64,000 nt of DNA from Saprospiraceae bacterium (GTDB lineage Bacteria > Bacteroidota > Bacteroidia > Chitinophagales > Saprospiraceae), in NCBI GenBank assembly GCA_022841345.1, contig JALHRR010000012.1:1-64000 (forward strand), read 5' to 3'. Numbering within the stretch: the first letter of the stretch is position 1; every line of letters begins with the position of its first letter. Shown one piece after another: positions 1-64,000 of this stretch. The notes under the pieces were generated by a model. That model was not told where the DNA came from, did no database searches, and saw only the letters and a list, made by a program, of their open reading frames with translations. Made by a program: the position numbers and the translations under genes.

Positions 1-103
1 GTGAGTTAAGCGTTAAGGTGCGATCTTATAATTACCCAAACAGACTCACCCCCAAACAAACTCACACTCAACACCTCCGAACTCAACCGCGGGCTCCGCA
101 CGC

Positions 104-223
104 ACATCACCTCCGAAATAAATTGACTGCTCAGCAGACAATTTAATTCGGAGACATCACTTCTTCATGACGCAGCCATTAAGAAACATCACCTTTCCAG
201 CCGAAGGCGCAGAAAGACATCAC
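104..223. repeat. ACATCAC-linked hairpin array, locus 1
   Basis: The heptamer ACATCAC occurs at 104-110, 154-160, 186-192 and 217-223. Each stretch between heptamers is an imperfect palindrome. Module A has arms 111-125 and 139-153 with one mismatch. Module B is 161-185, with TTCTT pairing AAGAA and ATG pairing CAT. Module C is 193-216, with CTTTC pairing GAAAG around GCC/GGC. The same modules in the same order recur near 8.7, 9.6 and 42.5 kb. The array lies 65 bases beyond the stop codon of the acyl-CoA ligase gene. Bases 1-103 hold no gene that I can recognise. Confidence 0.8.
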
Positions 224-287
224 CTGACATGAGTTTACTTCCGGGATTTGTTGCATTAGATACAGTGTGAATGAAGCAACTACCCGT

Positions 288-1949
288 CTACGAATCCCGC
301 AGCGCTCTCCTTAAAATTTTCCCCACATTGGTTTTAGGCAGTTCCTTACGGAATTCTACTTGTTTGGGGACTTTGTAATTTGTAAGGTTTTCGTGGCAGT
401 ATGCGATGACTTCTTCTTTGGTGAGCGATTCATCTTTTTTGACGATGAAAACTTTAACTACTTCTCCGGATCTGTCATCAGGAATACCAATGGCTGCAAC
501 TTCAAGCACTTTTGGAAGTCCTGAAATCACGTCCTCGATTTCATTTGGATACACATTGAAGCCGGACACATTGATCATATCCTTTTTGCGATCGACTATA
601 GAAAAATAGCCGTCTGCCTGCATGATTGCCATATCACCGGTGCACATCCAGCCATCTTTCATGACTTTTAGAGTTTCATCAGGACGATTGTAATATCCTT
701 TCATGACTTGAGGGCCTTTGACCAGCAACTCCCCTACTTCGCCGATGGGCACTTCCCTGCCTTCTTCATCGACTACTTTCATATCAGTGGAAGGGACTGG
801 AAGCCCTATTGTCCCAAGTTTACCGGTGCCATCTATCGGGTTAACGGCTGTAACCGGAGCGGTTTCTGTCATACCATATCCTTCAGTCAGCGGACATCCC
901 GTTAGTTTTTGCCAGCGCTCTGCCACCGGTCGTTGAACAGCCATTCCACCTCCTACTGTTACTTTGAGAGTGCTGAAATTAGTATTCGCAAATTTGGGGT
1001 GATTCATTAAGGCATTGTACAATGTATTTACACCCGTCATCAAAGAGATGGGGTATTTTTTAAATTCTTTGAGTACAGATGGAAGATCCCGTGCATTAGT
1101 TACAAGAACTGTATGTGTACCGATTCCCATCAAAGCCAGGCAGTTCACTGTAAAAGCAAAGATATGATACATCGGAAGCGGAGATAAAGCCACTTCTTTC
1201 CCTTCTGTCAATTTAAACATCATCACCGCTCTGATTTGAAGCATATTGGCGACCAGGTTTCTATTAGTCAGCATGGCCCCTTTCGCAACGCCGGTTGTTC
1301 CTCCCGTGTATTGTAGCAGGATGGTATCTTCAGATGAAGTCTTAAATGATTTGATAGAAAATTTAGCGCCTTGTGCAATAGCCTCTTTAACAGTAACTGT
1401 ATTTGGAATATCAAATTTAGGCACCATTTTCTTGATGTACCGAACTACAAAGTTGACGATCCAGCCTTTCAATCCACCCAATAATTCACCTATGCTCGTA
1501 ACAATGACTGTTTTAATCTGGGTCTCCGGCAATACTTTTTCCAAATTAGCAGCAAAGTTTTCACAAATCACTATCCCCTTTACTCCTGAATCTATGAATT
1601 GGTGTTTCATTTCACGGGGGGTATACAGCGGATTGGTATTGACAACTATGAGTCCTGCACGTAATGCTCCGAAAAGAGCAATCGGATATTGTAACATATT
1701 GGGCATCATCAGGGCAATCCGGTCACCCGGCTCCATACCTCTCGAGTGCAGATAAGCAGCAAAATTTTTACTGGCAGTATCAATGGCTTTGAATGTAAGT
1801 GTTTTGCCCATGCAAGTAAATGCTGGCAGGTTTTTATACTTTTTAAAGGTCTCCTCAAACATGTCCAGCAGAGATTCATATTGATCAGGGTTGATATTTG
1901 CCGGAACCCCTCCCGGATAATTTTTCAGCCAGGGTCTTGAATCACTCAT
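288..1949 (-). CDS. fadD: Long-chain fatty acid--CoA ligase (FadD type)
   Basis: A 553-residue adenylate-forming enzyme that activates fatty acids to acyl-CoA through an acyl-AMP intermediate, feeding beta-oxidation or lipid synthesis. The AMP-binding P-loop-like motif YTGGTTGVAKGA lies near residue 214, GYGMTE near 358, a TGD motif in the hinge region, and a C-terminal KTNVGKILRR with the conserved catalytic lysine. Length and motifs match the FadD family. The start ATG overlaps the stop of the upstream glycosyltransferase gene in an ATGAGTGA junction, so the two are probably co-transcribed and translationally coupled. The exact chain-length preference cannot be read from the sequence. Confidence 0.93.
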   Translation of the reverse strand: MSDSRPWLKNYPGGVPANINPDQYESLLDMFEETFKKYKNLPAFTCMGKTLTFKAIDTASKNFAAYLHSRGMEPGDRIALMMPNMLQYPIALFGALRAGLIVVNTNPLYTPREMKHQFIDSGVKGIVICENFAANLEKVLPETQIKTVIVTSIGELLGGLKGWIVNFVVRYIKKMVPKFDIPNTVTVKEAIAQGAKFSIKSFKTSSEDTILLQYTGGTTGVAKGAMLTNRNLVANMLQIRAVMMFKLTEGKEVALSPLPMYHIFAFTVNCLALMGIGTHTVLVTNARDLPSVLKEFKKYPISLMTGVNTLYNALMNHPKFANTNFSTLKVTVGGGMAVQRPVAERWQKLTGCPLTEGYGMTETAPVTAVNPIDGTGKLGTIGLPVPSTDMKVVDEEGREVPIGEVGELLVKGPQVMKGYYNRPDETLKVMKDGWMCTGDMAIMQADGYFSIVDRKKDMINVSGFNVYPNEIEDVISGLPKVLEVAAIGIPDDRSGEVVKVFIVKKDESLTKEEVIAYCHENLTNYKVPKQVEFRKELPKTNVGKILRRALRDS

Positions 1950-3603
1950 ATGAATTAGATTTTAATTTTATTAAATAATAGAATTGAAATGCCTGAGACC
2001 TCTTAGAACTCCTAAGAAAAACCGGATTCAGGCGAGTCACAGCAAAATCCTGAAAAGTCTGAACCAATTCAGTTTCAAACTCCTTCTCCAACTGCAATTT
2101 ACCATCTTCATCTGTATAAACCAAAAGAGGAAATTGAGTTAAGTCATTATTTATATTCAGCGGCTCAATAGGTCCACCCATATAAAAATGTAAGGCAGAT
2201 GCATTTGTATTCCAATGACGAATCTGCGCTCTTTGCCACCCGCTTTCTTTTGCCAACTTCATCGCCATGCTGGATGATTGATACTTCAATAATTCAGGAT
2301 AAAACCATGCATTCATTAAAATATTAAGACAAATGGATACTCCGGTCAATAATAACACCGGTTTCCATAAGGGATCTCTCAGCTTAATATAAAAATAAAA
2401 CAGCAGCAATAATGGAAGGAGAACCATTAAGACAGGAAAAATGGATCGCAGCGGAAAAACATAGATCCAAATCAATGCACAGAAAATGCACGCCAATAAT
2501 GCATAAATGTATGCTATGATATTTAAAAACCTGGCTTTCACATGGCCGGAATTTTGAGCCAAATATCCTGAAACCATTAAAGCTGCAAGGGGTAAGGTCA
2601 GATATATATAATGAGGAAGTTTATAGCGGGACATGGATAGTGCCAAAAAGATGAGAATAGCTCCGCTAACTGAATACCATTCATTTTGCTCAGCGCGTCT
2701 TTTCCAAATACCAATCATTGCCGGAATCAGAAAAAATACCCAGGGCAGGAAAGCCCACAAATAAGTATGAAAAAAGAAAAAAGGTCCTGTATTATTTGAC
2801 CAGGTACTTTCCCCTGTGATGCGGCCGAAGCTCTGTTCCCAGAAGTAGAAATATAATCCTGAAACTCCGGTTTTGCCATTGACAACTTTTTCTGGCTGCA
2901 GATCAAATTGAGTGTACAATCCATAGCACATGGGAGAAATCACGATAGCAGCCACCAGCAAAATAATCAGCCATTCCCATTTAAATATCAATGACCATTT
3001 TCTTTGCAAAAACCATACAGGAAAAAATGCCAAAGCCGGAAATATAAGCCCCAGCGGACCTTTAGCCAGCATGCCCAATCCAATTCCGAGTCCGGCCCAA
3101 AGCAAAGAATTCTTCCCGGAACTGCCTTTGGCATAAGAAGCTATCTGCCAGATGGCCAGCATACAGGATCCCATCAGGAGATTGTCCGTACGAATGTCAT
3201 TGTTCATCAGGAATATTGCCTGTGAACTAAGAAATATGATGATGCTTAACCTAGCAATGAGGATGTTGTGAAATAATAAAGCAAATCGAAAAAGTGAGTA
3301 GGCTGCCAAAGCAGTAAATAATACTGAAGGCAATTTATACACCCAGTCGTATTCACCCAACAGAGAAAAGGCTATGGCGCTCAACCAGAATAATAATGGA
3401 GGCTTGTCGAGATAGTCTCTGCCTTGTTCGAAGACTTGCAGATAAGAGCCTGTCTGCTTCATCTCAAGGCCCATAGCGGCATATTGCGCTGCGTCAATAT
3501 TCATAATATCAACAGGGAGTCCAATTATATAAACACATGATAATGCAAGGATAATCCCATTAAATATCCACTTGCTATTGACTACCTGGTCTGATCCCAA
3601 CAT
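1942..3603 (-). CDS. Glycosyltransferase family 39 (ArnT/PMT-like) membrane protein
   Basis: A 553-residue polytopic membrane protein with about a dozen hydrophobic segments. Near the N-terminus, after the first membrane span, it has NIDAAQY followed by a DKPPLLFW motif. This is the arrangement of ArnT/PMT-type transferases, where the acidic residue in the first periplasmic loop is catalytic. Such enzymes move a sugar from a polyprenyl-phosphate donor to lipid A, protein or another acceptor on the periplasmic side. The acceptor here is unknown. The gene overlaps the downstream acyl-CoA ligase by 8 bases. It is divergent from the TonB receptor, with a short shared upstream region that must hold both promoters. 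Confidence 0.82.
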   Translation of the reverse strand: MLGSDQVVNSKWIFNGIILALSCVYIIGLPVDIMNIDAAQYAAMGLEMKQTGSYLQVFEQGRDYLDKPPLLFWLSAIAFSLLGEYDWVYKLPSVLFTALAAYSLFRFALLFHNILIARLSIIIFLSSQAIFLMNNDIRTDNLLMGSCMLAIWQIASYAKGSSGKNSLLWAGLGIGLGMLAKGPLGLIFPALAFFPVWFLQRKWSLIFKWEWLIILLVAAIVISPMCYGLYTQFDLQPEKVVNGKTGVSGLYFYFWEQSFGRITGESTWSNNTGPFFFFHTYLWAFLPWVFFLIPAMIGIWKRRAEQNEWYSVSGAILIFLALSMSRYKLPHYIYLTLPLAALMVSGYLAQNSGHVKARFLNIIAYIYALLACIFCALIWIYVFPLRSIFPVLMVLLPLLLLFYFYIKLRDPLWKPVLLLTGVSICLNILMNAWFYPELLKYQSSSMAMKLAKESGWQRAQIRHWNTNASALHFYMGGPIEPLNINNDLTQFPLLVYTDEDGKLQLEKEFETELVQTFQDFAVTRLNPVFLRSSKRSQAFQFYYLIKLKSNSYE

Positions 3604-3796
3604 GAAGCTTTTTTAAATTAGATAGAAAATGGGCAACAGCCATTTTCAGAAGCAGCTCAAAGATTGAAAAAATGACGGAGCATTTAAACGCCGGGGTGAA
3701 ATTTAATATGAGTTAATGAGTGAACACTCAAAATTAATATTTACTTTTAAAGCTAAGTGTGGAATAAGTTTTGCTATTTTTCGGTCAAAGAATATT

Positions 3797-6604
3797 ATGT
3801 CTTGTAAGTTGTACATTTTAAACTGTGTGTTTTGCTTGTTGTCATTTGGACTTTACGGGCAAACTATATCGGGAACGGTCAGTTCAGGCTCAGATAAAGA
3901 GCCTATGATCGGAGCAAGTGTGGGTCTCAAAGGAACTACCATTGGTGTGTTAACTGACCTGGACGGTAAATTTGAATTCAACTATAGCGGAGATTTTCCG
4001 GTCATTTTGGAAATTTCTTATCTGGGATATATTACCCAGGAATTAGAATTGCGGCAAGGCACCAATGACATCAAGATCATTTTAGAAGAAGAGAGTATTC
4101 AGATCGCGGATGTGATAGTGAAGGGACAAAGAGTCTCCGATAAGCAAAAGGCTGCACCTCTGACAGTAGAATCACTTGACTTATTGGCAATAAAAGAAAC
4201 AGCCTCAGATAATTTTTATGATGGTTTGGGAGCATTGAAAGGAGTAGATCTCACAGCTGCCAGCCTTGGGTTTAAAATCATCAATACACGTGGATTCAAC
4301 TCTACCTCTCCTGTCAGGTCTTTACAAATCATAGATGGAGTAGATAATCAGGCTCCGGGTTTGAATTTTTCTCTTGGAAATTTTCTGGGATCCTCCGATC
4401 TGGATGTTGTCAAAGTAGACATCATCGCAGGGGCAAGTTCAGCATTTTATGGACCAAATGCATTCAATGGGGTAATCAGTATGGAAACAAAAGATCCATT
4501 TTTTCAAAAGGGTCTTTCAGTGCAAACCAAAGTGGGAGAGCGCCAGTTATTTGAAACCAGCCTGAGATGGGCAGATGTAGTAAAAAATAAAAAAGGACAG
4601 GAGTCCTTTGGGTACAAACTGAATTTCTTCTATTTAAAGGCTTACGACTGGGAAGCTGATAATTATGATGCTGTATATGAAACCGAAACCGGCCCCGGTA
4701 ATCCCGGCAGGTATGATGCCGTGAACATTTATGGTGATGAATATTTTCCGGGACTTGATTTTTCAGGAAGTGCTCCCTGGACAAGACCGGGATTGGGTCA
4801 GTCACACAGAATTGGATATAGAGAATTGGATTTAGTGGATTATAATACTAAAAATATTAAAGCTAATGCGGCCTTTCATTTTCGAACAAATCCAGCATTA
4901 GGCTTCCAATCACCAGAATTGGTCGTATCATCCAGTTTTGGGAGTGGAACTACAGTATATCAAGGTGATAACAGATTCAGTCTACGCAATATATTGTTCT
5001 TTCAAAATCGGATTGAGTTCAAAAAAAGAGAAAAGTATTTTATAAGAATGTATGCCACTCATGAGAATGCAGGAGATTCATATGATCCTTATTTCACAGC
5101 ATTAAGATTGCAGGAAGAGGCGAAAACAGATGACAGATGGGCAGTAGATTATTCCGGATTTTGGTCATCAAATATCAGTAATAAAATTAAGCAAATGGGT
5201 TATCCCCAATTGATATTTAACCCGGAGACTGGAAATTTTGATTTTGACAGAGATTCAGCCAGCAGATGGATTGCAGCCTTTCAAGATTCTTTAACTATAT
5301 GGCACACACAAGCTGCTGCTTCTGCCAACACTGCAAACCCATTAAATACGGATTCGAAAGATTTTTACGAGCCAGGCACAGAACGCTTCAATGAAGCTTT
5401 TAACAGAATCAGAAGTGCTAAATCTAATGATGAAGAGAATGGTACGCGATTTTTTGATCAATCTGCGCTATATCATATACACGGAGAATACAAGTTCAAT
5501 CCAATATTCACAGATGAGATAACAGTAGGTGCTAATGGTAGAATGTATCGGCCAAATTCAGATGGAACTATATTTACAGACACAGCAGGAATTCGGATCA
5601 CGAACCTGGAAGTCGGTATGTATGCCGGAATTAAAAAAATGTTTTTTAATGACAGATTAACTGGTAGTGCAACACTTCGGGCAGATAAAAATCAAAATTT
5701 CAACTGGATATTTACTCCCGCAGCATCACTTGTGTATCAACCGGATGAGCTAAATTTCTTCAGAGCTTCCTTTAGCTCTGCACTTAGAAATCCTACTTTA
5801 GCAGATCAATATCTGAACCTTAATGTGGGAAGGGCAATATTAGCCGGCAATTTGAATGGATGGGATAATTTGATAACAGTCGAATCACTTAGGGACTATT
5901 TTATTACTCTTGATCCAAATGTGCTGTCATACTTTAATGTTGCTCCTGTAAAACCGGAAAGGGTGAAGACCTTCGAACTTGGTTACAGAACCACCCTTTT
6001 TGATCAACTATTTTTAGATGCCGGTTATTATTATAGTGTATACGATGATTTTCTTGGGTTTAATATAGGAGTCATTGCTGAATTTGGTGCATCGGGGCTC
6101 CCAACGGATATTCAGCCTTACAGAGTATCAGCTAACTCCCTTAATCAAGTAACTACCCAGGGGTTTAATGTTGGTTTAAGTTATTTCTTTGCAAAATATT
6201 TCATGTTCTCTGGAAATTATTCATTCAACAAGCTAAATAAAGTATTTGAAGATGATCCAATAATTCCGGCTTTCAATACGCCAGAGCATAAGTTCAATCT
6301 TGGATTTTCAGGAAGAAATCTTGACTTCAGAATTGGAGGTATTCATGTAAAAAATCTTAGTTTTAATATTAATTACAAATGGATAGAAGGATTTCTTTTT
6401 GAAGGCTCTCCTCAATTCACTGGCTTGATTCCAACTTATGATTTAGTGGATGCTCAAGTCAACTATGGGGTAGAAAAATGGAACACCACATTTAAACTTG
6501 GTGCATCGAATATTTTGAATAATAAACAGTTTCAAACCTATGGTGGACCCCGAATAGGGAGATTAGCGTATTTTTCTATATTATATGAATTTAAGAATAA
6601 GTAG
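3797..6604 (+). CDS. TonB-dependent receptor with carboxypeptidase-regulatory-like domain
   Basis: An outer-membrane active transporter for a ligand that cannot be identified from sequence. A longer reading frame opens at 3716, but the methionine at 3797 is preferred because it is followed directly by a signal peptide (MSCKLYILNCVFCLLSFGLYG, cut before QTISG). Order of domains: a CarbopepD_reg-like beta-sandwich (TISGTV...GVLTDLDGKF), a TonB plug with INTRGF and IDGVD, then a large beta-barrel ending in aromatic-rich strands (YFSILYEFKNK). Length is normal for the family. It is followed after 34 bases by a T9SS-secreted hydrolase-like gene, so the two probably form an operon. There is no SusD partner next to it. 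Confidence 0.9.
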   Translation: MSCKLYILNCVFCLLSFGLYGQTISGTVSSGSDKEPMIGASVGLKGTTIGVLTDLDGKFEFNYSGDFPVILEISYLGYITQELELRQGTNDIKIILEEESIQIADVIVKGQRVSDKQKAAPLTVESLDLLAIKETASDNFYDGLGALKGVDLTAASLGFKIINTRGFNSTSPVRSLQIIDGVDNQAPGLNFSLGNFLGSSDLDVVKVDIIAGASSAFYGPNAFNGVISMETKDPFFQKGLSVQTKVGERQLFETSLRWADVVKNKKGQESFGYKLNFFYLKAYDWEADNYDAVYETETGPGNPGRYDAVNIYGDEYFPGLDFSGSAPWTRPGLGQSHRIGYRELDLVDYNTKNIKANAAFHFRTNPALGFQSPELVVSSSFGSGTTVYQGDNRFSLRNILFFQNRIEFKKREKYFIRMYATHENAGDSYDPYFTALRLQEEAKTDDRWAVDYSGFWSSNISNKIKQMGYPQLIFNPETGNFDFDRDSASRWIAAFQDSLTIWHTQAAASANTANPLNTDSKDFYEPGTERFNEAFNRIRSAKSNDEENGTRFFDQSALYHIHGEYKFNPIFTDEITVGANGRMYRPNSDGTIFTDTAGIRITNLEVGMYAGIKKMFFNDRLTGSATLRADKNQNFNWIFTPAASLVYQPDELNFFRASFSSALRNPTLADQYLNLNVGRAILAGNLNGWDNLITVESLRDYFITLDPNVLSYFNVAPVKPERVKTFELGYRTTLFDQLFLDAGYYYSVYDDFLGFNIGVIAEFGASGLPTDIQPYRVSANSLNQVTTQGFNVGLSYFFAKYFMFSGNYSFNKLNKVFEDDPIIPAFNTPEHKFNLGFSGRNLDFRIGGIHVKNLSFNINYKWIEGFLFEGSPQFTGLIPTYDLVDAQVNYGVEKWNTTFKLGASNILNNKQFQTYGGPRIGRLAYFSILYEFKNK

Positions 6605-6638
6605 TATTCAAATTAGTCACACAGAAAATCAATCATTT

Positions 6639-8126
6639 ATGAAGTACTTTAACAGTTTTTTTTCATTAGTTTTCCTTTGCTGCAGTATAAATGCAATTGC
6701 TCAGGACAGGTACCTTGAAGAGGTATTTAATGAGGTGAAGGTCACATCCGACATTACTTATGGAAATAACCTTTCCATAATTACTGTTCCGATTACCGGC
6801 ATGCCGTTTCTTCAAGCATTGAAGGTAGATATATATGAACCTGAAAATGATGATATAACTCAAAGGCCATTGATCATCATGTTCCACACAGGTAACTTTT
6901 TGCCTCATCCTGATAATCAGGGAACAGGTGGCACAAAAACAGACTTGACTGTAGTAGGAATGGCAGAAAGGCTGGCTAAAATGGGTTATGTTGTAGCTTC
7001 TGCTACATTCAGATTAGGCTGGAACCCAATTGCTCCTGACCAGCCAACCAGGGTAAATACTTTAATTAATGCAGCTTACAGAGGAGTACAGGATGCTAAT
7101 ACATCCATTCGTTTCTTTAAAAAGACAGTTGCAGAAGATGGCAATCCTTATGGAGTCGATCCTGACAGAATTACCCTTTGGGGATTTGGCACAGGTGGAT
7201 ATATCACTCTAAATACAGCTGTTCTGGATGTATATGAAAAAACATTGATTCCAAAATTCATCGGACAGGATGATATGGGTAATCCCCGTCCTATGGTACT
7301 AACTGCACTAAGTGGAAATCCTCAAGGCACAACTCAGGGAGCAATCAACATTCCGAACCATGTGGGCTATGAGTCGGATTTTCAATTATGTGTAAATTTA
7401 GGAGGAGCAATGGGGGATACATCATGGCTAGACCCGGGTATGGTACCTATGATTTCGTTCCAGGTTCCATCTGACCCGTTTGCACCCTACACTGAAGGGA
7501 TTGTAATTGTTCCTGGTTTGAATCTTCCGGTAGTAGAAGTACAGGGCTCTTACCTTGTCCAGCAACTAGCAAATGCTTATGGTAATAATGATGTTTTTGT
7601 AAATGCCAATATTAATGACGTTTATACTCAAGTAGCAAATTCAAGAAATGATGGATACGAAGGATTATTTCCTTTTCCAAGAGCATTTCCATTAGATAGC
7701 TCTCCATGGGACTGGTGGGATCCTGCTACAAATGTGAATCATGCCAACGGTATCCTAACTAATCCTGATATGTCTTTCGATAAAGCAATGCTATTCGCAG
7801 ATTCTATTATCGGATATTTTGCACCAAGAGCATATGTTGCTCTGGATCTGGCTACATTGATCAGCGTTGAAGAAAATATTCTTCCTGATGCAGAACTTAA
7901 GGCAATGCCAAATCCTGCTCATTCTCAGATTCTGGTTGCTACGACTTCTGCTGAACCTATTCGTGAAATCACTATGATGGACATTAACGGAAAAGTAGTG
8001 AAGTCATACAGAAATGTGGACAATCAGTATTTTACTGTTCACAGAAATGATCTTGCAGCCGGAGTATATATGCTTCATGCAAGATTAGATAAAGGAGTTA
8101 TTACCAAGAAAATCATTTTCCAATAA
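6639..8126 (+). CDS. Secreted alpha/beta-hydrolase-like protein with T9SS sorting domain, nucleophile Ser replaced
   Basis: The start at 6639 is chosen because it gives a signal peptide (MKYFNSFFSLVFLCCSINAIAQ); the frame itself opens at 6585, inside the previous gene. The fold resembles carboxylesterases and poly-hydroxyalkanoate depolymerases: an HTGNF oxyanion-hole-like segment, then DPDRITLWGFGTGGY at the nucleophile elbow. Family members have G-x-S-x-G there; this protein reads G-F-G-T-G, so the catalytic serine is missing. The C-terminal part (LKAMPNPAHSQI through VITKKIIFQ) is a type A T9SS sorting domain, so the product should be exported and attached to the cell surface. It may be a binding protein rather than an enzyme. 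It is the second gene of a probable operon with the TonB receptor. Confidence 0.8.
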   Translation: MKYFNSFFSLVFLCCSINAIAQDRYLEEVFNEVKVTSDITYGNNLSIITVPITGMPFLQALKVDIYEPENDDITQRPLIIMFHTGNFLPHPDNQGTGGTKTDLTVVGMAERLAKMGYVVASATFRLGWNPIAPDQPTRVNTLINAAYRGVQDANTSIRFFKKTVAEDGNPYGVDPDRITLWGFGTGGYITLNTAVLDVYEKTLIPKFIGQDDMGNPRPMVLTALSGNPQGTTQGAINIPNHVGYESDFQLCVNLGGAMGDTSWLDPGMVPMISFQVPSDPFAPYTEGIVIVPGLNLPVVEVQGSYLVQQLANAYGNNDVFVNANINDVYTQVANSRNDGYEGLFPFPRAFPLDSSPWDWWDPATNVNHANGILTNPDMSFDKAMLFADSIIGYFAPRAYVALDLATLISVEENILPDAELKAMPNPAHSQILVATTSAEPIREITMMDINGKVVKSYRNVDNQYFTVHRNDLAAGVYMLHARLDKGVITKKIIFQ

Positions 8127-8156
8127 GGGAAAAAGTGTTTCAAAATAATACGGAAG

Positions 8157-8188
8157 CCGGGCAGAAGCAATTTTGTCCGGTTTTTTTT
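8157..8188 (+). terminator. Intrinsic terminator after the hydrolase-like gene
   Basis: CCGGGCA (8157-8163) pairs with TGTCCGG (8174-8180), with one G-U pair, and is followed by eight T residues (8181-8188). It sits 31 bases after the stop codon of the preceding plus-strand gene. Confidence 0.75.
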
Positions 8189-8340
8189 GTTGCTGGATGC
8201 TGGTTGCTGGTTAAACAGCCGGGTTAAGGAGGTGAGGAGGTTAGAAGGTTAGGTAACAGCCGGTTGAACAGCCCTTGCTGGTTGCTGGTTAACAGCCAAT
8301 TTACGATTTACGATTGAAGCCATGAAACAGCCGGGAAGAA

Positions 8341-8386
8341 GCTGCAAGCTGCACCGTGTCCCCAACCCTTTGGGGAAGCCACAAGC
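8341..8386. repeat. 46-bp repeat with CCCCAA/TTGGGG hairpin, copy 1
   Basis: This segment is repeated at 9101-9146 with no visible difference. It contains the small hairpin CCCCAA-ccct-TTGGGG between two 7-bp-period blocks. Confidence 0.8.
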
Positions 8387-8480
8387 TGCAAAGAAGCAGC
8401 CGGGAAGAAGGCATAAGTTATAAGGAGTAAGTAGTAAGTGAACAGCCAGGAAGAAGAAGCTGCGAGCTTCGAGCCATGAG

Positions 8481-8775
8481 CTGCGAGCTTCGAGAAAACA
8501 GCCGGGAAGAAGGCATAAATTGTAAGGTGTAAATAGTAAGTGAACAGCCGGGAAGAAGGAGCTGCGAGCCATGAGCTTCGAGCTGCGAGAGTACAGCCGG
8601 GAGAAGCTGCTTCCTTGTCTTCGCGTCAGCCATCACCTCCGAAATAAATTGGCTGCAAAGCAGTTAATTTATTTCGGAGACATCACTTTTTCAGGGCTAG
8701 CTCTCTGAAAAAACACTTGTGGTGAGGAATCGAACCATCACCTTTCAAGCCGAAGGCACAGAAAAACATCACCTC
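8481..8775. repeat. About 295-bp duplicated segment, copy 1
   Basis: The segment matches 9421-9710 closely, with scattered substitutions and small indels. It holds 7-bp-period modules followed by a full ACATCAC-linked hairpin array. Differences inside the hairpin arms are partly compensatory. Confidence 0.75.
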
Positions 8776-8823
8776 GCTTCGACTATATCTCAGGATATAA
8801 CTGTTAGCACTTGCAGTCGAGGC
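8630..8823. repeat. ACATCAC-linked hairpin array, locus 2
   Basis: Heptamers: CCATCAC 8630-8636, ACATCAC 8680-8686, degenerate ACACTTG 8713-8719, CCATCAC 8735-8741, ACATCAC 8766-8772. Module A has perfect 14-bp arms 8637-8650 and 8666-8679. Module B (8687-8712) pairs TTTTTCAGGG with CTCTGAAAAA, the fourth G pairing a T. An extra module D pairs GGTGAGG (8721-8727) with CC(A)TCACC (8735-8742). Module C is 8742-8765. A last palindrome (8773-8823) has CGACT/AGTCG and ATATC/GATAT stems. Confidence 0.8.
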
Positions 8824-9100
8824 TAGTGTGGGTGGCGTGTGTGCTCATAGCTGGAAGCTACTTCGAGCAGTGTGGGGAAAAAGCTGCAAGCTGCAAGCCG
8901 CAAGCTGCAAGGTAGCAGCCGGGAAGAAGGAGTAAGGAGTAAGGGGTAAGTCATAAGTAAACAGCCAGGTGGGGGTGGTGGGTGTGCTCGTAGCTGGAAG
9001 CTACTCGAAGCAGGATTGGTGAATTGGTGAATTGGTGAATTGGTGAATGAAACAGCCAATTGAGCAGCCAATGAAACAGCCGAACAGCCGGGAAGAAGAA

Positions 9101-9146
9101 GCTGCAAGCTGCACCGTGTCCCCAACCCTTTGGGGAAGCCACAAGC
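9101..9146. repeat. 46-bp repeat with CCCCAA/TTGGGG hairpin, copy 2
   Basis: Second copy of the element at 8341-8386, 760 bases away. Confidence 0.8.
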
Positions 9147-9420
9147 TTCAAGTTGAACAGCCAAACAGCCGCTGCTAGCTTCTGGCCTCTGGCCTCTGGC
9201 TCAACAGATAACAGCCAGTAAGGCAGAGAGCGATGGATAAATTTGCCAATTTAGATGTCAAATTCAATTGAAGACTGATTTATATCTATGCATATCTTGT
9301 TGCCAAATACGAAAAATTTGCAAATTATTAGAGGAAGCAGCCGGGAAGAAGTCATAAGTAGTAAGGTATAAGTAGTAAGTGAAGAGCCAGGAAGAAGAAG
9401 CTGCGAGCCATGAGCTTCGA

Positions 9421-9710
9421 ACTTCGAGAAAACAGCCGGAAGAAGGCATAAGTTGTAAGGTGTAAATAGTAAGTGAACAACCGGGAAAAAGAAGCTGCGA
9501 GCCATGAGCTTCGAGCTGCGAGAGTACAGCCGGGAGAAGCTGTTTCCTTGTCTTCGCGTCAGCCATCACCTCCGAAATAAATTGGTTGCGAAGCAGTTAA
9601 TTTATTTCGGAGACATCACCTTTTCATGGCTCGCTCCATGAAAAGACACTTGTGGTGAGGAATCGAACCATCATCTTTCAAGCCGAAGGCACAGAAAGAC
9701 ATCACCTCTC
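9421..9710. repeat. About 290-bp duplicated segment, copy 2
   Basis: Counterpart of 8481-8775. It carries the third hairpin array. Confidence 0.75.
9563..9705. repeat. ACATCAC-linked hairpin array, locus 3
   Basis: Heptamers: CCATCAC 9563-9569, ACATCAC 9613-9619, degenerate ACACTTG near 9646, CCATCAT 9668-9674, ACATCAC 9699-9705. Module A arms are 9570-9583 and 9599-9612 (14 bp, perfect). Module B (9620-9645) pairs CTTTTCATGG with CCATGAAAAG perfectly. Module C is 9675-9698 with CTTTC/GAAAG and GCC/GGC. The order A-B-D-C equals locus 2. Confidence 0.8.
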
Positions 9711-9881
9711 TTCGATCATATCTCCGGAATTAGTTGAATCATTTGCAGACAACGCTATCGTGTGAGGGATCGCAGCGAGCACGAGGGAGCCACAGGCTTT
9801 TGGTGACTTCTGAATACAAAATTGACGAACAGGATTATAAGAAGTGGAAATAGCGACTGAGTAAAGCGGAGAGCCCGACCG

Positions 9882-9930
9882 CGAGTATTCTGAAATAGCA
9901 ATTCCTAAAATTGCTATTTCAGAATACTCG
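9882..9930. repeat. Perfect 22-bp inverted repeat
   Basis: Arms 9882-9903 and 9909-9930 are exact reverse complements with a 5-base loop (CCTAA). There is no T-run on either side, so it is not a typical intrinsic terminator. It lies beyond the terminator of the giant gene. Confidence 0.9.
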
Positions 9931-10162
9931 GGGGCACACCCAAGAAAAGTAAAAAGTAAAAAGTTGAAAGTTGAAAGTTGAAAGTTGAACAGCCAGTAAG
10001 TTATAAGAGATTAGATATAAGAGATGAGATGAACCGTGATATTCATTTATAATCAAGTCAGCGGTGAATGATAGAGACGCATTACATTGCACCTCGTTTT
10101 GAAACAAACAGCCTGTTTTAATGTAAAGTACGGGAATGATAAAAGCAAGCATAAAAGTGGCC

Positions 10163-10203
10163 CCAAAAAAAAGCGGCTGCTCTTTTGACAGAACAGCCGC
10201 TTT
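10163..10203 (-). terminator. Intrinsic terminator of the giant repeat-protein gene
   Basis: On the minus strand AAAGCGGCTG (10203-10194) pairs with CAGCCGCTTT (10179-10170), a 10-bp GC-rich stem, followed by an uninterrupted T-run (10172-10165) and then GGGG. It begins 21 bases beyond the stop codon at 10224. Confidence 0.9.
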
Positions 10204-10223
10204 ATTATTTAATCATCTCAAGA

Positions 10224-13200
10224 TTAATATCTTAGGAAGACTTTAGTTGAAATCTGATTGCCGGAGCGAAGTTCGACACTGTAAACTCCAGGTTTGAAGT
10301 CTGAAATCACACTCATGATAGTATGAGTTCCTTCCTGAAGATCCACTTTGTCTACACGTACTTCCTGACCCAACATATCCAGGAATCTGATAGATCCTTT
10401 CTGAGTTTTATCAGATGTGTATTCAAGATACAATTCTGCATCAGCAGGGTTTGGATATACCTGATCCAGTGAAATTCCAGGTGCAGGTCTGCCGGCAACT
10501 CCAGGGTCGTTTGTAGGTTCACACTGGAACTCCAGTTCACACTGAGTAGTACATCCGTTTGCATCCACTACCAATACTGAAATTCTCACGAACGAGAAGC
10601 CCATTTTGTATTCGATGCTGCTGGAGCCCTGACCAGCCTGAAGTTGACATGCACCACCTACTACATTCCAGAAGTATCTGTATGGAGCAGTTCCGCCCTG
10701 AGCATTAACTGTGATTACGTTACCCAATGTTCCACATGATGGTATATTGAAGTTAGCGAAGTCACAGGCGAAATTCACTTTCTGATCGATATTGATCGTC
10801 TGAGTATGCGTGCTTGCATTTCCGCATGCATCAGTTGCAGTCCAGATACGATCTACTTTCGCTACACCAGGGATACCTGTGTTGTGATGAACTTCATTGA
10901 ATGTCATCTGAACATCAGATCCACAGTAATCAACTACAGTCGGATCAACTTTGGCAGGTAGTGAAGTACAGAACAATGTAGTATCAGCAGGTGCATTCAG
11001 GAATTCAGGAGCTACATCATCAATATAGTTCACACGAATCTGGAATACTGAGCTATTGCCACAAGGGTCAGAAACCAGCCATTTGTAATCAATCTGCTGA
11101 GAGAATCCGGATGTCTGGCAGTTGATGCCCGCAACCTGAGTAGCAGTGAAATCTACTTCATATGCACATTCATTCGTTGCAATTACATTAGATTCAAGGA
11201 ACAAGCCGTCGATATTCTCAAACTGGCTACAGGTCAGTGTAATCACAGAACCATTCACGGCATTGTTGAATCTGTTATTCACCCATTTAAGTGCCGGAGC
11301 CTGATTGTCATTGCGATACAGCGTCTGAACAACTTCAGTAATATTACCACACTCATCTTCAGCTTTGTAAGTTCTGGTAATCACCTGACCAGGAGCGCAT
11401 GGATTAGCAGCTACCGTCTGGGTCATAGTAACAGGATATTCATTGCCGGTACAAGTAGAAATCGCCTTAGCTGTTCCTGCTTCATCTTCGCAGGCAATCA
11501 GTTTGATTCCATTGATCTCAGGACCTTTGGTATGGATGTAGTGAATAATCTGAGAAGTTTCAACTTCATTTCCGCAAGCATCAACTGCACTTAAACTTCT
11601 TTGAACATCATATTCAAATACACAATCTCCATTCCAGATTACCTGTTCTTCAGAAACTAAAACCTGTAATTCTGTACAAGCGTCGATTGCTAATGCAGCT
11701 TCTGCTTCGTCACCACATTCTACGAATAGTTCAGCGGGTACGTTTTCAAATTCAGGAGCTATAGTATCAATCATTTCTACGAATGTTGAGAATTCAGTCC
11801 TTCTTCCGCAAGCATCTACAGCCCACCATGTAAGTGTTAATTGTGCAGCATAGCCATCTGTGATACAATCGCCTGTATTGATAACTTCTTCTTCAAAGTT
11901 TACTGTAAGTGGCTCATCACAGAAGTTTACGAATCTGATATCGTTTTTAGTAAATCCGGATAAGCTGTTTGTATTAGGGAGACAACCTACCTGAAGCGTT
12001 CCGCTACCAGTATTTGCAATATCAGCTAATACCGCATTAGTGAATTCATATGTAGGTTCAATCTGACTATCTTCATTCAGGATTCTCTGCTCGAATACAG
12101 AAACGTTTCCACAATCATCTGTTGCCTGCCATACTCTCATGATATCTAAAGCTCCGGCATCACACAGTGAAGGAATGCTCATATCCTGATAAACAAGGTC
12201 CACAGTTTCGCTGCAGAAGTCAAATGCATCTACTTCAGAAAGATCCTGGCTGCAAGCAAAGTCTAAACCTTCAATTTCAGGGCCAGTGACATCTTTCAAT
12301 ACAAGATAGATAGTCATACGGTCATAGTTACCACACTCATCAACTACTGACCATTCCAGTGCTTTTCTCTCCTTGTATCCGTCCACTTTACAGTTGGTAC
12401 TAACTGCATCTACATACTCAGAGTAAGAATATTCAAGTTCTCTGCCATAGTTGCAATAGTTATCAACTACGATATCTGAATGAGAGAAACCATATATGTA
12501 GTCAGGCTGCTCTAATAATCCATTGGTACATTCGATCACAATTTCATCACCGTTGTTCATTCCCAATAAATGTTCATTGGTGAATGTAGCTTCAAGGTTG
12601 TAGTTGTTTATTACGGTAATTAATTGTGATTCGAATGTTGCATTACCACAGTTATCAATAGCTGTCCAGGTACGAAGGATTTGATACGTTTCATCACAAG
12701 CCTGACCAATGATCAGCTCGTCAAATTCTACCTCCGCACATTCGCAGGCATCTTCCACAGTTACTAGGTCAATCATCACGCTATCGTCTCCACATTCGCT
12801 GATCGCAGGTGAAGCCAGTAATTCAGTACATCCCATGACAACATCAGCAGGTACACCAGAAATTTCAGGAGCTGTATTATCTTCTACCTGTATGATAAGC
12901 ACTCTTGAGCTTTGGTTACCGCAATTATCGGTAGCAGTCCAGGTGCAAGTGAGTCTGTAGAAGTATCCGTCTGCAGCGCAGTCGCCATTGCCTTCCAGAA
13001 CCTGAGTATATGTCACGTCAGGGTTCAAGTCACAATTTTCAACTGGAGTTACGCTGTTTTCATCAAAATTAGGAAGACCTGAAATCAGATTATTAGTATT
13101 ACACTCAGTGTAAACAATAGAATTGGTTGGATAAACTTCCCATTCAGGATCATTGAACTGGATCAATGGAGCCGCTGCATCCGTTACCGTGAATGTAGCT

Positions 13201-16200
13201 GAAACTGATGTTGTATTTCCACATGCATCAGTAACAATATAAATGGCAGTTGCATCAGCATCACATCCATCCAGGGTTACATTTGCAGGATTGAAGGCAG
13301 AAGCAACTGATACTGCGGAGCAGTTGTCAGTAGCACATGAAGCTAGGGTAGCCAGGTTAGCAGCATGCCATTCAGCCAATAATTGCTCATTCACTTCCTG
13401 ACCCTGACATTCAATTGTCAAATCAAGATTCGGACAGTTTGCTACTGAAGGTGCTGTATTGTCCACAACAGATATCGTTTGAGTTGCAAGACGGAAGTTA
13501 CCACAAACATCAGTTGCTCTGAATACTCTAACTATTTGGTAGTTATTGGCACATGATCCCGGCAATGTATCTCTGCTTTGTTCGATCACAGTCACAGCAC
13601 CACCACAGTTGTCCACTGCTGTTGCGTTTCCAAACACTAACTGGTCGCTGCATGAAGCAGTGTAAGCAGCAGGGATGAAGTTGAACAATGGAGCAAGGGT
13701 ATCTCTAACTTGTATAATCTGAATAACACTAACATCATTTCCGCAAGCATCTGATGCTGTAAAGGTTCTTCTGATATCATAATTATTGATACAAGTTCCT
13801 GGTAAAGTGTCGCGAACTTCAGATACAGTTACATTTCCACAGACATCAGTAGCAGTTGCAGCCTGGTAAACAACAGGGTCTTCGCAGCTAATGGTATATC
13901 CTTGCGGAATGAATGTAAATGCAGGCAATGTATTGTCACCAGCTGTTATAGTCTGGGTTGCAGTAGCTGTGTTACCACAAGCATCCGTAGCGGTGAAGGT
14001 TCTGATAAGGGTATAATTGCTTGCACAGTTACCTGCTATCGAATCCACTGATACTGTAACCGCAGCTGTGCCACAATTATCCGTAGCGGTAGCATTCTCC
14101 AATATTACTTCTTCGTTACAACCAACTGTATAGCTTGCCGGAACAAAAGTGAATGTAGGATTAACATCATCAGTAACAGTGATCGTCTGAGTTGCTGTTG
14201 CAGTATTGCCACAAAGATCTGTAGCTGTAAATGTTCTTAGGATACTGAACTCATTTGCACAAGATCCCGGAATGGTTGTCTGAGCTACAGTTACCGCAGC
14301 GTTGCCGCAATTATCGGTCGCAGTAGCATTATCGAATGTTAAAGTTTCAGTGCAATCTGCGGAATAATTAACCGGAACAAATGTAAATACCGGAGCAGAT
14401 TCATCACTAACATTGATAGTTTGAGTGGCTGTTGCAGTATTGCCACAAAGGTCAGTTGCGGTGAATGTTCTCAGTATGCTGAATTCACCCGCACATGCTC
14501 CCTCTGTTGTATCTCTTACCTCGGTTACAGTTGCTGTTCCACAGTTGTCAGTAGCTTCTGCATTTGCAAAAGTAAGCACCTCAGCACATGTAGTGCTGTA
14601 TGAAGCAGGGATAAACGCGAATACAGGAGCTGTTTCATCCACAACATTGATTACCTGAGTAGCTGTTCTTGTGTTTCCACAAAGGTCTGTTGCTGTAAAT
14701 GTTCTCAGGATGCTGAATTCATTTGCGCATGATCCATCAGTTGTATCTCTTACTTCAGTCACAACAGAGCTACCACAGTTATCTACAGAAGTTGCAGGAG
14801 CAAATATCAGTACGTCACTGCAAGAAGCTGTGTAAGATGCAGGAATGAAGTTGAACAATGGTGCTAATGTGTCTCTTACCCGGATGATCTGAACTACGCT
14901 CACTGTGTTTTCACAAGCATCAGATGCAATAAATGTTCTGACAATATCAAAGTTATTGATACAAGTACCAGGAACAGTGTCACGAACCTCAGTTACTACA
15001 ACTTCTCCACAAGCGTCGGTAGCTGTTGCATTTTCAAAGACAACAATATCATCACAAGCAATTGTGTAACCCTGAGGCACAAAAGTGAATATTGGAAGTG
15101 TATTGTCGCCAACAACAATTGTCTGAGTAGCAGTTGCAGTGTTACCGCAAAGGTCAGTAGCAGTGAATGTTCTCAGTATGCTGAAACTACTTTCACAAAC
15201 ACCCGGGATAGTATCTCTGGCTTCTGTTACAGTTGCAGTTCCGCAATTATCAGTTGCAGTTGTAGAATCAAATGTCAATTCTTCGTTACAACCGGCATTA
15301 TAGCCGGAAGGTACGAAAGTAAAGATAGGAGCTACCTCGTCAGTTACAGTGATTAACTGTGTTGCAGTTGCAGTATTACCGCAAAGGTCAGTAGCAGTGA
15401 ATGTTCTCAGTATTGAGAATTCATTGGCGCATGATCCTTCAGTAGTGTCTCTTACCTCAGTCACATTTGCTGTTCCGCAATTATCAGTTGCAGTTGCAGG
15501 AGCAAAAGTCAACTCAGTGTTACAAACTGCGCTATAATTTGCAGGTACGAAAGTGAATGTCGGAGGTACTTCATCAGTCACATTAATGGTCTGAGTAGAA
15601 GTAGCAGTATTTCCACACAAGTCAGTTGCTGTGAATGTTCTCAGGATAGAGAATTCATTGGCACAAGTACCTGGTAGCGTATCTCTGGTTTCAGTAACTG
15701 TAGCAATTCCACAGTTGTCTGAAGCTAAAGCTGTTTCAAGAATCAGATCATTGTTACAAACAGCACTGAAGCTGGCAGGAACAAATGTGAAGAAAGGAGC
15801 TTCTTCATCAGTCACAGTGATGGACTGAGTTGCAGTTGCTGTATTTCCACACAGGTCAGTTGCCGTGAATGTTCTTACAATTGTAAATTCATTTTCACAG
15901 GTTCCCGGAACTGTATCTCTTGCTTCAGTAACACTTGCAGTACCGCAGTTGTCAGTAGCAATTGCCATAGTAAATACCAGATCGTCATCACAAGCTGCAG
16001 AATAGTTTGCAGGAACTGATGTGAAAGAAGGAGCTATTTCGTCAGTCACAGTGATTGTCTGTGCAGTAGTAGCTGTATTTCCACAAAGGTCAGTTGCAGT
16101 AAACGTTCTGCGGATGCTGAATTCATTTACACATTCACCAGGAATTGTATCTCTGGCTTCTGTAACTGTAGCGCTTCCACAATTATCTGAAGCTGTAGCC

Positions 16201-19200
16201 GGAGCGAAAGTCAATTCAGTATTGCATACTGCAGAATAATTAGCAGGTACAAAAGTGAATACCGGTAAAGTCTCATCCACTACATTGATAGTTTGTGTAG
16301 CAGTTCTGCTATTACCACACTCGTCTGTAGCTGTGAATCTTCTGATGATAGAATACTCATTCATGCACGCGCCCGGAATTGTATCTCTTGGAGCCTCCAC
16401 TACTGCAGGAATTCCACAGTTGTCTGTTGCAGTTGCCGGTTCGTAAGTCAATTCATCCTCGCAACTAGCAGTGTAGTTTGCCGGTACGAAGTTGAAGTTC
16501 GGTGCTTCTGTGTCTCTAACAAATATTGTATGAGAAGCAGTTGAAGAATTGCCGCACTCATCAGTAGCAGTAAATGTTCTGATGATATCAAAATTATAAA
16601 CACAAAGACCAGGAACAGTATCTCTCACTTCTGTGATGGTTACCTCAGTACAGTTGTCTACAGCGATGGCAGATTGATAGATTACTTCTTCATCACATTC
16701 AGCAGTAACGTTAGCTGGTACAAATGTGAATTCAGGACCTTCTGTGTCTATGATTGTAATCAATTGACTTGCAGTTGTTTCATTTCCACAAGCATCGGTA
16801 GCCACACATGTTCTCTGGATCAATTCAGTACATGGTTCAGGGAATTCATTAAGACATTCCAAATCAAAATTGAAGTCGGAAGCCACACTGAATCTCGGAT
16901 TAGATTGTCCCTGGTACAGAATATTTCCAGTGTATTTCATCCAGCCACCAAATCCAAATGAGGTAGTGAATGCATTTCCGCCATAACCATACTGGAATCC
17001 ATATGTATAATCAGCAGGCATGTGAACAAGAGACAGGGATGAACCTGCATATGCTCTGATACCAGTCAAAGTATTTGATTTAGTATCGTCCATTTCATAG
17101 TACAGCATATCCTGGTAGAAATCTCCTGAAATATGCTCATACTTGTATGATCTGCCCAGTGCTGACCATTGTGCCCATGTTCTTGCATTTCTGAACCATA
17201 CATTGATTTCCCATGCAAGATCAGGATTGCTATGATGAGTCATGATACCTGTAAGGTGAGCTGTGCCATCTTCAAAACGCTCAAACTGAGCTTGTTCCAC
17301 ACTGAAGTATGCATCAGGAGTACCCGGCATATTCTGGAACCATCCAATTCTTGGAGCAGGTTCGCCAAATTCAGGATCACTTGTAAAGTTCATATTCAAT
17401 ACTTCACAGATTGGATCACCAGGAAGTTCTTCCAATTCAGTTTCAGTACAGACTACTGTAGGATCTCCACAATTATCGGTAGCAGTGAAAGGAACAAATT
17501 CAGGTAGGACATCATTGCAATTGAATACAAGATCTGCAGGAACATCTATGAAGACTGGTGCAATTGAATCATGCACAGCAATAGATTGTGTAGCAGTAGC
17601 TGTATTTCCGCATAAATCTGTGGCAGTGAATGTTCTTACTATTGTAAATTCATTGGCACATGAACCAGGAATGGTATCTCGGGCTTCAGTTACTACAGCT
17701 GTACCACAGTTATCAGTTGCTGTTGCAGGAGTATAAACAAGCTGCTCTTCACAAGAAGCACTGTAGTTAGCAGGAACCGAAGTGAAGGTTGGAGCAACTT
17801 CGTCAGTCACACTGATTGTCTGAGTAGCAGTAGCAGTATTTCCACAAAGGTCAGTAGCTGTGAATGTTCTCAGGATGGAGAATTCATTGGCACAATTACC
17901 AGCTATAGTGTCTCTTACTTCTGTTACACTTGCGGTTCCACAGTTGTCTGTAGCTGTAGCAGAAGCAAATGTCAATTCTGTATTACATACTGCAGAGTAA
18001 CTTGCAGGTACAAAAGTAAATGTTGGAGCAACTTCGTCTGTTACAGTTATTGTCTGCGTAGCTGTTGCAGTATTTCCACAAAGGTCAGTTGCAGTGAATG
18101 TTCTCAGAATCAAGAATTCATTGGCACATACTCCATCAGTTGTGTCTCTTACTTCAGTTACGTTAGCAATTCCACAGTTGTCTGTAGCAGTTGCGTTTGC
18201 AAATGTCAATTCTGTGTTACAAACCTGAGAATAGCTCGCAGGTACAAATGTGAATGTTGGTGCAACTTCGTCAGTTACAGTTATCGTCTGAGTTGCTGTT
18301 GCTGTATTTCCACAAAGGTCAGTTGCAGTGAATGTTCTCAGGATTGAGAATTCATTCGCACATGTTCCCGGAGTAGTATCTCTCACTTCAGTCACAATGG
18401 CGATACCACAGTTGTCTGTAGCAGTTGCATTTGCAAATATTAATTCTGTATTACAAACCTGAGAATAGCTCGCAGGAACAAATGTAAAGGTAGGAGCAAC
18501 TTCGTCGGTTACAGTTATTGTTTGTGTAGCCGTTGCTGTATTACCGCAAAGGTCAGTAGCTGTGAAGGTTCTCAGGATAGAGAATTCATTGGCACATGAT
18601 CCATCTGTTGTATCTCTTACCTCAGTTACTATTGCTATGCCACAATTGTCAGTGGCTGTTGCAAGTGCAAAAGTCAAATTGTTATTACAAACTGCAGAGT
18701 AGCTGGCAGGAACAAAAGTGAAGGTAGGTGCCACCTCGTCAGTCACAGTAATTGTTTGTGTAGCAGTTGCAGTGTTTCCACAAAGGTCAGTTGCAGTGAA
18801 TGTTCTCAGGATTGAGAATTCATTGGCACAATTTCCATCTATTGTATCCCGTACTTCTGTGACCGCCGCGGTTCCACAGTTGTCAGTAGCTGTTGCATTT
18901 GCAAATGACAATTCAGTATTGCAAACTGCAGAATAGCTGGCAGGAACAAATGTGAAAGTTGGAGCAACTTCGTCAGTCACACTGATTGTCTGAGTTGCAG
19001 TAGCTGTATTTCCACAAAGGTCAGTAGCAGTGAATGTTCTCAGGATTGAGAATTCATTCGCACATGTTCCCGGAGTAGTATCTCTCACTTCAGTCACAAT
19101 TGCAATTCCACAGTTGTCTGTAGCAGTCGCATTTGCAAATGTTAATTCTGTATTACAAACCTGAGAATAGCTCGCAGGTACAAATGTGAATGTTGGTGCA

Positions 19201-22200
19201 ACTTCGTCAGTTACAGTTATTGTCTGAGTTGCTGTTGCTGTATTTCCACATAGGTCAGTTGCTGTGAATGTTCTCAGGATTGAGAATTCATTGGCACATG
19301 TTCCCGGAGTTGTATCTCTCACTTCAGTCACGATGGCAATACCACAGTTGTCTGCAGCAGTTGCATTCGCAAATGTTAATTCTGTATTACAAACCTGAGA
19401 ATAGCTCGCAGGTACAAATGTGAATGTAGGAGCAACTTCATCAGTTACTGTTATCGTTTGAGTTGCAGTAGCTGTATTTCCACAAAGATCAGTTGCAGTG
19501 AATGTTCTCAGAATTGAGAATTCATTGGCACATGATCCAGGGGTAGTATCTCTCACTTCTGTTACTACAGGAATTCCGCAATTATCTGTAGCTGTTGCAA
19601 CTGCAAATGTCAATTCAGAAGCACAAACTGCAGAATAGCTCGCAGGTACAAATGTGAAAATCGGATCTACCTCGTCAATCACATTGATCGTCTGTGTAGC
19701 AGTTCTTGTATTTCCGCAGAGATCTGTAGCTGTGAATGTTCTTATTATAGTAAACTCATTCACACATGAACCCGGAACAGTATCTCTAGATTCTGTCACA
19801 ACCGGAATGCCACAATTATCAACTGCTGTCGCAGGTGCAAAAACTAATTGATCACTGCATGAAGCAGTATATCCTGCAGGAATAAATGTAAATAATGGTC
19901 CTAAAGTATCTCTGACACTAATTGTCTGAGTTGCTGTCGATGTGTTGCCACAAAGATCAGTTGCTGTAAATGTTCTGATTATGTCAAAATTATACAGACA
20001 GTTGCCCAAAACTGTATCTCTTACTTCAGTAACCGCTGCAGTTCCACAGTTATCACTTGCAGTTGCATCCTGATAAACGATCGGATCATCGCAAGCGATA
20101 GTATAACCTGCAGGTACAAATGTGAAAGTTGGAGCAACTTCGTCTGTTACACTGATTGTCTGTGTTGCAGTTGCTGTATTTCCACAAAGGTCAGTAGCAG
20201 TGAATGTTCTCAGTATGGAGAATTCATTGGCACAATTACCAGCTGTCGTGTCTCTCACCTCTGTCACACTTGCTGTTCCACAGTTGTCTGTAGCTGTTGC
20301 AGAAGCAAAAGTCAGTTCTGTATTACATACTGCAGAATAACTTGCAGGTACAAACGTGAATGTAGGTGCAACTTCGTCAGTTACTGTGATAGTCTGAGTT
20401 GCTGTTGCAGTATTACCACAAAGGTCAGTTGCTGTGAATGTTCTCAGAATTGAGAATTCATTGGCACAAACTCCGACAGTTGTATCTCTTACTTCAGTCA
20501 CGATTGCAATTCCACAGTTGTCTGTAGCTGTTGCAACTGCGAATGTTAATTCAGTATTACATACCTGAGAATAACTTGCAGGTACAAATGTGAATGTAGG
20601 AGCAACTTCATCAGTTACTGTTATCGTTTGAGTTGCAGTAGCTGTATTTCCACAAAGATCAGTTGCAGTGAATGTTCTCAGAATTGAGAATTCATTGGCA
20701 CATGATCCAGGGGTAGTATCTCTCACTTCTGTTACTACAGGAATTCCGCAATTATCTGTAGCTGTTGCAACTGCAAATGTCAATTCAGAAGCACAAACTG
20801 CAGAATAGCTCGCAGGTACAAATGTGAAAATCGGATCTACCTCGTCAATCACATTGATCGTCTGTGTAGCAGTTCTTGTATTTCCGCAGAGATCTGTAGC
20901 TGTGAATGTTCTTATTATAGTAAACTCATTCACACATGAACCCGGAACAGTATCTCTAGATTCTGTCACAACCGGAATGCCACAATTATCAACTGCTGTC
21001 GCAGGTGCAAAAACTAATTGATCACTGCATGAAGCAGTATATCCTGCAGGAATAAATGTAAATAATGGTCCTAAAGTATCTCTGACACTAATTGTCTGAG
21101 TTGCTGTCGATGTGTTGCCACAAAGATCAGTTGCTGTAAATGTTCTGATTATGTCAAAATTATACAGACAGTTGCCCAAAACTGTATCTCTTACTTCAGT
21201 AACCGCTGCAGTTCCACAGTTATCACTTGCAGTTGCATCCTGATAAACGATCGGATCATCGCAAGCGATAGTATAACCTGCAGGTACAAATGTGAAAGTT
21301 GGAGCAACTTCGTCTGTTACACTGATTGTCTGTGTTGCAGTTGCTGTATTTCCACAAAGGTCAGTAGCAGTGAATGTTCTCAGTATGGAGAATTCATTTG
21401 CACAATTACCAGCTGTCGTGTCTCTCACCTCTGTTACACTTGCTGTTCCACAGTTGTCTGTAGCTGTTGCAGCAGCAAAAGTCAGTTCTGTATTACATAC
21501 TGCAGAATAACTTGCAGGTACAAACGTGAATGTAGGTGAAACTTCGTCAGTTACTGTGATAGTCTGAGTAGCAGTAGCAGTATTTCCACAAAGGTCAGTT
21601 GCTGTGAATGTTCTCAGTATAGAGAATTCATTCGCACATGTTCCAGGAGTAGTATCTCTTACTTCTGTCACGATTGCGATTCCACAGTTGTCCATTGCTG
21701 TTGCAGTTGCGAATGTTAATTCAGTATTACATACCTGAGAATAACTTGCAGGAACAAATGTGAATGTAGGAGCAACTTCATCAGTTATATTGATTGTCTG
21801 TGTTGCAGTTCTTGTATTACCGCAAAGGTCAGTTGCTGTGAATGTTCTTATGATAGTATATTCATTAGCACATAATCCTGGTATAGTATCGCTTACTTCT
21901 GTTACAACAGGAATTCCACAATTATCAATAGCCGTTGCCGGTACAAGCGTCAGGATATCACTGCAAGTTGCAGTAAATCCACCAGGGATAAATGTGAACA
22001 ATGGAGCTAAAGTATCTCTGACAACTATCGTTTGAGTAGCTGTAGAAGTATTGCCACAAAGATCAGTAGCTGTAAATGTTCTGATTATATCGAAGTTGTA
22101 TAAACAGTTACCTAAAACTGTATCTCTTACTTCTGTAACGGTTGCAGTTCCACAGTTATCAGTTGCAGTTGCATCCTGATAAACGATCGGATCATCACAA

Positions 22201-25200
22201 GCGATACTATAACCTGCAGGTACAAATGTAAATGTAGGTGGTACTTCATCAGTTACGCTGATGGTCTGAGTTGCAGTTGCTGTGTTTCCACACAGGTCAG
22301 TGGCAGTGAATGTTCTTCTGATGGAGAATTCATTTGCACAAACACCAGGCAGCGTATCTCTCACCTCTGTCACACTTGCAGTACCGCAGTTGTCTGTTGC
22401 TGTCGCACTATCAAAAGTTAATTCAGTATTACATACCTGAGAATAACTTGCTGGTACAAATGTGAATGTTGGTGCTATTTGATCTCTTACGTTGATTGTC
22501 TGAGATGCAGTTTTAGTATTTCCACATAAGTCAGTTGCTGTAAATCTTCTTACAATGTAAAATTCATTTGGACATAGTCCTGGTAAAGTATCTCTGACTT
22601 CAGTAACCGTTGCTGTTCCACAGTTGTCAGTTGCTGTTGCTGGTACAAAAGTCAATTCAGTATTACAAACAGCTGAATAGCTGGCAGGAACAAATGTGAA
22701 TGTTGGCTTTATATCATCAGTTACTGTTATCGTTTGAGTGGCAGTAGCTGTATTTCCGCAAAGGTCAGTTGCTGTGAAAGTTCTCAGGATACTGAATCTG
22801 TTAATGCATGAACCAGGCGTAGTATCTCTTACTTCTGTAACTGTAGCAATTCCACAATTGTCAGTAGCTGTCGCAAGTGCAAAAGTCAACACTGTTTCAC
22901 ATGAAGCTGAATAATTAGCAGGTACAAATGTAAATGTTGGATTGACTTCATCTGTCACTGTGATAGTTTGAGTGGCAGTTGCAGTATTTCCGCAAAGGTC
23001 AGTTGCAGTGAATGTTCTTAGTATTGTGAATTCATTTACACACTGGCCAAAAGTTGTGTCTCTTACTTCTGTCACATTTGCAGTTCCACAGTTGTCTGTA
23101 GCAGTTGCAGCGGCATATGTAAGTACTTCTTCGCAAGATGCGGCATAGTTTGCAGGAACAAATGTGAATGTTGGAGCTACATCATCTATCACAAAGATAG
23201 TTTGAGTTACAGTCGAGGTATTTCCACAAAGGTCAGTTGCTGTGAATGTTCTAAGAATAGAGAATTCATTAGCACATCTTCCCGGAATAGTGTCTCTCGC
23301 TTCTGTCACTACAGCATTTCCACAATTGTCTGTAGCAGTAGCAGGAGCAAAAGTTAATACAGTATTACAAACTTCAGTGTAGCTAGCAGGAACAAAAGTG
23401 AATGTTGGGTTTGTATCGTCTACAACATTGATTGTCTGAGATACAGAAGTACTATTTCCACAGTCGTCTGTTGCTACAAAAGTTCTGACGATAGTATATT
23501 CATTTATGCAATTTCCAGGAATTGTATCTCTTGGAGATTCAACAACAACTGCAGTTCCACAATTGTCAATTGCAGTAGGAGTTGTATATATAAGTACATC
23601 TTCACAGCTTGCTGTATAGTTTGCCGGAACATTCTGGAATACCGGGGCATCCACATCTCTTACAGAAATTGTCTGTGTTGCTGTATTTTCATTTCCGCAT
23701 TCATCTACCACAGTAAATGTTCTTACGATGTCATAATTGTATGCGCAAGTTCCAGGAATTGTATCTCTTGTCTCAGTAATTTCAGCAAAGCTGCAATTGT
23801 CTTCTGCAGTAGCTGCATCGAACACCACAGCGACATCACAGTCAGTAGTATAGTTAGCAGGAACATATGTGAATTCAGGAGCTACATCGTCAATCAAAGT
23901 GATGATTTGTTGAGCAGTAGTTTGATTTCCACATGCATCTGTTGCTACGCAAGTTCTGATCAATAGGTCAGCACATTCTCCAATGAGATTAGAGCCACAG
24001 TTCATTTCAAAATTGAAGTCGGCAGCTACGCTAAATCTTGGATGAGATTGGCCATTGTAAACAATATTGCCTGAATATTTCATCCATCCACCAAATCCAA
24101 AGGCAGTTGTGAAGGCATTTCCACCTTCGCCATATTGGAAACCATAAGTATAATCTGCCGGCATATGAACTACAGTAAGCGCTGAGCCTGCATAGTCTCT
24201 GATACCGGTTAATGTATTATTTTTTGTATCATCCATTTCAAAGTAAAGCATATCCAGGTAATAATCACCTGATATTTGCTCATACTTATATGATCTTCCT
24301 AAAGCTGACCATTCAGTCCATGTTCTTGCGTTTCTGAACCAGATATCAATCTCCCATGCCAGATCAGGATTGCTATGATGAGTCATCACACCAGTTAAGT
24401 GAGCAGTTCCATCACCAAATTGCATGAAATTAGCTTGCTCTACGCTGAAGTAAGCATCAGGAGTACCCGGCATATTTTGGAACCAACCCATTCTAGGCGC
24501 AGGCTCTGGAGAATAGTCCATATTGAGGACATCACATTCCTGATATCCTTCCAATGCTTCCATTTGGGTTTCTTCGCAAACTACTGTAGGATTTCCACAG
24601 TTATCAGTCGCTGTAAATGGTACAAATACTGGAATATCGTCAGTACAGTTAAATACCAGATCTGCCGGCACATTAACAAATACCGGAGCGATAATATCAT
24701 TAATACTGATAGACTGAGTTGCTGTTGCTGTATTACCACAAAGGTCAGTGGCAGTGAATGTTCTCACTATTACATATTCATTTGCACAAGTTCCAGGCAC
24801 TGTATCTCTTGATTCAGTGACATTTGCATTACCGCAGTTGTCAGTAGCTGTTGCGTTGTCATAAACAATTTCTTCTTCGCAGGAAGCACTGTAATTGGCA
24901 GGTACATATGTAAATGTTGGAGCAACTTCGTCAGTTACAGTGATAGTCTGTGTTGCTGTTGCAGTATTTCCACAAAGATCTGTAGCCGTGAAAGTTCTCA
25001 CGATGGTAAATTCATTGATACAAGTTCCTGGCACTGTATCTCTCGCTTCAGTAACACTTGCAGTTCCACAATTGTCTGTAGCTGTTGCTGCATCAAAAGT
25101 TAGTGTTGTATAACAAACTGCAGAATAATTAGCAGGTACAAAAGTAAAGGTTGGATCTACTTCATCAATAACATTGATTGTCTGAGTAGCTGTTCTTGTG

Positions 25201-28200
25201 TTACCACATAGGTCAGTAGCAGTGAATGTCCTTACAATACTCATCTCATTTGGACAATTTCCCGGAACAGTATCTCTTACTTCTGTTACAACTGCAGTTC
25301 CACAATTATCAGTAGCCGTTGCATTTTCAAAAGTGAGTGTCGTGTTGCATGTTGCTGAATAATTAGCAGGTACATATGTGAATGTAGGTGCTACTTCATC
25401 AGTTATTGTGATGGTTTGAGAGGCAGTTGCAGTATTTCCGCATAAATCAGTGGCAGTGAAAGTTCTCACGATACTTGATTCATTTGGACAATTTCCAGGG
25501 ATAGTATCTCTTATTTCTGTGACAGTTGCTATTCCACAATTATCAGTTGCAGTAGCCGGTGTTAAAACCAGCACGTCGGTGCAAACAGCAGTATAGTTAG
25601 CAGGTACAAAAGTAAATGTAGGTGCTACTTCATCAGTAATAGTTATGGACTGTGATGCAGAGGCAGTATTTCCACATACATCTGTCGCTGTGAAAGTTCT
25701 TACGATGATATACTCATTTGCACAGACTCCATCTGTAGTGTCTCTTGTCTCACTAACCAAAGCATTTCCACAATTGTCCGTTGCAAATGCCGGGGCATAT
25801 GTAAGTGTTTGCTCGCAAGAAGCAGTGTAGTTTGCAGGAACTGAAGTGAATGTTGGGTTGATTTCATCAACGAAAATTAAAGTTCTGGTCACTGTGGTTT
25901 GATTTCCGCAAACATCAGTAGCTATATAAGTTTCAATTGCTTCTACACCACAATGGCCGATAACAAATGGAAGAATTGTTTGTACATCAATTGGTCCATC
26001 GCAGTTATCTGTGAAAGTTGGTACATAAGCCGGAATGATATCTCCGCAATTAACAATTACGTCTGCGGGAGGATTTGTATTAACCGGAGGCGTATTGTCA
26101 ACCACAGTGATGGTCTGAGTAGCAGTTGCAGTGTTTCCACAAAGATCCGTTGCTGTAAATGTTCTGATAATCAGATATCTGTTAGCACAGTTTCCATCCA
26201 CAGTGTCTCTTGATTCTGTAACATTTGCAATTCCACAATTATCAGTTGCAGTTGCATCTGTATAAGTCAGTATTTCTTCACATGAAGCGGTATAATTTAC
26301 AGGAACATGTGTAAATGTTGGAGCAGTATTGTCTACTACTGTGATTGTTTGGTAAGCAAATGATTCATTTCCACATTCATCCACTGCTCTGAAAGTACGG
26401 GTGATAACATATCTGTTAACACAGTTTCCTTCAATCGTATCTCTTGGCAACTCTGTAACAGTCACATCTCCGCAAGCATCTGTTGCAGAAGCTGTTTCAT
26501 AAACCAACAGATCTTCACAATTTGCTGTGTAGTTTGCAGGAACATATGTAAACACAGGAGCTATATCATCTGTAATGACGATTGTTTGGGTTTTACTGGA
26601 TGAATTTCCACAAGCATCTGTAGCGACACAAGTTCTTATCAGTACATCAGCACATTGCGGTATTTGTTCAGCACATCCAAGGTTCAAATTGAAATCTCCC
26701 TGTTTGTTACTTCTATTGTAAGTTTGACCATTGTAGTGAATCTGACCACTATAGAATACCCAGCCACTCATACCGAATGTATTGGTAAATGAATTGGCTT
26801 TGTGACCCACCTGGAAGCCCATATTGTAATTAGCCGGCATATGTGACATGGTGATATTGGAACCTGCATATGCTCTGATACCAGTTAAAGTATTTGGTTG
26901 TGTAGGATCCATTTCATAATAAGTCCATGTTTGATAGTCATTTCCGGATACAGCTTCCATTTTATAAGTTCTGCCAAGCGCAGACCATTCCGTCCAGTTT
27001 CTTGCATTTCTGAAGTTTACTTCAAATTCCCATGCAAGTTCATCATTATTGATATGAGACATTACTCCTGTCAGGGTAGCTGTACCGTCTCCAAATTGTA
27101 CAAAATTTGCACTTTCTACTTTGAAGAAATTGTTCGGTGCTCCCGGCATTTCTGTAAACCAGGCCATTCTCGGCGCACTTTCACCACTGTAATTCATATT
27201 TTGAACATCGCAGAATTGAACACCCTCCAATGCTTCGATCGAAGTCTCTTCGCAAACAACTGATGGATTTCCACAATTGTCAGTAGCGCTAAATGGTACA
27301 AACTCCGGAATAGAAGAAGTACAAGTAATTGTCAATGACTCCTGAATAGATGCAAATACCGGTGCTTCATCATCCGTAACTACAATTGTTTGGCTTACAG
27401 TGGTAGTATTTCCACATTCATCAGTCGCTTTGAAAGTACGAACTATTGTAGTAACACATCCATCTACATCAGTATCTCTTGGCAATTCCTCTACAGTTGG
27501 GATACTACAATGATCTGTTGCGGTCGGCATTGCATAAACCAATGTCTCATCACATGAAGCATTGTAACTTTGAGGTACACTTGTGAAAACAGGTGCCTGT
27601 GTATCGGGAGTAAACTGGATAAGTTGCTCACATTCTACAAACTGTCCACAAGAATTTGTAACTCTCCAGGTACGCGTTACCACTCTCTCATCACCAATAC
27701 AGCCAGTGGCGCCATTATCTTCGTCACCTTCCCAGGTAATTGTGTACTCAGGTTCGGTATCACAAGGAATTAAAGAAACCTCAGTTCTGTATTTGTTTGT
27801 TGCAGCTTTTGCTTCAATCAACAAAGTCTGATAAACCGCACCCGCTGGGAGTGTATATGTAAATGTTTCAGATTCTCCATTGTTAAATGGATCTCCTATT
27901 GATTCAAATTTGATAGAATAGAAAGGATTATTAGTTGTGTTCTCAACATGGTAATTTCCTAAAGTTCCAATGTAAGTGCTGTTGTTTGCAGGTGACAATG
28001 CAGGTACTCCCGGTAATTGGAATGCAACATAAGAAATATCGTGGAAGCAGTTGCTTGTAACTCTGATGGATACAGTTCTTACTGCACCATTTACTGTATT
28101 GCTGATCACTTCATAAGTCACGCAGCCAACAGTATAAGTACATGTGTTTTGAGTCGGATCACAGGAAACAGAGCTCACTTCAATATCGCTGTCATCCGGT

Positions 28201-31200
28201 GCCGGTAAGCTTCCATTGCAATCAGTGATTGTAATGTTTGGAGCGCACACTTCAATGACCGGAGCCTCACTATTGATTACTGTAATGGTTTGTAAAGCCG
28301 TTGAGGAATTACCACACGCATCTGTTGCTGTGTATGTTCTGATAATTGTATAATTGCCTTCACATTCTCCAGGTACGATTTCCTGGAACATATCCAGATC
28401 AACCTCAGAACAATTATCAGTAACCATTGGCATTCCATCAGGAACTTCATTTGTACAGGTAACAGACACTGTCGGGGTAATTCCGGTAATAACCGGAGCT
28501 TCTGTATCAGATACAGTGATGGTTTGATATGCAAATGTTTCATTTCCACACTCATCAACAGCTCTGAAAGTACGATTGATTGTGAAAGTATATTCACATA
28601 CACCTGGCACTGTATCACGAATTTCTGTTATCGTAACATTACTGCACGCGTCTGTAGCAGTAGCATTTTCAAAAACAAGGGCATCTTCACAGTCTGCGTT
28701 GTAGTTGGCAGGAACATATGTAAACACAGGAGCTATATCATCAGTGATGACGATTGTTTGTGTTTTGCTGGATGAATTTCCACATGCATCAGTAGCAACA
28801 CAAGTTCTTACTAATATGTCTGCACACTGTGGTATTTCCTGAGCACAACCCAGATTCAGATTAAAGTCTGCTTGAACATTGTTTCTATTTAAGGTTTGAC
28901 CATTGTATTTTATTTGTCCGCTGTATTTCATCCATCCACCGAAACCAAAATTAGATGTGAATACATTTCCCCAATTTCCTAATTGGAAGCCTTTCATAAA
29001 ATCGGCAGGAGTATGTGACACAGTCAGGTTAGAACCATGATAAGCTCTGATTCCAGTAAATGTATTGGATTGGGTTGGATCCATCTCATAATAAGTCAGG
29101 TTTTGAAATGCATTTCCTCCACCATTTGTCATATATGTTCTGCCTAATGCAGACCATTGAGTCCAGTTGCGAGCATTTCTGAAATGCACTTCAAACTCAA
29201 AGGCTAGCTGATCATTCGTTGTATGAGACATTATACCGGAAATTTTCGCAGTACCATCACCGTAACGAACAAATTCTGCTGATTCTACTTTGAAATAGTT
29301 GTTACTAGCACCCGGCATTTGTTCAAAATAAGCAATCCTTGGGTGATTCTCCCCTGGAGCACTCATGTTAGCCACATCACAGAATTGAACACCTTCCAAT
29401 GCTTCGATCGAAGTCTCTTCGCAAACAACTGATGGATTTCCACAATTGTCAGTAGCGCTAAATGGTACAAACTCCGGAATAGAAGAAGTACAAGTAATTG
29501 TCAATGACTCCTGAATAGATGCAAATACCGGTGCTTCATCATCCGTAACTACAATTGTTTGGCTTACAGTGGTAGTATTTCCACATTCATCAGTCGCTTT
29601 GAAAGTACGAACTATTGTAGTAACACATCCATCTACATCAGTATCTCTTGGCAATTCCTCTACAGTTGGGATACTACAATGATCTGTTGCGGTCGGCATT
29701 GCATAAACCAATGTCTCATCACATGAAGCATTGTAACTTTGAGGTACACTTGTGAAAACAGGTGCCTGTGTATCGGGAGTAAACTGGATAAGTTGCTCAC
29801 ATTCTACAAACTGTCCACAAGAATTTGTAACTCTCCAGGTACGCGTTACCACTCTCTCATCACCAATACAGCCAGTGGCGCCATTATCTTCGTCACCTTC
29901 CCAGGTAATTGTGTACTCAGGTTCGGTATCACAAGGAATTAAAGAAACCTCAGTTCTGTATTTGTTTGTTGCAGCTTTTGCTTCAATCAACAAAGTCTGA
30001 TAAACCGCACCCGCTGGGAGTGTATATGTAAATGTTTCAGATTCTCCATTGTTAAATGGATCTCCTATTGATTCAAATTTGATAGAATAGAAAGGATTAT
30101 TAGTTGTGTTCTCAACATGGTAATTTCCTAAAGTTCCAATGTAAGTGCTGTTGTTTGCAGGTGACAATGCAGGTACTCCCGGTAATTGGAATGCAACATA
30201 AGAAATATCGTGGAAGCAGTTGCTTGTAACTCTGATGGATACTGTTCTGACAGTTCCATTTACTGTGTTGCTGATTACTTCATAAGTCACACAGCCTACA
30301 GTATAGGTACATGTGTTTTGAGTCGGATCACAGGAAACAGAGCTCACTTCAATATCACTGTCATCAGGTGCCGGTACACTACCATTGCAATCAGTGATCG
30401 TAATGTTTGGCGCGCACACTTCAATTACAGGAGCCTCACTATTGATTACTGTAATGGTTTGTAAAGCTGTTGAAGAATTACCACATGCATCTGTTGCTGT
30501 GTATGTTCTGATAATTGTATAATTGCCTTCACATTCTCCGGGTACGATTTCCTGGAACATATCCAGATCAACCTCAGAACAATTATCAGTAACCATTGGC
30601 ATTCCATCAGGAACTTCATTTGTACAAGTAACAGACACTGTCGGGGTAATTCCGGTAATAACCGGAGCTTCTGTATCAGATACAGTGATAATTTGATATG
30701 CAAATGTTTCATTTCCACACTCATCAACAGCTTTGAAAGTACGATTGATTGTGAAAGTATATTCACAAACACCCGGTACGGTGTCACGGCTGATTTCTGT
30801 AACCGTAGCGTTGCTGCATGCGTCTGCAGCAGTTGCATTTTCAAACACAAGCGCATCTTCACAGTCCGCAGAGTAATTGGCAGGAACGTATGTGAATGCA
30901 GGAGCAGTCTCATCGACAATTAAGATTGTTTGCGTCTGGGTTGCAGAATTTCCACAAGCATCTGTAGCAACACAAGTTCTTGTAATGATATCTACACATT
31001 CTTCGATAGGAGGTTGGCATCCCAGATTCAAGTTGAAATCTGCCTGTACATTACTTCTATTCAAAGTTTGGCCATTGTATTGAATTTGACCGCTGTATTT
31101 CATCCATCCACCGAAGCCAAAATTAGATGTGAATACATTTCCCCAATTTCCAAGCTGGAAGCCTTTCATAAAATCGGCAGGAGTATGTGACACTGTCAGG

Positions 31201-34200
31201 TTAGATCCCTGATATGCTCTGATTCCTGTAAAGGTATTAGATTTAGTAGGATCCATTTCATAATACATCAGGCTTAGATGTGCATTTACTCCACCATTCA
31301 CCATATAAGTTCTTCCTAATGCAGACCATTGTGTCCAGTTGCGTGCATTTCTGAAATGCACTTCAAACTCCCAGGCTAGCTGATCATTAGTTGTATGGGA
31401 CATAACGCCGGAAATCTTCGCAGTACCATCACCGTAACGGATAAATTGCGCTGATTCTACTTTGAAGTAATTGTTGGCAGCACCAGGCATTTGCTCAAAA
31501 TATGCAATCCTTGGGTGATTCTCTCCTGGAGCACTCATATTAGTTACTTCACAAATCTGCAGACCTTCTGCGGAATGAATAGTAGTTTCATCACAAACTA
31601 CATTTACATTCCCCGAGTTATCTGTTGCTGTGAAAGGAACAAATGGCGGGATTGGCGATGTGCAGTTTAATGTGAGTGTCTCAGTTACAGGTGTAAAGAC
31701 AGGAGGCACATTGTCAATGATGGTTAGTAATGCAGAGCAAGTTGAAGAATTCCCACATGCATCTGTTGCAGTGAAAACCACTGTGTAGTCGCCACAAACC
31801 GTTGAGCCATTATAATTATTTGTAACAGTTACACCGCCACATTCATCATCGGCAGTAACACTGTTCAGCCAGTTTTGGATAGTTTGGCTCATATTACCCT
31901 GACCTGATGTAACCAATAAATCCTCCACACAATTAAGTGAAGGGGCACATTCCAGTTTTCCAAGTTTAAATTTGAATACCAGATCTCCTCCAGTTGGCAT
32001 CGTACCACCCCAATCCATTTTTACCAAACCGGTGATCGTGAATCCATTTTGAAAATCTGCTCCGGTCAATATTTCATTAATATACTTTGTAGAGGAAGAG
32101 GTGTTGGTCATACCAAAAGTCTGACTTAACAGTGTTCCATTAATTGTTAAGTTTTTTATAAGTAAAGTCGTATTAGTTTTAATGTTTCCATAAAGCCAGA
32201 TACCATCAAAATCCAATGGCCAGCTATAATTTGAAGCAGGATTATATTTTAGAATTCTTTGCGTAGATCCATTCGTCACTGTATAAATAAAACGATCTGC
32301 AGCATTAGCAGCATTAGGATTATACACAATAGAAAAAGAAACGTCTACTCCTTTTGGCCATGCGAACTGTTGATTTGCATATGCAGTGTAAGGGCTGAAG
32401 TTATGAATACCCAATTCATTTTCACCTGATGTTGAGTTATTACCAATTCTTCCGTCCGTTACAAAGAAAAATTCATCAAACTGATTCATAACAGATTCAG
32501 CTGTATTGAATGTAGTCGATGCAATTCCATTTGGCCAGCAATTATTTGAATTGCCTCCTTCAAAAACCGGAGCGTCATTATCTATGACAGTAATGTTTTG
32601 GTAACATACTTGTGTCTCGTCACAGCTATTGGTAACTGTCCATACTCTTTCAATATTTCCGGTGTTATTACATCCATTCAGTGCAACATTGTCAACATAT
32701 GTCAGATTTGGTCCTCCCGTAGCCCAGCCAGTAACTGTAGGGTCAAAACTTGTTCCGCAATCAACAGTGATATCCGGAGCACAATTAAGGACTAAAGACT
32801 CACAAGGGTCAACGTCACAATCGCACACTGAGATTTGAGCAGAAAAAGGATAGTAGTGAATTTCACCACCTGTCTGAACAAAGCTTTTAGCCACGACTGC
32901 TCCATCAATATTTCCTGTGGAGTTCTTAATCAAATTTGCACCCGGAACAAACAATGTACCTTTCATAGTACCTCCACCTGAAAGTGTTAGCGTTGTTGTA
33001 TTATTAAATGTCCAGATGATATATTTTCCTTCATTATCGCCAATTCCTGCCATATTGAATACGTTCCAGGAAAAGCTTCCACTCGCATTAACATTAATGA
33101 CCAGCGGACGAGTTGCCGTTGGAAGGTTTGTAAATGTCAAAGTCTGGATCTGACTTAATGCAGAACCAGACAGGTTTAAAATATTTGTCTTATTACTTTG
33201 AAGGGTGATATATGCCTGACTACCCGGACTATTTTGATTTGGCAGGGGTTGACCATTGGCATTGTTCATGATCACATTATTCTCACAAGCTGCAATTCCG
33301 ATCGCAAGAGCATTTAAACTTGTAAATGCCGAACTAAAATCAAACAATCCAGGACGACACACAGTATTTTGTGGTTGGCCGGTATTTACACTTACAAGTG
33401 GAGTAGCATTGAATCCCCCCGGAGTGATTCGAGTGTTGCCCCCATTTTCATATACATTGGCTCCGGTACAATCTCCAATTTTTGCATAACTGTTTCCATT
33501 GACCTGAACCGAATTACCACCGGAAAAAATAACTCTTCCGTTCACCAGGAGACCAACCGGCTTAGGATTGTTTCCATCGAAGAATGACCCACCGGTTTGG
33601 TTGGCTACCTGATAATTTCCATTAACGGTCAAATTGCCCCCTATGGCAACCGGACCATCACTTTCGTTTGAAGTCAAAGTTGAGTGGCCCCGAACCAGGA
33701 CCAGGAATCCAGAAAGGGGAGTTGTTGGATTGGTTGTAGCACAAACGTTGCTACTAGTATTGTCCGCGCAGCAAGAGACGAAACAAAGATTCAATACATT
33801 GTTAAGAGTTGATTCTGGACCTAGCGGGGGATTACCGGTTACTATATCAGCAGCGTACCAACTATTAACTGTTGCTGTCCATGACCCGCTATTTTGATTG
33901 ATTTGTTGACTTATTGCAAGACAAAGACCTGAACCTTCAAGTAACCCTGAATTTTGAAAATTACCATTCAAGTTCCGAAAACCGGTGTTGCAAACAAGCA
34001 TAGTTGAAGATGACTGATTTTGGATATTCTCAATTACATTAAACTGAGAACCATAAAATTTCATCACTTTATTATTTTGCAGGTTACCGCTGTCGCTACC
34101 ATCAACAATGCCTGTGGAAGCATGGTTAGCCCCTTGATCACCTATTTCGGCACATACATTAATGTAAATATCCAAACCACCGCCGGCTATGGTCCCGTTT

Positions 34201-34850
34201 CCTGTGCTCGAAAGCTGCAGGTCGTGTGTGACATTTAAGCAAACGTTATTCAGATACCGGTATCCTCCATCATTTTGAAAGTCTGCAGAAGTGGAGCTAC
34301 CTCCGGTATTAAACAAACCACCAGCTAATTCATCACCAATTTCCAGTGTGCAATCTGTGATGCACATAAATGTAAGTGGTACCTGCTGAACATTTCCTGA
34401 AGTTCTGAGCGTAGCATTTTTGAAAATGGCTCTTGCACCCTGATTATCGAGTTTTAGGTTTCCATTGTTTACAATAAACTCAACCCCATCAATTAACAAT
34501 AAGGCATTCGAGCTTTTAAGTAATACATCACTGTTTGGAACAATAAGAGTACCACTCCCTGAAATGCGAATGGTGGTGGTAATATTGCTTGGGTTTACTC
34601 CAGGTAGTATTGCTGACCAGTTTTGAGTTCCAGTTACTACCACATCATGGGTAAATGTAGATGGAGGAGTGCATTGGCTGGCAGCAGAAGGAATATTGCA
34701 ATCAGTAATGCTTAATTTATTTAAGTGATTTGAAGTGATGGATAAGCCCTCTGAGGTCATATTATCCAGAGAAAAGGACATTAATGGCAAAAGAGTAACC
34801 AGGATGATTGGGTACACCAATCTCCCAAAGGAAGCTGCAGTCGGTTTCAT
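10224..34850 (-). CDS. Giant secreted HYR-like repeat protein with T9SS sorting domain (8208 aa)
   Basis: A single uninterrupted frame for a protein of close to 0.9 MDa, predicted to be exported and surface-attached by T9SS. Order: signal peptide (MKPTAASFGRLVYPIILVTL...); a beta-rich region to about residue 370; a choice-of-anchor-A-like domain at about 375-675 (AIGGNLTVNG, VGLLVNG, AGIGDNEGKYIIW); a unique insert at about 765-980; then roughly 70 HYR-like repeats of about 78 residues (234 bp), each with four cysteines in the pattern VCNTEL...DNCG...CANEF...DLCGNT, probably two disulfides. Five copies of another module of about 190 residues interrupt the array (near 1090, 1817, 2543, 3430 and 5813). 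Longer Ig-like variants follow from about 7230, a PKD-like domain from about 8025, and a type A sorting domain from about 8127 (VYPNPADAELYLEY to KVFLRY). A likely role is adhesion or matrix formation; the ligand is unknown. It resembles the second giant protein at 54.7-64 kb in its C-terminal layout. Confidence 0.93.
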   Translation of the reverse strand: MKPTAASFGRLVYPIILVTLLPLMSFSLDNMTSEGLSITSNHLNKLSITDCNIPSAASQCTPPSTFTHDVVVTGTQNWSAILPGVNPSNITTTIRISGSGTLIVPNSDVLLKSSNALLLIDGVEFIVNNGNLKLDNQGARAIFKNATLRTSGNVQQVPLTFMCITDCTLEIGDELAGGLFNTGGSSTSADFQNDGGYRYLNNVCLNVTHDLQLSSTGNGTIAGGGLDIYINVCAEIGDQGANHASTGIVDGSDSGNLQNNKVMKFYGSQFNVIENIQNQSSSTMLVCNTGFRNLNGNFQNSGLLEGSGLCLAISQQINQNSGSWTATVNSWYAADIVTGNPPLGPESTLNNVLNLCFVSCCADNTSSNVCATTNPTTPLSGFLVLVRGHSTLTSNESDGPVAIGGNLTVNGNYQVANQTGGSFFDGNNPKPVGLLVNGRVIFSGGNSVQVNGNSYAKIGDCTGANVYENGGNTRITPGGFNATPLVSVNTGQPQNTVCRPGLFDFSSAFTSLNALAIGIAACENNVIMNNANGQPLPNQNSPGSQAYITLQSNKTNILNLSGSALSQIQTLTFTNLPTATRPLVINVNASGSFSWNVFNMAGIGDNEGKYIIWTFNNTTTLTLSGGGTMKGTLFVPGANLIKNSTGNIDGAVVAKSFVQTGGEIHYYPFSAQISVCDCDVDPCESLVLNCAPDITVDCGTSFDPTVTGWATGGPNLTYVDNVALNGCNNTGNIERVWTVTNSCDETQVCYQNITVIDNDAPVFEGGNSNNCWPNGIASTTFNTAESVMNQFDEFFFVTDGRIGNNSTSGENELGIHNFSPYTAYANQQFAWPKGVDVSFSIVYNPNAANAADRFIYTVTNGSTQRILKYNPASNYSWPLDFDGIWLYGNIKTNTTLLIKNLTINGTLLSQTFGMTNTSSSTKYINEILTGADFQNGFTITGLVKMDWGGTMPTGGDLVFKFKLGKLECAPSLNCVEDLLVTSGQGNMSQTIQNWLNSVTADDECGGVTVTNNYNGSTVCGDYTVVFTATDACGNSSTCSALLTIIDNVPPVFTPVTETLTLNCTSPIPPFVPFTATDNSGNVNVVCDETTIHSAEGLQICEVTNMSAPGENHPRIAYFEQMPGAANNYFKVESAQFIRYGDGTAKISGVMSHTTNDQLAWEFEVHFRNARNWTQWSALGRTYMVNGGVNAHLSLMYYEMDPTKSNTFTGIRAYQGSNLTVSHTPADFMKGFQLGNWGNVFTSNFGFGGWMKYSGQIQYNGQTLNRSNVQADFNLNLGCQPPIEECVDIITRTCVATDACGNSATQTQTILIVDETAPAFTYVPANYSADCEDALVFENATAADACSNATVTEISRDTVPGVCEYTFTINRTFKAVDECGNETFAYQIITVSDTEAPVITGITPTVSVTCTNEVPDGMPMVTDNCSEVDLDMFQEIVPGECEGNYTIIRTYTATDACGNSSTALQTITVINSEAPVIEVCAPNITITDCNGSVPAPDDSDIEVSSVSCDPTQNTCTYTVGCVTYEVISNTVNGTVRTVSIRVTSNCFHDISYVAFQLPGVPALSPANNSTYIGTLGNYHVENTTNNPFYSIKFESIGDPFNNGESETFTYTLPAGAVYQTLLIEAKAATNKYRTEVSLIPCDTEPEYTITWEGDEDNGATGCIGDERVVTRTWRVTNSCGQFVECEQLIQFTPDTQAPVFTSVPQSYNASCDETLVYAMPTATDHCSIPTVEELPRDTDVDGCVTTIVRTFKATDECGNTTTVSQTIVVTDDEAPVFASIQESLTITCTSSIPEFVPFSATDNCGNPSVVCEETSIEALEGVQFCDVANMSAPGENHPRIAYFEQMPGASNNYFKVESAEFVRYGDGTAKISGIMSHTTNDQLAFEFEVHFRNARNWTQWSALGRTYMTNGGGNAFQNLTYYEMDPTQSNTFTGIRAYHGSNLTVSHTPADFMKGFQLGNWGNVFTSNFGFGGWMKYSGQIKYNGQTLNRNNVQADFNLNLGCAQEIPQCADILVRTCVATDACGNSSSKTQTIVITDDIAPVFTYVPANYNADCEDALVFENATATDACSNVTITEIRDTVPGVCEYTFTINRTFRAVDECGNETFAYQTITVSDTEAPVITGITPTVSVTCTNEVPDGMPMVTDNCSEVDLDMFQEIVPGECEGNYTIIRTYTATDACGNSSTALQTITVINSEAPVIEVCAPNITITDCNGSLPAPDDSDIEVSSVSCDPTQNTCTYTVGCVTYEVISNTVNGAVRTVSIRVTSNCFHDISYVAFQLPGVPALSPANNSTYIGTLGNYHVENTTNNPFYSIKFESIGDPFNNGESETFTYTLPAGAVYQTLLIEAKAATNKYRTEVSLIPCDTEPEYTITWEGDEDNGATGCIGDERVVTRTWRVTNSCGQFVECEQLIQFTPDTQAPVFTSVPQSYNASCDETLVYAMPTATDHCSIPTVEELPRDTDVDGCVTTIVRTFKATDECGNTTTVSQTIVVTDDEAPVFASIQESLTITCTSSIPEFVPFSATDNCGNPSVVCEETSIEALEGVQFCDVQNMNYSGESAPRMAWFTEMPGAPNNFFKVESANFVQFGDGTATLTGVMSHINNDELAWEFEVNFRNARNWTEWSALGRTYKMEAVSGNDYQTWTYYEMDPTQPNTLTGIRAYAGSNITMSHMPANYNMGFQVGHKANSFTNTFGMSGWVFYSGQIHYNGQTYNRSNKQGDFNLNLGCAEQIPQCADVLIRTCVATDACGNSSSKTQTIVITDDIAPVFTYVPANYTANCEDLLVYETASATDACGDVTVTELPRDTIEGNCVNRYVITRTFRAVDECGNESFAYQTITVVDNTAPTFTHVPVNYTASCEEILTYTDATATDNCGIANVTESRDTVDGNCANRYLIIRTFTATDLCGNTATATQTITVVDNTPPVNTNPPADVIVNCGDIIPAYVPTFTDNCDGPIDVQTILPFVIGHCGVEAIETYIATDVCGNQTTVTRTLIFVDEINPTFTSVPANYTASCEQTLTYAPAFATDNCGNALVSETRDTTDGVCANEYIIVRTFTATDVCGNTASASQSITITDEVAPTFTFVPANYTAVCTDVLVLTPATATDNCGIATVTEIRDTIPGNCPNESSIVRTFTATDLCGNTATASQTITITDEVAPTFTYVPANYSATCNTTLTFENATATDNCGTAVVTEVRDTVPGNCPNEMSIVRTFTATDLCGNTRTATQTINVIDEVDPTFTFVPANYSAVCYTTLTFDAATATDNCGTASVTEARDTVPGTCINEFTIVRTFTATDLCGNTATATQTITVTDEVAPTFTYVPANYSASCEEEIVYDNATATDNCGNANVTESRDTVPGTCANEYVIVRTFTATDLCGNTATATQSISINDIIAPVFVNVPADLVFNCTDDIPVFVPFTATDNCGNPTVVCEETQMEALEGYQECDVLNMDYSPEPAPRMGWFQNMPGTPDAYFSVEQANFMQFGDGTAHLTGVMTHHSNPDLAWEIDIWFRNARTWTEWSALGRSYKYEQISGDYYLDMLYFEMDDTKNNTLTGIRDYAGSALTVVHMPADYTYGFQYGEGGNAFTTAFGFGGWMKYSGNIVYNGQSHPRFSVAADFNFEMNCGSNLIGECADLLIRTCVATDACGNQTTAQQIITLIDDVAPEFTYVPANYTTDCDVAVVFDAATAEDNCSFAEITETRDTIPGTCAYNYDIVRTFTVVDECGNENTATQTISVRDVDAPVFQNVPANYTASCEDVLIYTTPTAIDNCGTAVVVESPRDTIPGNCINEYTIVRTFVATDDCGNSTSVSQTINVVDDTNPTFTFVPASYTEVCNTVLTFAPATATDNCGNAVVTEARDTIPGRCANEFSILRTFTATDLCGNTSTVTQTIFVIDDVAPTFTFVPANYAASCEEVLTYAAATATDNCGTANVTEVRDTTFGQCVNEFTILRTFTATDLCGNTATATQTITVTDEVNPTFTFVPANYSASCETVLTFALATATDNCGIATVTEVRDTTPGSCINRFSILRTFTATDLCGNTATATQTITVTDDIKPTFTFVPASYSAVCNTELTFVPATATDNCGTATVTEVRDTLPGLCPNEFYIVRRFTATDLCGNTKTASQTINVRDQIAPTFTFVPASYSQVCNTELTFDSATATDNCGTASVTEVRDTLPGVCANEFSIRRTFTATDLCGNTATATQTISVTDEVPPTFTFVPAGYSIACDDPIVYQDATATDNCGTATVTEVRDTVLGNCLYNFDIIRTFTATDLCGNTSTATQTIVVRDTLAPLFTFIPGGFTATCSDILTLVPATAIDNCGIPVVTEVSDTIPGLCANEYTIIRTFTATDLCGNTRTATQTINITDEVAPTFTFVPASYSQVCNTELTFATATAMDNCGIAIVTEVRDTTPGTCANEFSILRTFTATDLCGNTATATQTITVTDEVSPTFTFVPASYSAVCNTELTFAAATATDNCGTASVTEVRDTTAGNCANEFSILRTFTATDLCGNTATATQTISVTDEVAPTFTFVPAGYTIACDDPIVYQDATASDNCGTAAVTEVRDTVLGNCLYNFDIIRTFTATDLCGNTSTATQTISVRDTLGPLFTFIPAGYTASCSDQLVFAPATAVDNCGIPVVTESRDTVPGSCVNEFTIIRTFTATDLCGNTRTATQTINVIDEVDPIFTFVPASYSAVCASELTFAVATATDNCGIPVVTEVRDTTPGSCANEFSILRTFTATDLCGNTATATQTITVTDEVAPTFTFVPASYSQVCNTELTFAVATATDNCGIAIVTEVRDTTVGVCANEFSILRTFTATDLCGNTATATQTITVTDEVAPTFTFVPASYSAVCNTELTFASATATDNCGTASVTEVRDTTAGNCANEFSILRTFTATDLCGNTATATQTISVTDEVAPTFTFVPAGYTIACDDPIVYQDATASDNCGTAAVTEVRDTVLGNCLYNFDIIRTFTATDLCGNTSTATQTISVRDTLGPLFTFIPAGYTASCSDQLVFAPATAVDNCGIPVVTESRDTVPGSCVNEFTIIRTFTATDLCGNTRTATQTINVIDEVDPIFTFVPASYSAVCASELTFAVATATDNCGIPVVTEVRDTTPGSCANEFSILRTFTATDLCGNTATATQTITVTDEVAPTFTFVPASYSQVCNTELTFANATAADNCGIAIVTEVRDTTPGTCANEFSILRTFTATDLCGNTATATQTITVTDEVAPTFTFVPASYSQVCNTELTFANATATDNCGIAIVTEVRDTTPGTCANEFSILRTFTATDLCGNTATATQTISVTDEVAPTFTFVPASYSAVCNTELSFANATATDNCGTAAVTEVRDTIDGNCANEFSILRTFTATDLCGNTATATQTITVTDEVAPTFTFVPASYSAVCNNNLTFALATATDNCGIAIVTEVRDTTDGSCANEFSILRTFTATDLCGNTATATQTITVTDEVAPTFTFVPASYSQVCNTELIFANATATDNCGIAIVTEVRDTTPGTCANEFSILRTFTATDLCGNTATATQTITVTDEVAPTFTFVPASYSQVCNTELTFANATATDNCGIANVTEVRDTTDGVCANEFLILRTFTATDLCGNTATATQTITVTDEVAPTFTFVPASYSAVCNTELTFASATATDNCGTASVTEVRDTIAGNCANEFSILRTFTATDLCGNTATATQTISVTDEVAPTFTSVPANYSASCEEQLVYTPATATDNCGTAVVTEARDTIPGSCANEFTIVRTFTATDLCGNTATATQSIAVHDSIAPVFIDVPADLVFNCNDVLPEFVPFTATDNCGDPTVVCTETELEELPGDPICEVLNMNFTSDPEFGEPAPRIGWFQNMPGTPDAYFSVEQAQFERFEDGTAHLTGIMTHHSNPDLAWEINVWFRNARTWAQWSALGRSYKYEHISGDFYQDMLYYEMDDTKSNTLTGIRAYAGSSLSLVHMPADYTYGFQYGYGGNAFTTSFGFGGWMKYTGNILYQGQSNPRFSVASDFNFDLECLNEFPEPCTELIQRTCVATDACGNETTASQLITIIDTEGPEFTFVPANVTAECDEEVIYQSAIAVDNCTEVTITEVRDTVPGLCVYNFDIIRTFTATDECGNSSTASHTIFVRDTEAPNFNFVPANYTASCEDELTYEPATATDNCGIPAVVEAPRDTIPGACMNEYSIIRRFTATDECGNSRTATQTINVVDETLPVFTFVPANYSAVCNTELTFAPATASDNCGSATVTEARDTIPGECVNEFSIRRTFTATDLCGNTATTAQTITVTDEIAPSFTSVPANYSAACDDDLVFTMAIATDNCGTASVTEARDTVPGTCENEFTIVRTFTATDLCGNTATATQSITVTDEEAPFFTFVPASFSAVCNNDLILETALASDNCGIATVTETRDTLPGTCANEFSILRTFTATDLCGNTATSTQTINVTDEVPPTFTFVPANYSAVCNTELTFAPATATDNCGTANVTEVRDTTEGSCANEFSILRTFTATDLCGNTATATQLITVTDEVAPIFTFVPSGYNAGCNEELTFDSTTATDNCGTATVTEARDTIPGVCESSFSILRTFTATDLCGNTATATQTIVVGDNTLPIFTFVPQGYTIACDDIVVFENATATDACGEVVVTEVRDTVPGTCINNFDIVRTFIASDACENTVSVVQIIRVRDTLAPLFNFIPASYTASCSDVLIFAPATSVDNCGSSVVTEVRDTTDGSCANEFSILRTFTATDLCGNTRTATQVINVVDETAPVFAFIPASYSTTCAEVLTFANAEATDNCGTATVTEVRDTTEGACAGEFSILRTFTATDLCGNTATATQTINVSDESAPVFTFVPVNYSADCTETLTFDNATATDNCGNAAVTVAQTTIPGSCANEFSILRTFTATDLCGNTATATQTITVTDDVNPTFTFVPASYTVGCNEEVILENATATDNCGTAAVTVSVDSIAGNCASNYTLIRTFTATDACGNTATATQTITAGDNTLPAFTFIPQGYTISCEDPVVYQAATATDVCGNVTVSEVRDTLPGTCINNYDIRRTFTASDACGNDVSVIQIIQVRDTLAPLFNFIPAAYTASCSDQLVFGNATAVDNCGGAVTVIEQSRDTLPGSCANNYQIVRVFRATDVCGNFRLATQTISVVDNTAPSVANCPNLDLTIECQGQEVNEQLLAEWHAANLATLASCATDNCSAVSVASAFNPANVTLDGCDADATAIYIVTDACGNTTSVSATFTVTDAAAPLIQFNDPEWEVYPTNSIVYTECNTNNLISGLPNFDENSVTPVENCDLNPDVTYTQVLEGNGDCAADGYFYRLTCTWTATDNCGNQSSRVLIIQVEDNTAPEISGVPADVVMGCTELLASPAISECGDDSVMIDLVTVEDACECAEVEFDELIIGQACDETYQILRTWTAIDNCGNATFESQLITVINNYNLEATFTNEHLLGMNNGDEIVIECTNGLLEQPDYIYGFSHSDIVVDNYCNYGRELEYSYSEYVDAVSTNCKVDGYKERKALEWSVVDECGNYDRMTIYLVLKDVTGPEIEGLDFACSQDLSEVDAFDFCSETVDLVYQDMSIPSLCDAGALDIMRVWQATDDCGNVSVFEQRILNEDSQIEPTYEFTNAVLADIANTGSGTLQVGCLPNTNSLSGFTKNDIRFVNFCDEPLTVNFEEEVINTGDCITDGYAAQLTLTWWAVDACGRRTEFSTFVEMIDTIAPEFENVPAELFVECGDEAEAALAIDACTELQVLVSEEQVIWNGDCVFEYDVQRSLSAVDACGNEVETSQIIHYIHTKGPEINGIKLIACEDEAGTAKAISTCTGNEYPVTMTQTVAANPCAPGQVITRTYKAEDECGNITEVVQTLYRNDNQAPALKWVNNRFNNAVNGSVITLTCSQFENIDGLFLESNVIATNECAYEVDFTATQVAGINCQTSGFSQQIDYKWLVSDPCGNSSVFQIRVNYIDDVAPEFLNAPADTTLFCTSLPAKVDPTVVDYCGSDVQMTFNEVHHNTGIPGVAKVDRIWTATDACGNASTHTQTINIDQKVNFACDFANFNIPSCGTLGNVITVNAQGGTAPYRYFWNVVGGACQLQAGQGSSSIEYKMGFSFVRISVLVVDANGCTTQCELEFQCEPTNDPGVAGRPAPGISLDQVYPNPADAELYLEYTSDKTQKGSIRFLDMLGQEVRVDKVDLQEGTHTIMSVISDFKPGVYSVELRSGNQISTKVFLRY
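19408..20228. repeat. Tandem 1170-bp duplication inside the giant gene, copy 1
   Basis: This stretch of 821 bases appears identical to 20578-21398, at a distance of 1170 bases, which is five 78-residue repeats. Similarity continues on both sides with a few substitutions. It shows recent duplication or gene conversion in whole-repeat steps. Confidence 0.85.
20578..21398. repeat. Tandem 1170-bp duplication inside the giant gene, copy 2
   Basis: Partner of 19408-20228. Confidence 0.85.
27226..28073. repeat. 2169-bp-period duplication inside the giant gene, copy 1
   Basis: About 848 bases appear identical to 29395-30242. The period of 2169 bases (723 residues) covers several HYR-like units plus one copy of the 190-residue module. 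Beyond the identical core the copies remain highly similar. Confidence 0.85.
29395..30242. repeat. 2169-bp-period duplication inside the giant gene, copy 2
   Basis: Partner of 27226-28073. Confidence 0.85.
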
Positions 34851-35307
34851 AATCTAGGGTTTAAGTATCCGTATAAGGTTGTTGATTTAAATGCTCGTCT
34901 GAAATTAGGTTGTTGTGCTGCTTATTAAATAGACCTTAATATAATCACAGCATGAAAGTACCACCGCAAAACAGATCAAACGGGTGCTCTTGAGTGAAGT
35001 AGTCCTTTTTTTTATTGAAGCACCCTTATTGAGAGGGGAGACACTCAGACAAATCCATCATATTCAGCAATTAGATAAACACTTGATTATCATTTAAATA
35101 TTATTCAAATATCTTATGTGATGATATCCATTGATAAAATCTCAGAAGGTGTAAGCCCTAGATTTTGAGCAGAATAGCAGAATAAATTCTGAATTTGAAG
35201 GAGAAAAATTCATTTAAAATTTGGGAAAAATAGAAAATGCCTTTCGACCCTGAGAAAATCCAGGATCAGACAACAATGATCAGTCAAGTTTCTGCAAGTA
35301 GAAAATC
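34851..35307. other. Intergenic region upstream of the giant gene
   Basis: 457 bases without a recognisable gene. It must hold the promoter of the giant gene, but I see no clear TAnnTTTG box in the right orientation. One stem, GGGTGCT (34982-34988) with AGCACCC (35019-35025), has a 30-base loop that includes eight T residues; its role is unclear. Confidence 0.5.
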
Positions 35308-37095
35308 CTACAAATCGTGATATCTGTTCATTAACGGAGTCCGAAGACCTGCAAAAATCCAGATATAAGGTAGATTTGGACCCGGGTTGAGAACCAGATG
35401 TTTTTCAAATCGTAATCTGATACCGGCTTCAAACATCAATCCCGTTGAAATATTGATAATGTACCCTCCGGAAAGCCTGAGATTTCCTTTACGAACAGCG
35501 TTTCCATTTGGTATGAAGTATCCAAGATCTCCCAATGGTCTGTCATTATAGCTGACAAACAAATCGTTCCCGGTATTGATCATGGCATTAAATCCAGCTT
35601 CTCCATAATTGACGAATAATTCTGCATATAATCGCTTATACCTGAATTGTGTATGTAGCAACAATTCTCTGAAGCCCGAGCCCCATGGATGCGCAAGAGG
35701 ATCATTAAGATGAGCATAATTGGTAAAGGAACTTCTATGGCTGTATACAAATGGTCTGACGGTATTGTGCTCTAGAGTCACAGAGAAATTTCCACGCGGA
35801 AATACGCCTGCATATTTCAATCCAAATTGCCAGGCATACAAATTCAGCCAATTGCCATCTTTCCACTCGCGGAATGCACTCATTTTGAAGTCATCAATGA
35901 AGATCTGAGCATATGCTCTCAATCCCTTTGTGATAGTGTAACCTGTTCCACCCCCCAGCATAGCATTCCCTGTCGTGAATCCGGTGCTATATTCCAGCGT
36001 ACGATAGAATATGATAGGATTGAGGTAGTGTAAATCCCAGTTTCCTGTAGCCCTGGTTGTATCGCTTCCCAGAACAATGGATTCAAAGACATTAATATTC
36101 CATTTCTTAGTTATATTCCAGCTCAAAAGATGAGTAGCCGTATGCTTTCTGTAATTTATTCCCCCAAATTGCGCAGACCTTGTGTCATCCAGATGAGTTG
36201 ACCAAATATTGATATATTTCAGGCTGCCTAAAGTAGTCTCCAGTCTAAAAAATGTGTAAGGCATGGCATTGTCTGAGAGAATGAGAGACCTGTATCCTTC
36301 CCCTAAAAATTGTTTGCTATGCCCCAATGTAAAACTGAAATAATTATTGGGTGTGTAATTTATTTCTGCCATTGCCTGAGAAAAGTCAAATCCATTATCC
36401 TTAAATCCTCTGGACCAACCCCATCCCAGGGCATTTCTTGATCTTTGGTATTGTAATGCATACACCTGCGGAAATCGGCCCTGATTTTCTGTTACCATGG
36501 AATAAAAGCTGAATTTTCCTATATTTCCATTGACCCAAATTCCCCTCGTATTCAGGTAATTACTCTTCCAGGCTGCATTTCTTTCAGTACCCAATTCCAG
36601 ATTCAGAATAGGATTTATGGTGATGTTGAATCTTTCGTGGCGATTATTTTTCGATTCTCTCAGTTCAATAAGGGAGGAGTTAAACAGCTTATTATGGATC
36701 CCCCTTCTCAAACCAGAAGCATAATTTCCCGGCCAAAATTCAGGTTGTGTGTTTATCATTGCAAAGTCATCATCTCTCAGATGAAATTGCCTGAAAGGAG
36801 CAGCAGTCCAGTCAAAATTCTCCTCATCCCATTCCATGCGGTCCATCATATCATACCTGTAAGGTTTGATACCAAGATGGATTCGTTTGTTCTGAGTTCC
36901 TGCGAGGTAAACACTTTGGACATACAGGTCATCCAAATAAGTTAATGGCATGGTGGCATATCTTGCTGTGCGCAATTTTGGTATGGAATCAGATTCCGGA
37001 ATGGAATCTGCCTGAGCGAATATATTAGAAGGAATTAAAAAAAATAGAAAACCTAGTGTAAATAATTTAACTGTCATTATTTTGAACTTGAACAA
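35308..37095 (-). CDS. Capsule assembly Wzi / gliding motility RemB-like outer-membrane protein
   Basis: 595 residues with an N-terminal signal peptide (MTVKLFTLGFLFFLIPSNIFAQ from the second methionine, start 37077; the longer start at 37095 is also possible). The rest is rich in amphipathic beta-strands, as in an outer-membrane barrel. The stretch FTLGHSKQFLGEGYRSL followed by a strand-rich C-terminus is what I know from the Wzi capsule-attachment family and its Bacteroidota relative RemB. Such proteins hold surface polysaccharide at the outer membrane or take part in gliding. The next two genes upstream on the same strand make nucleotide sugars, which supports a polysaccharide role. Assignment between Wzi and RemB is open. 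Confidence 0.75.
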   Translation of the reverse strand: MFKFKIMTVKLFTLGFLFFLIPSNIFAQADSIPESDSIPKLRTARYATMPLTYLDDLYVQSVYLAGTQNKRIHLGIKPYRYDMMDRMEWDEENFDWTAAPFRQFHLRDDDFAMINTQPEFWPGNYASGLRRGIHNKLFNSSLIELRESKNNRHERFNITINPILNLELGTERNAAWKSNYLNTRGIWVNGNIGKFSFYSMVTENQGRFPQVYALQYQRSRNALGWGWSRGFKDNGFDFSQAMAEINYTPNNYFSFTLGHSKQFLGEGYRSLILSDNAMPYTFFRLETTLGSLKYINIWSTHLDDTRSAQFGGINYRKHTATHLLSWNITKKWNINVFESIVLGSDTTRATGNWDLHYLNPIIFYRTLEYSTGFTTGNAMLGGGTGYTITKGLRAYAQIFIDDFKMSAFREWKDGNWLNLYAWQFGLKYAGVFPRGNFSVTLEHNTVRPFVYSHRSSFTNYAHLNDPLAHPWGSGFRELLLHTQFRYKRLYAELFVNYGEAGFNAMINTGNDLFVSYNDRPLGDLGYFIPNGNAVRKGNLRLSGGYIINISTGLMFEAGIRLRFEKHLVLNPGPNLPYIWIFAGLRTPLMNRYHDL

Positions 37096-37161
37096 CGCTT
37101 GTATAAATCAAATTTCAATAATTAAATGTACTCAGATTAGCTTAATAAATGTAAGGCTATC

Positions 37162-37195
37162 CAAATTTAAACTTCAATTGAGATTAGGTAAACAA
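37162..37195 (-). promoter_or_regulatory. Possible Bacteroidota-type promoter for the Wzi/RemB-like gene
   Basis: On the minus strand TAAATTTG (37169-37162) fits the -7 consensus TAnnTTTG. A TTG (37195-37193) lies 23 bases upstream as a weak -33 element. It is about 67 bases before the long start codon. A match of this kind can occur by chance in AT-rich DNA. Confidence 0.35.
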
Positions 37196-37291
37196 GGAAA
37201 GAAAATATCATGAAAAATAGAAGTCAAATCTTACAGAATGATTTGATAATATGCTCCACTATTATAAAATTTTAGTGATAATTAATCACAA

Positions 37292-39211
37292 TTACTCCTG
37301 GATGGTAGAATCCAGTGTGGAAAAGCGGGAATTATTAGAGACAAATTCAGGTAGGAATGACTTTAATCTTCTAATCAACATGTACTCGTTTTCTCCGTCA
37401 ATACTCCTTTCCATTTCGAGCATAAACATTTTCACCTTATGGCGATTCTGGATGTTAGTTTTTGCAATGAGAATTTGAGGATGATGGGTCGCCAGTGTAT
37501 TTTCCTCATTTGCGAGCAGCTCTTCAAATAATTTTTCTCCGGGTCTCAAACCTGTGAATTGTATTTCAATATCTTTATTCAATCTGAGGCCGGATAAGCT
37601 GATCATTTTTTTAGCAAGATCCAGGATCTTTACTGACTCGCCCATATCGAAGACAAATATTTCTCCACCATTTCCCATGGCGCCTGCTTCCAAAACCAGA
37701 TTGCAAGCTTCCGGAATCGTCATAAAATACCTAGTTATATCAGGGTGAGTGATAGTAACCGGACCGCCCTTCTCTATCTGTTTTTTGAAGACCGGAATCA
37801 CAGACCCATTAGAGCCTAATACATTACCAAATCTGGTGGTTATAAATTGGGTACCTACCATTGGTTCTGAAGCAAATGACTGAACATATACTTCAGCCAG
37901 TCTTTTGCTGGCACCCATCACATTTGTAGGATTCACGGCTTTATCTGTTGAAACCATAACAAATTTCTTGACTCCAAACTCCACTGCCAGATCTGCAATG
38001 ATTTTGGTGCCCATTACATTTGTCTGAATAGCTTCATATGGATTTTCTTCCATCATAGGAACATGCTTATAAGCAGCGGCATGATAGATCATGGAAGGTC
38101 TGTATCTTTTAAACAACTGAGTCATTCTCTGTTGATTAGTCACATCTCCGACTACCCATTTGATCTTGGTATGTTGCTTTGGGAATTGATTCCTTAATTC
38201 CATATCCAGATCAAAAAGCGGACTTTCTGCCTGATCCAACAGGATAATTTCTACCGGCTCATAATGCAGTAATTGCCTGGCTATTTCGGACCCAATAGAT
38301 CCCGCAGCGCCCGTTACCAATACTATTTTATTCTGAACAGAACGCTTGATATTAAGACTGTCCAATTTGATGGATTCCCTCTCGAGCAGATCTTCAATCC
38401 TGACATTTTTTATTTGCTTTCCTGTCAAAGAGCCTTGTATCCAGCTGTGAACAGGTGGAACCACTCCGATACGAACTTCAGCTTCTAATGCCATTTCCGC
38501 TACTTCCTTTCTTCTTTGAGGGTGCAAATCCTTGATGGCGATGATGATCTCCTGCAGATTATGCTTTTTTGGTTTGCCATTCTTCAAATAAGCTTCTACT
38601 GAATATACCGGAATACCATCGACCTGTTTATTCCACTTAGCCGGATTGTCATCCAGATAGGCAACCACAACATACTTACGCGCATTATCTTTAAGAAGTG
38701 AATTTTGTGTAATAATTCCCAGGGTACCCGCTCCATATATTACAACATTAGTGGCTTCAATTTTATTACCTTTTCCAAAATATCTGAAAGTAGCCTTAAT
38801 AGCAAAACGAAGTGCCAATAAGAAAAACAGTGTTAAAAAGAAATGTATAAACAGAACAGATCTGGACAGTTCTATCCAGGCAGCGTTTGTATCAAATGAA
38901 AAGAAGGAAATAATGGTACCTATAAACAGGGAAAGCATTGTAGCCTGCAAAACCTTCAATGCATCATACAATCCGGTGTGTCTTACAATTCCAGTGTAAG
39001 AGCGCGCTATGAGAAAACTTAACAGATAAAAAGATGCTACGAAGGCACTCTGCAGAAAGATAACTTTGGGAAGTATGGATCCAATTTCAAAATTAAAACG
39101 GAGTAAAACAGCAATATGATAGCAGAAAAACACTATGAATACATCTAGTGCCAATACTACCCATTTGGATACTATTCTGTTACTCAGCCAGCTATATAGC
39201 TCGATGATCAT
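37292..39211 (-). CDS. Nucleoside-diphosphate-sugar 4,6-dehydratase/epimerase (PglF/CapD/WbpM-like)
   Basis: 639 residues, the normal length for the membrane-bound long-form family. Four hydrophobic segments lie in the first 130 residues, then a first Rossmann-like domain (YGAGTLG, near 158), then an extended short-chain dehydrogenase domain with the NAD-binding motif TGAAGSIGSE near 305. The catalytic-region motif VSTDKAVNPTNVMGASKRLAE replaces the usual YxxxK tyrosine, as expected for this family. It would convert UDP-GlcNAc or a similar sugar to a 4-keto-6-deoxy intermediate for surface glycans. It lies with a Wzi-like protein and WecB on the same strand, separated by gaps of some 200-360 bases, so the genes may have separate promoters. 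Confidence 0.9.
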   Translation of the reverse strand: MIIELYSWLSNRIVSKWVVLALDVFIVFFCYHIAVLLRFNFEIGSILPKVIFLQSAFVASFYLLSFLIARSYTGIVRHTGLYDALKVLQATMLSLFIGTIISFFSFDTNAAWIELSRSVLFIHFFLTLFFLLALRFAIKATFRYFGKGNKIEATNVVIYGAGTLGIITQNSLLKDNARKYVVVAYLDDNPAKWNKQVDGIPVYSVEAYLKNGKPKKHNLQEIIIAIKDLHPQRRKEVAEMALEAEVRIGVVPPVHSWIQGSLTGKQIKNVRIEDLLERESIKLDSLNIKRSVQNKIVLVTGAAGSIGSEIARQLLHYEPVEIILLDQAESPLFDLDMELRNQFPKQHTKIKWVVGDVTNQQRMTQLFKRYRPSMIYHAAAYKHVPMMEENPYEAIQTNVMGTKIIADLAVEFGVKKFVMVSTDKAVNPTNVMGASKRLAEVYVQSFASEPMVGTQFITTRFGNVLGSNGSVIPVFKKQIEKGGPVTITHPDITRYFMTIPEACNLVLEAGAMGNGGEIFVFDMGESVKILDLAKKMISLSGLRLNKDIEIQFTGLRPGEKLFEELLANEENTLATHHPQILIAKTNIQNRHKVKMFMLEMERSIDGENEYMLIRRLKSFLPEFVSNNSRFSTLDSTIQE

Positions 39212-39575
39212 TGTATGCGCGCATTATTAACGATACAAATATATGTCACTTTTCTGAAAAACATCATATTATTTTTTAATCTGTTCAATCCCCACTAGTA
39301 ACACGATATTAACCAATACCGTTGGTTCAGGTGGTAAAAAAATAGCAATTTGTCAGAAGTGGTAATTTTTGCAGCAAATATTGGTTTGTTTAATCTACAC
39401 AAATAAGGTGTATTTAAATTCTGCCCTGATCTCATATCTGCTACCCCTGGTTTAAGACCATAGTCTTGTGCCAAATCATATGTATTTTTACATACGTAGA
39501 AATTGCGTGTTTAGGATAACAGCTTGCTAATGAATATTAATATAACAAAATGGATATTGCACCAAAATTGTGATT
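39212..39575. other. Intergenic region between wecB and the dehydratase gene
   Basis: 364 AT-rich bases with no gene. Apart from the promoter candidate at 39236-39243, I see only a weak AACCA/TGGTT palindrome near 39314-39328. Confidence 0.5.
39236..39243 (-). promoter_or_regulatory. Possible -7 box for the dehydratase gene
   Basis: Minus-strand TATATTTG fits TAnnTTTG and lies 25 bases upstream of the start codon. The -33 element is not clear. Confidence 0.35.
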
Positions 39576-40667
39576 TCAATTGCAAACTTTCATTTCATAC
39601 AAGCAGTCCCAGATTCGCCCTGCTGTTTTTCCATCCCACAATTCCGGAATCCGGGATTGTTTCCATTGGCCGTTTTTAATTTGTTCAATTAATGTATGCA
39701 GGCTTTCTTCACTTCCGTCCCAAAGAACATTTGTCCCTAAATCAATTGTCTCCGGTCTTTCGGTGCTATTGCGCAATGTGATACAAGGAATATTCAATAC
39801 CGTGCTCTCCTCAGAAATTCCTCCTGAATCGGTAATGATGCCTCTGCTATTTATCATGATTGTCAGAAAGTCAAAGTACGACTGAGCAGGCAAAATCAAT
39901 AAATTTGATAAGTTTACAAATGACTGAGAGAACAATCCCTGTAATCTGGGATGAACTGGAAAAATTATTTTGAAAGGGTGTGAAGCAATGACTATCTTTT
40001 CAATTAAGGCTTTGAGTTTTATGCGGTCATCAACATTTACAGGACGGTGCAATGTCAATAATAAGTAAGGTTCCGGGGTGGATACCTTCCCTGCAGTTTG
40101 TTTTGCCTGATCAACATTATCCAGCAAAGTATCAATCATAGTATTTCCTACAAAGAATATGCTTTCGGGTGATTTGCCTTCTTTTATAAGATTTTCGGAA
40201 GCAGCTTCTGAAGTTGTAAAATGGTAGTCAGTTATACTATCGGTCAGAATTCTATTGATTTCTTCCGGCATACCCGTATCTCCCGATCTCAATCCTGATT
40301 CAATATGAGCGACTTTGATCTGAAGCTTTTTAGCTGCAATAGCACAAGCCATGGTAGAATTTACATCTCCAAATACCATAACTAAATCCGGCTTGTTTTG
40401 CAGTAATTCTTTTTCGAATTTTATCATGATCTCAGCAGTCTGCTCTGCATGGGTGCCGGAGCCTGCCATAAGATTATTATCCGTATCAGGTAAATTGAGT
40501 TCTTTCATTATGAGATCACTAAGTGCGGGATCATAATGCTGTCCTGTATGCACGAATCTCATTTCAAACCAGTTTTCACCCATTGCAATCCTGCGTTGTG
40601 CCTCCTTAAGGATAGATGCAGCTTTGATAAAATTGGGTCTGGTCCCGGCAACAATGGTTACTTTCAT
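39576..40667 (-). CDS. wecB: UDP-N-acetylglucosamine 2-epimerase (non-hydrolysing)
   Basis: 363 residues, as usual for WecB. It interconverts UDP-GlcNAc and UDP-ManNAc in the cytoplasm for surface polysaccharide synthesis. Visible family motifs: VAGTRPNFIKAA at the N-terminus, HTGQHYD near 41, VFGDVNSTMA, HIESGLRSGD, EEINRILTD with the conserved acidic residues, TLHRPVNVD with the conserved histidine, and the UDP-binding TDSGGISEES segment. It lies upstream of the PglF/CapD-like dehydratase. A TACATTTG sequence on the minus strand (40691-40684), 17 bases before the start, fits the -7 promoter consensus. Confidence 0.93.
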   Translation of the reverse strand: MKVTIVAGTRPNFIKAASILKEAQRRIAMGENWFEMRFVHTGQHYDPALSDLIMKELNLPDTDNNLMAGSGTHAEQTAEIMIKFEKELLQNKPDLVMVFGDVNSTMACAIAAKKLQIKVAHIESGLRSGDTGMPEEINRILTDSITDYHFTTSEAASENLIKEGKSPESIFFVGNTMIDTLLDNVDQAKQTAGKVSTPEPYLLLTLHRPVNVDDRIKLKALIEKIVIASHPFKIIFPVHPRLQGLFSQSFVNLSNLLILPAQSYFDFLTIMINSRGIITDSGGISEESTVLNIPCITLRNSTERPETIDLGTNVLWDGSEESLHTLIEQIKNGQWKQSRIPELWDGKTAGRIWDCLYEMKVCN

Positions 40668-40774
40668 TAGAATTCGCTATTTGCAAATGTAACACTTGTT
40701 GATCTTGCGATTAATAATTGTTTTTTAGGATGACCAAAGTGTGTCCTTATTAATATCAACTGTTTGGTAATATT

Positions 40775-40782
40775 TAATTTTG
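40775..40782 (+). promoter_or_regulatory. Possible -7 box for the RoxA-like cytochrome gene
   Basis: TAATTTTG fits the Bacteroidota TAnnTTTG consensus and lies 68 bases before the start codon. No good -33 element is at the usual distance. Confidence 0.3.
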
Positions 40783-40850
40783 TGATAAGATTCTACAATC
40801 AAAAATTAACATCACTTATTCATCAACACTCCAGATATAAAGACAGTTAG

Positions 40851-42290
40851 ATGCGGAGAAGAAACAACATGAATCAGAACCTTACCATCAGCCGGACATT
40901 CCGCAGATACTCTTTTTATCTGTTTACAATTTTGGTTTTTACCGCCTGCCATTCCCGGAGAATTGTAACTCCTCAAAATAATGGTGAAACAATAATCGCT
41001 CCTTCTGATGAATTGCCTAACTTAAACGGAGATCCTGAGAAAGGTTTTGATTACATTTATTATGGAGACTACGTAAAATCCGGCTACCCCCTTAAACTGG
41101 CTCTGGGTGACTCATTTGACCCGGCTCAGGTGTGGGACAAAGACACTATTAAAACCAGATTTGGAAAAGCAGTCAACTTGTTCACTGACAGAAGAAATAT
41201 CTCTGTGATGAGCGGTTCCTGCATGACTTGTCATGGGTCTGAGTTAAATGGTCAATATTACCCCGGATTAGGTGAAGCATTCGGGAATTACACCAAAAAA
41301 CCCAACTTCAAATTCAGGCTAACTGCGATGGTAGTGAAGCGTAAATTGGGCAAAAACTCGCAGGAGTATCAATCATTCAAAGATATCTGGCAATTTCAAA
41401 AAGAAGTCTCACCCCGAATAGTAACACCTTTCGTAGGACCAAATCCTGCTTTCAGACTGGAGGAAGCCTGTGTCGCTTTCCGGGATCCGGTAGACTTACA
41501 TTATACTTCAAAAGCTCAATTTGACATTGAAGGAGAAACGCCGGCTGCAGATGTTCCCCCTCTCTGGCATGTCGGCAAAAAACGTACACTATATTATAAT
41601 GGTATGGGAAGAGGGAGTTTTTCCAAACTCCTCATGCAGGCTTCAGTATTGGGAGTAAAAGACAGCACTGAAGCCAGAGAAGTATGGCAACATTTTCAGG
41701 ATGTGGTAGCCTGGGCTGCTCAACTCAAACCACCTGCATTTCCTGCAGATATCAATCAGGAACTGGCCATTCAGGGTCAAAAAGTTTTTGAGAAAAATTG
41801 TAGCAAATGTCATGGTACTTATGGTGCTGAAATTTCTTATCCCAATAAGATCATCCCGCTCGACAAAATCGGGACAGATCCTTATTATGCTCAGTATTTT
41901 GCCACCCAATCAGGATTGGCCGGATGGTACAATAAATCCTGGTTCAGCCAATCAGAACCAATCTCAACACTTCAGCCTTCACTGGGATATGTGGCTCCTC
42001 CCCTTGATGGAATTTGGGCAACTGCTCCATATCTTCACAATGGTTCTGTACCAACGCTCGGGCATCTTTTGAATAGTAGTACACGTCCCGGATTCTGGCA
42101 AAGAGATACCATTTCATCCAACTATGACACAGAACAGGTGGGATGGAAAATTATCACTCATCAAAAGCCTATCAACAAAAAAGTATATGATACCTCCCGA
42201 AAAGGCTTCAATAATCAAGGACATACATACGGAGATAAATTAAGTGGTGAAGAAAGGAGCGCTGTGATTGAGTATTTGAAGACGCTGTAG
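40851..42290 (+). CDS. RoxA-like diheme c-type cytochrome lipoprotein
   Basis: 479 residues with an N-terminal hydrophobic segment ending in a lipobox-like FTAC (Cys33), so probably a lipoprotein. Start alternatives are Met1 and Met7 (40869). Two heme-binding motifs, CMTCH (124-128) and CSKCH (317-321), stand about 190 residues apart. This spacing and the stretch PPLDGIWATAPYLHNGSVPTL near the C-terminus resemble the diheme cytochromes related to RoxA and bacterial di-heme peroxidases. The likely role is a periplasmic or surface redox reaction; the substrate is unknown. It converges on another diheme cytochrome gene, with a repeat element between them. Confidence 0.8.
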   Translation: MRRRNNMNQNLTISRTFRRYSFYLFTILVFTACHSRRIVTPQNNGETIIAPSDELPNLNGDPEKGFDYIYYGDYVKSGYPLKLALGDSFDPAQVWDKDTIKTRFGKAVNLFTDRRNISVMSGSCMTCHGSELNGQYYPGLGEAFGNYTKKPNFKFRLTAMVVKRKLGKNSQEYQSFKDIWQFQKEVSPRIVTPFVGPNPAFRLEEACVAFRDPVDLHYTSKAQFDIEGETPAADVPPLWHVGKKRTLYYNGMGRGSFSKLLMQASVLGVKDSTEAREVWQHFQDVVAWAAQLKPPAFPADINQELAIQGQKVFEKNCSKCHGTYGAEISYPNKIIPLDKIGTDPYYAQYFATQSGLAGWYNKSWFSQSEPISTLQPSLGYVAPPLDGIWATAPYLHNGSVPTLGHLLNSSTRPGFWQRDTISSNYDTEQVGWKIITHQKPINKKVYDTSRKGFNNQGHTYGDKLSGEERSAVIEYLKTL

Positions 42291-42492
42291 AAGAAGCTTC
42301 AAGCCGCAAGCTTCAAGCCGCAAGGTAACAGCCTGTTGGATAACCGCTTTTGGCTGTTGGCCATTTGCTGTTAGCAACAGCCGAGTTGTGAGTTGTGAGT
42401 ATGAAGCTTATCCCGGCCTTTTCCTGGGAAGAAATGTCTTTCAGGAACTCACGATGAAATGCTTTTCTCGCAGTTCGATGAACTCGCGAAGC
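42291..42492. repeat. 7-bp-period modules and hairpins next to array 4
   Basis: AAGCTTC/AAGCCGC units (42294-42323), the tag ACAGCC, a GGCTGTT/GGCCATT/TGCTGTT block, again ACAGCC, then GAGTTGT units (42384-42400). This is the same style as the island at 8.2-10 kb. A further hairpin, TCGCaGTTC with GAACtCGCGA, lies near 42466-42489. No gene is visible. Confidence 0.7.
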
Positions 42493-42607
42493 ACATCACC
42501 TTTCTACTTTTGAAGCGAAGCTGAAAAAAGTAGAAAACATCACTTTTTCATGGTTTACTCCATGAAAAAACATCACTTTTCAAGCCAAAGGCGCAGAAAA
42601 ACATCAC
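42493..42607. repeat. ACATCAC-linked hairpin array, locus 4
   Basis: ACATCAC occurs at 42493-42499, 42537-42543, 42570-42576 and 42601-42607. The first module (42500-42536) has 11-bp perfect arms 42501-42511 and 42526-42536, unrelated in sequence to module A elsewhere. Module B (42544-42569, 26 bases) pairs TTTTTCATGG with CCATGAAAAA. Module C (42577-42600, 24 bases) pairs TTTTC with GAAAA around GCC/GGC. The last heptamer contains the stop codon of the neighbouring minus-strand gene. Confidence 0.85.
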
Positions 42608-43707
42608 TTCATATTCCTGATCCATTCTTTTATCAGATCAATCCCCTCCCGGTGCGCCATTTTTCTGCCCAATTCCGGCATCATGATATCGGGTTCATTG
42701 GATTCCATCCGGTAGATAAATATCGACTCCTCCGGTTTTCCCGCTACGATATCATATTTCCTTCCGCCCGATCCTTTACCGGCTGCTACGGGAGTCTTCC
42801 CTACTCCGTAAGCAACAGGATTCGATTCTGAAACCAACAAATTAAGCGCAGAATTTTTGGCAGGACCCTCTGGTCTGTGACAATGCGCACAATTGATTTC
42901 CAAATACGCACGTGCACGGGAATTGAGATCACCTGTTGCAGGATCGGAGTAATCTGGCAATGAAATATGAGTAAGCGGATTAGGTATACCGGCCAATAGC
43001 CCTTCATTGCGATAATAACTCAATTGATTTTGACCTTCAAAATATAAATTATTCACCTTGTCCAGTTGACGGGCTGAGGGCCCAATCAGTGTCATTTTTT
43101 CATTGCGCCAATGACAACTTTTGCATTGATTCAGACTGGGCACGGAGTAATTTACAGATTGTGATTTACCATGAGCATCCACCCAGCTCACATCTATATT
43201 TTTACCTGCAATTTCTAAAGACGCATCCGTCTGATCATCATTCCACACATAAGTCAGGGCTTCCCAGGTACCTGATTTTCTAATCAGTAAACGAGTTTCA
43301 ATCATTCGCCTCATTCCGGTAGTATCCGTTAAATCGACAGGATAGTAAAAATTCTTAATCAGGATCGAGCCTTCCGGAAAATCAAAAACCTCTGTAGGAT
43401 GATAGATCATTTTACCCCCTTCAGGAAGCACAATAAATCTGCTCTTTTCAGCATAGTCTGAGAACAACGGTGCGTTCAATTCGTATGGAATCAGATTTGA
43501 AACAGGATTTAACTGATGCATCGCACCGGTAAAAAATGCATACTCAGAGAGTTTTCTCAGTGCAGGATAATCATATTCTTCTTCAAAATTTTTCTCATCT
43601 AATATTATCGGCTTCGCCGGTTCTTTCTCATTACAGGCCATCTGTAAAAGCAGCAAAGTCCAAACCATGGCAATAAATAAAAATTTTATTGGTCTATACT
43701 TTCTCAT
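42604..43707 (-). CDS. Diheme c-type cytochrome lipoprotein, SO2930/HNE_0200 (TIGR03806-like) family
   Basis: 367 residues with a lipoprotein signal (LLLLQMAC, Cys25). Two heme motifs: CKSCH (195-199) and CAHCH (273-277). The stretch YELNAPLFSDYAEKSRF followed by QCKSCHW is characteristic of the TIGR03806 family. As far as I know this family usually occurs beside a parallel beta-helix protein (TIGR03805), and its function is not established. That partner is present here, 16 bases upstream. The stop TGA is embedded in the heptamer of hairpin array 4. Confidence 0.85.
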   Translation of the reverse strand: MRKYRPIKFLFIAMVWTLLLLQMACNEKEPAKPIILDEKNFEEEYDYPALRKLSEYAFFTGAMHQLNPVSNLIPYELNAPLFSDYAEKSRFIVLPEGGKMIYHPTEVFDFPEGSILIKNFYYPVDLTDTTGMRRMIETRLLIRKSGTWEALTYVWNDDQTDASLEIAGKNIDVSWVDAHGKSQSVNYSVPSLNQCKSCHWRNEKMTLIGPSARQLDKVNNLYFEGQNQLSYYRNEGLLAGIPNPLTHISLPDYSDPATGDLNSRARAYLEINCAHCHRPEGPAKNSALNLLVSESNPVAYGVGKTPVAAGKGSGGRKYDIVAGKPEESIFIYRMESNEPDIMMPELGRKMAHREGIDLIKEWIRNMK

Positions 43708-43723
43708 TTTATTAAAACGGGAA

Positions 43724-44992
43724 TCAAAGTGTTGGAATATTGCAGGAGTAATTTTTTATTGATTTATCTATATTTTCAAATGATCCCGGAGCATCCAGAT
43801 TGGCAAATCTTGTTTTCTCCTGATTGGATATACAAATATTCCATTCCCGGTCCGGAGGTCTGAATCCATCCAGCAGTATATCCGGAGTTCTGAAGGGGAA
43901 TTTGAATAAAAACAATTTTCCGAAATCGCTTTTCATGGTAGGAAACCAGTGCTTATTCCTGTATATATTATCGTGAATATAAATGTCGGTATAATATGGA
44001 TTATAAAGTGAATCAAGCTTGTAGTTGTTGTTGACTGTTGAGGCAGATCCGGCTTCTTTTTCTTCCTCTTCTTCCATAGCATTGACAAGCTCATAACTTA
44101 CTAATGCAGTACCTACAGTCCGGTTATTGGTAATCGTATTTTCAAATATTTCAACCTTCCTTGTTGCCAGCAGCATGATTCCTGTACCGGGAGGAACAAT
44201 TCCTACTATGTTCCCTTTTGGCGCAAAGTTGACATGATTATTGCTGATGACATTGTTTTTATAGACCTGAATATCTGAGCCATATTGAGTCAATCCGGGA
44301 AGATCAAATACAAGGATTCCGCCAGTGTTGTTTTTGGCCGTGTTGTCATAAATTTCAACATTATTGGAATTTTCACTTTCGATGCCGGCTACATTCTCAT
44401 ACACCAGACAATTGCGAATGATTACATTATCGGATTGGCCCACATAAATTCCGGCATCAGATGCCCTGGCTGCAATACAGGATTCAACCAATACATCTTT
44501 GCACAATACAGGATACAAGCCATAAGCTCCATTCGTTTCTTTTGCACCTCCGGTCCAATATGCTTTTACCCTTCTGAATGTAATACCTTTTGTATCAGTC
44601 ACTTTGATATTATCCCCTTTAGCATCCTCAATAGTGAAGTCCTGAAAAGTAATCTTTTCACAATTGGCGGCCCGAATGCCTTCTGCCCCTTCTTCCTGCC
44701 ATTTGAATGATAATATAGTTTTGTCTATTCCGGCACCGGCGATCGTTATATTCTTTTTGCCATCCAAAATCAGACTTCTGGAAAATGCAAAGAATCCTTC
44801 CTCCAGCCTGATAGTGTCGCCCTCTTTTGCAGTGATGAATTTGCTTTGCAATTGCTTTTCGATATTATTCCAGACCACACCTTCTCTTTCATCGTCTGCG
44901 TTGCAACCGCACAGGGTGATTAGTAAAGAAAGGAATAAACCCACAATTATATTTTTCTTCATAATATTAATATACAGGGTATCTGAATGCAT
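43724..44992 (-). CDS. Parallel beta-helix lipoprotein (TIGR03805-like)
   Basis: 422 residues from the first methionine; the more likely start is Met11 (44962), which gives a lipoprotein signal ending in the lipobox LCGC. The body consists of right-handed beta-helix turns (for example NVIIRNCLVYENVAGIESE, NNVEIYDNTAKNNTGGILVF). It lies 16 bases upstream of the diheme cytochrome gene on the same strand, the typical two-gene pair of this family. Both products should be lipid-anchored in the envelope. Beta-helix proteins often bind or cleave polysaccharides, but no catalytic residues are evident. Confidence 0.85.
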   Translation of the reverse strand: MHSDTLYINIMKKNIIVGLFLSLLITLCGCNADDEREGVVWNNIEKQLQSKFITAKEGDTIRLEEGFFAFSRSLILDGKKNITIAGAGIDKTILSFKWQEEGAEGIRAANCEKITFQDFTIEDAKGDNIKVTDTKGITFRRVKAYWTGGAKETNGAYGLYPVLCKDVLVESCIAARASDAGIYVGQSDNVIIRNCLVYENVAGIESENSNNVEIYDNTAKNNTGGILVFDLPGLTQYGSDIQVYKNNVISNNHVNFAPKGNIVGIVPPGTGIMLLATRKVEIFENTITNNRTVGTALVSYELVNAMEEEEEKEAGSASTVNNNYKLDSLYNPYYTDIYIHDNIYRNKHWFPTMKSDFGKLFLFKFPFRTPDILLDGFRPPDREWNICISNQEKTRFANLDAPGSFENIDKSIKNYSCNIPTL

Positions 44993-45111
44993 TCAAATTT
45001 GCTGATTAAATTACAATACAATCCGGAGTAATGCTCTAATTTACATAAATCAATGTAAATGGAAGTAAATGCCAATCAATTCATGGCTTAAATTTTATCC
45101 GAAGTTTGAAT

Positions 45112-47229
45112 TTATTCTTTTGTTGCTGAAATAATATTCTGTATCACTTCATCCAACTCTTCGGCAGAATTTTCGAGATATTGGTAGACTTTGGCATAAT
45201 CATGATCGGGTGTTCCCATCTTCAGAAATTGAAGTAAGCCAAGAATATTGGCTAATGGTTTTCTGATGACATGTGATTGAAGGAAGGCAATTTCATTCAG
45301 CTTTTCATGCTGATTTTTGATCTTATTGAATGACAGGTCATAAGTCAAAGCCACTCCAACCAGATTTTCCTCCTGATCATAAACCGGAAGAAATTTCTCT
45401 ACCACCCACATGGTTTGATTGTCTTTGAAATCAATCTTGATCTCATTCCTTAAATGTTCACCTGCAACAGCTTTTGATAATTTCTCCTGAAAGCCGTTAC
45501 TATTGTCAGGATTTCCATATTCCCGTATATCAGCACCCAACTCGATCGGTTTGTCCAGTAATTTTGAGCTCAATATTTCGACCACAGAATTGAATCCCAG
45601 AATAATGCCTTCAGGTGAAAGGAAAAAATGTGCTTCATCCGAAGAATCCAGAATGGTTTTCATCATCATTTCTGATCGGCGTACATTGGCCTCACTCAGT
45701 TTTTTTTCTGTGATATCTGCATGTGTACCGATGACTCTTAGTGGTATTTCCTCTTCATTTCTTTCTACGATATTGCCACGTGTCAGCATCCAGATATAAG
45801 ATCCGTCAAATTTCCTGATTCTATATTCCAGATTTAACTGATCCTGTGAATCTTTATTTTTAAGCCATTTCCGGATGGCACCAAATACATAATTCTGATC
45901 TTCCGGGTGTACCAGCGATCGCCATTTATGATAAGTCACTTTGAATGATCCCGGCTCGCAATCCAACATCTCGAATACGCGGTCACTCCAAAAGCTCTCT
46001 TTCGTTTTTATATTCCAGTCCCACAGACCATCATTGGCCGCGTCCAGCGCAAGAGCAAGCCTTTGTTGACTTTTTTGGAGATCAGATTGCTTCTGCTTTA
46101 GCTCTGTAATATTAATCAGGTAGCCTCTATGATAACGTACATTCCCATCTTTGTCTCTGATCATCACAGATGAATCAAACACGCAGATATAATTTCCATT
46201 GGCATGCCGGATCCTGTACTCCAATGAATAGTTATATTTTTGTGCGTCTTTATGTGCTTTTAAAACTGAAGAAATATGTTCCAAATCTTCAGGATGGACA
46301 ATGCTTTTAAATTTCAATTTGCCTGTTATAAATTCAGCAGCTGTATAACCAAACTGCTCAAAAACATTTGGCGAAACATATTCTACGGGCCAATCTTCAT
46401 GGCTGGTCCAGTTGAACAACACTGAAGGACCATTGATAAACATCTGGCGATCCCTTACAAGTGCTTCCTCCAGCTGTTTCTGACTGGTGATATCGCTGCA
46501 TATAACAAGCGCTAAGACGCCTGAGTGCTCATCAATCTGAATTGGTTTGGCAGAAATACTGCGCCATGCTTGTGTATCTTCTTCTGAATGATTTGCAATC
46601 TGACCAGTATATACTTTGCCTTCCAAAATCACATTTCTATGAAGATATCTGACTTTATCGGAAACATCAGAATCTGATCCGGAAATCCAGCTTCCATCTT
46701 CTTTGAATACTCCCTGCAAAGCTCCATTCTTATCACCATATGCATCCATTGCATTATCATTATACGTTAGAATATTGCCATATTCATCAAAAATAAAAAT
46801 GGCATCATTCATGGCATTAATGAGATTTCCCAGTGTATACAAGGTGGGCAATTGGTGGATGACAGCGCTTTGTGTTGGTTTGTTGAAATCACCGGCTTCC
46901 AGCATTGCCGACCACACCAGCACAATTTTATCAGCTTCAAGGTGAACGGGATTCACTTCCCAATCAGAAATAAAATTTATTTCCGATTCAGGCTGAACAT
47001 GAAATCTATGTGTTTGATGGACACCAGCTTTCTTTTTTAATTGAGCCGACCAGTTTTGAAATTCTTCAGAATTGAAAAGATATTCTGTAACCAATTGTCC
47101 TACCTGAATATTGCTCAGGGTCGCCGCCCATGAGTTGCGGCCTGTGATCACCCCATTTACATCTGTATGAAGAATGATTAATTTCTTGTCTGTACTATCT
47201 GCAATGTTGAGCTGAAACTCTGGGGTCAT
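45112..47229 (-). CDS. Multi-PAS sensor protein with HisKA-like end but no ATPase domain
   Basis: 705 residues, no signal peptide or membrane span, so cytoplasmic. At least four PAS domains can be traced: near 135 (DAIFIFDEYGNILTYN), 265-330 (with VHPEDLEHI), 390-450 (WDWNIKTKESFWSDRVFEML, with VHPEDQ) and from 525 (HFFLSPEGIILGFN). The last 60 residues contain LQSHVIRKPLANILG, which resembles the H-box of histidine kinases including a histidine, followed by a helical segment. The protein then stops: there are no N, G1 or G2 boxes of a HATPase domain. It may be a phosphotransfer or dimerisation partner, or a truncated kinase. It is divergent from the acetyl-CoA hydrolase gene. Confidence 0.8.
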   Translation of the reverse strand: MTPEFQLNIADSTDKKLIILHTDVNGVITGRNSWAATLSNIQVGQLVTEYLFNSEEFQNWSAQLKKKAGVHQTHRFHVQPESEINFISDWEVNPVHLEADKIVLVWSAMLEAGDFNKPTQSAVIHQLPTLYTLGNLINAMNDAIFIFDEYGNILTYNDNAMDAYGDKNGALQGVFKEDGSWISGSDSDVSDKVRYLHRNVILEGKVYTGQIANHSEEDTQAWRSISAKPIQIDEHSGVLALVICSDITSQKQLEEALVRDRQMFINGPSVLFNWTSHEDWPVEYVSPNVFEQFGYTAAEFITGKLKFKSIVHPEDLEHISSVLKAHKDAQKYNYSLEYRIRHANGNYICVFDSSVMIRDKDGNVRYHRGYLINITELKQKQSDLQKSQQRLALALDAANDGLWDWNIKTKESFWSDRVFEMLDCEPGSFKVTYHKWRSLVHPEDQNYVFGAIRKWLKNKDSQDQLNLEYRIRKFDGSYIWMLTRGNIVERNEEEIPLRVIGTHADITEKKLSEANVRRSEMMMKTILDSSDEAHFFLSPEGIILGFNSVVEILSSKLLDKPIELGADIREYGNPDNSNGFQEKLSKAVAGEHLRNEIKIDFKDNQTMWVVEKFLPVYDQEENLVGVALTYDLSFNKIKNQHEKLNEIAFLQSHVIRKPLANILGLLQFLKMGTPDHDYAKVYQYLENSAEELDEVIQNIISATKE

Positions 47230-47637
47230 TATAGTTAAGGTGCTGTGATGTATGCTACTGCTTTATTCCTGTTTCGATTCTTTACTGTAACCTTTTATTT
47301 AAAGTAGTAAATTTTCGATTCGCAAGCAGCGGCAAGATACATATTTTAAATAATAACCATATGACAGTCGCAAATTATTTACAAAGTAATGGAGCCATTT
47401 ACAAAATTAAATAGGTCAGGGAAAGTACGTCATAAAGAAATTTACAACTTAATTTATTGATTTACTTTTAGTTATTATTAATCATTAAAGAAATAAATAC
47501 GTTAATTATCTTGTGGTATTTCATTCTGTTTTTATTCAGGTTCACTGAAGTTTTATATGATAAAAATCAATCTGACCAAATGACATTAAGTAATTCCATT
47601 CTCAGCATGTAATTTCGCCCTCCGAAAAAAGTAATGT
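47230..47637. other. Intergenic region between divergent genes
   Basis: 408 AT-rich bases with no gene. It should contain the promoters of the PAS protein gene and the acetyl-CoA hydrolase gene. A minus-strand TAATTTTG (47409-47402) fits the -7 consensus but is 170 bases from the start codon. Confidence 0.4.
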
Positions 47638-48924
47638 ATGTCAGATTCAAAATATATCAGCGCCGAACAAGCCATCGAACTCGTTCAAAGCGGAAACAGA
47701 ATTTTTCTTCATGGGAGTGCCTGTACCCCATTGGTATTATTGCAGGCATTGCTGGATCATGGCCGGCATTTGAAAGATGTGGAAGTAATGAGCATCAGTG
47801 CACTGGGTGACATTGACCTGACAGAAGCGCTCCATCGCGGGCAGATTACAATCAATTCACTCTTTGTATCCAAAATGACACGATATGCAGTTCAAAATGG
47901 ATATGGAGATTACATACCTGTATTCCTGAGTGAAATATCTCGACTCTTTGAAAAAGGAATTTTGCCTTTGGAACTTGCCTTCATCCAGGTTTCTCCTCCT
48001 GATAAACATGGCTATTGTTCACTGGGTGTATCTGTGGATGTGGCCAAATCAGCAGTCAAACATGCAAAAATTACTGTTGCGCAGGTGAATCCCAACATGC
48101 CCCGAACTCATGGTGACGGGATGCTACATATCAGTCAGATCAATTTTATGGTCGAAGGTATTCAAGACTTGCCCGAAGTGGATTACAGGAGCAGCATTAC
48201 AGCAGAAGATACATTGATCGGGACTTTCTGCGCTGCATTGATTGATGACAAAAGTACCCTGCAACTGGGGATAGGAGCGATTCCGGATGCAGTATTACAA
48301 TGTCTGCATCATCATAAGGATCTGGGAATTCATACAGAGATGTTCAGCAATGGAGTGATAGATCTGTTTGAAAAAGGAGTCATCACTAACCGCTTTAAAG
48401 CTAAGCACAAGGGCAAAGTGGTGTCATCTTTTGCAATCGGGAACAAACGGTTATATGATTTTGTAGACGACAATCCTGCATTTGCTTTTCTGGAAGCAGC
48501 ATATGTCAATGACACCAAAGTCATCAGAGTAAATCCCAATGTCGTGGCTATCAACAGTGCCATCGAGGTCGATTTGACCGGTCAGGTATGCGCGGATAGC
48601 ATCGGCAGTCTGCAATATTCAGGAGTAGGGGGACAAATGGATTTCATCCGCGGAGCTGCCTTATCAGAAAATGGTAAACCCATCATTGCACTGAGATCCA
48701 CCACCGGATCAGGAAAAAGTAAAATTGTTCCCTTCCTGAAAGAAGGCGCAGGAGTAGTATCTACAAGAGCGCATATACATTATGTTGTAACGGAATATGG
48801 AATAGCATATTTATACGGCAAAAATCTTCGTCAACGGGCGCAGGCACTCATTGAGATAGCACATCCGGATCACAGGGAGAGTCTGAGTGAAGCTGCGGGA
48901 AGGAGGTTTGATGTGAGGAGGTAG
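47638..48924 (+). CDS. Acetyl-CoA hydrolase/transferase family protein
   Basis: 428 residues with the two-domain CoA-transferase layout. Features include GIGAIPDAVL, the segment HTEMFSNGVIDLFEKG with a candidate catalytic glutamate, the glycine-rich YSGVGGQMDFIRGA, and C-terminal VVTEYGIAYLYGKNLRQRA. These fit the family of acetate/succinate/4-hydroxybutyrate CoA-transferases. It would move CoA between acyl-CoA and a free acid such as acetate in the cytoplasm. The sodium:solute symporter 3 kb downstream belongs to a family linked to small organic acids, so a shared role in acetate use is possible but unproven. Confidence 0.88.
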   Translation: MSDSKYISAEQAIELVQSGNRIFLHGSACTPLVLLQALLDHGRHLKDVEVMSISALGDIDLTEALHRGQITINSLFVSKMTRYAVQNGYGDYIPVFLSEISRLFEKGILPLELAFIQVSPPDKHGYCSLGVSVDVAKSAVKHAKITVAQVNPNMPRTHGDGMLHISQINFMVEGIQDLPEVDYRSSITAEDTLIGTFCAALIDDKSTLQLGIGAIPDAVLQCLHHHKDLGIHTEMFSNGVIDLFEKGVITNRFKAKHKGKVVSSFAIGNKRLYDFVDDNPAFAFLEAAYVNDTKVIRVNPNVVAINSAIEVDLTGQVCADSIGSLQYSGVGGQMDFIRGAALSENGKPIIALRSTTGSGKSKIVPFLKEGAGVVSTRAHIHYVVTEYGIAYLYGKNLRQRAQALIEIAHPDHRESLSEAAGRRFDVRR

Positions 48925-48955
48925 AATTAATAATTTTCCACATGTCGAATTGCTA

Positions 48956-49618
48956 TCAAGGAACTACCCGAAAGCAATAGCCACCGAATCTGTGAAATCG
49001 CTGGTCTGGTTTTTCTAATACCCAGGTATTAAAGTGCTTATCCGGGCTTGATGATAAAAGATGAATATTATTAGTTGAACTCCCATTGAGCTTAACAGCA
49101 CCTTCCACCTCTGTGTGTCTGCATTGGCCTTCAAAGGTTTGACCTTTTCCATATTCAAATAATCCTATTGCATGTTTAAAAAAATAAACTCCAATTTTCT
49201 TTAAAACAATTGAATATTTAAGATCATATACATTATTTTCATATAGATATTGTCCTACGAGTGACACTGCACCACTTGAGTACATATACAAATTATAATC
49301 ATACTCATTTTCTAATAAGACGTCAAATTCAGAAAAATTATCTGTAATTGCTGCTGTATCATCGATTCGTACAATAATGGTTTCTGGATAAAATAACCAG
49401 TTCTCTAATTTATACTGTTTGTTTGTTTGTTTTTCATAGACCATGTCATCAAAAGTAGAATGAATTGTTATTGTATCACCAACTCTAAAAGTTTCCAGGG
49501 CCGCAGAGAGAGTAGCCGGTATTTCAAACACATGAGAACCAGGGAAATCACATTCTTTTCTGGTGCAAGAATGAATTATTAAAATTAAAACCGTAAGCTG
49601 TAAATACTTTAATGGCAT
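48956..49618 (-). CDS. Lipoprotein of unknown function
   Basis: 220 residues. The N-terminus MPLKYLQLTVLILIIHSC is a lipoprotein signal with the cysteine at 18, followed by TRKECDFPG. The mature part is beta-rich, with no domain that I recognise (TIHSTFDD, RFGGYCFRVVP). It follows the metallopeptidase-like lipoprotein gene after 32 bases on the same strand, so the two are probably co-transcribed. It converges with the acetyl-CoA hydrolase gene after 31 bases. Confidence 0.75.
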   Translation of the reverse strand: MPLKYLQLTVLILIIHSCTRKECDFPGSHVFEIPATLSAALETFRVGDTITIHSTFDDMVYEKQTNKQYKLENWLFYPETIIVRIDDTAAITDNFSEFDVLLENEYDYNLYMYSSGAVSLVGQYLYENNVYDLKYSIVLKKIGVYFFKHAIGLFEYGKGQTFEGQCRHTEVEGAVKLNGSSTNNIHLLSSSPDKHFNTWVLEKPDQRFHRFGGYCFRVVP

Positions 49619-49650
49619 AATTATTTATTTGAAATTTCTATTATTCATAT

Positions 49651-51591
49651 TTAATATTCATCAAATAATGTGTTAACCTGAAATTGAGTATTCCCAGTTG
49701 ATCCTAAATAATTAGAAATTAAAACTTGCCTGAAGTCTTCAACAGAAGTTACCATTGGCGTCAAACTTGAAAACATTTGACCAATAGTAAACCCCGAAAC
49801 TGCATCATCTAAAATTGTACAATCAGTTCCATCTTGATTACATGCGGATACTTCTATACCATTTCTAAGAAAAGTTTCTTCACCAACATCTATTAGATCA
49901 TGGTATAATCCAATAGGTATGTGATTTGAATTAGCATTCCTTGTCCTTTCTAATCGAACTTCCCAAGTTCTTACTCCACTGAAGTTGAATCCATAAGTTC
50001 TATGTGTATAAGTCATTCCAATAAATTCAGCCCAGGACTCACAAATGCTTATCAGGGGTGCCCCTATACTATTTTGATCTCCATGACCATCAGCTACAAC
50101 CTCAGCAATAATTAAATTTTCCCAAAATATAGGTCCCACCTTGTGGAAATGAGACGCATGCGCATATTCATGATAAGCCAGGTTTTTCAGCTCATCTGAG
50201 GTCAGATAATTGATACCTATTTTAACATCGGGCATATATGCAATTGCCGCATTCCATCCAATGTATCCAATGAGTAAATGAAAAGGATTTAAAAAATAAA
50301 AGGAGTGAGCCATAGCAGCCCCGAGAGTAGTTCCTATTGGGTGAAACTTATTCATTGTGGCATAACCATACCTTGTACTCCTTCCCACAAAAACATCGAG
50401 ATTACTTGGTGGAGGTAAAATACCGTCATTGGCTGCAAAATCATGAAATTCATGCAATGCATTATTAACTGTTGCAGCTCCCCAATATAGATGTGCAGAA
50501 GTACCCTGATTGTTCCACATATCAAAATTATCTGATATGTTATTAAATACCGGGCCATTTATTACTCCTACATAATCCTTAATAGGTACCGCCCACTCCC
50601 ATGCTGCTCTCACTCCTGCTCTTGCTCCTCTGATAGTTATTCTGGGAGAAGTAAACTTAACCCACATCCATGCAATACCTTTATATCGTCTATTGACTCT
50701 AAAGCAACCATTATCATCCGTCCAAACTTCATCTTCACTAAAGAAATTATCCTTCAATATAACTTTAACTCTTCTTACTCCTCTCCATCCAAGTTCTGTA
50801 TCCATTACGTTAATACATCCTCCAGGTTTACGTTGATCGCTAAAAACCACGCATCCGCATCCGTTTGTAGTAAGACCATTGGGTGGTGGTGGTGGATAAG
50901 TATAAGAATTGCATTCAATACTGTAAGATGGTCCATGAAATTCATCAAAATAATTACACTCCTCACCCTGACTATCAATGATAAATGAACGTCCCGGTGT
51001 ACCCTGAATATATTCAGTGCATTCACAATGATCTGATTTCTGTGAAGTCTCAATTCCATTACCACCTGTATAAATCGTATAACCAACAACGTCAGGATCT
51101 AAATCCACCCTAGTTATTGCTTGCCTGATGATGGCTTCATTGGGAGAATTCAAGTGCAATTCACTTAAAACGGAATAGGACACTGAAGGAATGGTTTTAT
51201 CTATCGGAATAACAGCATATAGTACAGGCATGTCCGTAAATGAAGCACCGGAAGGCATGTAATAATCACCCATAACTATTACTTCTTTATCCATTGGATA
51301 GTCATACATATTGAATTCACTGTTAAATAATAATTTGACCTGCTCAATATTCACAGGGTTAAATTGTATATAACGATGTGTAACAGGCAGAATATAGGAA
51401 GATTGTGGGAATAATTCAGAAAAGGCTGCCCTGAAATTTGCTATTGCGTATGGATTTGCTTTTGTATTTCCTAAAACTGTCAAGACCCCGATGGTATCTT
51501 CTCTTTCCATGGATGTTCCACCACGAACAAAACTGTTGGAAACGGTAGAAAATAGATACTCCTCAGTTTGTACCTGATTAGTTGTGTCCAT
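49651..51591 (-). CDS. Metallopeptidase-like lipoprotein, leader out of frame (phase-variable candidate)
   Basis: The open frame from the ATG at 51591 gives 646 residues without a signal peptide. Upstream in the same frame the codons read YTFLLLILCFIILPSCRKDL, a lipoprotein h-region and lipobox, but no start codon precedes them: the frame runs into a TAG at 51676-51678. An ATG at 51709 starts MKLSSIIQASLERKK in another frame, and a (CTTT)6 tract lies between. The mature protein has an HEYAH motif near residue 473 (HExxH zinc site) and ESWAEFIG some 50 residues later, a plausible gluzincin third ligand. A cysteine-rich segment and a short beta-sandwich (EVWTDDNGCFRVNR) come before it. The family is not known to me. 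Confidence 0.75.
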   Translation of the reverse strand: MDTTNQVQTEEYLFSTVSNSFVRGGTSMEREDTIGVLTVLGNTKANPYAIANFRAAFSELFPQSSYILPVTHRYIQFNPVNIEQVKLLFNSEFNMYDYPMDKEVIVMGDYYMPSGASFTDMPVLYAVIPIDKTIPSVSYSVLSELHLNSPNEAIIRQAITRVDLDPDVVGYTIYTGGNGIETSQKSDHCECTEYIQGTPGRSFIIDSQGEECNYFDEFHGPSYSIECNSYTYPPPPPNGLTTNGCGCVVFSDQRKPGGCINVMDTELGWRGVRRVKVILKDNFFSEDEVWTDDNGCFRVNRRYKGIAWMWVKFTSPRITIRGARAGVRAAWEWAVPIKDYVGVINGPVFNNISDNFDMWNNQGTSAHLYWGAATVNNALHEFHDFAANDGILPPPSNLDVFVGRSTRYGYATMNKFHPIGTTLGAAMAHSFYFLNPFHLLIGYIGWNAAIAYMPDVKIGINYLTSDELKNLAYHEYAHASHFHKVGPIFWENLIIAEVVADGHGDQNSIGAPLISICESWAEFIGMTYTHRTYGFNFSGVRTWEVRLERTRNANSNHIPIGLYHDLIDVGEETFLRNGIEVSACNQDGTDCTILDDAVSGFTIGQMFSSLTPMVTSVEDFRQVLISNYLGSTGNTQFQVNTLFDEY

Positions 51592-51709
51592 TAAATCCTT
51601 CCTGCAGGAAGGCAGTATTATGAAGCAAAGTATTAAAAGGAGAAAGGTGTACTTTCTTTCTTTCTTTCTTTCTTTCTAGTGAAGCTTGAATGATGGATGA
51701 AAGTTTCAT
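51592..51709 (-). other. Split leader of the metallopeptidase-like lipoprotein gene
   Basis: Reading from ATG 51709 gives MKLSSIIQASL and then repeated ERKK encoded by the tract. The remaining distance to the main frame is 118 bases, one more than a multiple of three. Loss of one CTTT unit (114) or gain of two (126) joins both parts into one frame and yields a complete leader with a charged n-region, hydrophobic core and LPSC lipobox. Confidence 0.7.
51652..51675. repeat. (CTTT)6 tetranucleotide tract
   Basis: Six uninterrupted CTTT units (AAAG on the coding strand) within the leader of the lipoprotein gene. Tracts of this kind change length by slipped-strand mispairing. Confidence 0.95.
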
Positions 51710-52007
51710 GTTGTAGTATTTATCTTACAATAATACACTTTACTTCTTGAACTGATACTTTTACAATGTTAAATTTTAGTGAATTTCTCATAATTTAACA
51801 TATTTTAATTTATTACATATTGTTCTGTTATTAATCTAAACCCTTTATTGGTGGATTAAATAGCATATTCTGACAATTTTATTTGCGACCGATCATTAAG
51901 AAAAGAATTAAATCCTGAAAGAAAATTTATTTTCTACTTTAGCCGGACTGAATGACAAAAGTTATTTTCACGCATTATAGTATTTCGCTACAATTAAATC
52001 CTTCAAC
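51710..52007. other. Intergenic region between the divergent lipoprotein and DUF4212 genes
   Basis: 298 AT-rich bases without a gene. A minus-strand TATTATTG (51735-51728) is one mismatch from the -7 consensus and would start a transcript just before ATG 51709. TACTTTAG on the plus strand near 51934 is a one-mismatch candidate for the DUF4212/symporter operon. Confidence 0.35.
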
Positions 52008-52265
52008 ATGACCACCAAATCCATGAAGCTGTATTGGAAAAAAAACCTTCAATATCTGGCCATCCTGCTCTCCATTTGGTTCCTGGCTTCGTTTGGGATG
52101 GGGATATTATTTGTAGATCAGCTCAATGTCTATAAGATGGGAGGCTTCAAGCTGGGATTTTGGTTTGCTCAGCAGGGTTCAATATATGTATTTGTCATTT
52201 TAATATTCGTCTATGTCTATCTGATGAACCGCCTGGACAAATCATTCGAAGTGGAGGAGATTTGA
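52008..52265 (+). CDS. DUF4212 small subunit of a sodium:solute symporter
   Basis: 85 residues with two membrane spans (LQYLAILLSIWFLASFGMGIL and SIYVFVILIFVYVYLMNRL), with the conserved KxYWKKN start and a GGFKLGFWFAQQGS loop. This is the DUF4212/TIGR03647 family, always seen next to a large sodium:solute symporter subunit, as here after 27 bases. It probably forms the transporter together with that protein in the inner membrane. Confidence 0.9.
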   Translation: MTTKSMKLYWKKNLQYLAILLSIWFLASFGMGILFVDQLNVYKMGGFKLGFWFAQQGSIYVFVILIFVYVYLMNRLDKSFEVEEI

Positions 52266-52292
52266 TTTTAACGCTAATACATTATCTGCCCG

Positions 52293-53984
52293 ATGGACAT
52301 TCTTACCTGGACATATATTATAGTTGGAATCACCTTTGCTTTATACATTGTGATTGCCATCGTAACGAGGGCAGATACCACTAAAGAGTTTTATGTTGCG
52401 GGCAGCAGCGTTTCGCCTCTGGCCAATGGAATGGCCACCGCAGCAGACTGGATGTCAGCTGCATCCTTTATTTCTATGGCAGGGTTGATTTCATTCATGG
52501 GGTATGATGGTTCAGTCTATCTTATGGGCTGGACCGGAGGATATGTTTTGCTGGCACTATTACTGGCCCCCTATCTGAGGAAATTCGGAAAGTTTACAGT
52601 TCCTGACTTTGTGGGCGACAGATATTATTCACAGGTCGCGCGGATGGTAGCTGTAGTGGCTGCATTGTTTGTTTCATTCACTTATGTGGCAGGTCAAATG
52701 CGGGGAGTGGGCATTGTTTTCTCCAGATTCCTGGAAGTAGATATCAATACCGGAGTCATTATCGGAATGGTGATAGTCCTATTTTATGCAGTCCTGGGTG
52801 GAATGAAAGGAATTACCTACACACAAGTGGCACAATATTGCGTCCTGATCTTTGCCTATATGGTTCCAGCTATTTTCATCAGTCTGCAAATCACAGGGAA
52901 TCCTATTCCACAATTAGGCTTTGGTGCACAAACTTCTGACGGGATCTATCTGCTCGACAAACTGGACGGTTTACTCCTCGAACTGGGATTCACAGCTTAT
53001 ACCGTGGGCAGCAAAAGCACAATTGATATATTCTTTATCACTGCTGCCCTCATGGTCGGAACTGCAGGCCTTCCGCATGTGATCGTCCGGTTTTTCACGG
53101 TCCCTAAAGTAAGGGATGCCAGAAAATCAGCCGGATATGCCCTGATTTTCATTGCCATACTCTATACGACGGCACCTGCACTCGGTGCTTTTGGTATTTA
53201 CAATATGATTCAGACCGTCAATAAAGCTCCCACAAATGCATTACCCGCCTGGGTAGATAATTGGAGTAAAACAGGTCTCATCAGCATTGATGATCGCAAT
53301 GGAGACGGCATTGTTCAATACCATGCCTCCGCAGAAATCAATGAACTCAAGATCGACAAAGACATCATGGTCTTAGCCAATCCCGAGATCGCTCAATTGC
53401 CCAATTGGGTCATAGCTTTGGTAGCAGCAGGAGGCCTGGCTGCAGCGCTTTCCACAGCTGCCGGACTATTACTGGTGATTTCTTCTGCTATCAGCCATGA
53501 CTTATTGAAAAAAGGAATTGCACCCAATATCACTGAGAAAAATGAATTGATTGCAGCAAGACTAGCGGCTGTAGGCGCGGTGGTAGTGGCAGGATATTTT
53601 GGGATCCATCCGCCTGGATTTGTTGCTGAAGTTGTTGCATTTGCTTTTGGACTGGCAGCTTCTTCCTTCTTTCCGATTATCATTATGGGAATTTTCTCTA
53701 AACGGATGAATAAAGAAGGTGCAGTAGCCGGCATGGTTGCGGGATTGGCATTTACACTTTCTTATATTATCTACTTTAAATTCATTTCACCGGAATCAAA
53801 TACACCCGAAAATTGGTGGCTTGGAATTTCGCCTGAAGGTATCGGCACATTGGGGATGTTGATCAATTTCATCATCTCTATCATCATTTCAAGATTCACA
53901 CCGGCACCACCTTCTGAGGTACAGGAATTGGTAGAGAATATCAGGATACCAAAGGGGGCTGGAGAGGCTGGGGGTGTGCATTAG
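52293..53984 (+). CDS. Sodium:solute symporter, VC_2705-type large subunit
   Basis: 563 residues with about 13 membrane spans. ADTTKEFYVAGSSVSPLANG and ATAADWMSAASFISMAG near the N-terminus are typical of SSS-family acetate/propionate-type symporters (ActP relatives, TIGR03648). A longer loop near residue 310 (DDRNGDGIVQYH) fits this subfamily. It would take up a small organic acid with sodium. It forms an operon with the DUF4212 gene; the acetyl-CoA hydrolase gene nearby may act on the same substrate. Confidence 0.9.
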   Translation: MDILTWTYIIVGITFALYIVIAIVTRADTTKEFYVAGSSVSPLANGMATAADWMSAASFISMAGLISFMGYDGSVYLMGWTGGYVLLALLLAPYLRKFGKFTVPDFVGDRYYSQVARMVAVVAALFVSFTYVAGQMRGVGIVFSRFLEVDINTGVIIGMVIVLFYAVLGGMKGITYTQVAQYCVLIFAYMVPAIFISLQITGNPIPQLGFGAQTSDGIYLLDKLDGLLLELGFTAYTVGSKSTIDIFFITAALMVGTAGLPHVIVRFFTVPKVRDARKSAGYALIFIAILYTTAPALGAFGIYNMIQTVNKAPTNALPAWVDNWSKTGLISIDDRNGDGIVQYHASAEINELKIDKDIMVLANPEIAQLPNWVIALVAAGGLAAALSTAAGLLLVISSAISHDLLKKGIAPNITEKNELIAARLAAVGAVVVAGYFGIHPPGFVAEVVAFAFGLAASSFFPIIIMGIFSKRMNKEGAVAGMVAGLAFTLSYIIYFKFISPESNTPENWWLGISPEGIGTLGMLINFIISIIISRFTPAPPSEVQELVENIRIPKGAGEAGGVH

Positions 53985-54626
53985 ATAATTGTTGCACATT
54001 GGGTTAGGGTGTCTCAAATTAAATTTACAGACTAACTATCAATAGAAAACATTAGATTTTTACACTATCATTTGAACAAAAAATAGAAGATAAATCAGAG
54101 GTTGATTAGAAGGTAGAATTTTTTAAATTGAGCTTTCACCTATAGTAAAAATGCGTGATTTTAAAGCTGAGCAATTGTATTTAATGCCTGCATTATTTCA
54201 ACCTTCCTGTACTTTTGTCTTGATACAAAAGTACCAAAAAATCAAGGTATATTCTTTACGAGTGTAGTATAGAGTAGCCTCAGAGCTGCGTTCGGCAGGG
54301 CTCACTTGCTCTTCGGTTCGCTTCCTTGAAAAGTACATTTAGTACTTTCCTGCGTCGCTCATACTCCGCGCAGCCAAGCCGCTCGCCTAAAATATTTTCG
54401 ACTTACACAATCATATATCTTATATTTAGAATGTGAAATAGCTGGAAATTACGTCTTAGCTCGACTTCTGTGCCTGCTTATTTGTCGTTAAATTCAATAC
54501 TTCAACTGTGTTGCGATCAGCTTGAAAAGCTACGGAAATTTTAAAAGGCCAAATTAAACAGCCAGGTTTAAAGTAGGATTGAACTTTCACACTTAATAGA
54601 GTACAATAAAAAGAGAAACACAATCT
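53985..54626. other. Intergenic region with two palindromes
   Basis: About 640 bases between convergent genes, no gene recognised. GTACTTTTGT (54209-54218) pairs perfectly with ACAAAAGTAC (54225-54234). A second palindrome pairs AAAGTAC (54330-54336) with GTACTTT (54342-54348). The GC content of the stretch between them is higher than its surroundings. Sequences like the first palindrome followed by CAAAAAATCAAGG are familiar to me from other Bacteroidota intergenic regions. Confidence 0.6.
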
Positions 54627-54674
54627 AAAAAATGACTGCCGGCTCCAGAAACTTCATTTCTAAAACCGGCAGTC
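54627..54674 (-). terminator. Intrinsic terminator of the second giant gene
   Basis: GACTGCCGG (54634-54642) pairs with CCGGCAGTC (54666-54674), with an inner AGAAA/TTTCT pairing. On the minus strand the stem is followed by ATTTTTT (T-run at 54632-54627). It starts 10 bases beyond the stop codon. Confidence 0.85.
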
Positions 54675-54683
54675 TGATTACAC

Positions 54684-57600
54684 CTAAAACTTCATTACTT
54701 TATATTCCTCCATCAATCCATTCTCATGGATAAATCTGACCATTAATATGGACGTATTCACATTCCGCACATCTTTCATCAGATAATATCTGCCGTTTCT
54801 TTCCATAACTCTTACCTCTCTGTGCACTTCGCGTCCATAAGCATCCAGTATTAATACTGTAAATTGACCCTCAGCCTTCACCTTGCCATCAATGTATAAT
54901 TCATTGTGTGACGGATTTGGGTACAGTAAAATGTCTTCCATAATTTGACTTTGTCCTTCAGGTTCGCCCATAGTACACAATACTTCCAGCTGACATTCAG
55001 ACATACATCCATTTTCATCAATTACAGTCAGTGTAATAGTTACGCGGGTAAATCCTACGGAAATCAAAATTGAAGAGCTTCCCTGTCCGGAATTAATCGT
55101 ACAACTTCCACCTTCAATTTCCCAGAAGTACTGGAATCCCGGCTGGCCGCCGGTGACATTAGCATCTACCTGAATATCCTCCCCATTGCAGATCATAGGA
55201 TCTATCAATAATATTTCACAATTGAAAGGCTCCCGATCCCGGATTTCTACTCTCTGATTATGCACACTGGCATTACCGCAGGCATCTGCAGCTGTCCAGG
55301 TCCTTGTAATGATGGTTCTTCCGTTTACCTGAGAAGTCTTTTCAGTATAGGTCAGATTTACATCACTACATGCATCTTTTGCAACAGCTTCAGGCATATC
55401 CGGGCTTGTGCAGAATAAAATAGTATCCCGTGGAGCTTCTGTAAATAAAGGCGACTGAGTATCCACCCAGATTACCTCATATTGCATTTGACCTGAATTT
55501 CCGCAGGCATCTGTTACCAAAACCTTATGTCTGTGAACTGAATAATAGCCAGATTCATTGCAATCATCCATGATATGAACATCAAGTAATAAGGAAGTAT
55601 TCAAGCTGGCGGCACAACCACCATTCACTTGAACTAAATCAGCACTAACATCTGTTTCATCGCCACATTCTCTGTAGAAAACCTGACCATTGTATAAATC
55701 TCCAAATTCTTCAGAAAACACTTCGACTTGGAGTGGTTTGGACTGATTCATGACCACTGTTTGCTCAAATTCATACAAAATATCGCAGCTGCTAATCACG
55801 CTGAATATCCTGCGATATCCCCATTGCAAGTCATCACATTCTTCACTAAGCGGAACAATTCGCATGGTACTGCTCAATTCTTCACCTGTACACTGATCGG
55901 TAAACCTTGGACTGCCCAATAAAGTCAGATCTTCATTTTCAATACAAACGATGGACTCCATGCCTTCCATTACTGGTGCGCCTGTATTGTGAATGATTAA
56001 TTCCTGCGTTGCGCTGGTTTCATTTCCGCAAGCATCAATAGCAACTATTTCGCGTTTGATCATCATGAACTCCGGACATTCCCTGTTTTCACGACTGATC
56101 TCAACGATGGACCAGGTAATACTTCCGCACAAATCAGTTACTTCCGGATCAGGAATTTCCTGACCACATTGCAAATTCACCACAGGATCCAGATTTACAA
56201 GAGGGCCTTTCGTGTCTGTGATTTTTACATAGACAATAAATTCCGCCTCCTGTCCGCATTCAGTTGTAGCAATCCAGCGAGCCCGAATAAGTTGCAGATA
56301 TCCATTTTCACAATTTGTGTCCTCTATCATTGCTTCATCAAAATCCAGCTCCATTCCCAAACCGCATGGACTGATCACCTGAGCATTTTGTTCAGACAAT
56401 CCGCTCATTCCTTCGGAATTTTTTTGACTACACTCAATCGAAAGCGTATCGCCTGATTTCATTAAATCTCCGGAATCATTGTATATGAAAAATTGTGGAA
56501 GCGCATTTTCTGCTACTATAATTTGTTCGTATGTATTGCTGTTTCCACAATAGTCCTGAACTGTAACTAGCCTGCGAATATCCTCAGATTCAGGATTGCA
56601 GATTCCTTTCACAATTTCATCTACAAATGTAAATTCAAGACCCTGGCAGTTTTCTTCCACATGCCATTGATTTTCATTGAAAACCGGATCACAACTTAGT
56701 TCCAGCCAATTGGTAATAATGGGCGCTGTTGTATCCTGAAGGTCAACATAGACAATGTATTGTTCACTGACCCCACAATCATCGGTTGCCGTCCAGATTA
56801 ATTCGTAGCGTTGCAGATATTCTCCGGTTCTGCAATCTCCATATCCTGCAAAGTTTCTTTCGAAAGAAAGTGAGATAGATTGATCCGCACAAGCTCCGAA
56901 TACCTGTACACTGCTGTTATTCAGCTGGTAAACCCATGAAGGAAATCCCTGCTGACAATCAATGAATATACTTTCACCGGATGCTACATTTTCCAGATAA
57001 GGACTCAAAATGAAAATTTCCAGACCTGTAGTATCAGTAACGTGAATACGCTGGGTATCTCTGGCAATGTTGCCACAATTATCCACCGCTTCCCAAATTC
57101 TGAGTAAAATGTATTCACGGCTGCAGACTCCTTCTATTATTTCTTCGATCATATAAAGATTGGAGCATTCGCATTCATCTGTTGCAACTACAATATCCGC
57201 CGGCAATTGACCCGTCAACCCGCACGGAATCATCGGTAGCAGAGAGGGAATATCCTGGCATGCTACTGTGATATCATCCGGTACACCTGTGATTACAGGT
57301 GGAATTGTATCTACTACGTTAATGGAAATACTGTAAGAACTGGAATTTCCACATACATCAGTAGCAGTCCAAACATGAGTGATCTGCATCATGTAACCAT
57401 CTGTGGCACAATTACCTTCTGATACAGTTTGCGAATATGAAATACTTATTGTCTCTGAGCAGTTATCCTGAACGATGATGTCGGTTTCAGAATTGAGCAC
57501 CGGAAGTTCCCAGTCATTTGTCTGGCTTTCACATTGAATATTGACACTTGATCCGCTCACATATTGCTCAAAAAATGGATGAATAATCTCAATTTCCGGA

Positions 57601-60600
57601 GCCGTATTATCCTGAACGATCACAGTTGAAACATGAGTGCTGGTATTACCACATTGGTCTGTCGCAATCCAGGTTCTGGTCAATGTATATTCACTGGCAC
57701 AGGCTCCATTCGTTCTGACTTCGGAGAAAGTAATATTTACAGTACCACAGTTATCAGTAGCCGTAACTTGAGGAGCTGCAGGAACTGCATCGCATTCAAC
57801 AGTCAAATTTCCAGATAAAGTACCGTTAAAAACCGGTGCAGAATTGTCCTGAATAGTCAGCACCTGAATATGTTGTTGTGAGTTACCACAGCCATCCGTT
57901 GCAGTCCATATGCGGGTCAGGGTATATTCATTGGCACAGGTTGCATTACTTATTGTTTCAGCAAAAGTGACATTTGCAGCGCCACAATTATCGCTTGCCG
58001 CAAGCACCGGAGCTATCGGAATATTATCACATTCTACAATCGCATTTGTGGGCATGACACCTGAAAAAACTGGTGCTTCATTATCCAAAACTGTGATTGT
58101 CTGAACATGCTGTGAAGTATTCCCGCATTCATCAGTGGCGGTCCAGGTACGAATCATTGTTCCTGAACCCGTACAGATTCCGCCAGCCCATGATTCATTG
58201 AATTGAATATCCACACTCAACCCACAGGATCCACTGGCTGAAAGTGTTGGGGCAGCGGGTATTTCGTCACAAGAAACTGAAATATTCGCAGGCAGTGTAC
58301 CTTCAAATTCTGGCGCAGTCAGACTTTGAACCTGAATTATTTGAACATGAGTTGAGGCATTACCACATTCATCTGTAGCAGTCCAGCTGCGATGGATTGT
58401 ATAGTTTCCAGCGCAGGATCCTGCTACTTCATTTTCAGAAAATGAAACTTGAGCAGCACCGCAATTATCCGTTGCAGTTAATAGTGAAGCAGCCGGAATG
58501 ACATCACAATCTACTGTGACATTCGCAGGTAAAACTCCATTAAATACCGGAGCTGAATTATCTGTTACATTAATTATTTGCTGATGAGAGCTGGTATTTC
58601 CGCATTCGTCTGAAGCGGTCCATGTTCTGACCAATTGATATTCTGTTGCGCAGGATCCCGCATTGTTAGTTTCTGAAAATGTTATTGCTGCATTGCTGCA
58701 TTGATCCACAACACTCAAAGTCGGTACCGAAGGAACTCCATCACAGGATACCGTAGTATCGAAAGGTAAATCTCCGAGGATGACCGGCCCTATATTATCT
58801 CCTACAGAAATAGTCTGTACATGCGTATTTGCATTTCCACACTCATCACTTGCAGTCCATGTTCTGGTTATAATATAAGAACCGGGACAAATTGCTTCCA
58901 CTATAGTTTCCGTGAATTCAATGTCGACATCACTACAATTATCAGTTGCTGTTAAAACCGGAGGTTCATCAACACCAATTGGGGTACATTCAGAACTGAT
59001 ATTCTGCGGTAAATCAGTATCCCAAACCGGTGCAGTCTGATCTATGATAGCTATATATTGTGTATGTGTTGCAGTATTTCCGCAATTGTCAGTAGCGGTG
59101 AAGGTTCGGGCTATCGTGTAATTATTGCCACAAAGACCCGGGCTACTTTGATCAGAATAAATAATATTGAGTCCTGTGCAGCAATGGTTGATAACTTGTG
59201 GTAAAACAAGTGCAGGCACGCCACCACAATCAAGAACCTGATTGTCAGGTGTCCAGCTAAATACAATTTCAGTGCAACAGATTGCTCCTGCCAGTACGAC
59301 ATAAGAACCTGTTGTGATGCAACTATTACCATCAGTCACTGACACATTATAAGTACCGGGAGCCAGATTGGTGAGAACTGCCTGATTACTTGAAAATAGA
59401 GGATGTTGCGGACTTGACCATGCTATACTGAATGGACCAATTCCTCCACTTAAATTCAGGGTAATGCCTCCATCCGATATCAGATTACAAGTTTCATGCG
59501 TAACCTGCGCGGATAAAGTGGGGTTCGAGATTGAGACCTGCACCTGATCAGAGGTGGTACATCCGTATTGACTGGTGACCTGAACTGTATATAAAGTATT
59601 TTGAGGCGGATTAGCAAATGGCTGTGGAGAGCTGGTACTGCTCAGGAAATAATTCGGACTCCATTGATAAGTGTTATTTCCTGCTGGAACTGAGCCTAAT
59701 CGGGTCACAGCATCCCGGCAAATAACCACATCTGCCCCTGCATTGAAGTTCGGAATAGGCCGGATGTTTACCTGATGGAAGGAATAATCCGTGCAGCCTA
59801 AAAATTCCATATTCATTTGCCATGGCTTAGGATCCACTTGTAAAGTGTACAATGTACTCACCGCTGGCAATGCTTGTGGCAGAGGAGAATTAGGATCATC
59901 CAAACCAAAAGACGGACTCCATAAAAATGTGTTATAAGATGTGTCCTGAAAAGATGTAAAACCTAAAGTGACACCATTGGTATCTCCATCGCAAAAATTA
60001 TAAGTTTGGTCCGGCAATGCATTATTATAATGCTGAGAAAAACTTAAGCTATGGTTATTATAGTTGCAGTTTGGATTGGTAGAGCTGTTATCCACCACAT
60101 ATAAATTAACCGATCCGTAACCATAGGAAGCAGGAAAACTAATGACAGGATTGGCCACATTGGGGTCACTTATCATTACATGTGAATCTCCTGTCTGCCA
60201 ATTATAAGAATAATTGGAGTTATTGGACAAGGGTACTGCATATATTAAATCATCTGAATTACAATAACTTATGAAGTTTGGGAGATCAATTTCCGGTCTT
60301 GTCACAGGACTGACATTGATGTTGTAGTTATAATTTTTTGAACATCCACTGTCTGTATGTGTGACAGTAAGGGTAATAGAACCTGAAGTATTCATTATAA
60401 AATTAGCATATGTCTGGTTGGTTGGTATTGGTCCTGTGATAGCAACAGGTCCCCATGTGAAAGTAAAATCACTGCCATTCAGACTAGAAGGATTATAATT
60501 TAAAAAAGCACTAACACTTACCATATCACCTGCACAAATATTATTGCTGCCATATACTTCCCAACCGAAGTCAATTACCTGGATATCTATATTATCTGAA

Positions 60601-63600
60601 TTGCTGCAACCGGTTGCAATATCAGAAGCTGTTAGTGTATATGAATAATTCCCGGGCTGACTTGCAATAAAGGTTGGCTGAGCGAGAGTACTATTGTTTA
60701 AATATAAACCCGGAGTCCAGTCATAAATTACACCTGGCTGGGCGGCTGTCCCCAACTGTGTATTAGCTCCTCTGCATAAAATCAGATCAGGTCCGGCATC
60801 AGCATCCGGAGAAGGAATAGGTACTATGTCTATGAAAACAGTATCCCTAACCACACAACCCGTTGCAGCATTCAATCCGGTCAATATATAATGACCGGCC
60901 TGAGGTGGACAAATGTTTGTGGTGGGGCTATTGGGTAATTGTACTCCATCCTGAGGAAACCAGAAGAATGAGCTGAAAGTCCCGATAATTGCAGGATTAG
61001 GATTAATGCAGCTATTTTGGCAAATCAGCAAATTATCTTCCGGTATGATGATTTCTCCGACAGGTTGGACATTGACAATTATGTCAAAATTGCGGATACA
61101 AGATCCATCATCAACACTCAACACTAAAGTATGCACTCCTGCACTTCCACCGGAAAAAACCGGATTTGGGATCATCGGATCATCCAGCCAATCTACAGGA
61201 GACCAGGAATATGTAAGTGATATATCAGGATTTGAAGGTCCTATAAGTACTGAGGATCCGGCACATATAGTGTGCTGGGTGCTGCTGAAAATTACATCAA
61301 AGTCAGGACTCACCTGTACTGTATCTCTGTCTGTACAACCAAAACTATTCGTTGCGGTTAACACATAATTTGTCTGCGCTGAAGGTAAGGCCAGGGGATT
61401 AGGAACATTATTTGCTGAAAGTCCCTGACCTGGCGACCAACTATATGAATACCCGGGGTCAACTACTGCAGGCCCTATTAGTACTCCTGATCCACAGACA
61501 GTGACATCTGGTCCGGCATCTGCAACAGCTGCAGGTACAATTGTGATCAGCACGGTATCAGCAAATGGACAATCAGGGGTTTCATAATTCAATATATATT
61601 CCGTAGTAACAGGAGGATATACTTCCGGATTTGAAATGGAAGGGTCAGATATATTATCTGCAGGTGTCCAGTTGTAAGTAAAACCATCGATGGCAGAAAT
61701 GCCAATCTGAATAGAATCACCTTCGCACAACTGCCTGTCAGGACCTGCCAGATTTTGTTTTTGTTCCAGAACTATAATAGCGGTATCCCTCCAGAAAATG
61801 CAATCCACTGTATTCACTGCTGTGAGATAGTATGTGCTTGTGCCACTGATTGTGGCTGCAGGCTGTGCAACTCCGGGATCACTCAGTCCGGCAGCCGGAC
61901 TCCAGTAGTATTCATATCCGGGTTCAGGTTCAGGCCCGATGATATAGCTACCGGCAACACAAACTGTAAGATCCAGATCTGAAACAGAAGGCACTTCGTC
62001 TCCATCTGAAACAGTAATAGAGACCTGATCAAACCCATCACAACCAGGACTTCCCGGCACACTTAAATAGACTGTATATATTATATTGCTTTCCAGCGTT
62101 ACCACCGGGTTTGCGGAATGCGGATCATCCAATCCGGTTGATGGGACCCACAAATACACAACTCCCTGATCACTGAGGTCATCACTTCCCAATGTGACTT
62201 GTTGTCCCTCACATCCTGTAATATCAGGACCGGCATCAACAATCAGATTGGGGTATTCTGTAAAAGTAACTTCTGCTTCATCAGTGCATCCCGTCAAAGG
62301 ATCACTGACCAAAAGTGTGTAAGTCGATTGTCCAACTCCTCCAAAAAGTTGCAGCGTCGGCTGTGCAACATTTGGATCACTCAATCCGCCTGAAGGTGTC
62401 CATAAATAAGTGAAATAGTTTGGTCCCGGAGATCCAATAGTACTATTAAAAGTGCCACAAAAAATCTGGTCATTTCCGGGTTCTGATGAAGGTTGTCGAA
62501 TATTAACAACTTGCTGGAATGTTATACTGCAATTTGAAATAGAATCCGTTTTTGTAATCGTGTAAGTAGTAATCCCCGGAGGCAACTGTGCCCAGTTTAG
62601 AGTAGGGTAATTGTGATTTGCATTTTGTGTCCCTGTAATGTTTAGACCGATCGCCGGGGACCATTGATAGTACATTCTTGCTTGTCTGACAGGCTCACCC
62701 AATTGGATAAAGTTCTGTGCCTGATTTTCTGGGCATATATTAATATCCGGCGTATCAAAAACCTGCGGAGCACTGGGGTAAAGAAAGTCTATCAAAATAT
62801 GACAATTTCCTTGGGCCGGGGTGGAATAGTTAACTTGATATATTCTGTCATTATAAATGGATTCATTCAGGCAAAATGTATTGGCATTCAAAGTGATTTC
62901 AGGATATGCGTTATCCAGCGTGAATGCATAGTTATAGGGATTGTCTATTTCAAGACAATATGGAATGGGCTGGGCTTCTGTCTCACAATCCATAGGCATA
63001 TAAATTGTTAGACGGGGATAAGGACATGGATTGCATGGACAAGCTGTCATATATGAAATGCATGTATATCCATCATATGTCACTTCTCTTCTATAATAAG
63101 TACACTCAGTTGGAAAAACAAAAGGGTTAGCTAAAGTCTCCTGACCAATAATAGAATTAAAGTCTCCGGATTCAACAACGGTGAGATATTGAAACCGCCC
63201 ACAACTCTGATCCACATGACCTATATATCCTGAATCACAAACATTTCCGCCATACATGGGTAAAATATCAAAGGTGATTGTGTCGATATCTGCTATGCAC
63301 ACACCGGTAGGGTCTTTAGCTTCCAAAATAAAATTAACTTGTCTGCAGCTGTCGTGTCCATAGTATTGCCATGCATTATAAGTCGGATTTGGTGCGAAGT
63401 ATTCGCTCAGCCACTGTTTGGGATACCATTCATAAATCACCTGAGGATCAGGTATATTGGGTCCCAAAACAGGATATTCATTTTCACAAATTACTCTGTT
63501 TAAGCCCGCATCAGCTACAGGTTTCAGGCGTACAATAATAGTCACTTCATCTTCCAGTGTACATGGTCCATCAGGGTTGGTCACATAGATTCTGTAAGTA

Positions 63601-64000
63601 GTTGTTTCAGTAGGGGCAACCCGAACCCGGGCTATATTATTCGGACCTACAATACTGGTCATATCACCGGAGACTACCTCCCATAAATATTGAATCGGTA
63701 CAATATTGGGCAATGGAGTGGATCCGATCTGCGTAGTATCTCCTTCACATATTGTTTTATCCGCACCTGCATTGGCACGTAAGACCCAGACTGTTGTATT
63801 TTTTACAACCTGACATCCTGCATCGTCCACTACAGTAAGGGTATATAATGTGGTTTGAGCAGGAGAGGCTATTGGGTTTTCTGCATTCGGATTATTGAGT
63901 GAACCAGAAGGACTCCATGTAACTGTATATCCTGGAGTATTAGCAATCACCGTAGGACTTCCACCAAGGATTGCCTGGTCTCCCGGACAGATCATAAAAG
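54684..64000 (-). CDS. Second giant T9SS-secreted PKD/SprB/HYR repeat protein (5' end outside window)
   Basis: At least 3103 residues; the frame stays open to the window edge and the methionine at 63995 is probably internal. Order: about 16 PKD/Ig-like repeats of some 85 residues (pattern C-xG-DS-xx-G...WTP-xx-GLSDP-xx-NP...), to about residue 1480; one SprB-type repeat (ISNPTLSAQVTHETC...GTYNVSVTDGNSC) at about 1490-1570; four-cysteine HYR-like repeats with DECGN-T-HVQTI to about 2140; longer Ig-like variants to about 2900; a PKD-like domain from about 2923; and a type A sorting domain from about 3020 (LLYPNPSHNELYID to EYKVMKF). The last five domains have the same order as in the 8208-residue protein, so the two are paralogues. 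Likely a surface adhesin or matrix protein. Confidence 0.9.
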   Translation of the reverse strand, partial: FMICPGDQAILGGSPTVIANTPGYTVTWSPSGSLNNPNAENPIASPAQTTLYTLTVVDDAGCQVVKNTTVWVLRANAGADKTICEGDTTQIGSTPLPNIVPIQYLWEVVSGDMTSIVGPNNIARVRVAPTETTTYRIYVTNPDGPCTLEDEVTIIVRLKPVADAGLNRVICENEYPVLGPNIPDPQVIYEWYPKQWLSEYFAPNPTYNAWQYYGHDSCRQVNFILEAKDPTGVCIADIDTITFDILPMYGGNVCDSGYIGHVDQSCGRFQYLTVVESGDFNSIIGQETLANPFVFPTECTYYRREVTYDGYTCISYMTACPCNPCPYPRLTIYMPMDCETEAQPIPYCLEIDNPYNYAFTLDNAYPEITLNANTFCLNESIYNDRIYQVNYSTPAQGNCHILIDFLYPSAPQVFDTPDINICPENQAQNFIQLGEPVRQARMYYQWSPAIGLNITGTQNANHNYPTLNWAQLPPGITTYTITKTDSISNCSITFQQVVNIRQPSSEPGNDQIFCGTFNSTIGSPGPNYFTYLWTPSGGLSDPNVAQPTLQLFGGVGQSTYTLLVSDPLTGCTDEAEVTFTEYPNLIVDAGPDITGCEGQQVTLGSDDLSDQGVVYLWVPSTGLDDPHSANPVVTLESNIIYTVYLSVPGSPGCDGFDQVSITVSDGDEVPSVSDLDLTVCVAGSYIIGPEPEPGYEYYWSPAAGLSDPGVAQPAATISGTSTYYLTAVNTVDCIFWRDTAIIVLEQKQNLAGPDRQLCEGDSIQIGISAIDGFTYNWTPADNISDPSISNPEVYPPVTTEYILNYETPDCPFADTVLITIVPAAVADAGPDVTVCGSGVLIGPAVVDPGYSYSWSPGQGLSANNVPNPLALPSAQTNYVLTATNSFGCTDRDTVQVSPDFDVIFSSTQHTICAGSSVLIGPSNPDISLTYSWSPVDWLDDPMIPNPVFSGGSAGVHTLVLSVDDGSCIRNFDIIVNVQPVGEIIIPEDNLLICQNSCINPNPAIIGTFSSFFWFPQDGVQLPNSPTTNICPPQAGHYILTGLNAATGCVVRDTVFIDIVPIPSPDADAGPDLILCRGANTQLGTAAQPGVIYDWTPGLYLNNSTLAQPTFIASQPGNYSYTLTASDIATGCSNSDNIDIQVIDFGWEVYGSNNICAGDMVSVSAFLNYNPSSLNGSDFTFTWGPVAITGPIPTNQTYANFIMNTSGSITLTVTHTDSGCSKNYNYNINVSPVTRPEIDLPNFISYCNSDDLIYAVPLSNNSNYSYNWQTGDSHVMISDPNVANPVISFPASYGYGSVNLYVVDNSSTNPNCNYNNHSLSFSQHYNNALPDQTYNFCDGDTNGVTLGFTSFQDTSYNTFLWSPSFGLDDPNSPLPQALPAVSTLYTLQVDPKPWQMNMEFLGCTDYSFHQVNIRPIPNFNAGADVVICRDAVTRLGSVPAGNNTYQWSPNYFLSSTSSPQPFANPPQNTLYTVQVTSQYGCTTSDQVQVSISNPTLSAQVTHETCNLISDGGITLNLSGGIGPFSIAWSSPQHPLFSSNQAVLTNLAPGTYNVSVTDGNSCITTGSYVVLAGAICCTEIVFSWTPDNQVLDCGGVPALVLPQVINHCCTGLNIIYSDQSSPGLCGNNYTIARTFTATDNCGNTATHTQYIAIIDQTAPVWDTDLPQNISSECTPIGVDEPPVLTATDNCSDVDIEFTETIVEAICPGSYIITRTWTASDECGNANTHVQTISVGDNIGPVILGDLPFDTTVSCDGVPSVPTLSVVDQCSNAAITFSETNNAGSCATEYQLVRTWTASDECGNTSSHQQIINVTDNSAPVFNGVLPANVTVDCDVIPAASLLTATDNCGAAQVSFSENEVAGSCAGNYTIHRSWTATDECGNASTHVQIIQVQSLTAPEFEGTLPANISVSCDEIPAAPTLSASGSCGLSVDIQFNESWAGGICTGSGTMIRTWTATDECGNTSQHVQTITVLDNEAPVFSGVMPTNAIVECDNIPIAPVLAASDNCGAANVTFAETISNATCANEYTLTRIWTATDGCGNSQQHIQVLTIQDNSAPVFNGTLSGNLTVECDAVPAAPQVTATDNCGTVNITFSEVRTNGACASEYTLTRTWIATDQCGNTSTHVSTVIVQDNTAPEIEIIHPFFEQYVSGSSVNIQCESQTNDWELPVLNSETDIIVQDNCSETISISYSQTVSEGNCATDGYMMQITHVWTATDVCGNSSSYSISINVVDTIPPVITGVPDDITVACQDIPSLLPMIPCGLTGQLPADIVVATDECECSNLYMIEEIIEGVCSREYILLRIWEAVDNCGNIARDTQRIHVTDTTGLEIFILSPYLENVASGESIFIDCQQGFPSWVYQLNNSSVQVFGACADQSISLSFERNFAGYGDCRTGEYLQRYELIWTATDDCGVSEQYIVYVDLQDTTAPIITNWLELSCDPVFNENQWHVEENCQGLEFTFVDEIVKGICNPESEDIRRLVTVQDYCGNSNTYEQIIVAENALPQFFIYNDSGDLMKSGDTLSIECSQKNSEGMSGLSEQNAQVISPCGLGMELDFDEAMIEDTNCENGYLQLIRARWIATTECGQEAEFIVYVKITDTKGPLVNLDPVVNLQCGQEIPDPEVTDLCGSITWSIVEISRENRECPEFMMIKREIVAIDACGNETSATQELIIHNTGAPVMEGMESIVCIENEDLTLLGSPRFTDQCTGEELSSTMRIVPLSEECDDLQWGYRRIFSVISSCDILYEFEQTVVMNQSKPLQVEVFSEEFGDLYNGQVFYRECGDETDVSADLVQVNGGCAASLNTSLLLDVHIMDDCNESGYYSVHRHKVLVTDACGNSGQMQYEVIWVDTQSPLFTEAPRDTILFCTSPDMPEAVAKDACSDVNLTYTEKTSQVNGRTIITRTWTAADACGNASVHNQRVEIRDREPFNCEILLIDPMICNGEDIQVDANVTGGQPGFQYFWEIEGGSCTINSGQGSSSILISVGFTRVTITLTVIDENGCMSECQLEVLCTMGEPEGQSQIMEDILLYPNPSHNELYIDGKVKAEGQFTVLILDAYGREVHREVRVMERNGRYYLMKDVRNVNTSILMVRFIHENGLMEEYKVMKF

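Follow-up and report, generated by a model that had tools for sequence, protein, structure and literature searches.

A leader out of frame with its start

The locus considered here lies on the minus strand of a 64,000-nucleotide stretch of Saprospiraceae DNA, called the window, and it raises the question of why an intact gene body of 646 codons, termed M, is out of frame with the start codon that precedes its lipoprotein leader. Read from the ATG at 51709, 11 codons (MKLSSIIQASL) are followed by six GAAA units and a further G, by the leader YTFLLLILCFIILPSC-RKDL and by the ATG at 51591 (in letters, on the minus strand, ATGAAACTTTCATCCATCATTCAAGCTTCACTA, then (GAAA)6 G, then TACACCTTTCTCCTTTTAATACTTTGCTTCATAATACTGCCTTCCTGCAGGAAGGATTTAATG). 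TRF reports the tract at 51652-51677 as 6.5 copies of GAAA, 100% perfect. The two ATGs are 118 bp apart and hence out of frame with each other, and the leader (FIILPSC followed by RKD) is likewise out of frame with ATG 51709, the tract standing between them. The frame of ATG 51709 terminates as a 43-aa peptide, and in the body frame a TAG stands shortly before the tract.

The preliminary description had held that six CTTT units part ATG 51709 from the leader with 118 bases to the main ATG, that five or eight units would restore one continuous frame, and that the sole in-frame start at six units stands after the lipobox. The mismatch is real and the arithmetic right, since leader and start are joined only where the number of units equals 2 modulo 3; no ATG, GTG or TTG was found in the body frame ahead of Met 51591, which does stand after the lipobox. 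It is proposed that the tract is a phase-variation switch, currently out of frame (OFF). The features of the locus are collected in Table 1.

Table 1. Features of M and of the adjoining gene p, in window coordinates.
Feature	Position	Strand	Basis or remark
ATG and n-region codons (MKLSSIIQASL), last base adjoining the tract	51678..51709	-	lipobox in frame only at 5 or 8 units
Perfect tract (GAAA)6 + G, CTTT on the plus strand, plus one matching flanking base	51652..51677	-	TRF
Lipoprotein leader YTFLLLILCFIILPSC-RKDL, body frame; lipobox Cys at 51604-51606	51592..51651	-	frame reading
M body, 646 codons, intact despite the frame mismatch with the start	49651..51591	-	ORF reading
Conserved N-terminal domain of M (about residues 35-165)	51097..51489	-	constant when the C-terminus is swapped
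Predicted thermolysin-like protease domain of M (residues 256-646)	49654..50826	-	AF2 and VIA-align; much swapped with p in relatives
HEYAH zinc motif (H474, E475, H478)	50158..50172	-	invariant columns over 48 Bacteroidota homologues
E518, candidate third ligand	50038-50040	-	invariant column; ligand role inferred
p, 220-aa lipoprotein gene immediately 3' of M	48956..49618	-	neighbour at 72 of 77 M 3' ends
(AAAC)4.2 tract within the coding sequence of p, presently in frame	49416..49432	-	TRF

Non-triplet repeats in the leaders of homologues

A pure repeat occupies the leader region of 21 of 73 M homologues, mostly from Saprospiraceae. The units vary (G, C, AC, TG, TGTA, CAAC, AAGC, CTTCTCG, CAGGTATC and others), and in all 21 they measure 1, 2, 4, 7, 8 or 10 bases, never a multiple of three. 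The tetranucleotide tracts are GAAA6.5 in the window, TGTA6, CAAC9.8 and AAGC8.8; those of one or two bases are G9-10 (three), C8, C10, A9, AC12, AC5.5, AC11.5 (of which the 230-bp leader window takes in 10 copies), TG6.5, TG7.5 and again TG6.5; and those of longer units are TTCTACCG14.8 (where the contig ends in the tract), CAGGTATC5.2, CTTCTCG4.4, ACAACCGATC2.9 and AGAACAC4.7, all lengths being assembly values and many of the assemblies metagenomic. With kinship ignored in both comparisons, the 21 of 73 M leader windows compare with 1 of 427 M body windows (Fisher p 3.5e-18) and with none of the 81 leader windows of p (p 2.7e-8).

When the leaders of the homologues are read in three frames, lipoprotein leaders appear ahead of a conserved N-P-Y region. 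Orthologues that begin at the internal methionine were looked for, and the leaders instead stand upstream of that point. An automated rule places 12 of 31 repeat-carrying leaders in frame against 59 of 72 others (p 4e-5, kinship ignored; a third would be expected at random tract length), and this rule errs on a few copies, such as L007, which is out of frame when read, and L050, called ON through an internal Met. Repeats are borne by in-frame copies at L053 and L062 and by the first copy of L055, the last with AC5.5 in frame where L056, about 95% identical at the N-terminus, has AC11.5 out of frame. Three further copies (L017, L054 and L068) have a leader mismatched to the body with no obvious repeat, possibly from short homopolymers or from other causes.

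The copies L033 and L045 are each out of frame at a C6/C7 run; over 240 codons of the N-terminal part they differ by 25 synonymous changes and 2 nonsynonymous ones, a dN/dS of 0.02. Given this excess of synonymous change they are not decaying, and the pair is under purifying selection. Taken together, the repeats at one place, the differences in length and state and the selection on this pair make it very likely that M is phase-variable through repeat length. The central claim of the preliminary description, a phase-variable lipoprotein gene, thus gains support from many homologues in which that place holds other non-triplet repeats, in frame and out of frame, from the constraint on an out-of-frame pair and from related AC tracts that vary in length.

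Tetranucleotide tracts in the host genome

The host genome (G000) comprises 5.87 Mb in 310 contigs, 1.53 Mb of which were sampled for the general background of tracts. The GAAA tract of the M leader is the longest tetranucleotide tract of the window, and the sampled 1.53 Mb contain just three tetranucleotide tracts that reach 16 bp, two of them in the M-p locus, which argues that its presence in the leader is more than chance. Four or more GAAA units in succession are found in only three places in the whole 5.87 Mb, each time in a signal-peptide leader that is out of frame. The two other places belong to unrelated ORFs for large secreted proteins, 893 and 1047 codons long, each mismatched to its only ATG, beta-helix-like by eye and with tails resembling T9SS sorting domains. 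In the first (L271, G000:C24:12000-22000; gene on the minus strand), (CTTT)6 stands at 6444-6468 in the signal-peptide region of the 893-codon ORF, a candidate for the second phase-variation locus of this genome. In the other (L272, G000:C66:1-14000), (CTTT)5 stands at 6062-6081 in the leader of the 1047-codon ORF, which has the T9SS-like tail, is out of frame and is a candidate for the third.

Heptamer and octamer tracts are frequent in the host genome and nearly all intergenic. Such tandem repeats (for example AAGCTGC and GCCTAAAC) lie between genes in the window at 8189-9539, 9945-9989 and 42294-42324 and also at L286 and L287, and they are a genome-wide feature. A heptamer tract beside a priA-like ORF (L252) was considered as a coding switch and ruled out, the tract being intergenic. 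The window also holds giant repetitive ORFs at 10224-34850 and 54684-63995, of 8208 and at least 3103 aa, the former built of tens of 234-bp units; these are likely to encode secreted adhesin-like proteins.

A predicted thermolysin-fold protease

The preliminary description had called the carrier of the tract an HExxH protein, and this is borne out by the HEYAH motif. Over 48 diverse Bacteroidota homologues the only invariant columns are H474, E475, H478, G504 and E518, and HExxH is kept in the M copies examined, with one Saprospiraceae copy lacking it. At E 1, sequence searches of Pfam, NCBIfam and PDB with M and p turned up nothing of use, and M had no significant match in Foldseek by itself. 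The AF2 model of M has a pLDDT of 84.8 and a pTM of 0.85, and in VIA-align its residues 256-646 match thermolysin (5fxn) with a Z of 15.6 over 251 aligned residues (rmsd 3.5, 10% identity), followed by other M4 proteases and then by M1 aminopeptidases. From the model, the C-terminal half of M is predicted to be a divergent thermolysin-fold zinc protease.

Surface lipoproteins of Bacteroidetes carry a K-(D/E)2 export signal, or LES (PMC5080379). The lipobox region of M resembles it in sequence, with C-R-K-D in the window and [KR][DE] at positions +3/+4 after the lipobox in 66 of 93 leaders.

A partner gene exchanged with the protease half

The 72 of 77 M 3' ends that are followed by p make it the regular neighbour of M. 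Its AF2 model has a pLDDT of 91.7; the fold is uncertain, with weak matches only, to beta-sandwiches (Z at most 7.6). Outside Saprospiraceae a different small lipoprotein often fills the slot of p (22 lipoprotein calls among the loci without p), and no conserved upstream partner or SitB-like gene was seen among about 90 loci with short flanks.

Close pairs of loci are 94-99% identical in the N-terminal half of M as against 19-47% in the C-terminal half. In L128/L033 the N-terminal part, the C-terminal part and p are 99, 47 and 47% identical, and in L132/L024 they are 94, 19 and 16% identical; the DNA of the latter pair is 82% identical to about residue 385 of M and unrelated from there through p. 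In L033/L045 the synonymous sites of the C-terminal part are saturated, which indicates that this part was replaced by recombination. Over 31 M-p pairs the identity of p tracks that of the C-terminus of M (Mantel rho 0.64 against a highest permuted value of 0.32, p 0.0005 by permutation; kinship ignored) and not that of the N-terminus (rho 0.04, p 0.36). These comparisons indicate that p and the C-terminal half of M are exchanged as a unit, the N-terminal half being conserved. A swap to non-homologous toxin domains was ruled out, partial matches keeping HExxH.

Pieces of the module also occur by themselves. Orphan M tails, each with its own p, lie at many loci (for example L120, L122, L125 and L133), and in Belliella kenyensis (L190:5602-8429) and Niabella drilacis (L173:1-6070) about four units of a tail and a variant small lipoprotein stand in tandem. 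Between two closely related Phaeodactylibacter loci, a unit of tail and p is present in one and absent from the other. A p gene with no M detected was counted in 35 of 99 p-bearing genomes, an upper limit, since the genome search scored few candidates per genome and an M may hide (one genome, G271, has a further M outside the table, at L342). Among these cases a remnant of an M tail is left at L324, L327 and L330, and an array of p at L323; the host genome itself has a second, solitary p at L102:13182-13802. Beyond what the preliminary description had claimed, the carrier is predicted to be a thermolysin-fold protease joined to a lipoprotein gene, polymorphic and modular across Bacteroidota.

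The p of the window contains the (AAAC)4.2 tract (TGTT on the plus strand), in which the loss or gain of one unit would shift the frame of p. No comparable tetranucleotide tract was seen among other p genes, and this one is possibly a second switch, or chance.

A proposed switchable effector with constant immunity

The account that we favour, and consider reasonably likely as a whole, is that of a phase-variable, polymorphic effector-immunity pair. Replication slippage in the repeat of the signal-peptide coding region would switch the export of M. At 5, 8 or further such numbers of GAAA units the full pre-lipoprotein would be made and lipidated at the LPSC cysteine, and the C-x-K-D signal would probably place it on the outer surface; at 6 units, as assembled, the 43-residue peptide alone would result. 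M and p would form an effector-immunity (protease-inhibitor) pair, and with repeats present in M leaders and not in p leaders, attack may be off while protection stays on. Recombination would exchange the protease half jointly with its p, as a single module, while the N-terminal half stays constant, and such swaps would leave behind the orphan modules of M tail and p and the spare p genes. We infer that the repeat slips in living cells, that M lies on the surface, acts as a protease and is toxic to neighbouring cells, that p inhibits it and that a means of delivery exists.

Effector-immunity systems are recognised by a small neighbouring gene, by its cognate co-variation, by the exchange of cassettes, by tails that have been displaced and by partners that occur alone (PMC3482391), and M-p shows each of these features. 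On this basis it is somewhat likely that M-p is an effector-immunity pair. Against this stand the C-terminal halves of M, which are always of the same protease fold where classical polymorphic toxins carry unrelated toxin domains, and the lack of any delivery machinery linked to the M loci. There may be an even chance that M-p represents a widespread, undescribed weapon of Bacteroidota, namely a repeat-switched lipoprotein effector of thermolysin fold with constitutive, co-varying immunity, exchange of cassettes and an array of former immunity genes that serves as a memory.

The same pattern could also be obtained from the diversification of a surface antigen with an obligate partner. Such a reading, which we think unlikely but deserving of weight, makes the C-terminal half and p a phase- and antigenically variable surface complex that evades phages, grazing protists or predators, with no toxin involved. 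It would account for the surface-type lipoprotein signal of M, the lipobox of p and the on/off leaders, for a diversified C-terminus with a co-varying partner, and for the same switch in two unrelated secreted beta-helix-like proteins of the host genome; it fits poorly with catalytic residues that are among the only invariant columns of the 48 homologues, with the retention of p in arrays and in 35 genomes in which no M was detected, and with the lipoprotein family after M differing between lineages. Quite improbable is a protease M for scavenging nutrients or for processing, with p as a dedicated inhibitor or chaperone that shields the cell's own envelope and with switching that just saves cost. 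The thermolysin fold agrees with it, and complexes of thermolysin-like proteases with protein inhibitors have been solved (aureolysin-IMPI, 7skm and 7skl, is among the VIA-align entries of M), but the wholesale swapping of protease half and p, the orphan tails and the p-only genomes are not what it predicts.

A further reading is a leader that is simply broken, either because M is a pseudogene or because errors of assembly account for the count of six units and for the other frameshifts. That there is a single assembled genome, that contigs end and that some out-of-frame copies have no obvious repeat are in keeping with such damage, which is nonetheless very improbable in view of the intact 646-codon body, the constraint on two out-of-frame copies, the concentration of more than ten different repeat units at one place and the existence of in-frame repeat copies. 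Programmed frameshifting, or internal initiation at ATG 51591 giving a cytoplasmic form, deserves hardly any credence, for although a Shine-Dalgarno-like AGGAAGGA lies a few bases ahead of that ATG, those bases encode the family-conserved C-x-K-D/E signal, homologues begin upstream with leaders, and the repeat unit changes from copy to copy, so that there is no common slippery site.

Comparison with known systems

Repeat-driven on/off switching is best known from a few host-adapted pathogens, and the contingency loci of Haemophilus, Neisseria and Moraxella have tetranucleotide tracts in mod, lic and hgp genes. The AGTC repeats of mod genes are one example (PMC3711429). M would share with them a repeat of non-triplet units close to the 5' end that turns translation on and off, and a product that faces the environment; it differs in belonging to Bacteroidota, in having the repeat inside the signal-peptide coding sequence and in the many units found at the homologous place within one family. 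In the literature collection that was searched, no paper on repeat-driven on/off switching in Saprospiraceae was found.

SitA/SitI, lipoprotein polymorphic toxins of Myxococcus (PMC5562445), share with M a lipoprotein effector, a conserved N-terminus, a variable C-terminus and a downstream cognate gene. In M, however, the C-terminus is always a thermolysin-fold protease, p is itself a lipoprotein and the leader is phase-variable; SitA also has SitB upstream and TraA-dependent transfer, and no SitB-like gene was seen among about 90 M loci with short flanks. The Tpe-Tpi (VgrG2b-PA0261) systems are metallopeptidase effector-immunity pairs delivered by type VI secretion, with an immunity protein that is a predicted lipoprotein in some species (PMC6899460). 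They too have an HExxH metallopeptidase whose structural relatives are thermolysin-like, and a small ORF behind it that encodes an immunity protein of the envelope, but M has its own lipoprotein leader, a large N-terminal half, phase variation and the size of thermolysin. By analogy M-p would work like SitA and Tpe-Tpi; membership in either is not established, given its own leader and constant catalytic fold.

Polymorphic toxins with Tox-MPTase or PVC-metallopeptidase domains, with Imm65 as lipoprotein immunity (PMC3482391), resemble M in a C-terminal zincin domain, a variable downstream partner and orphan C-terminal cassettes. They differ in that no RHS, CDI or PVC trafficking domain and no swap to an unrelated fold were seen in M, and in that the M and p of the window have no significant Pfam or NCBIfam match. 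With the thermolysin family M4, residues 256-646 of M share the fold (Z 15.6) and HExxH with a downstream Glu; M is set apart by identity of about 10%, by the lack of a Pfam or PDB sequence match, by an extra N-terminal half and by its lipoprotein signal. The switching here would govern a protease-immunity pair of modular build in environmental Bacteroidota, some carriers of which are in culture, and M-p would allow one to test how a cell keeps an antidote on and a self-harming weapon off, and how such pairs diversify.

Distribution of M

Viral contigs were scanned and held no relative. In a scan of genome contigs a single sequence found no relative, whereas an alignment did find relatives. 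A profile search of 398 genomes of the host family, whose named homologue-bearing records are Saprospiraceae, found M in 74, and 4 of 395 genomes in an evenly drawn sample of the phylum have it. Outside the family it occurs in Flagellimonas, Niabella, Belliella, Chitinophaga and Bacteroidales MAGs, and cultured carriers include Neolewinella lacunae, Phaeodactylibacter xiamenensis and Lewinella sp. IMCC34183.
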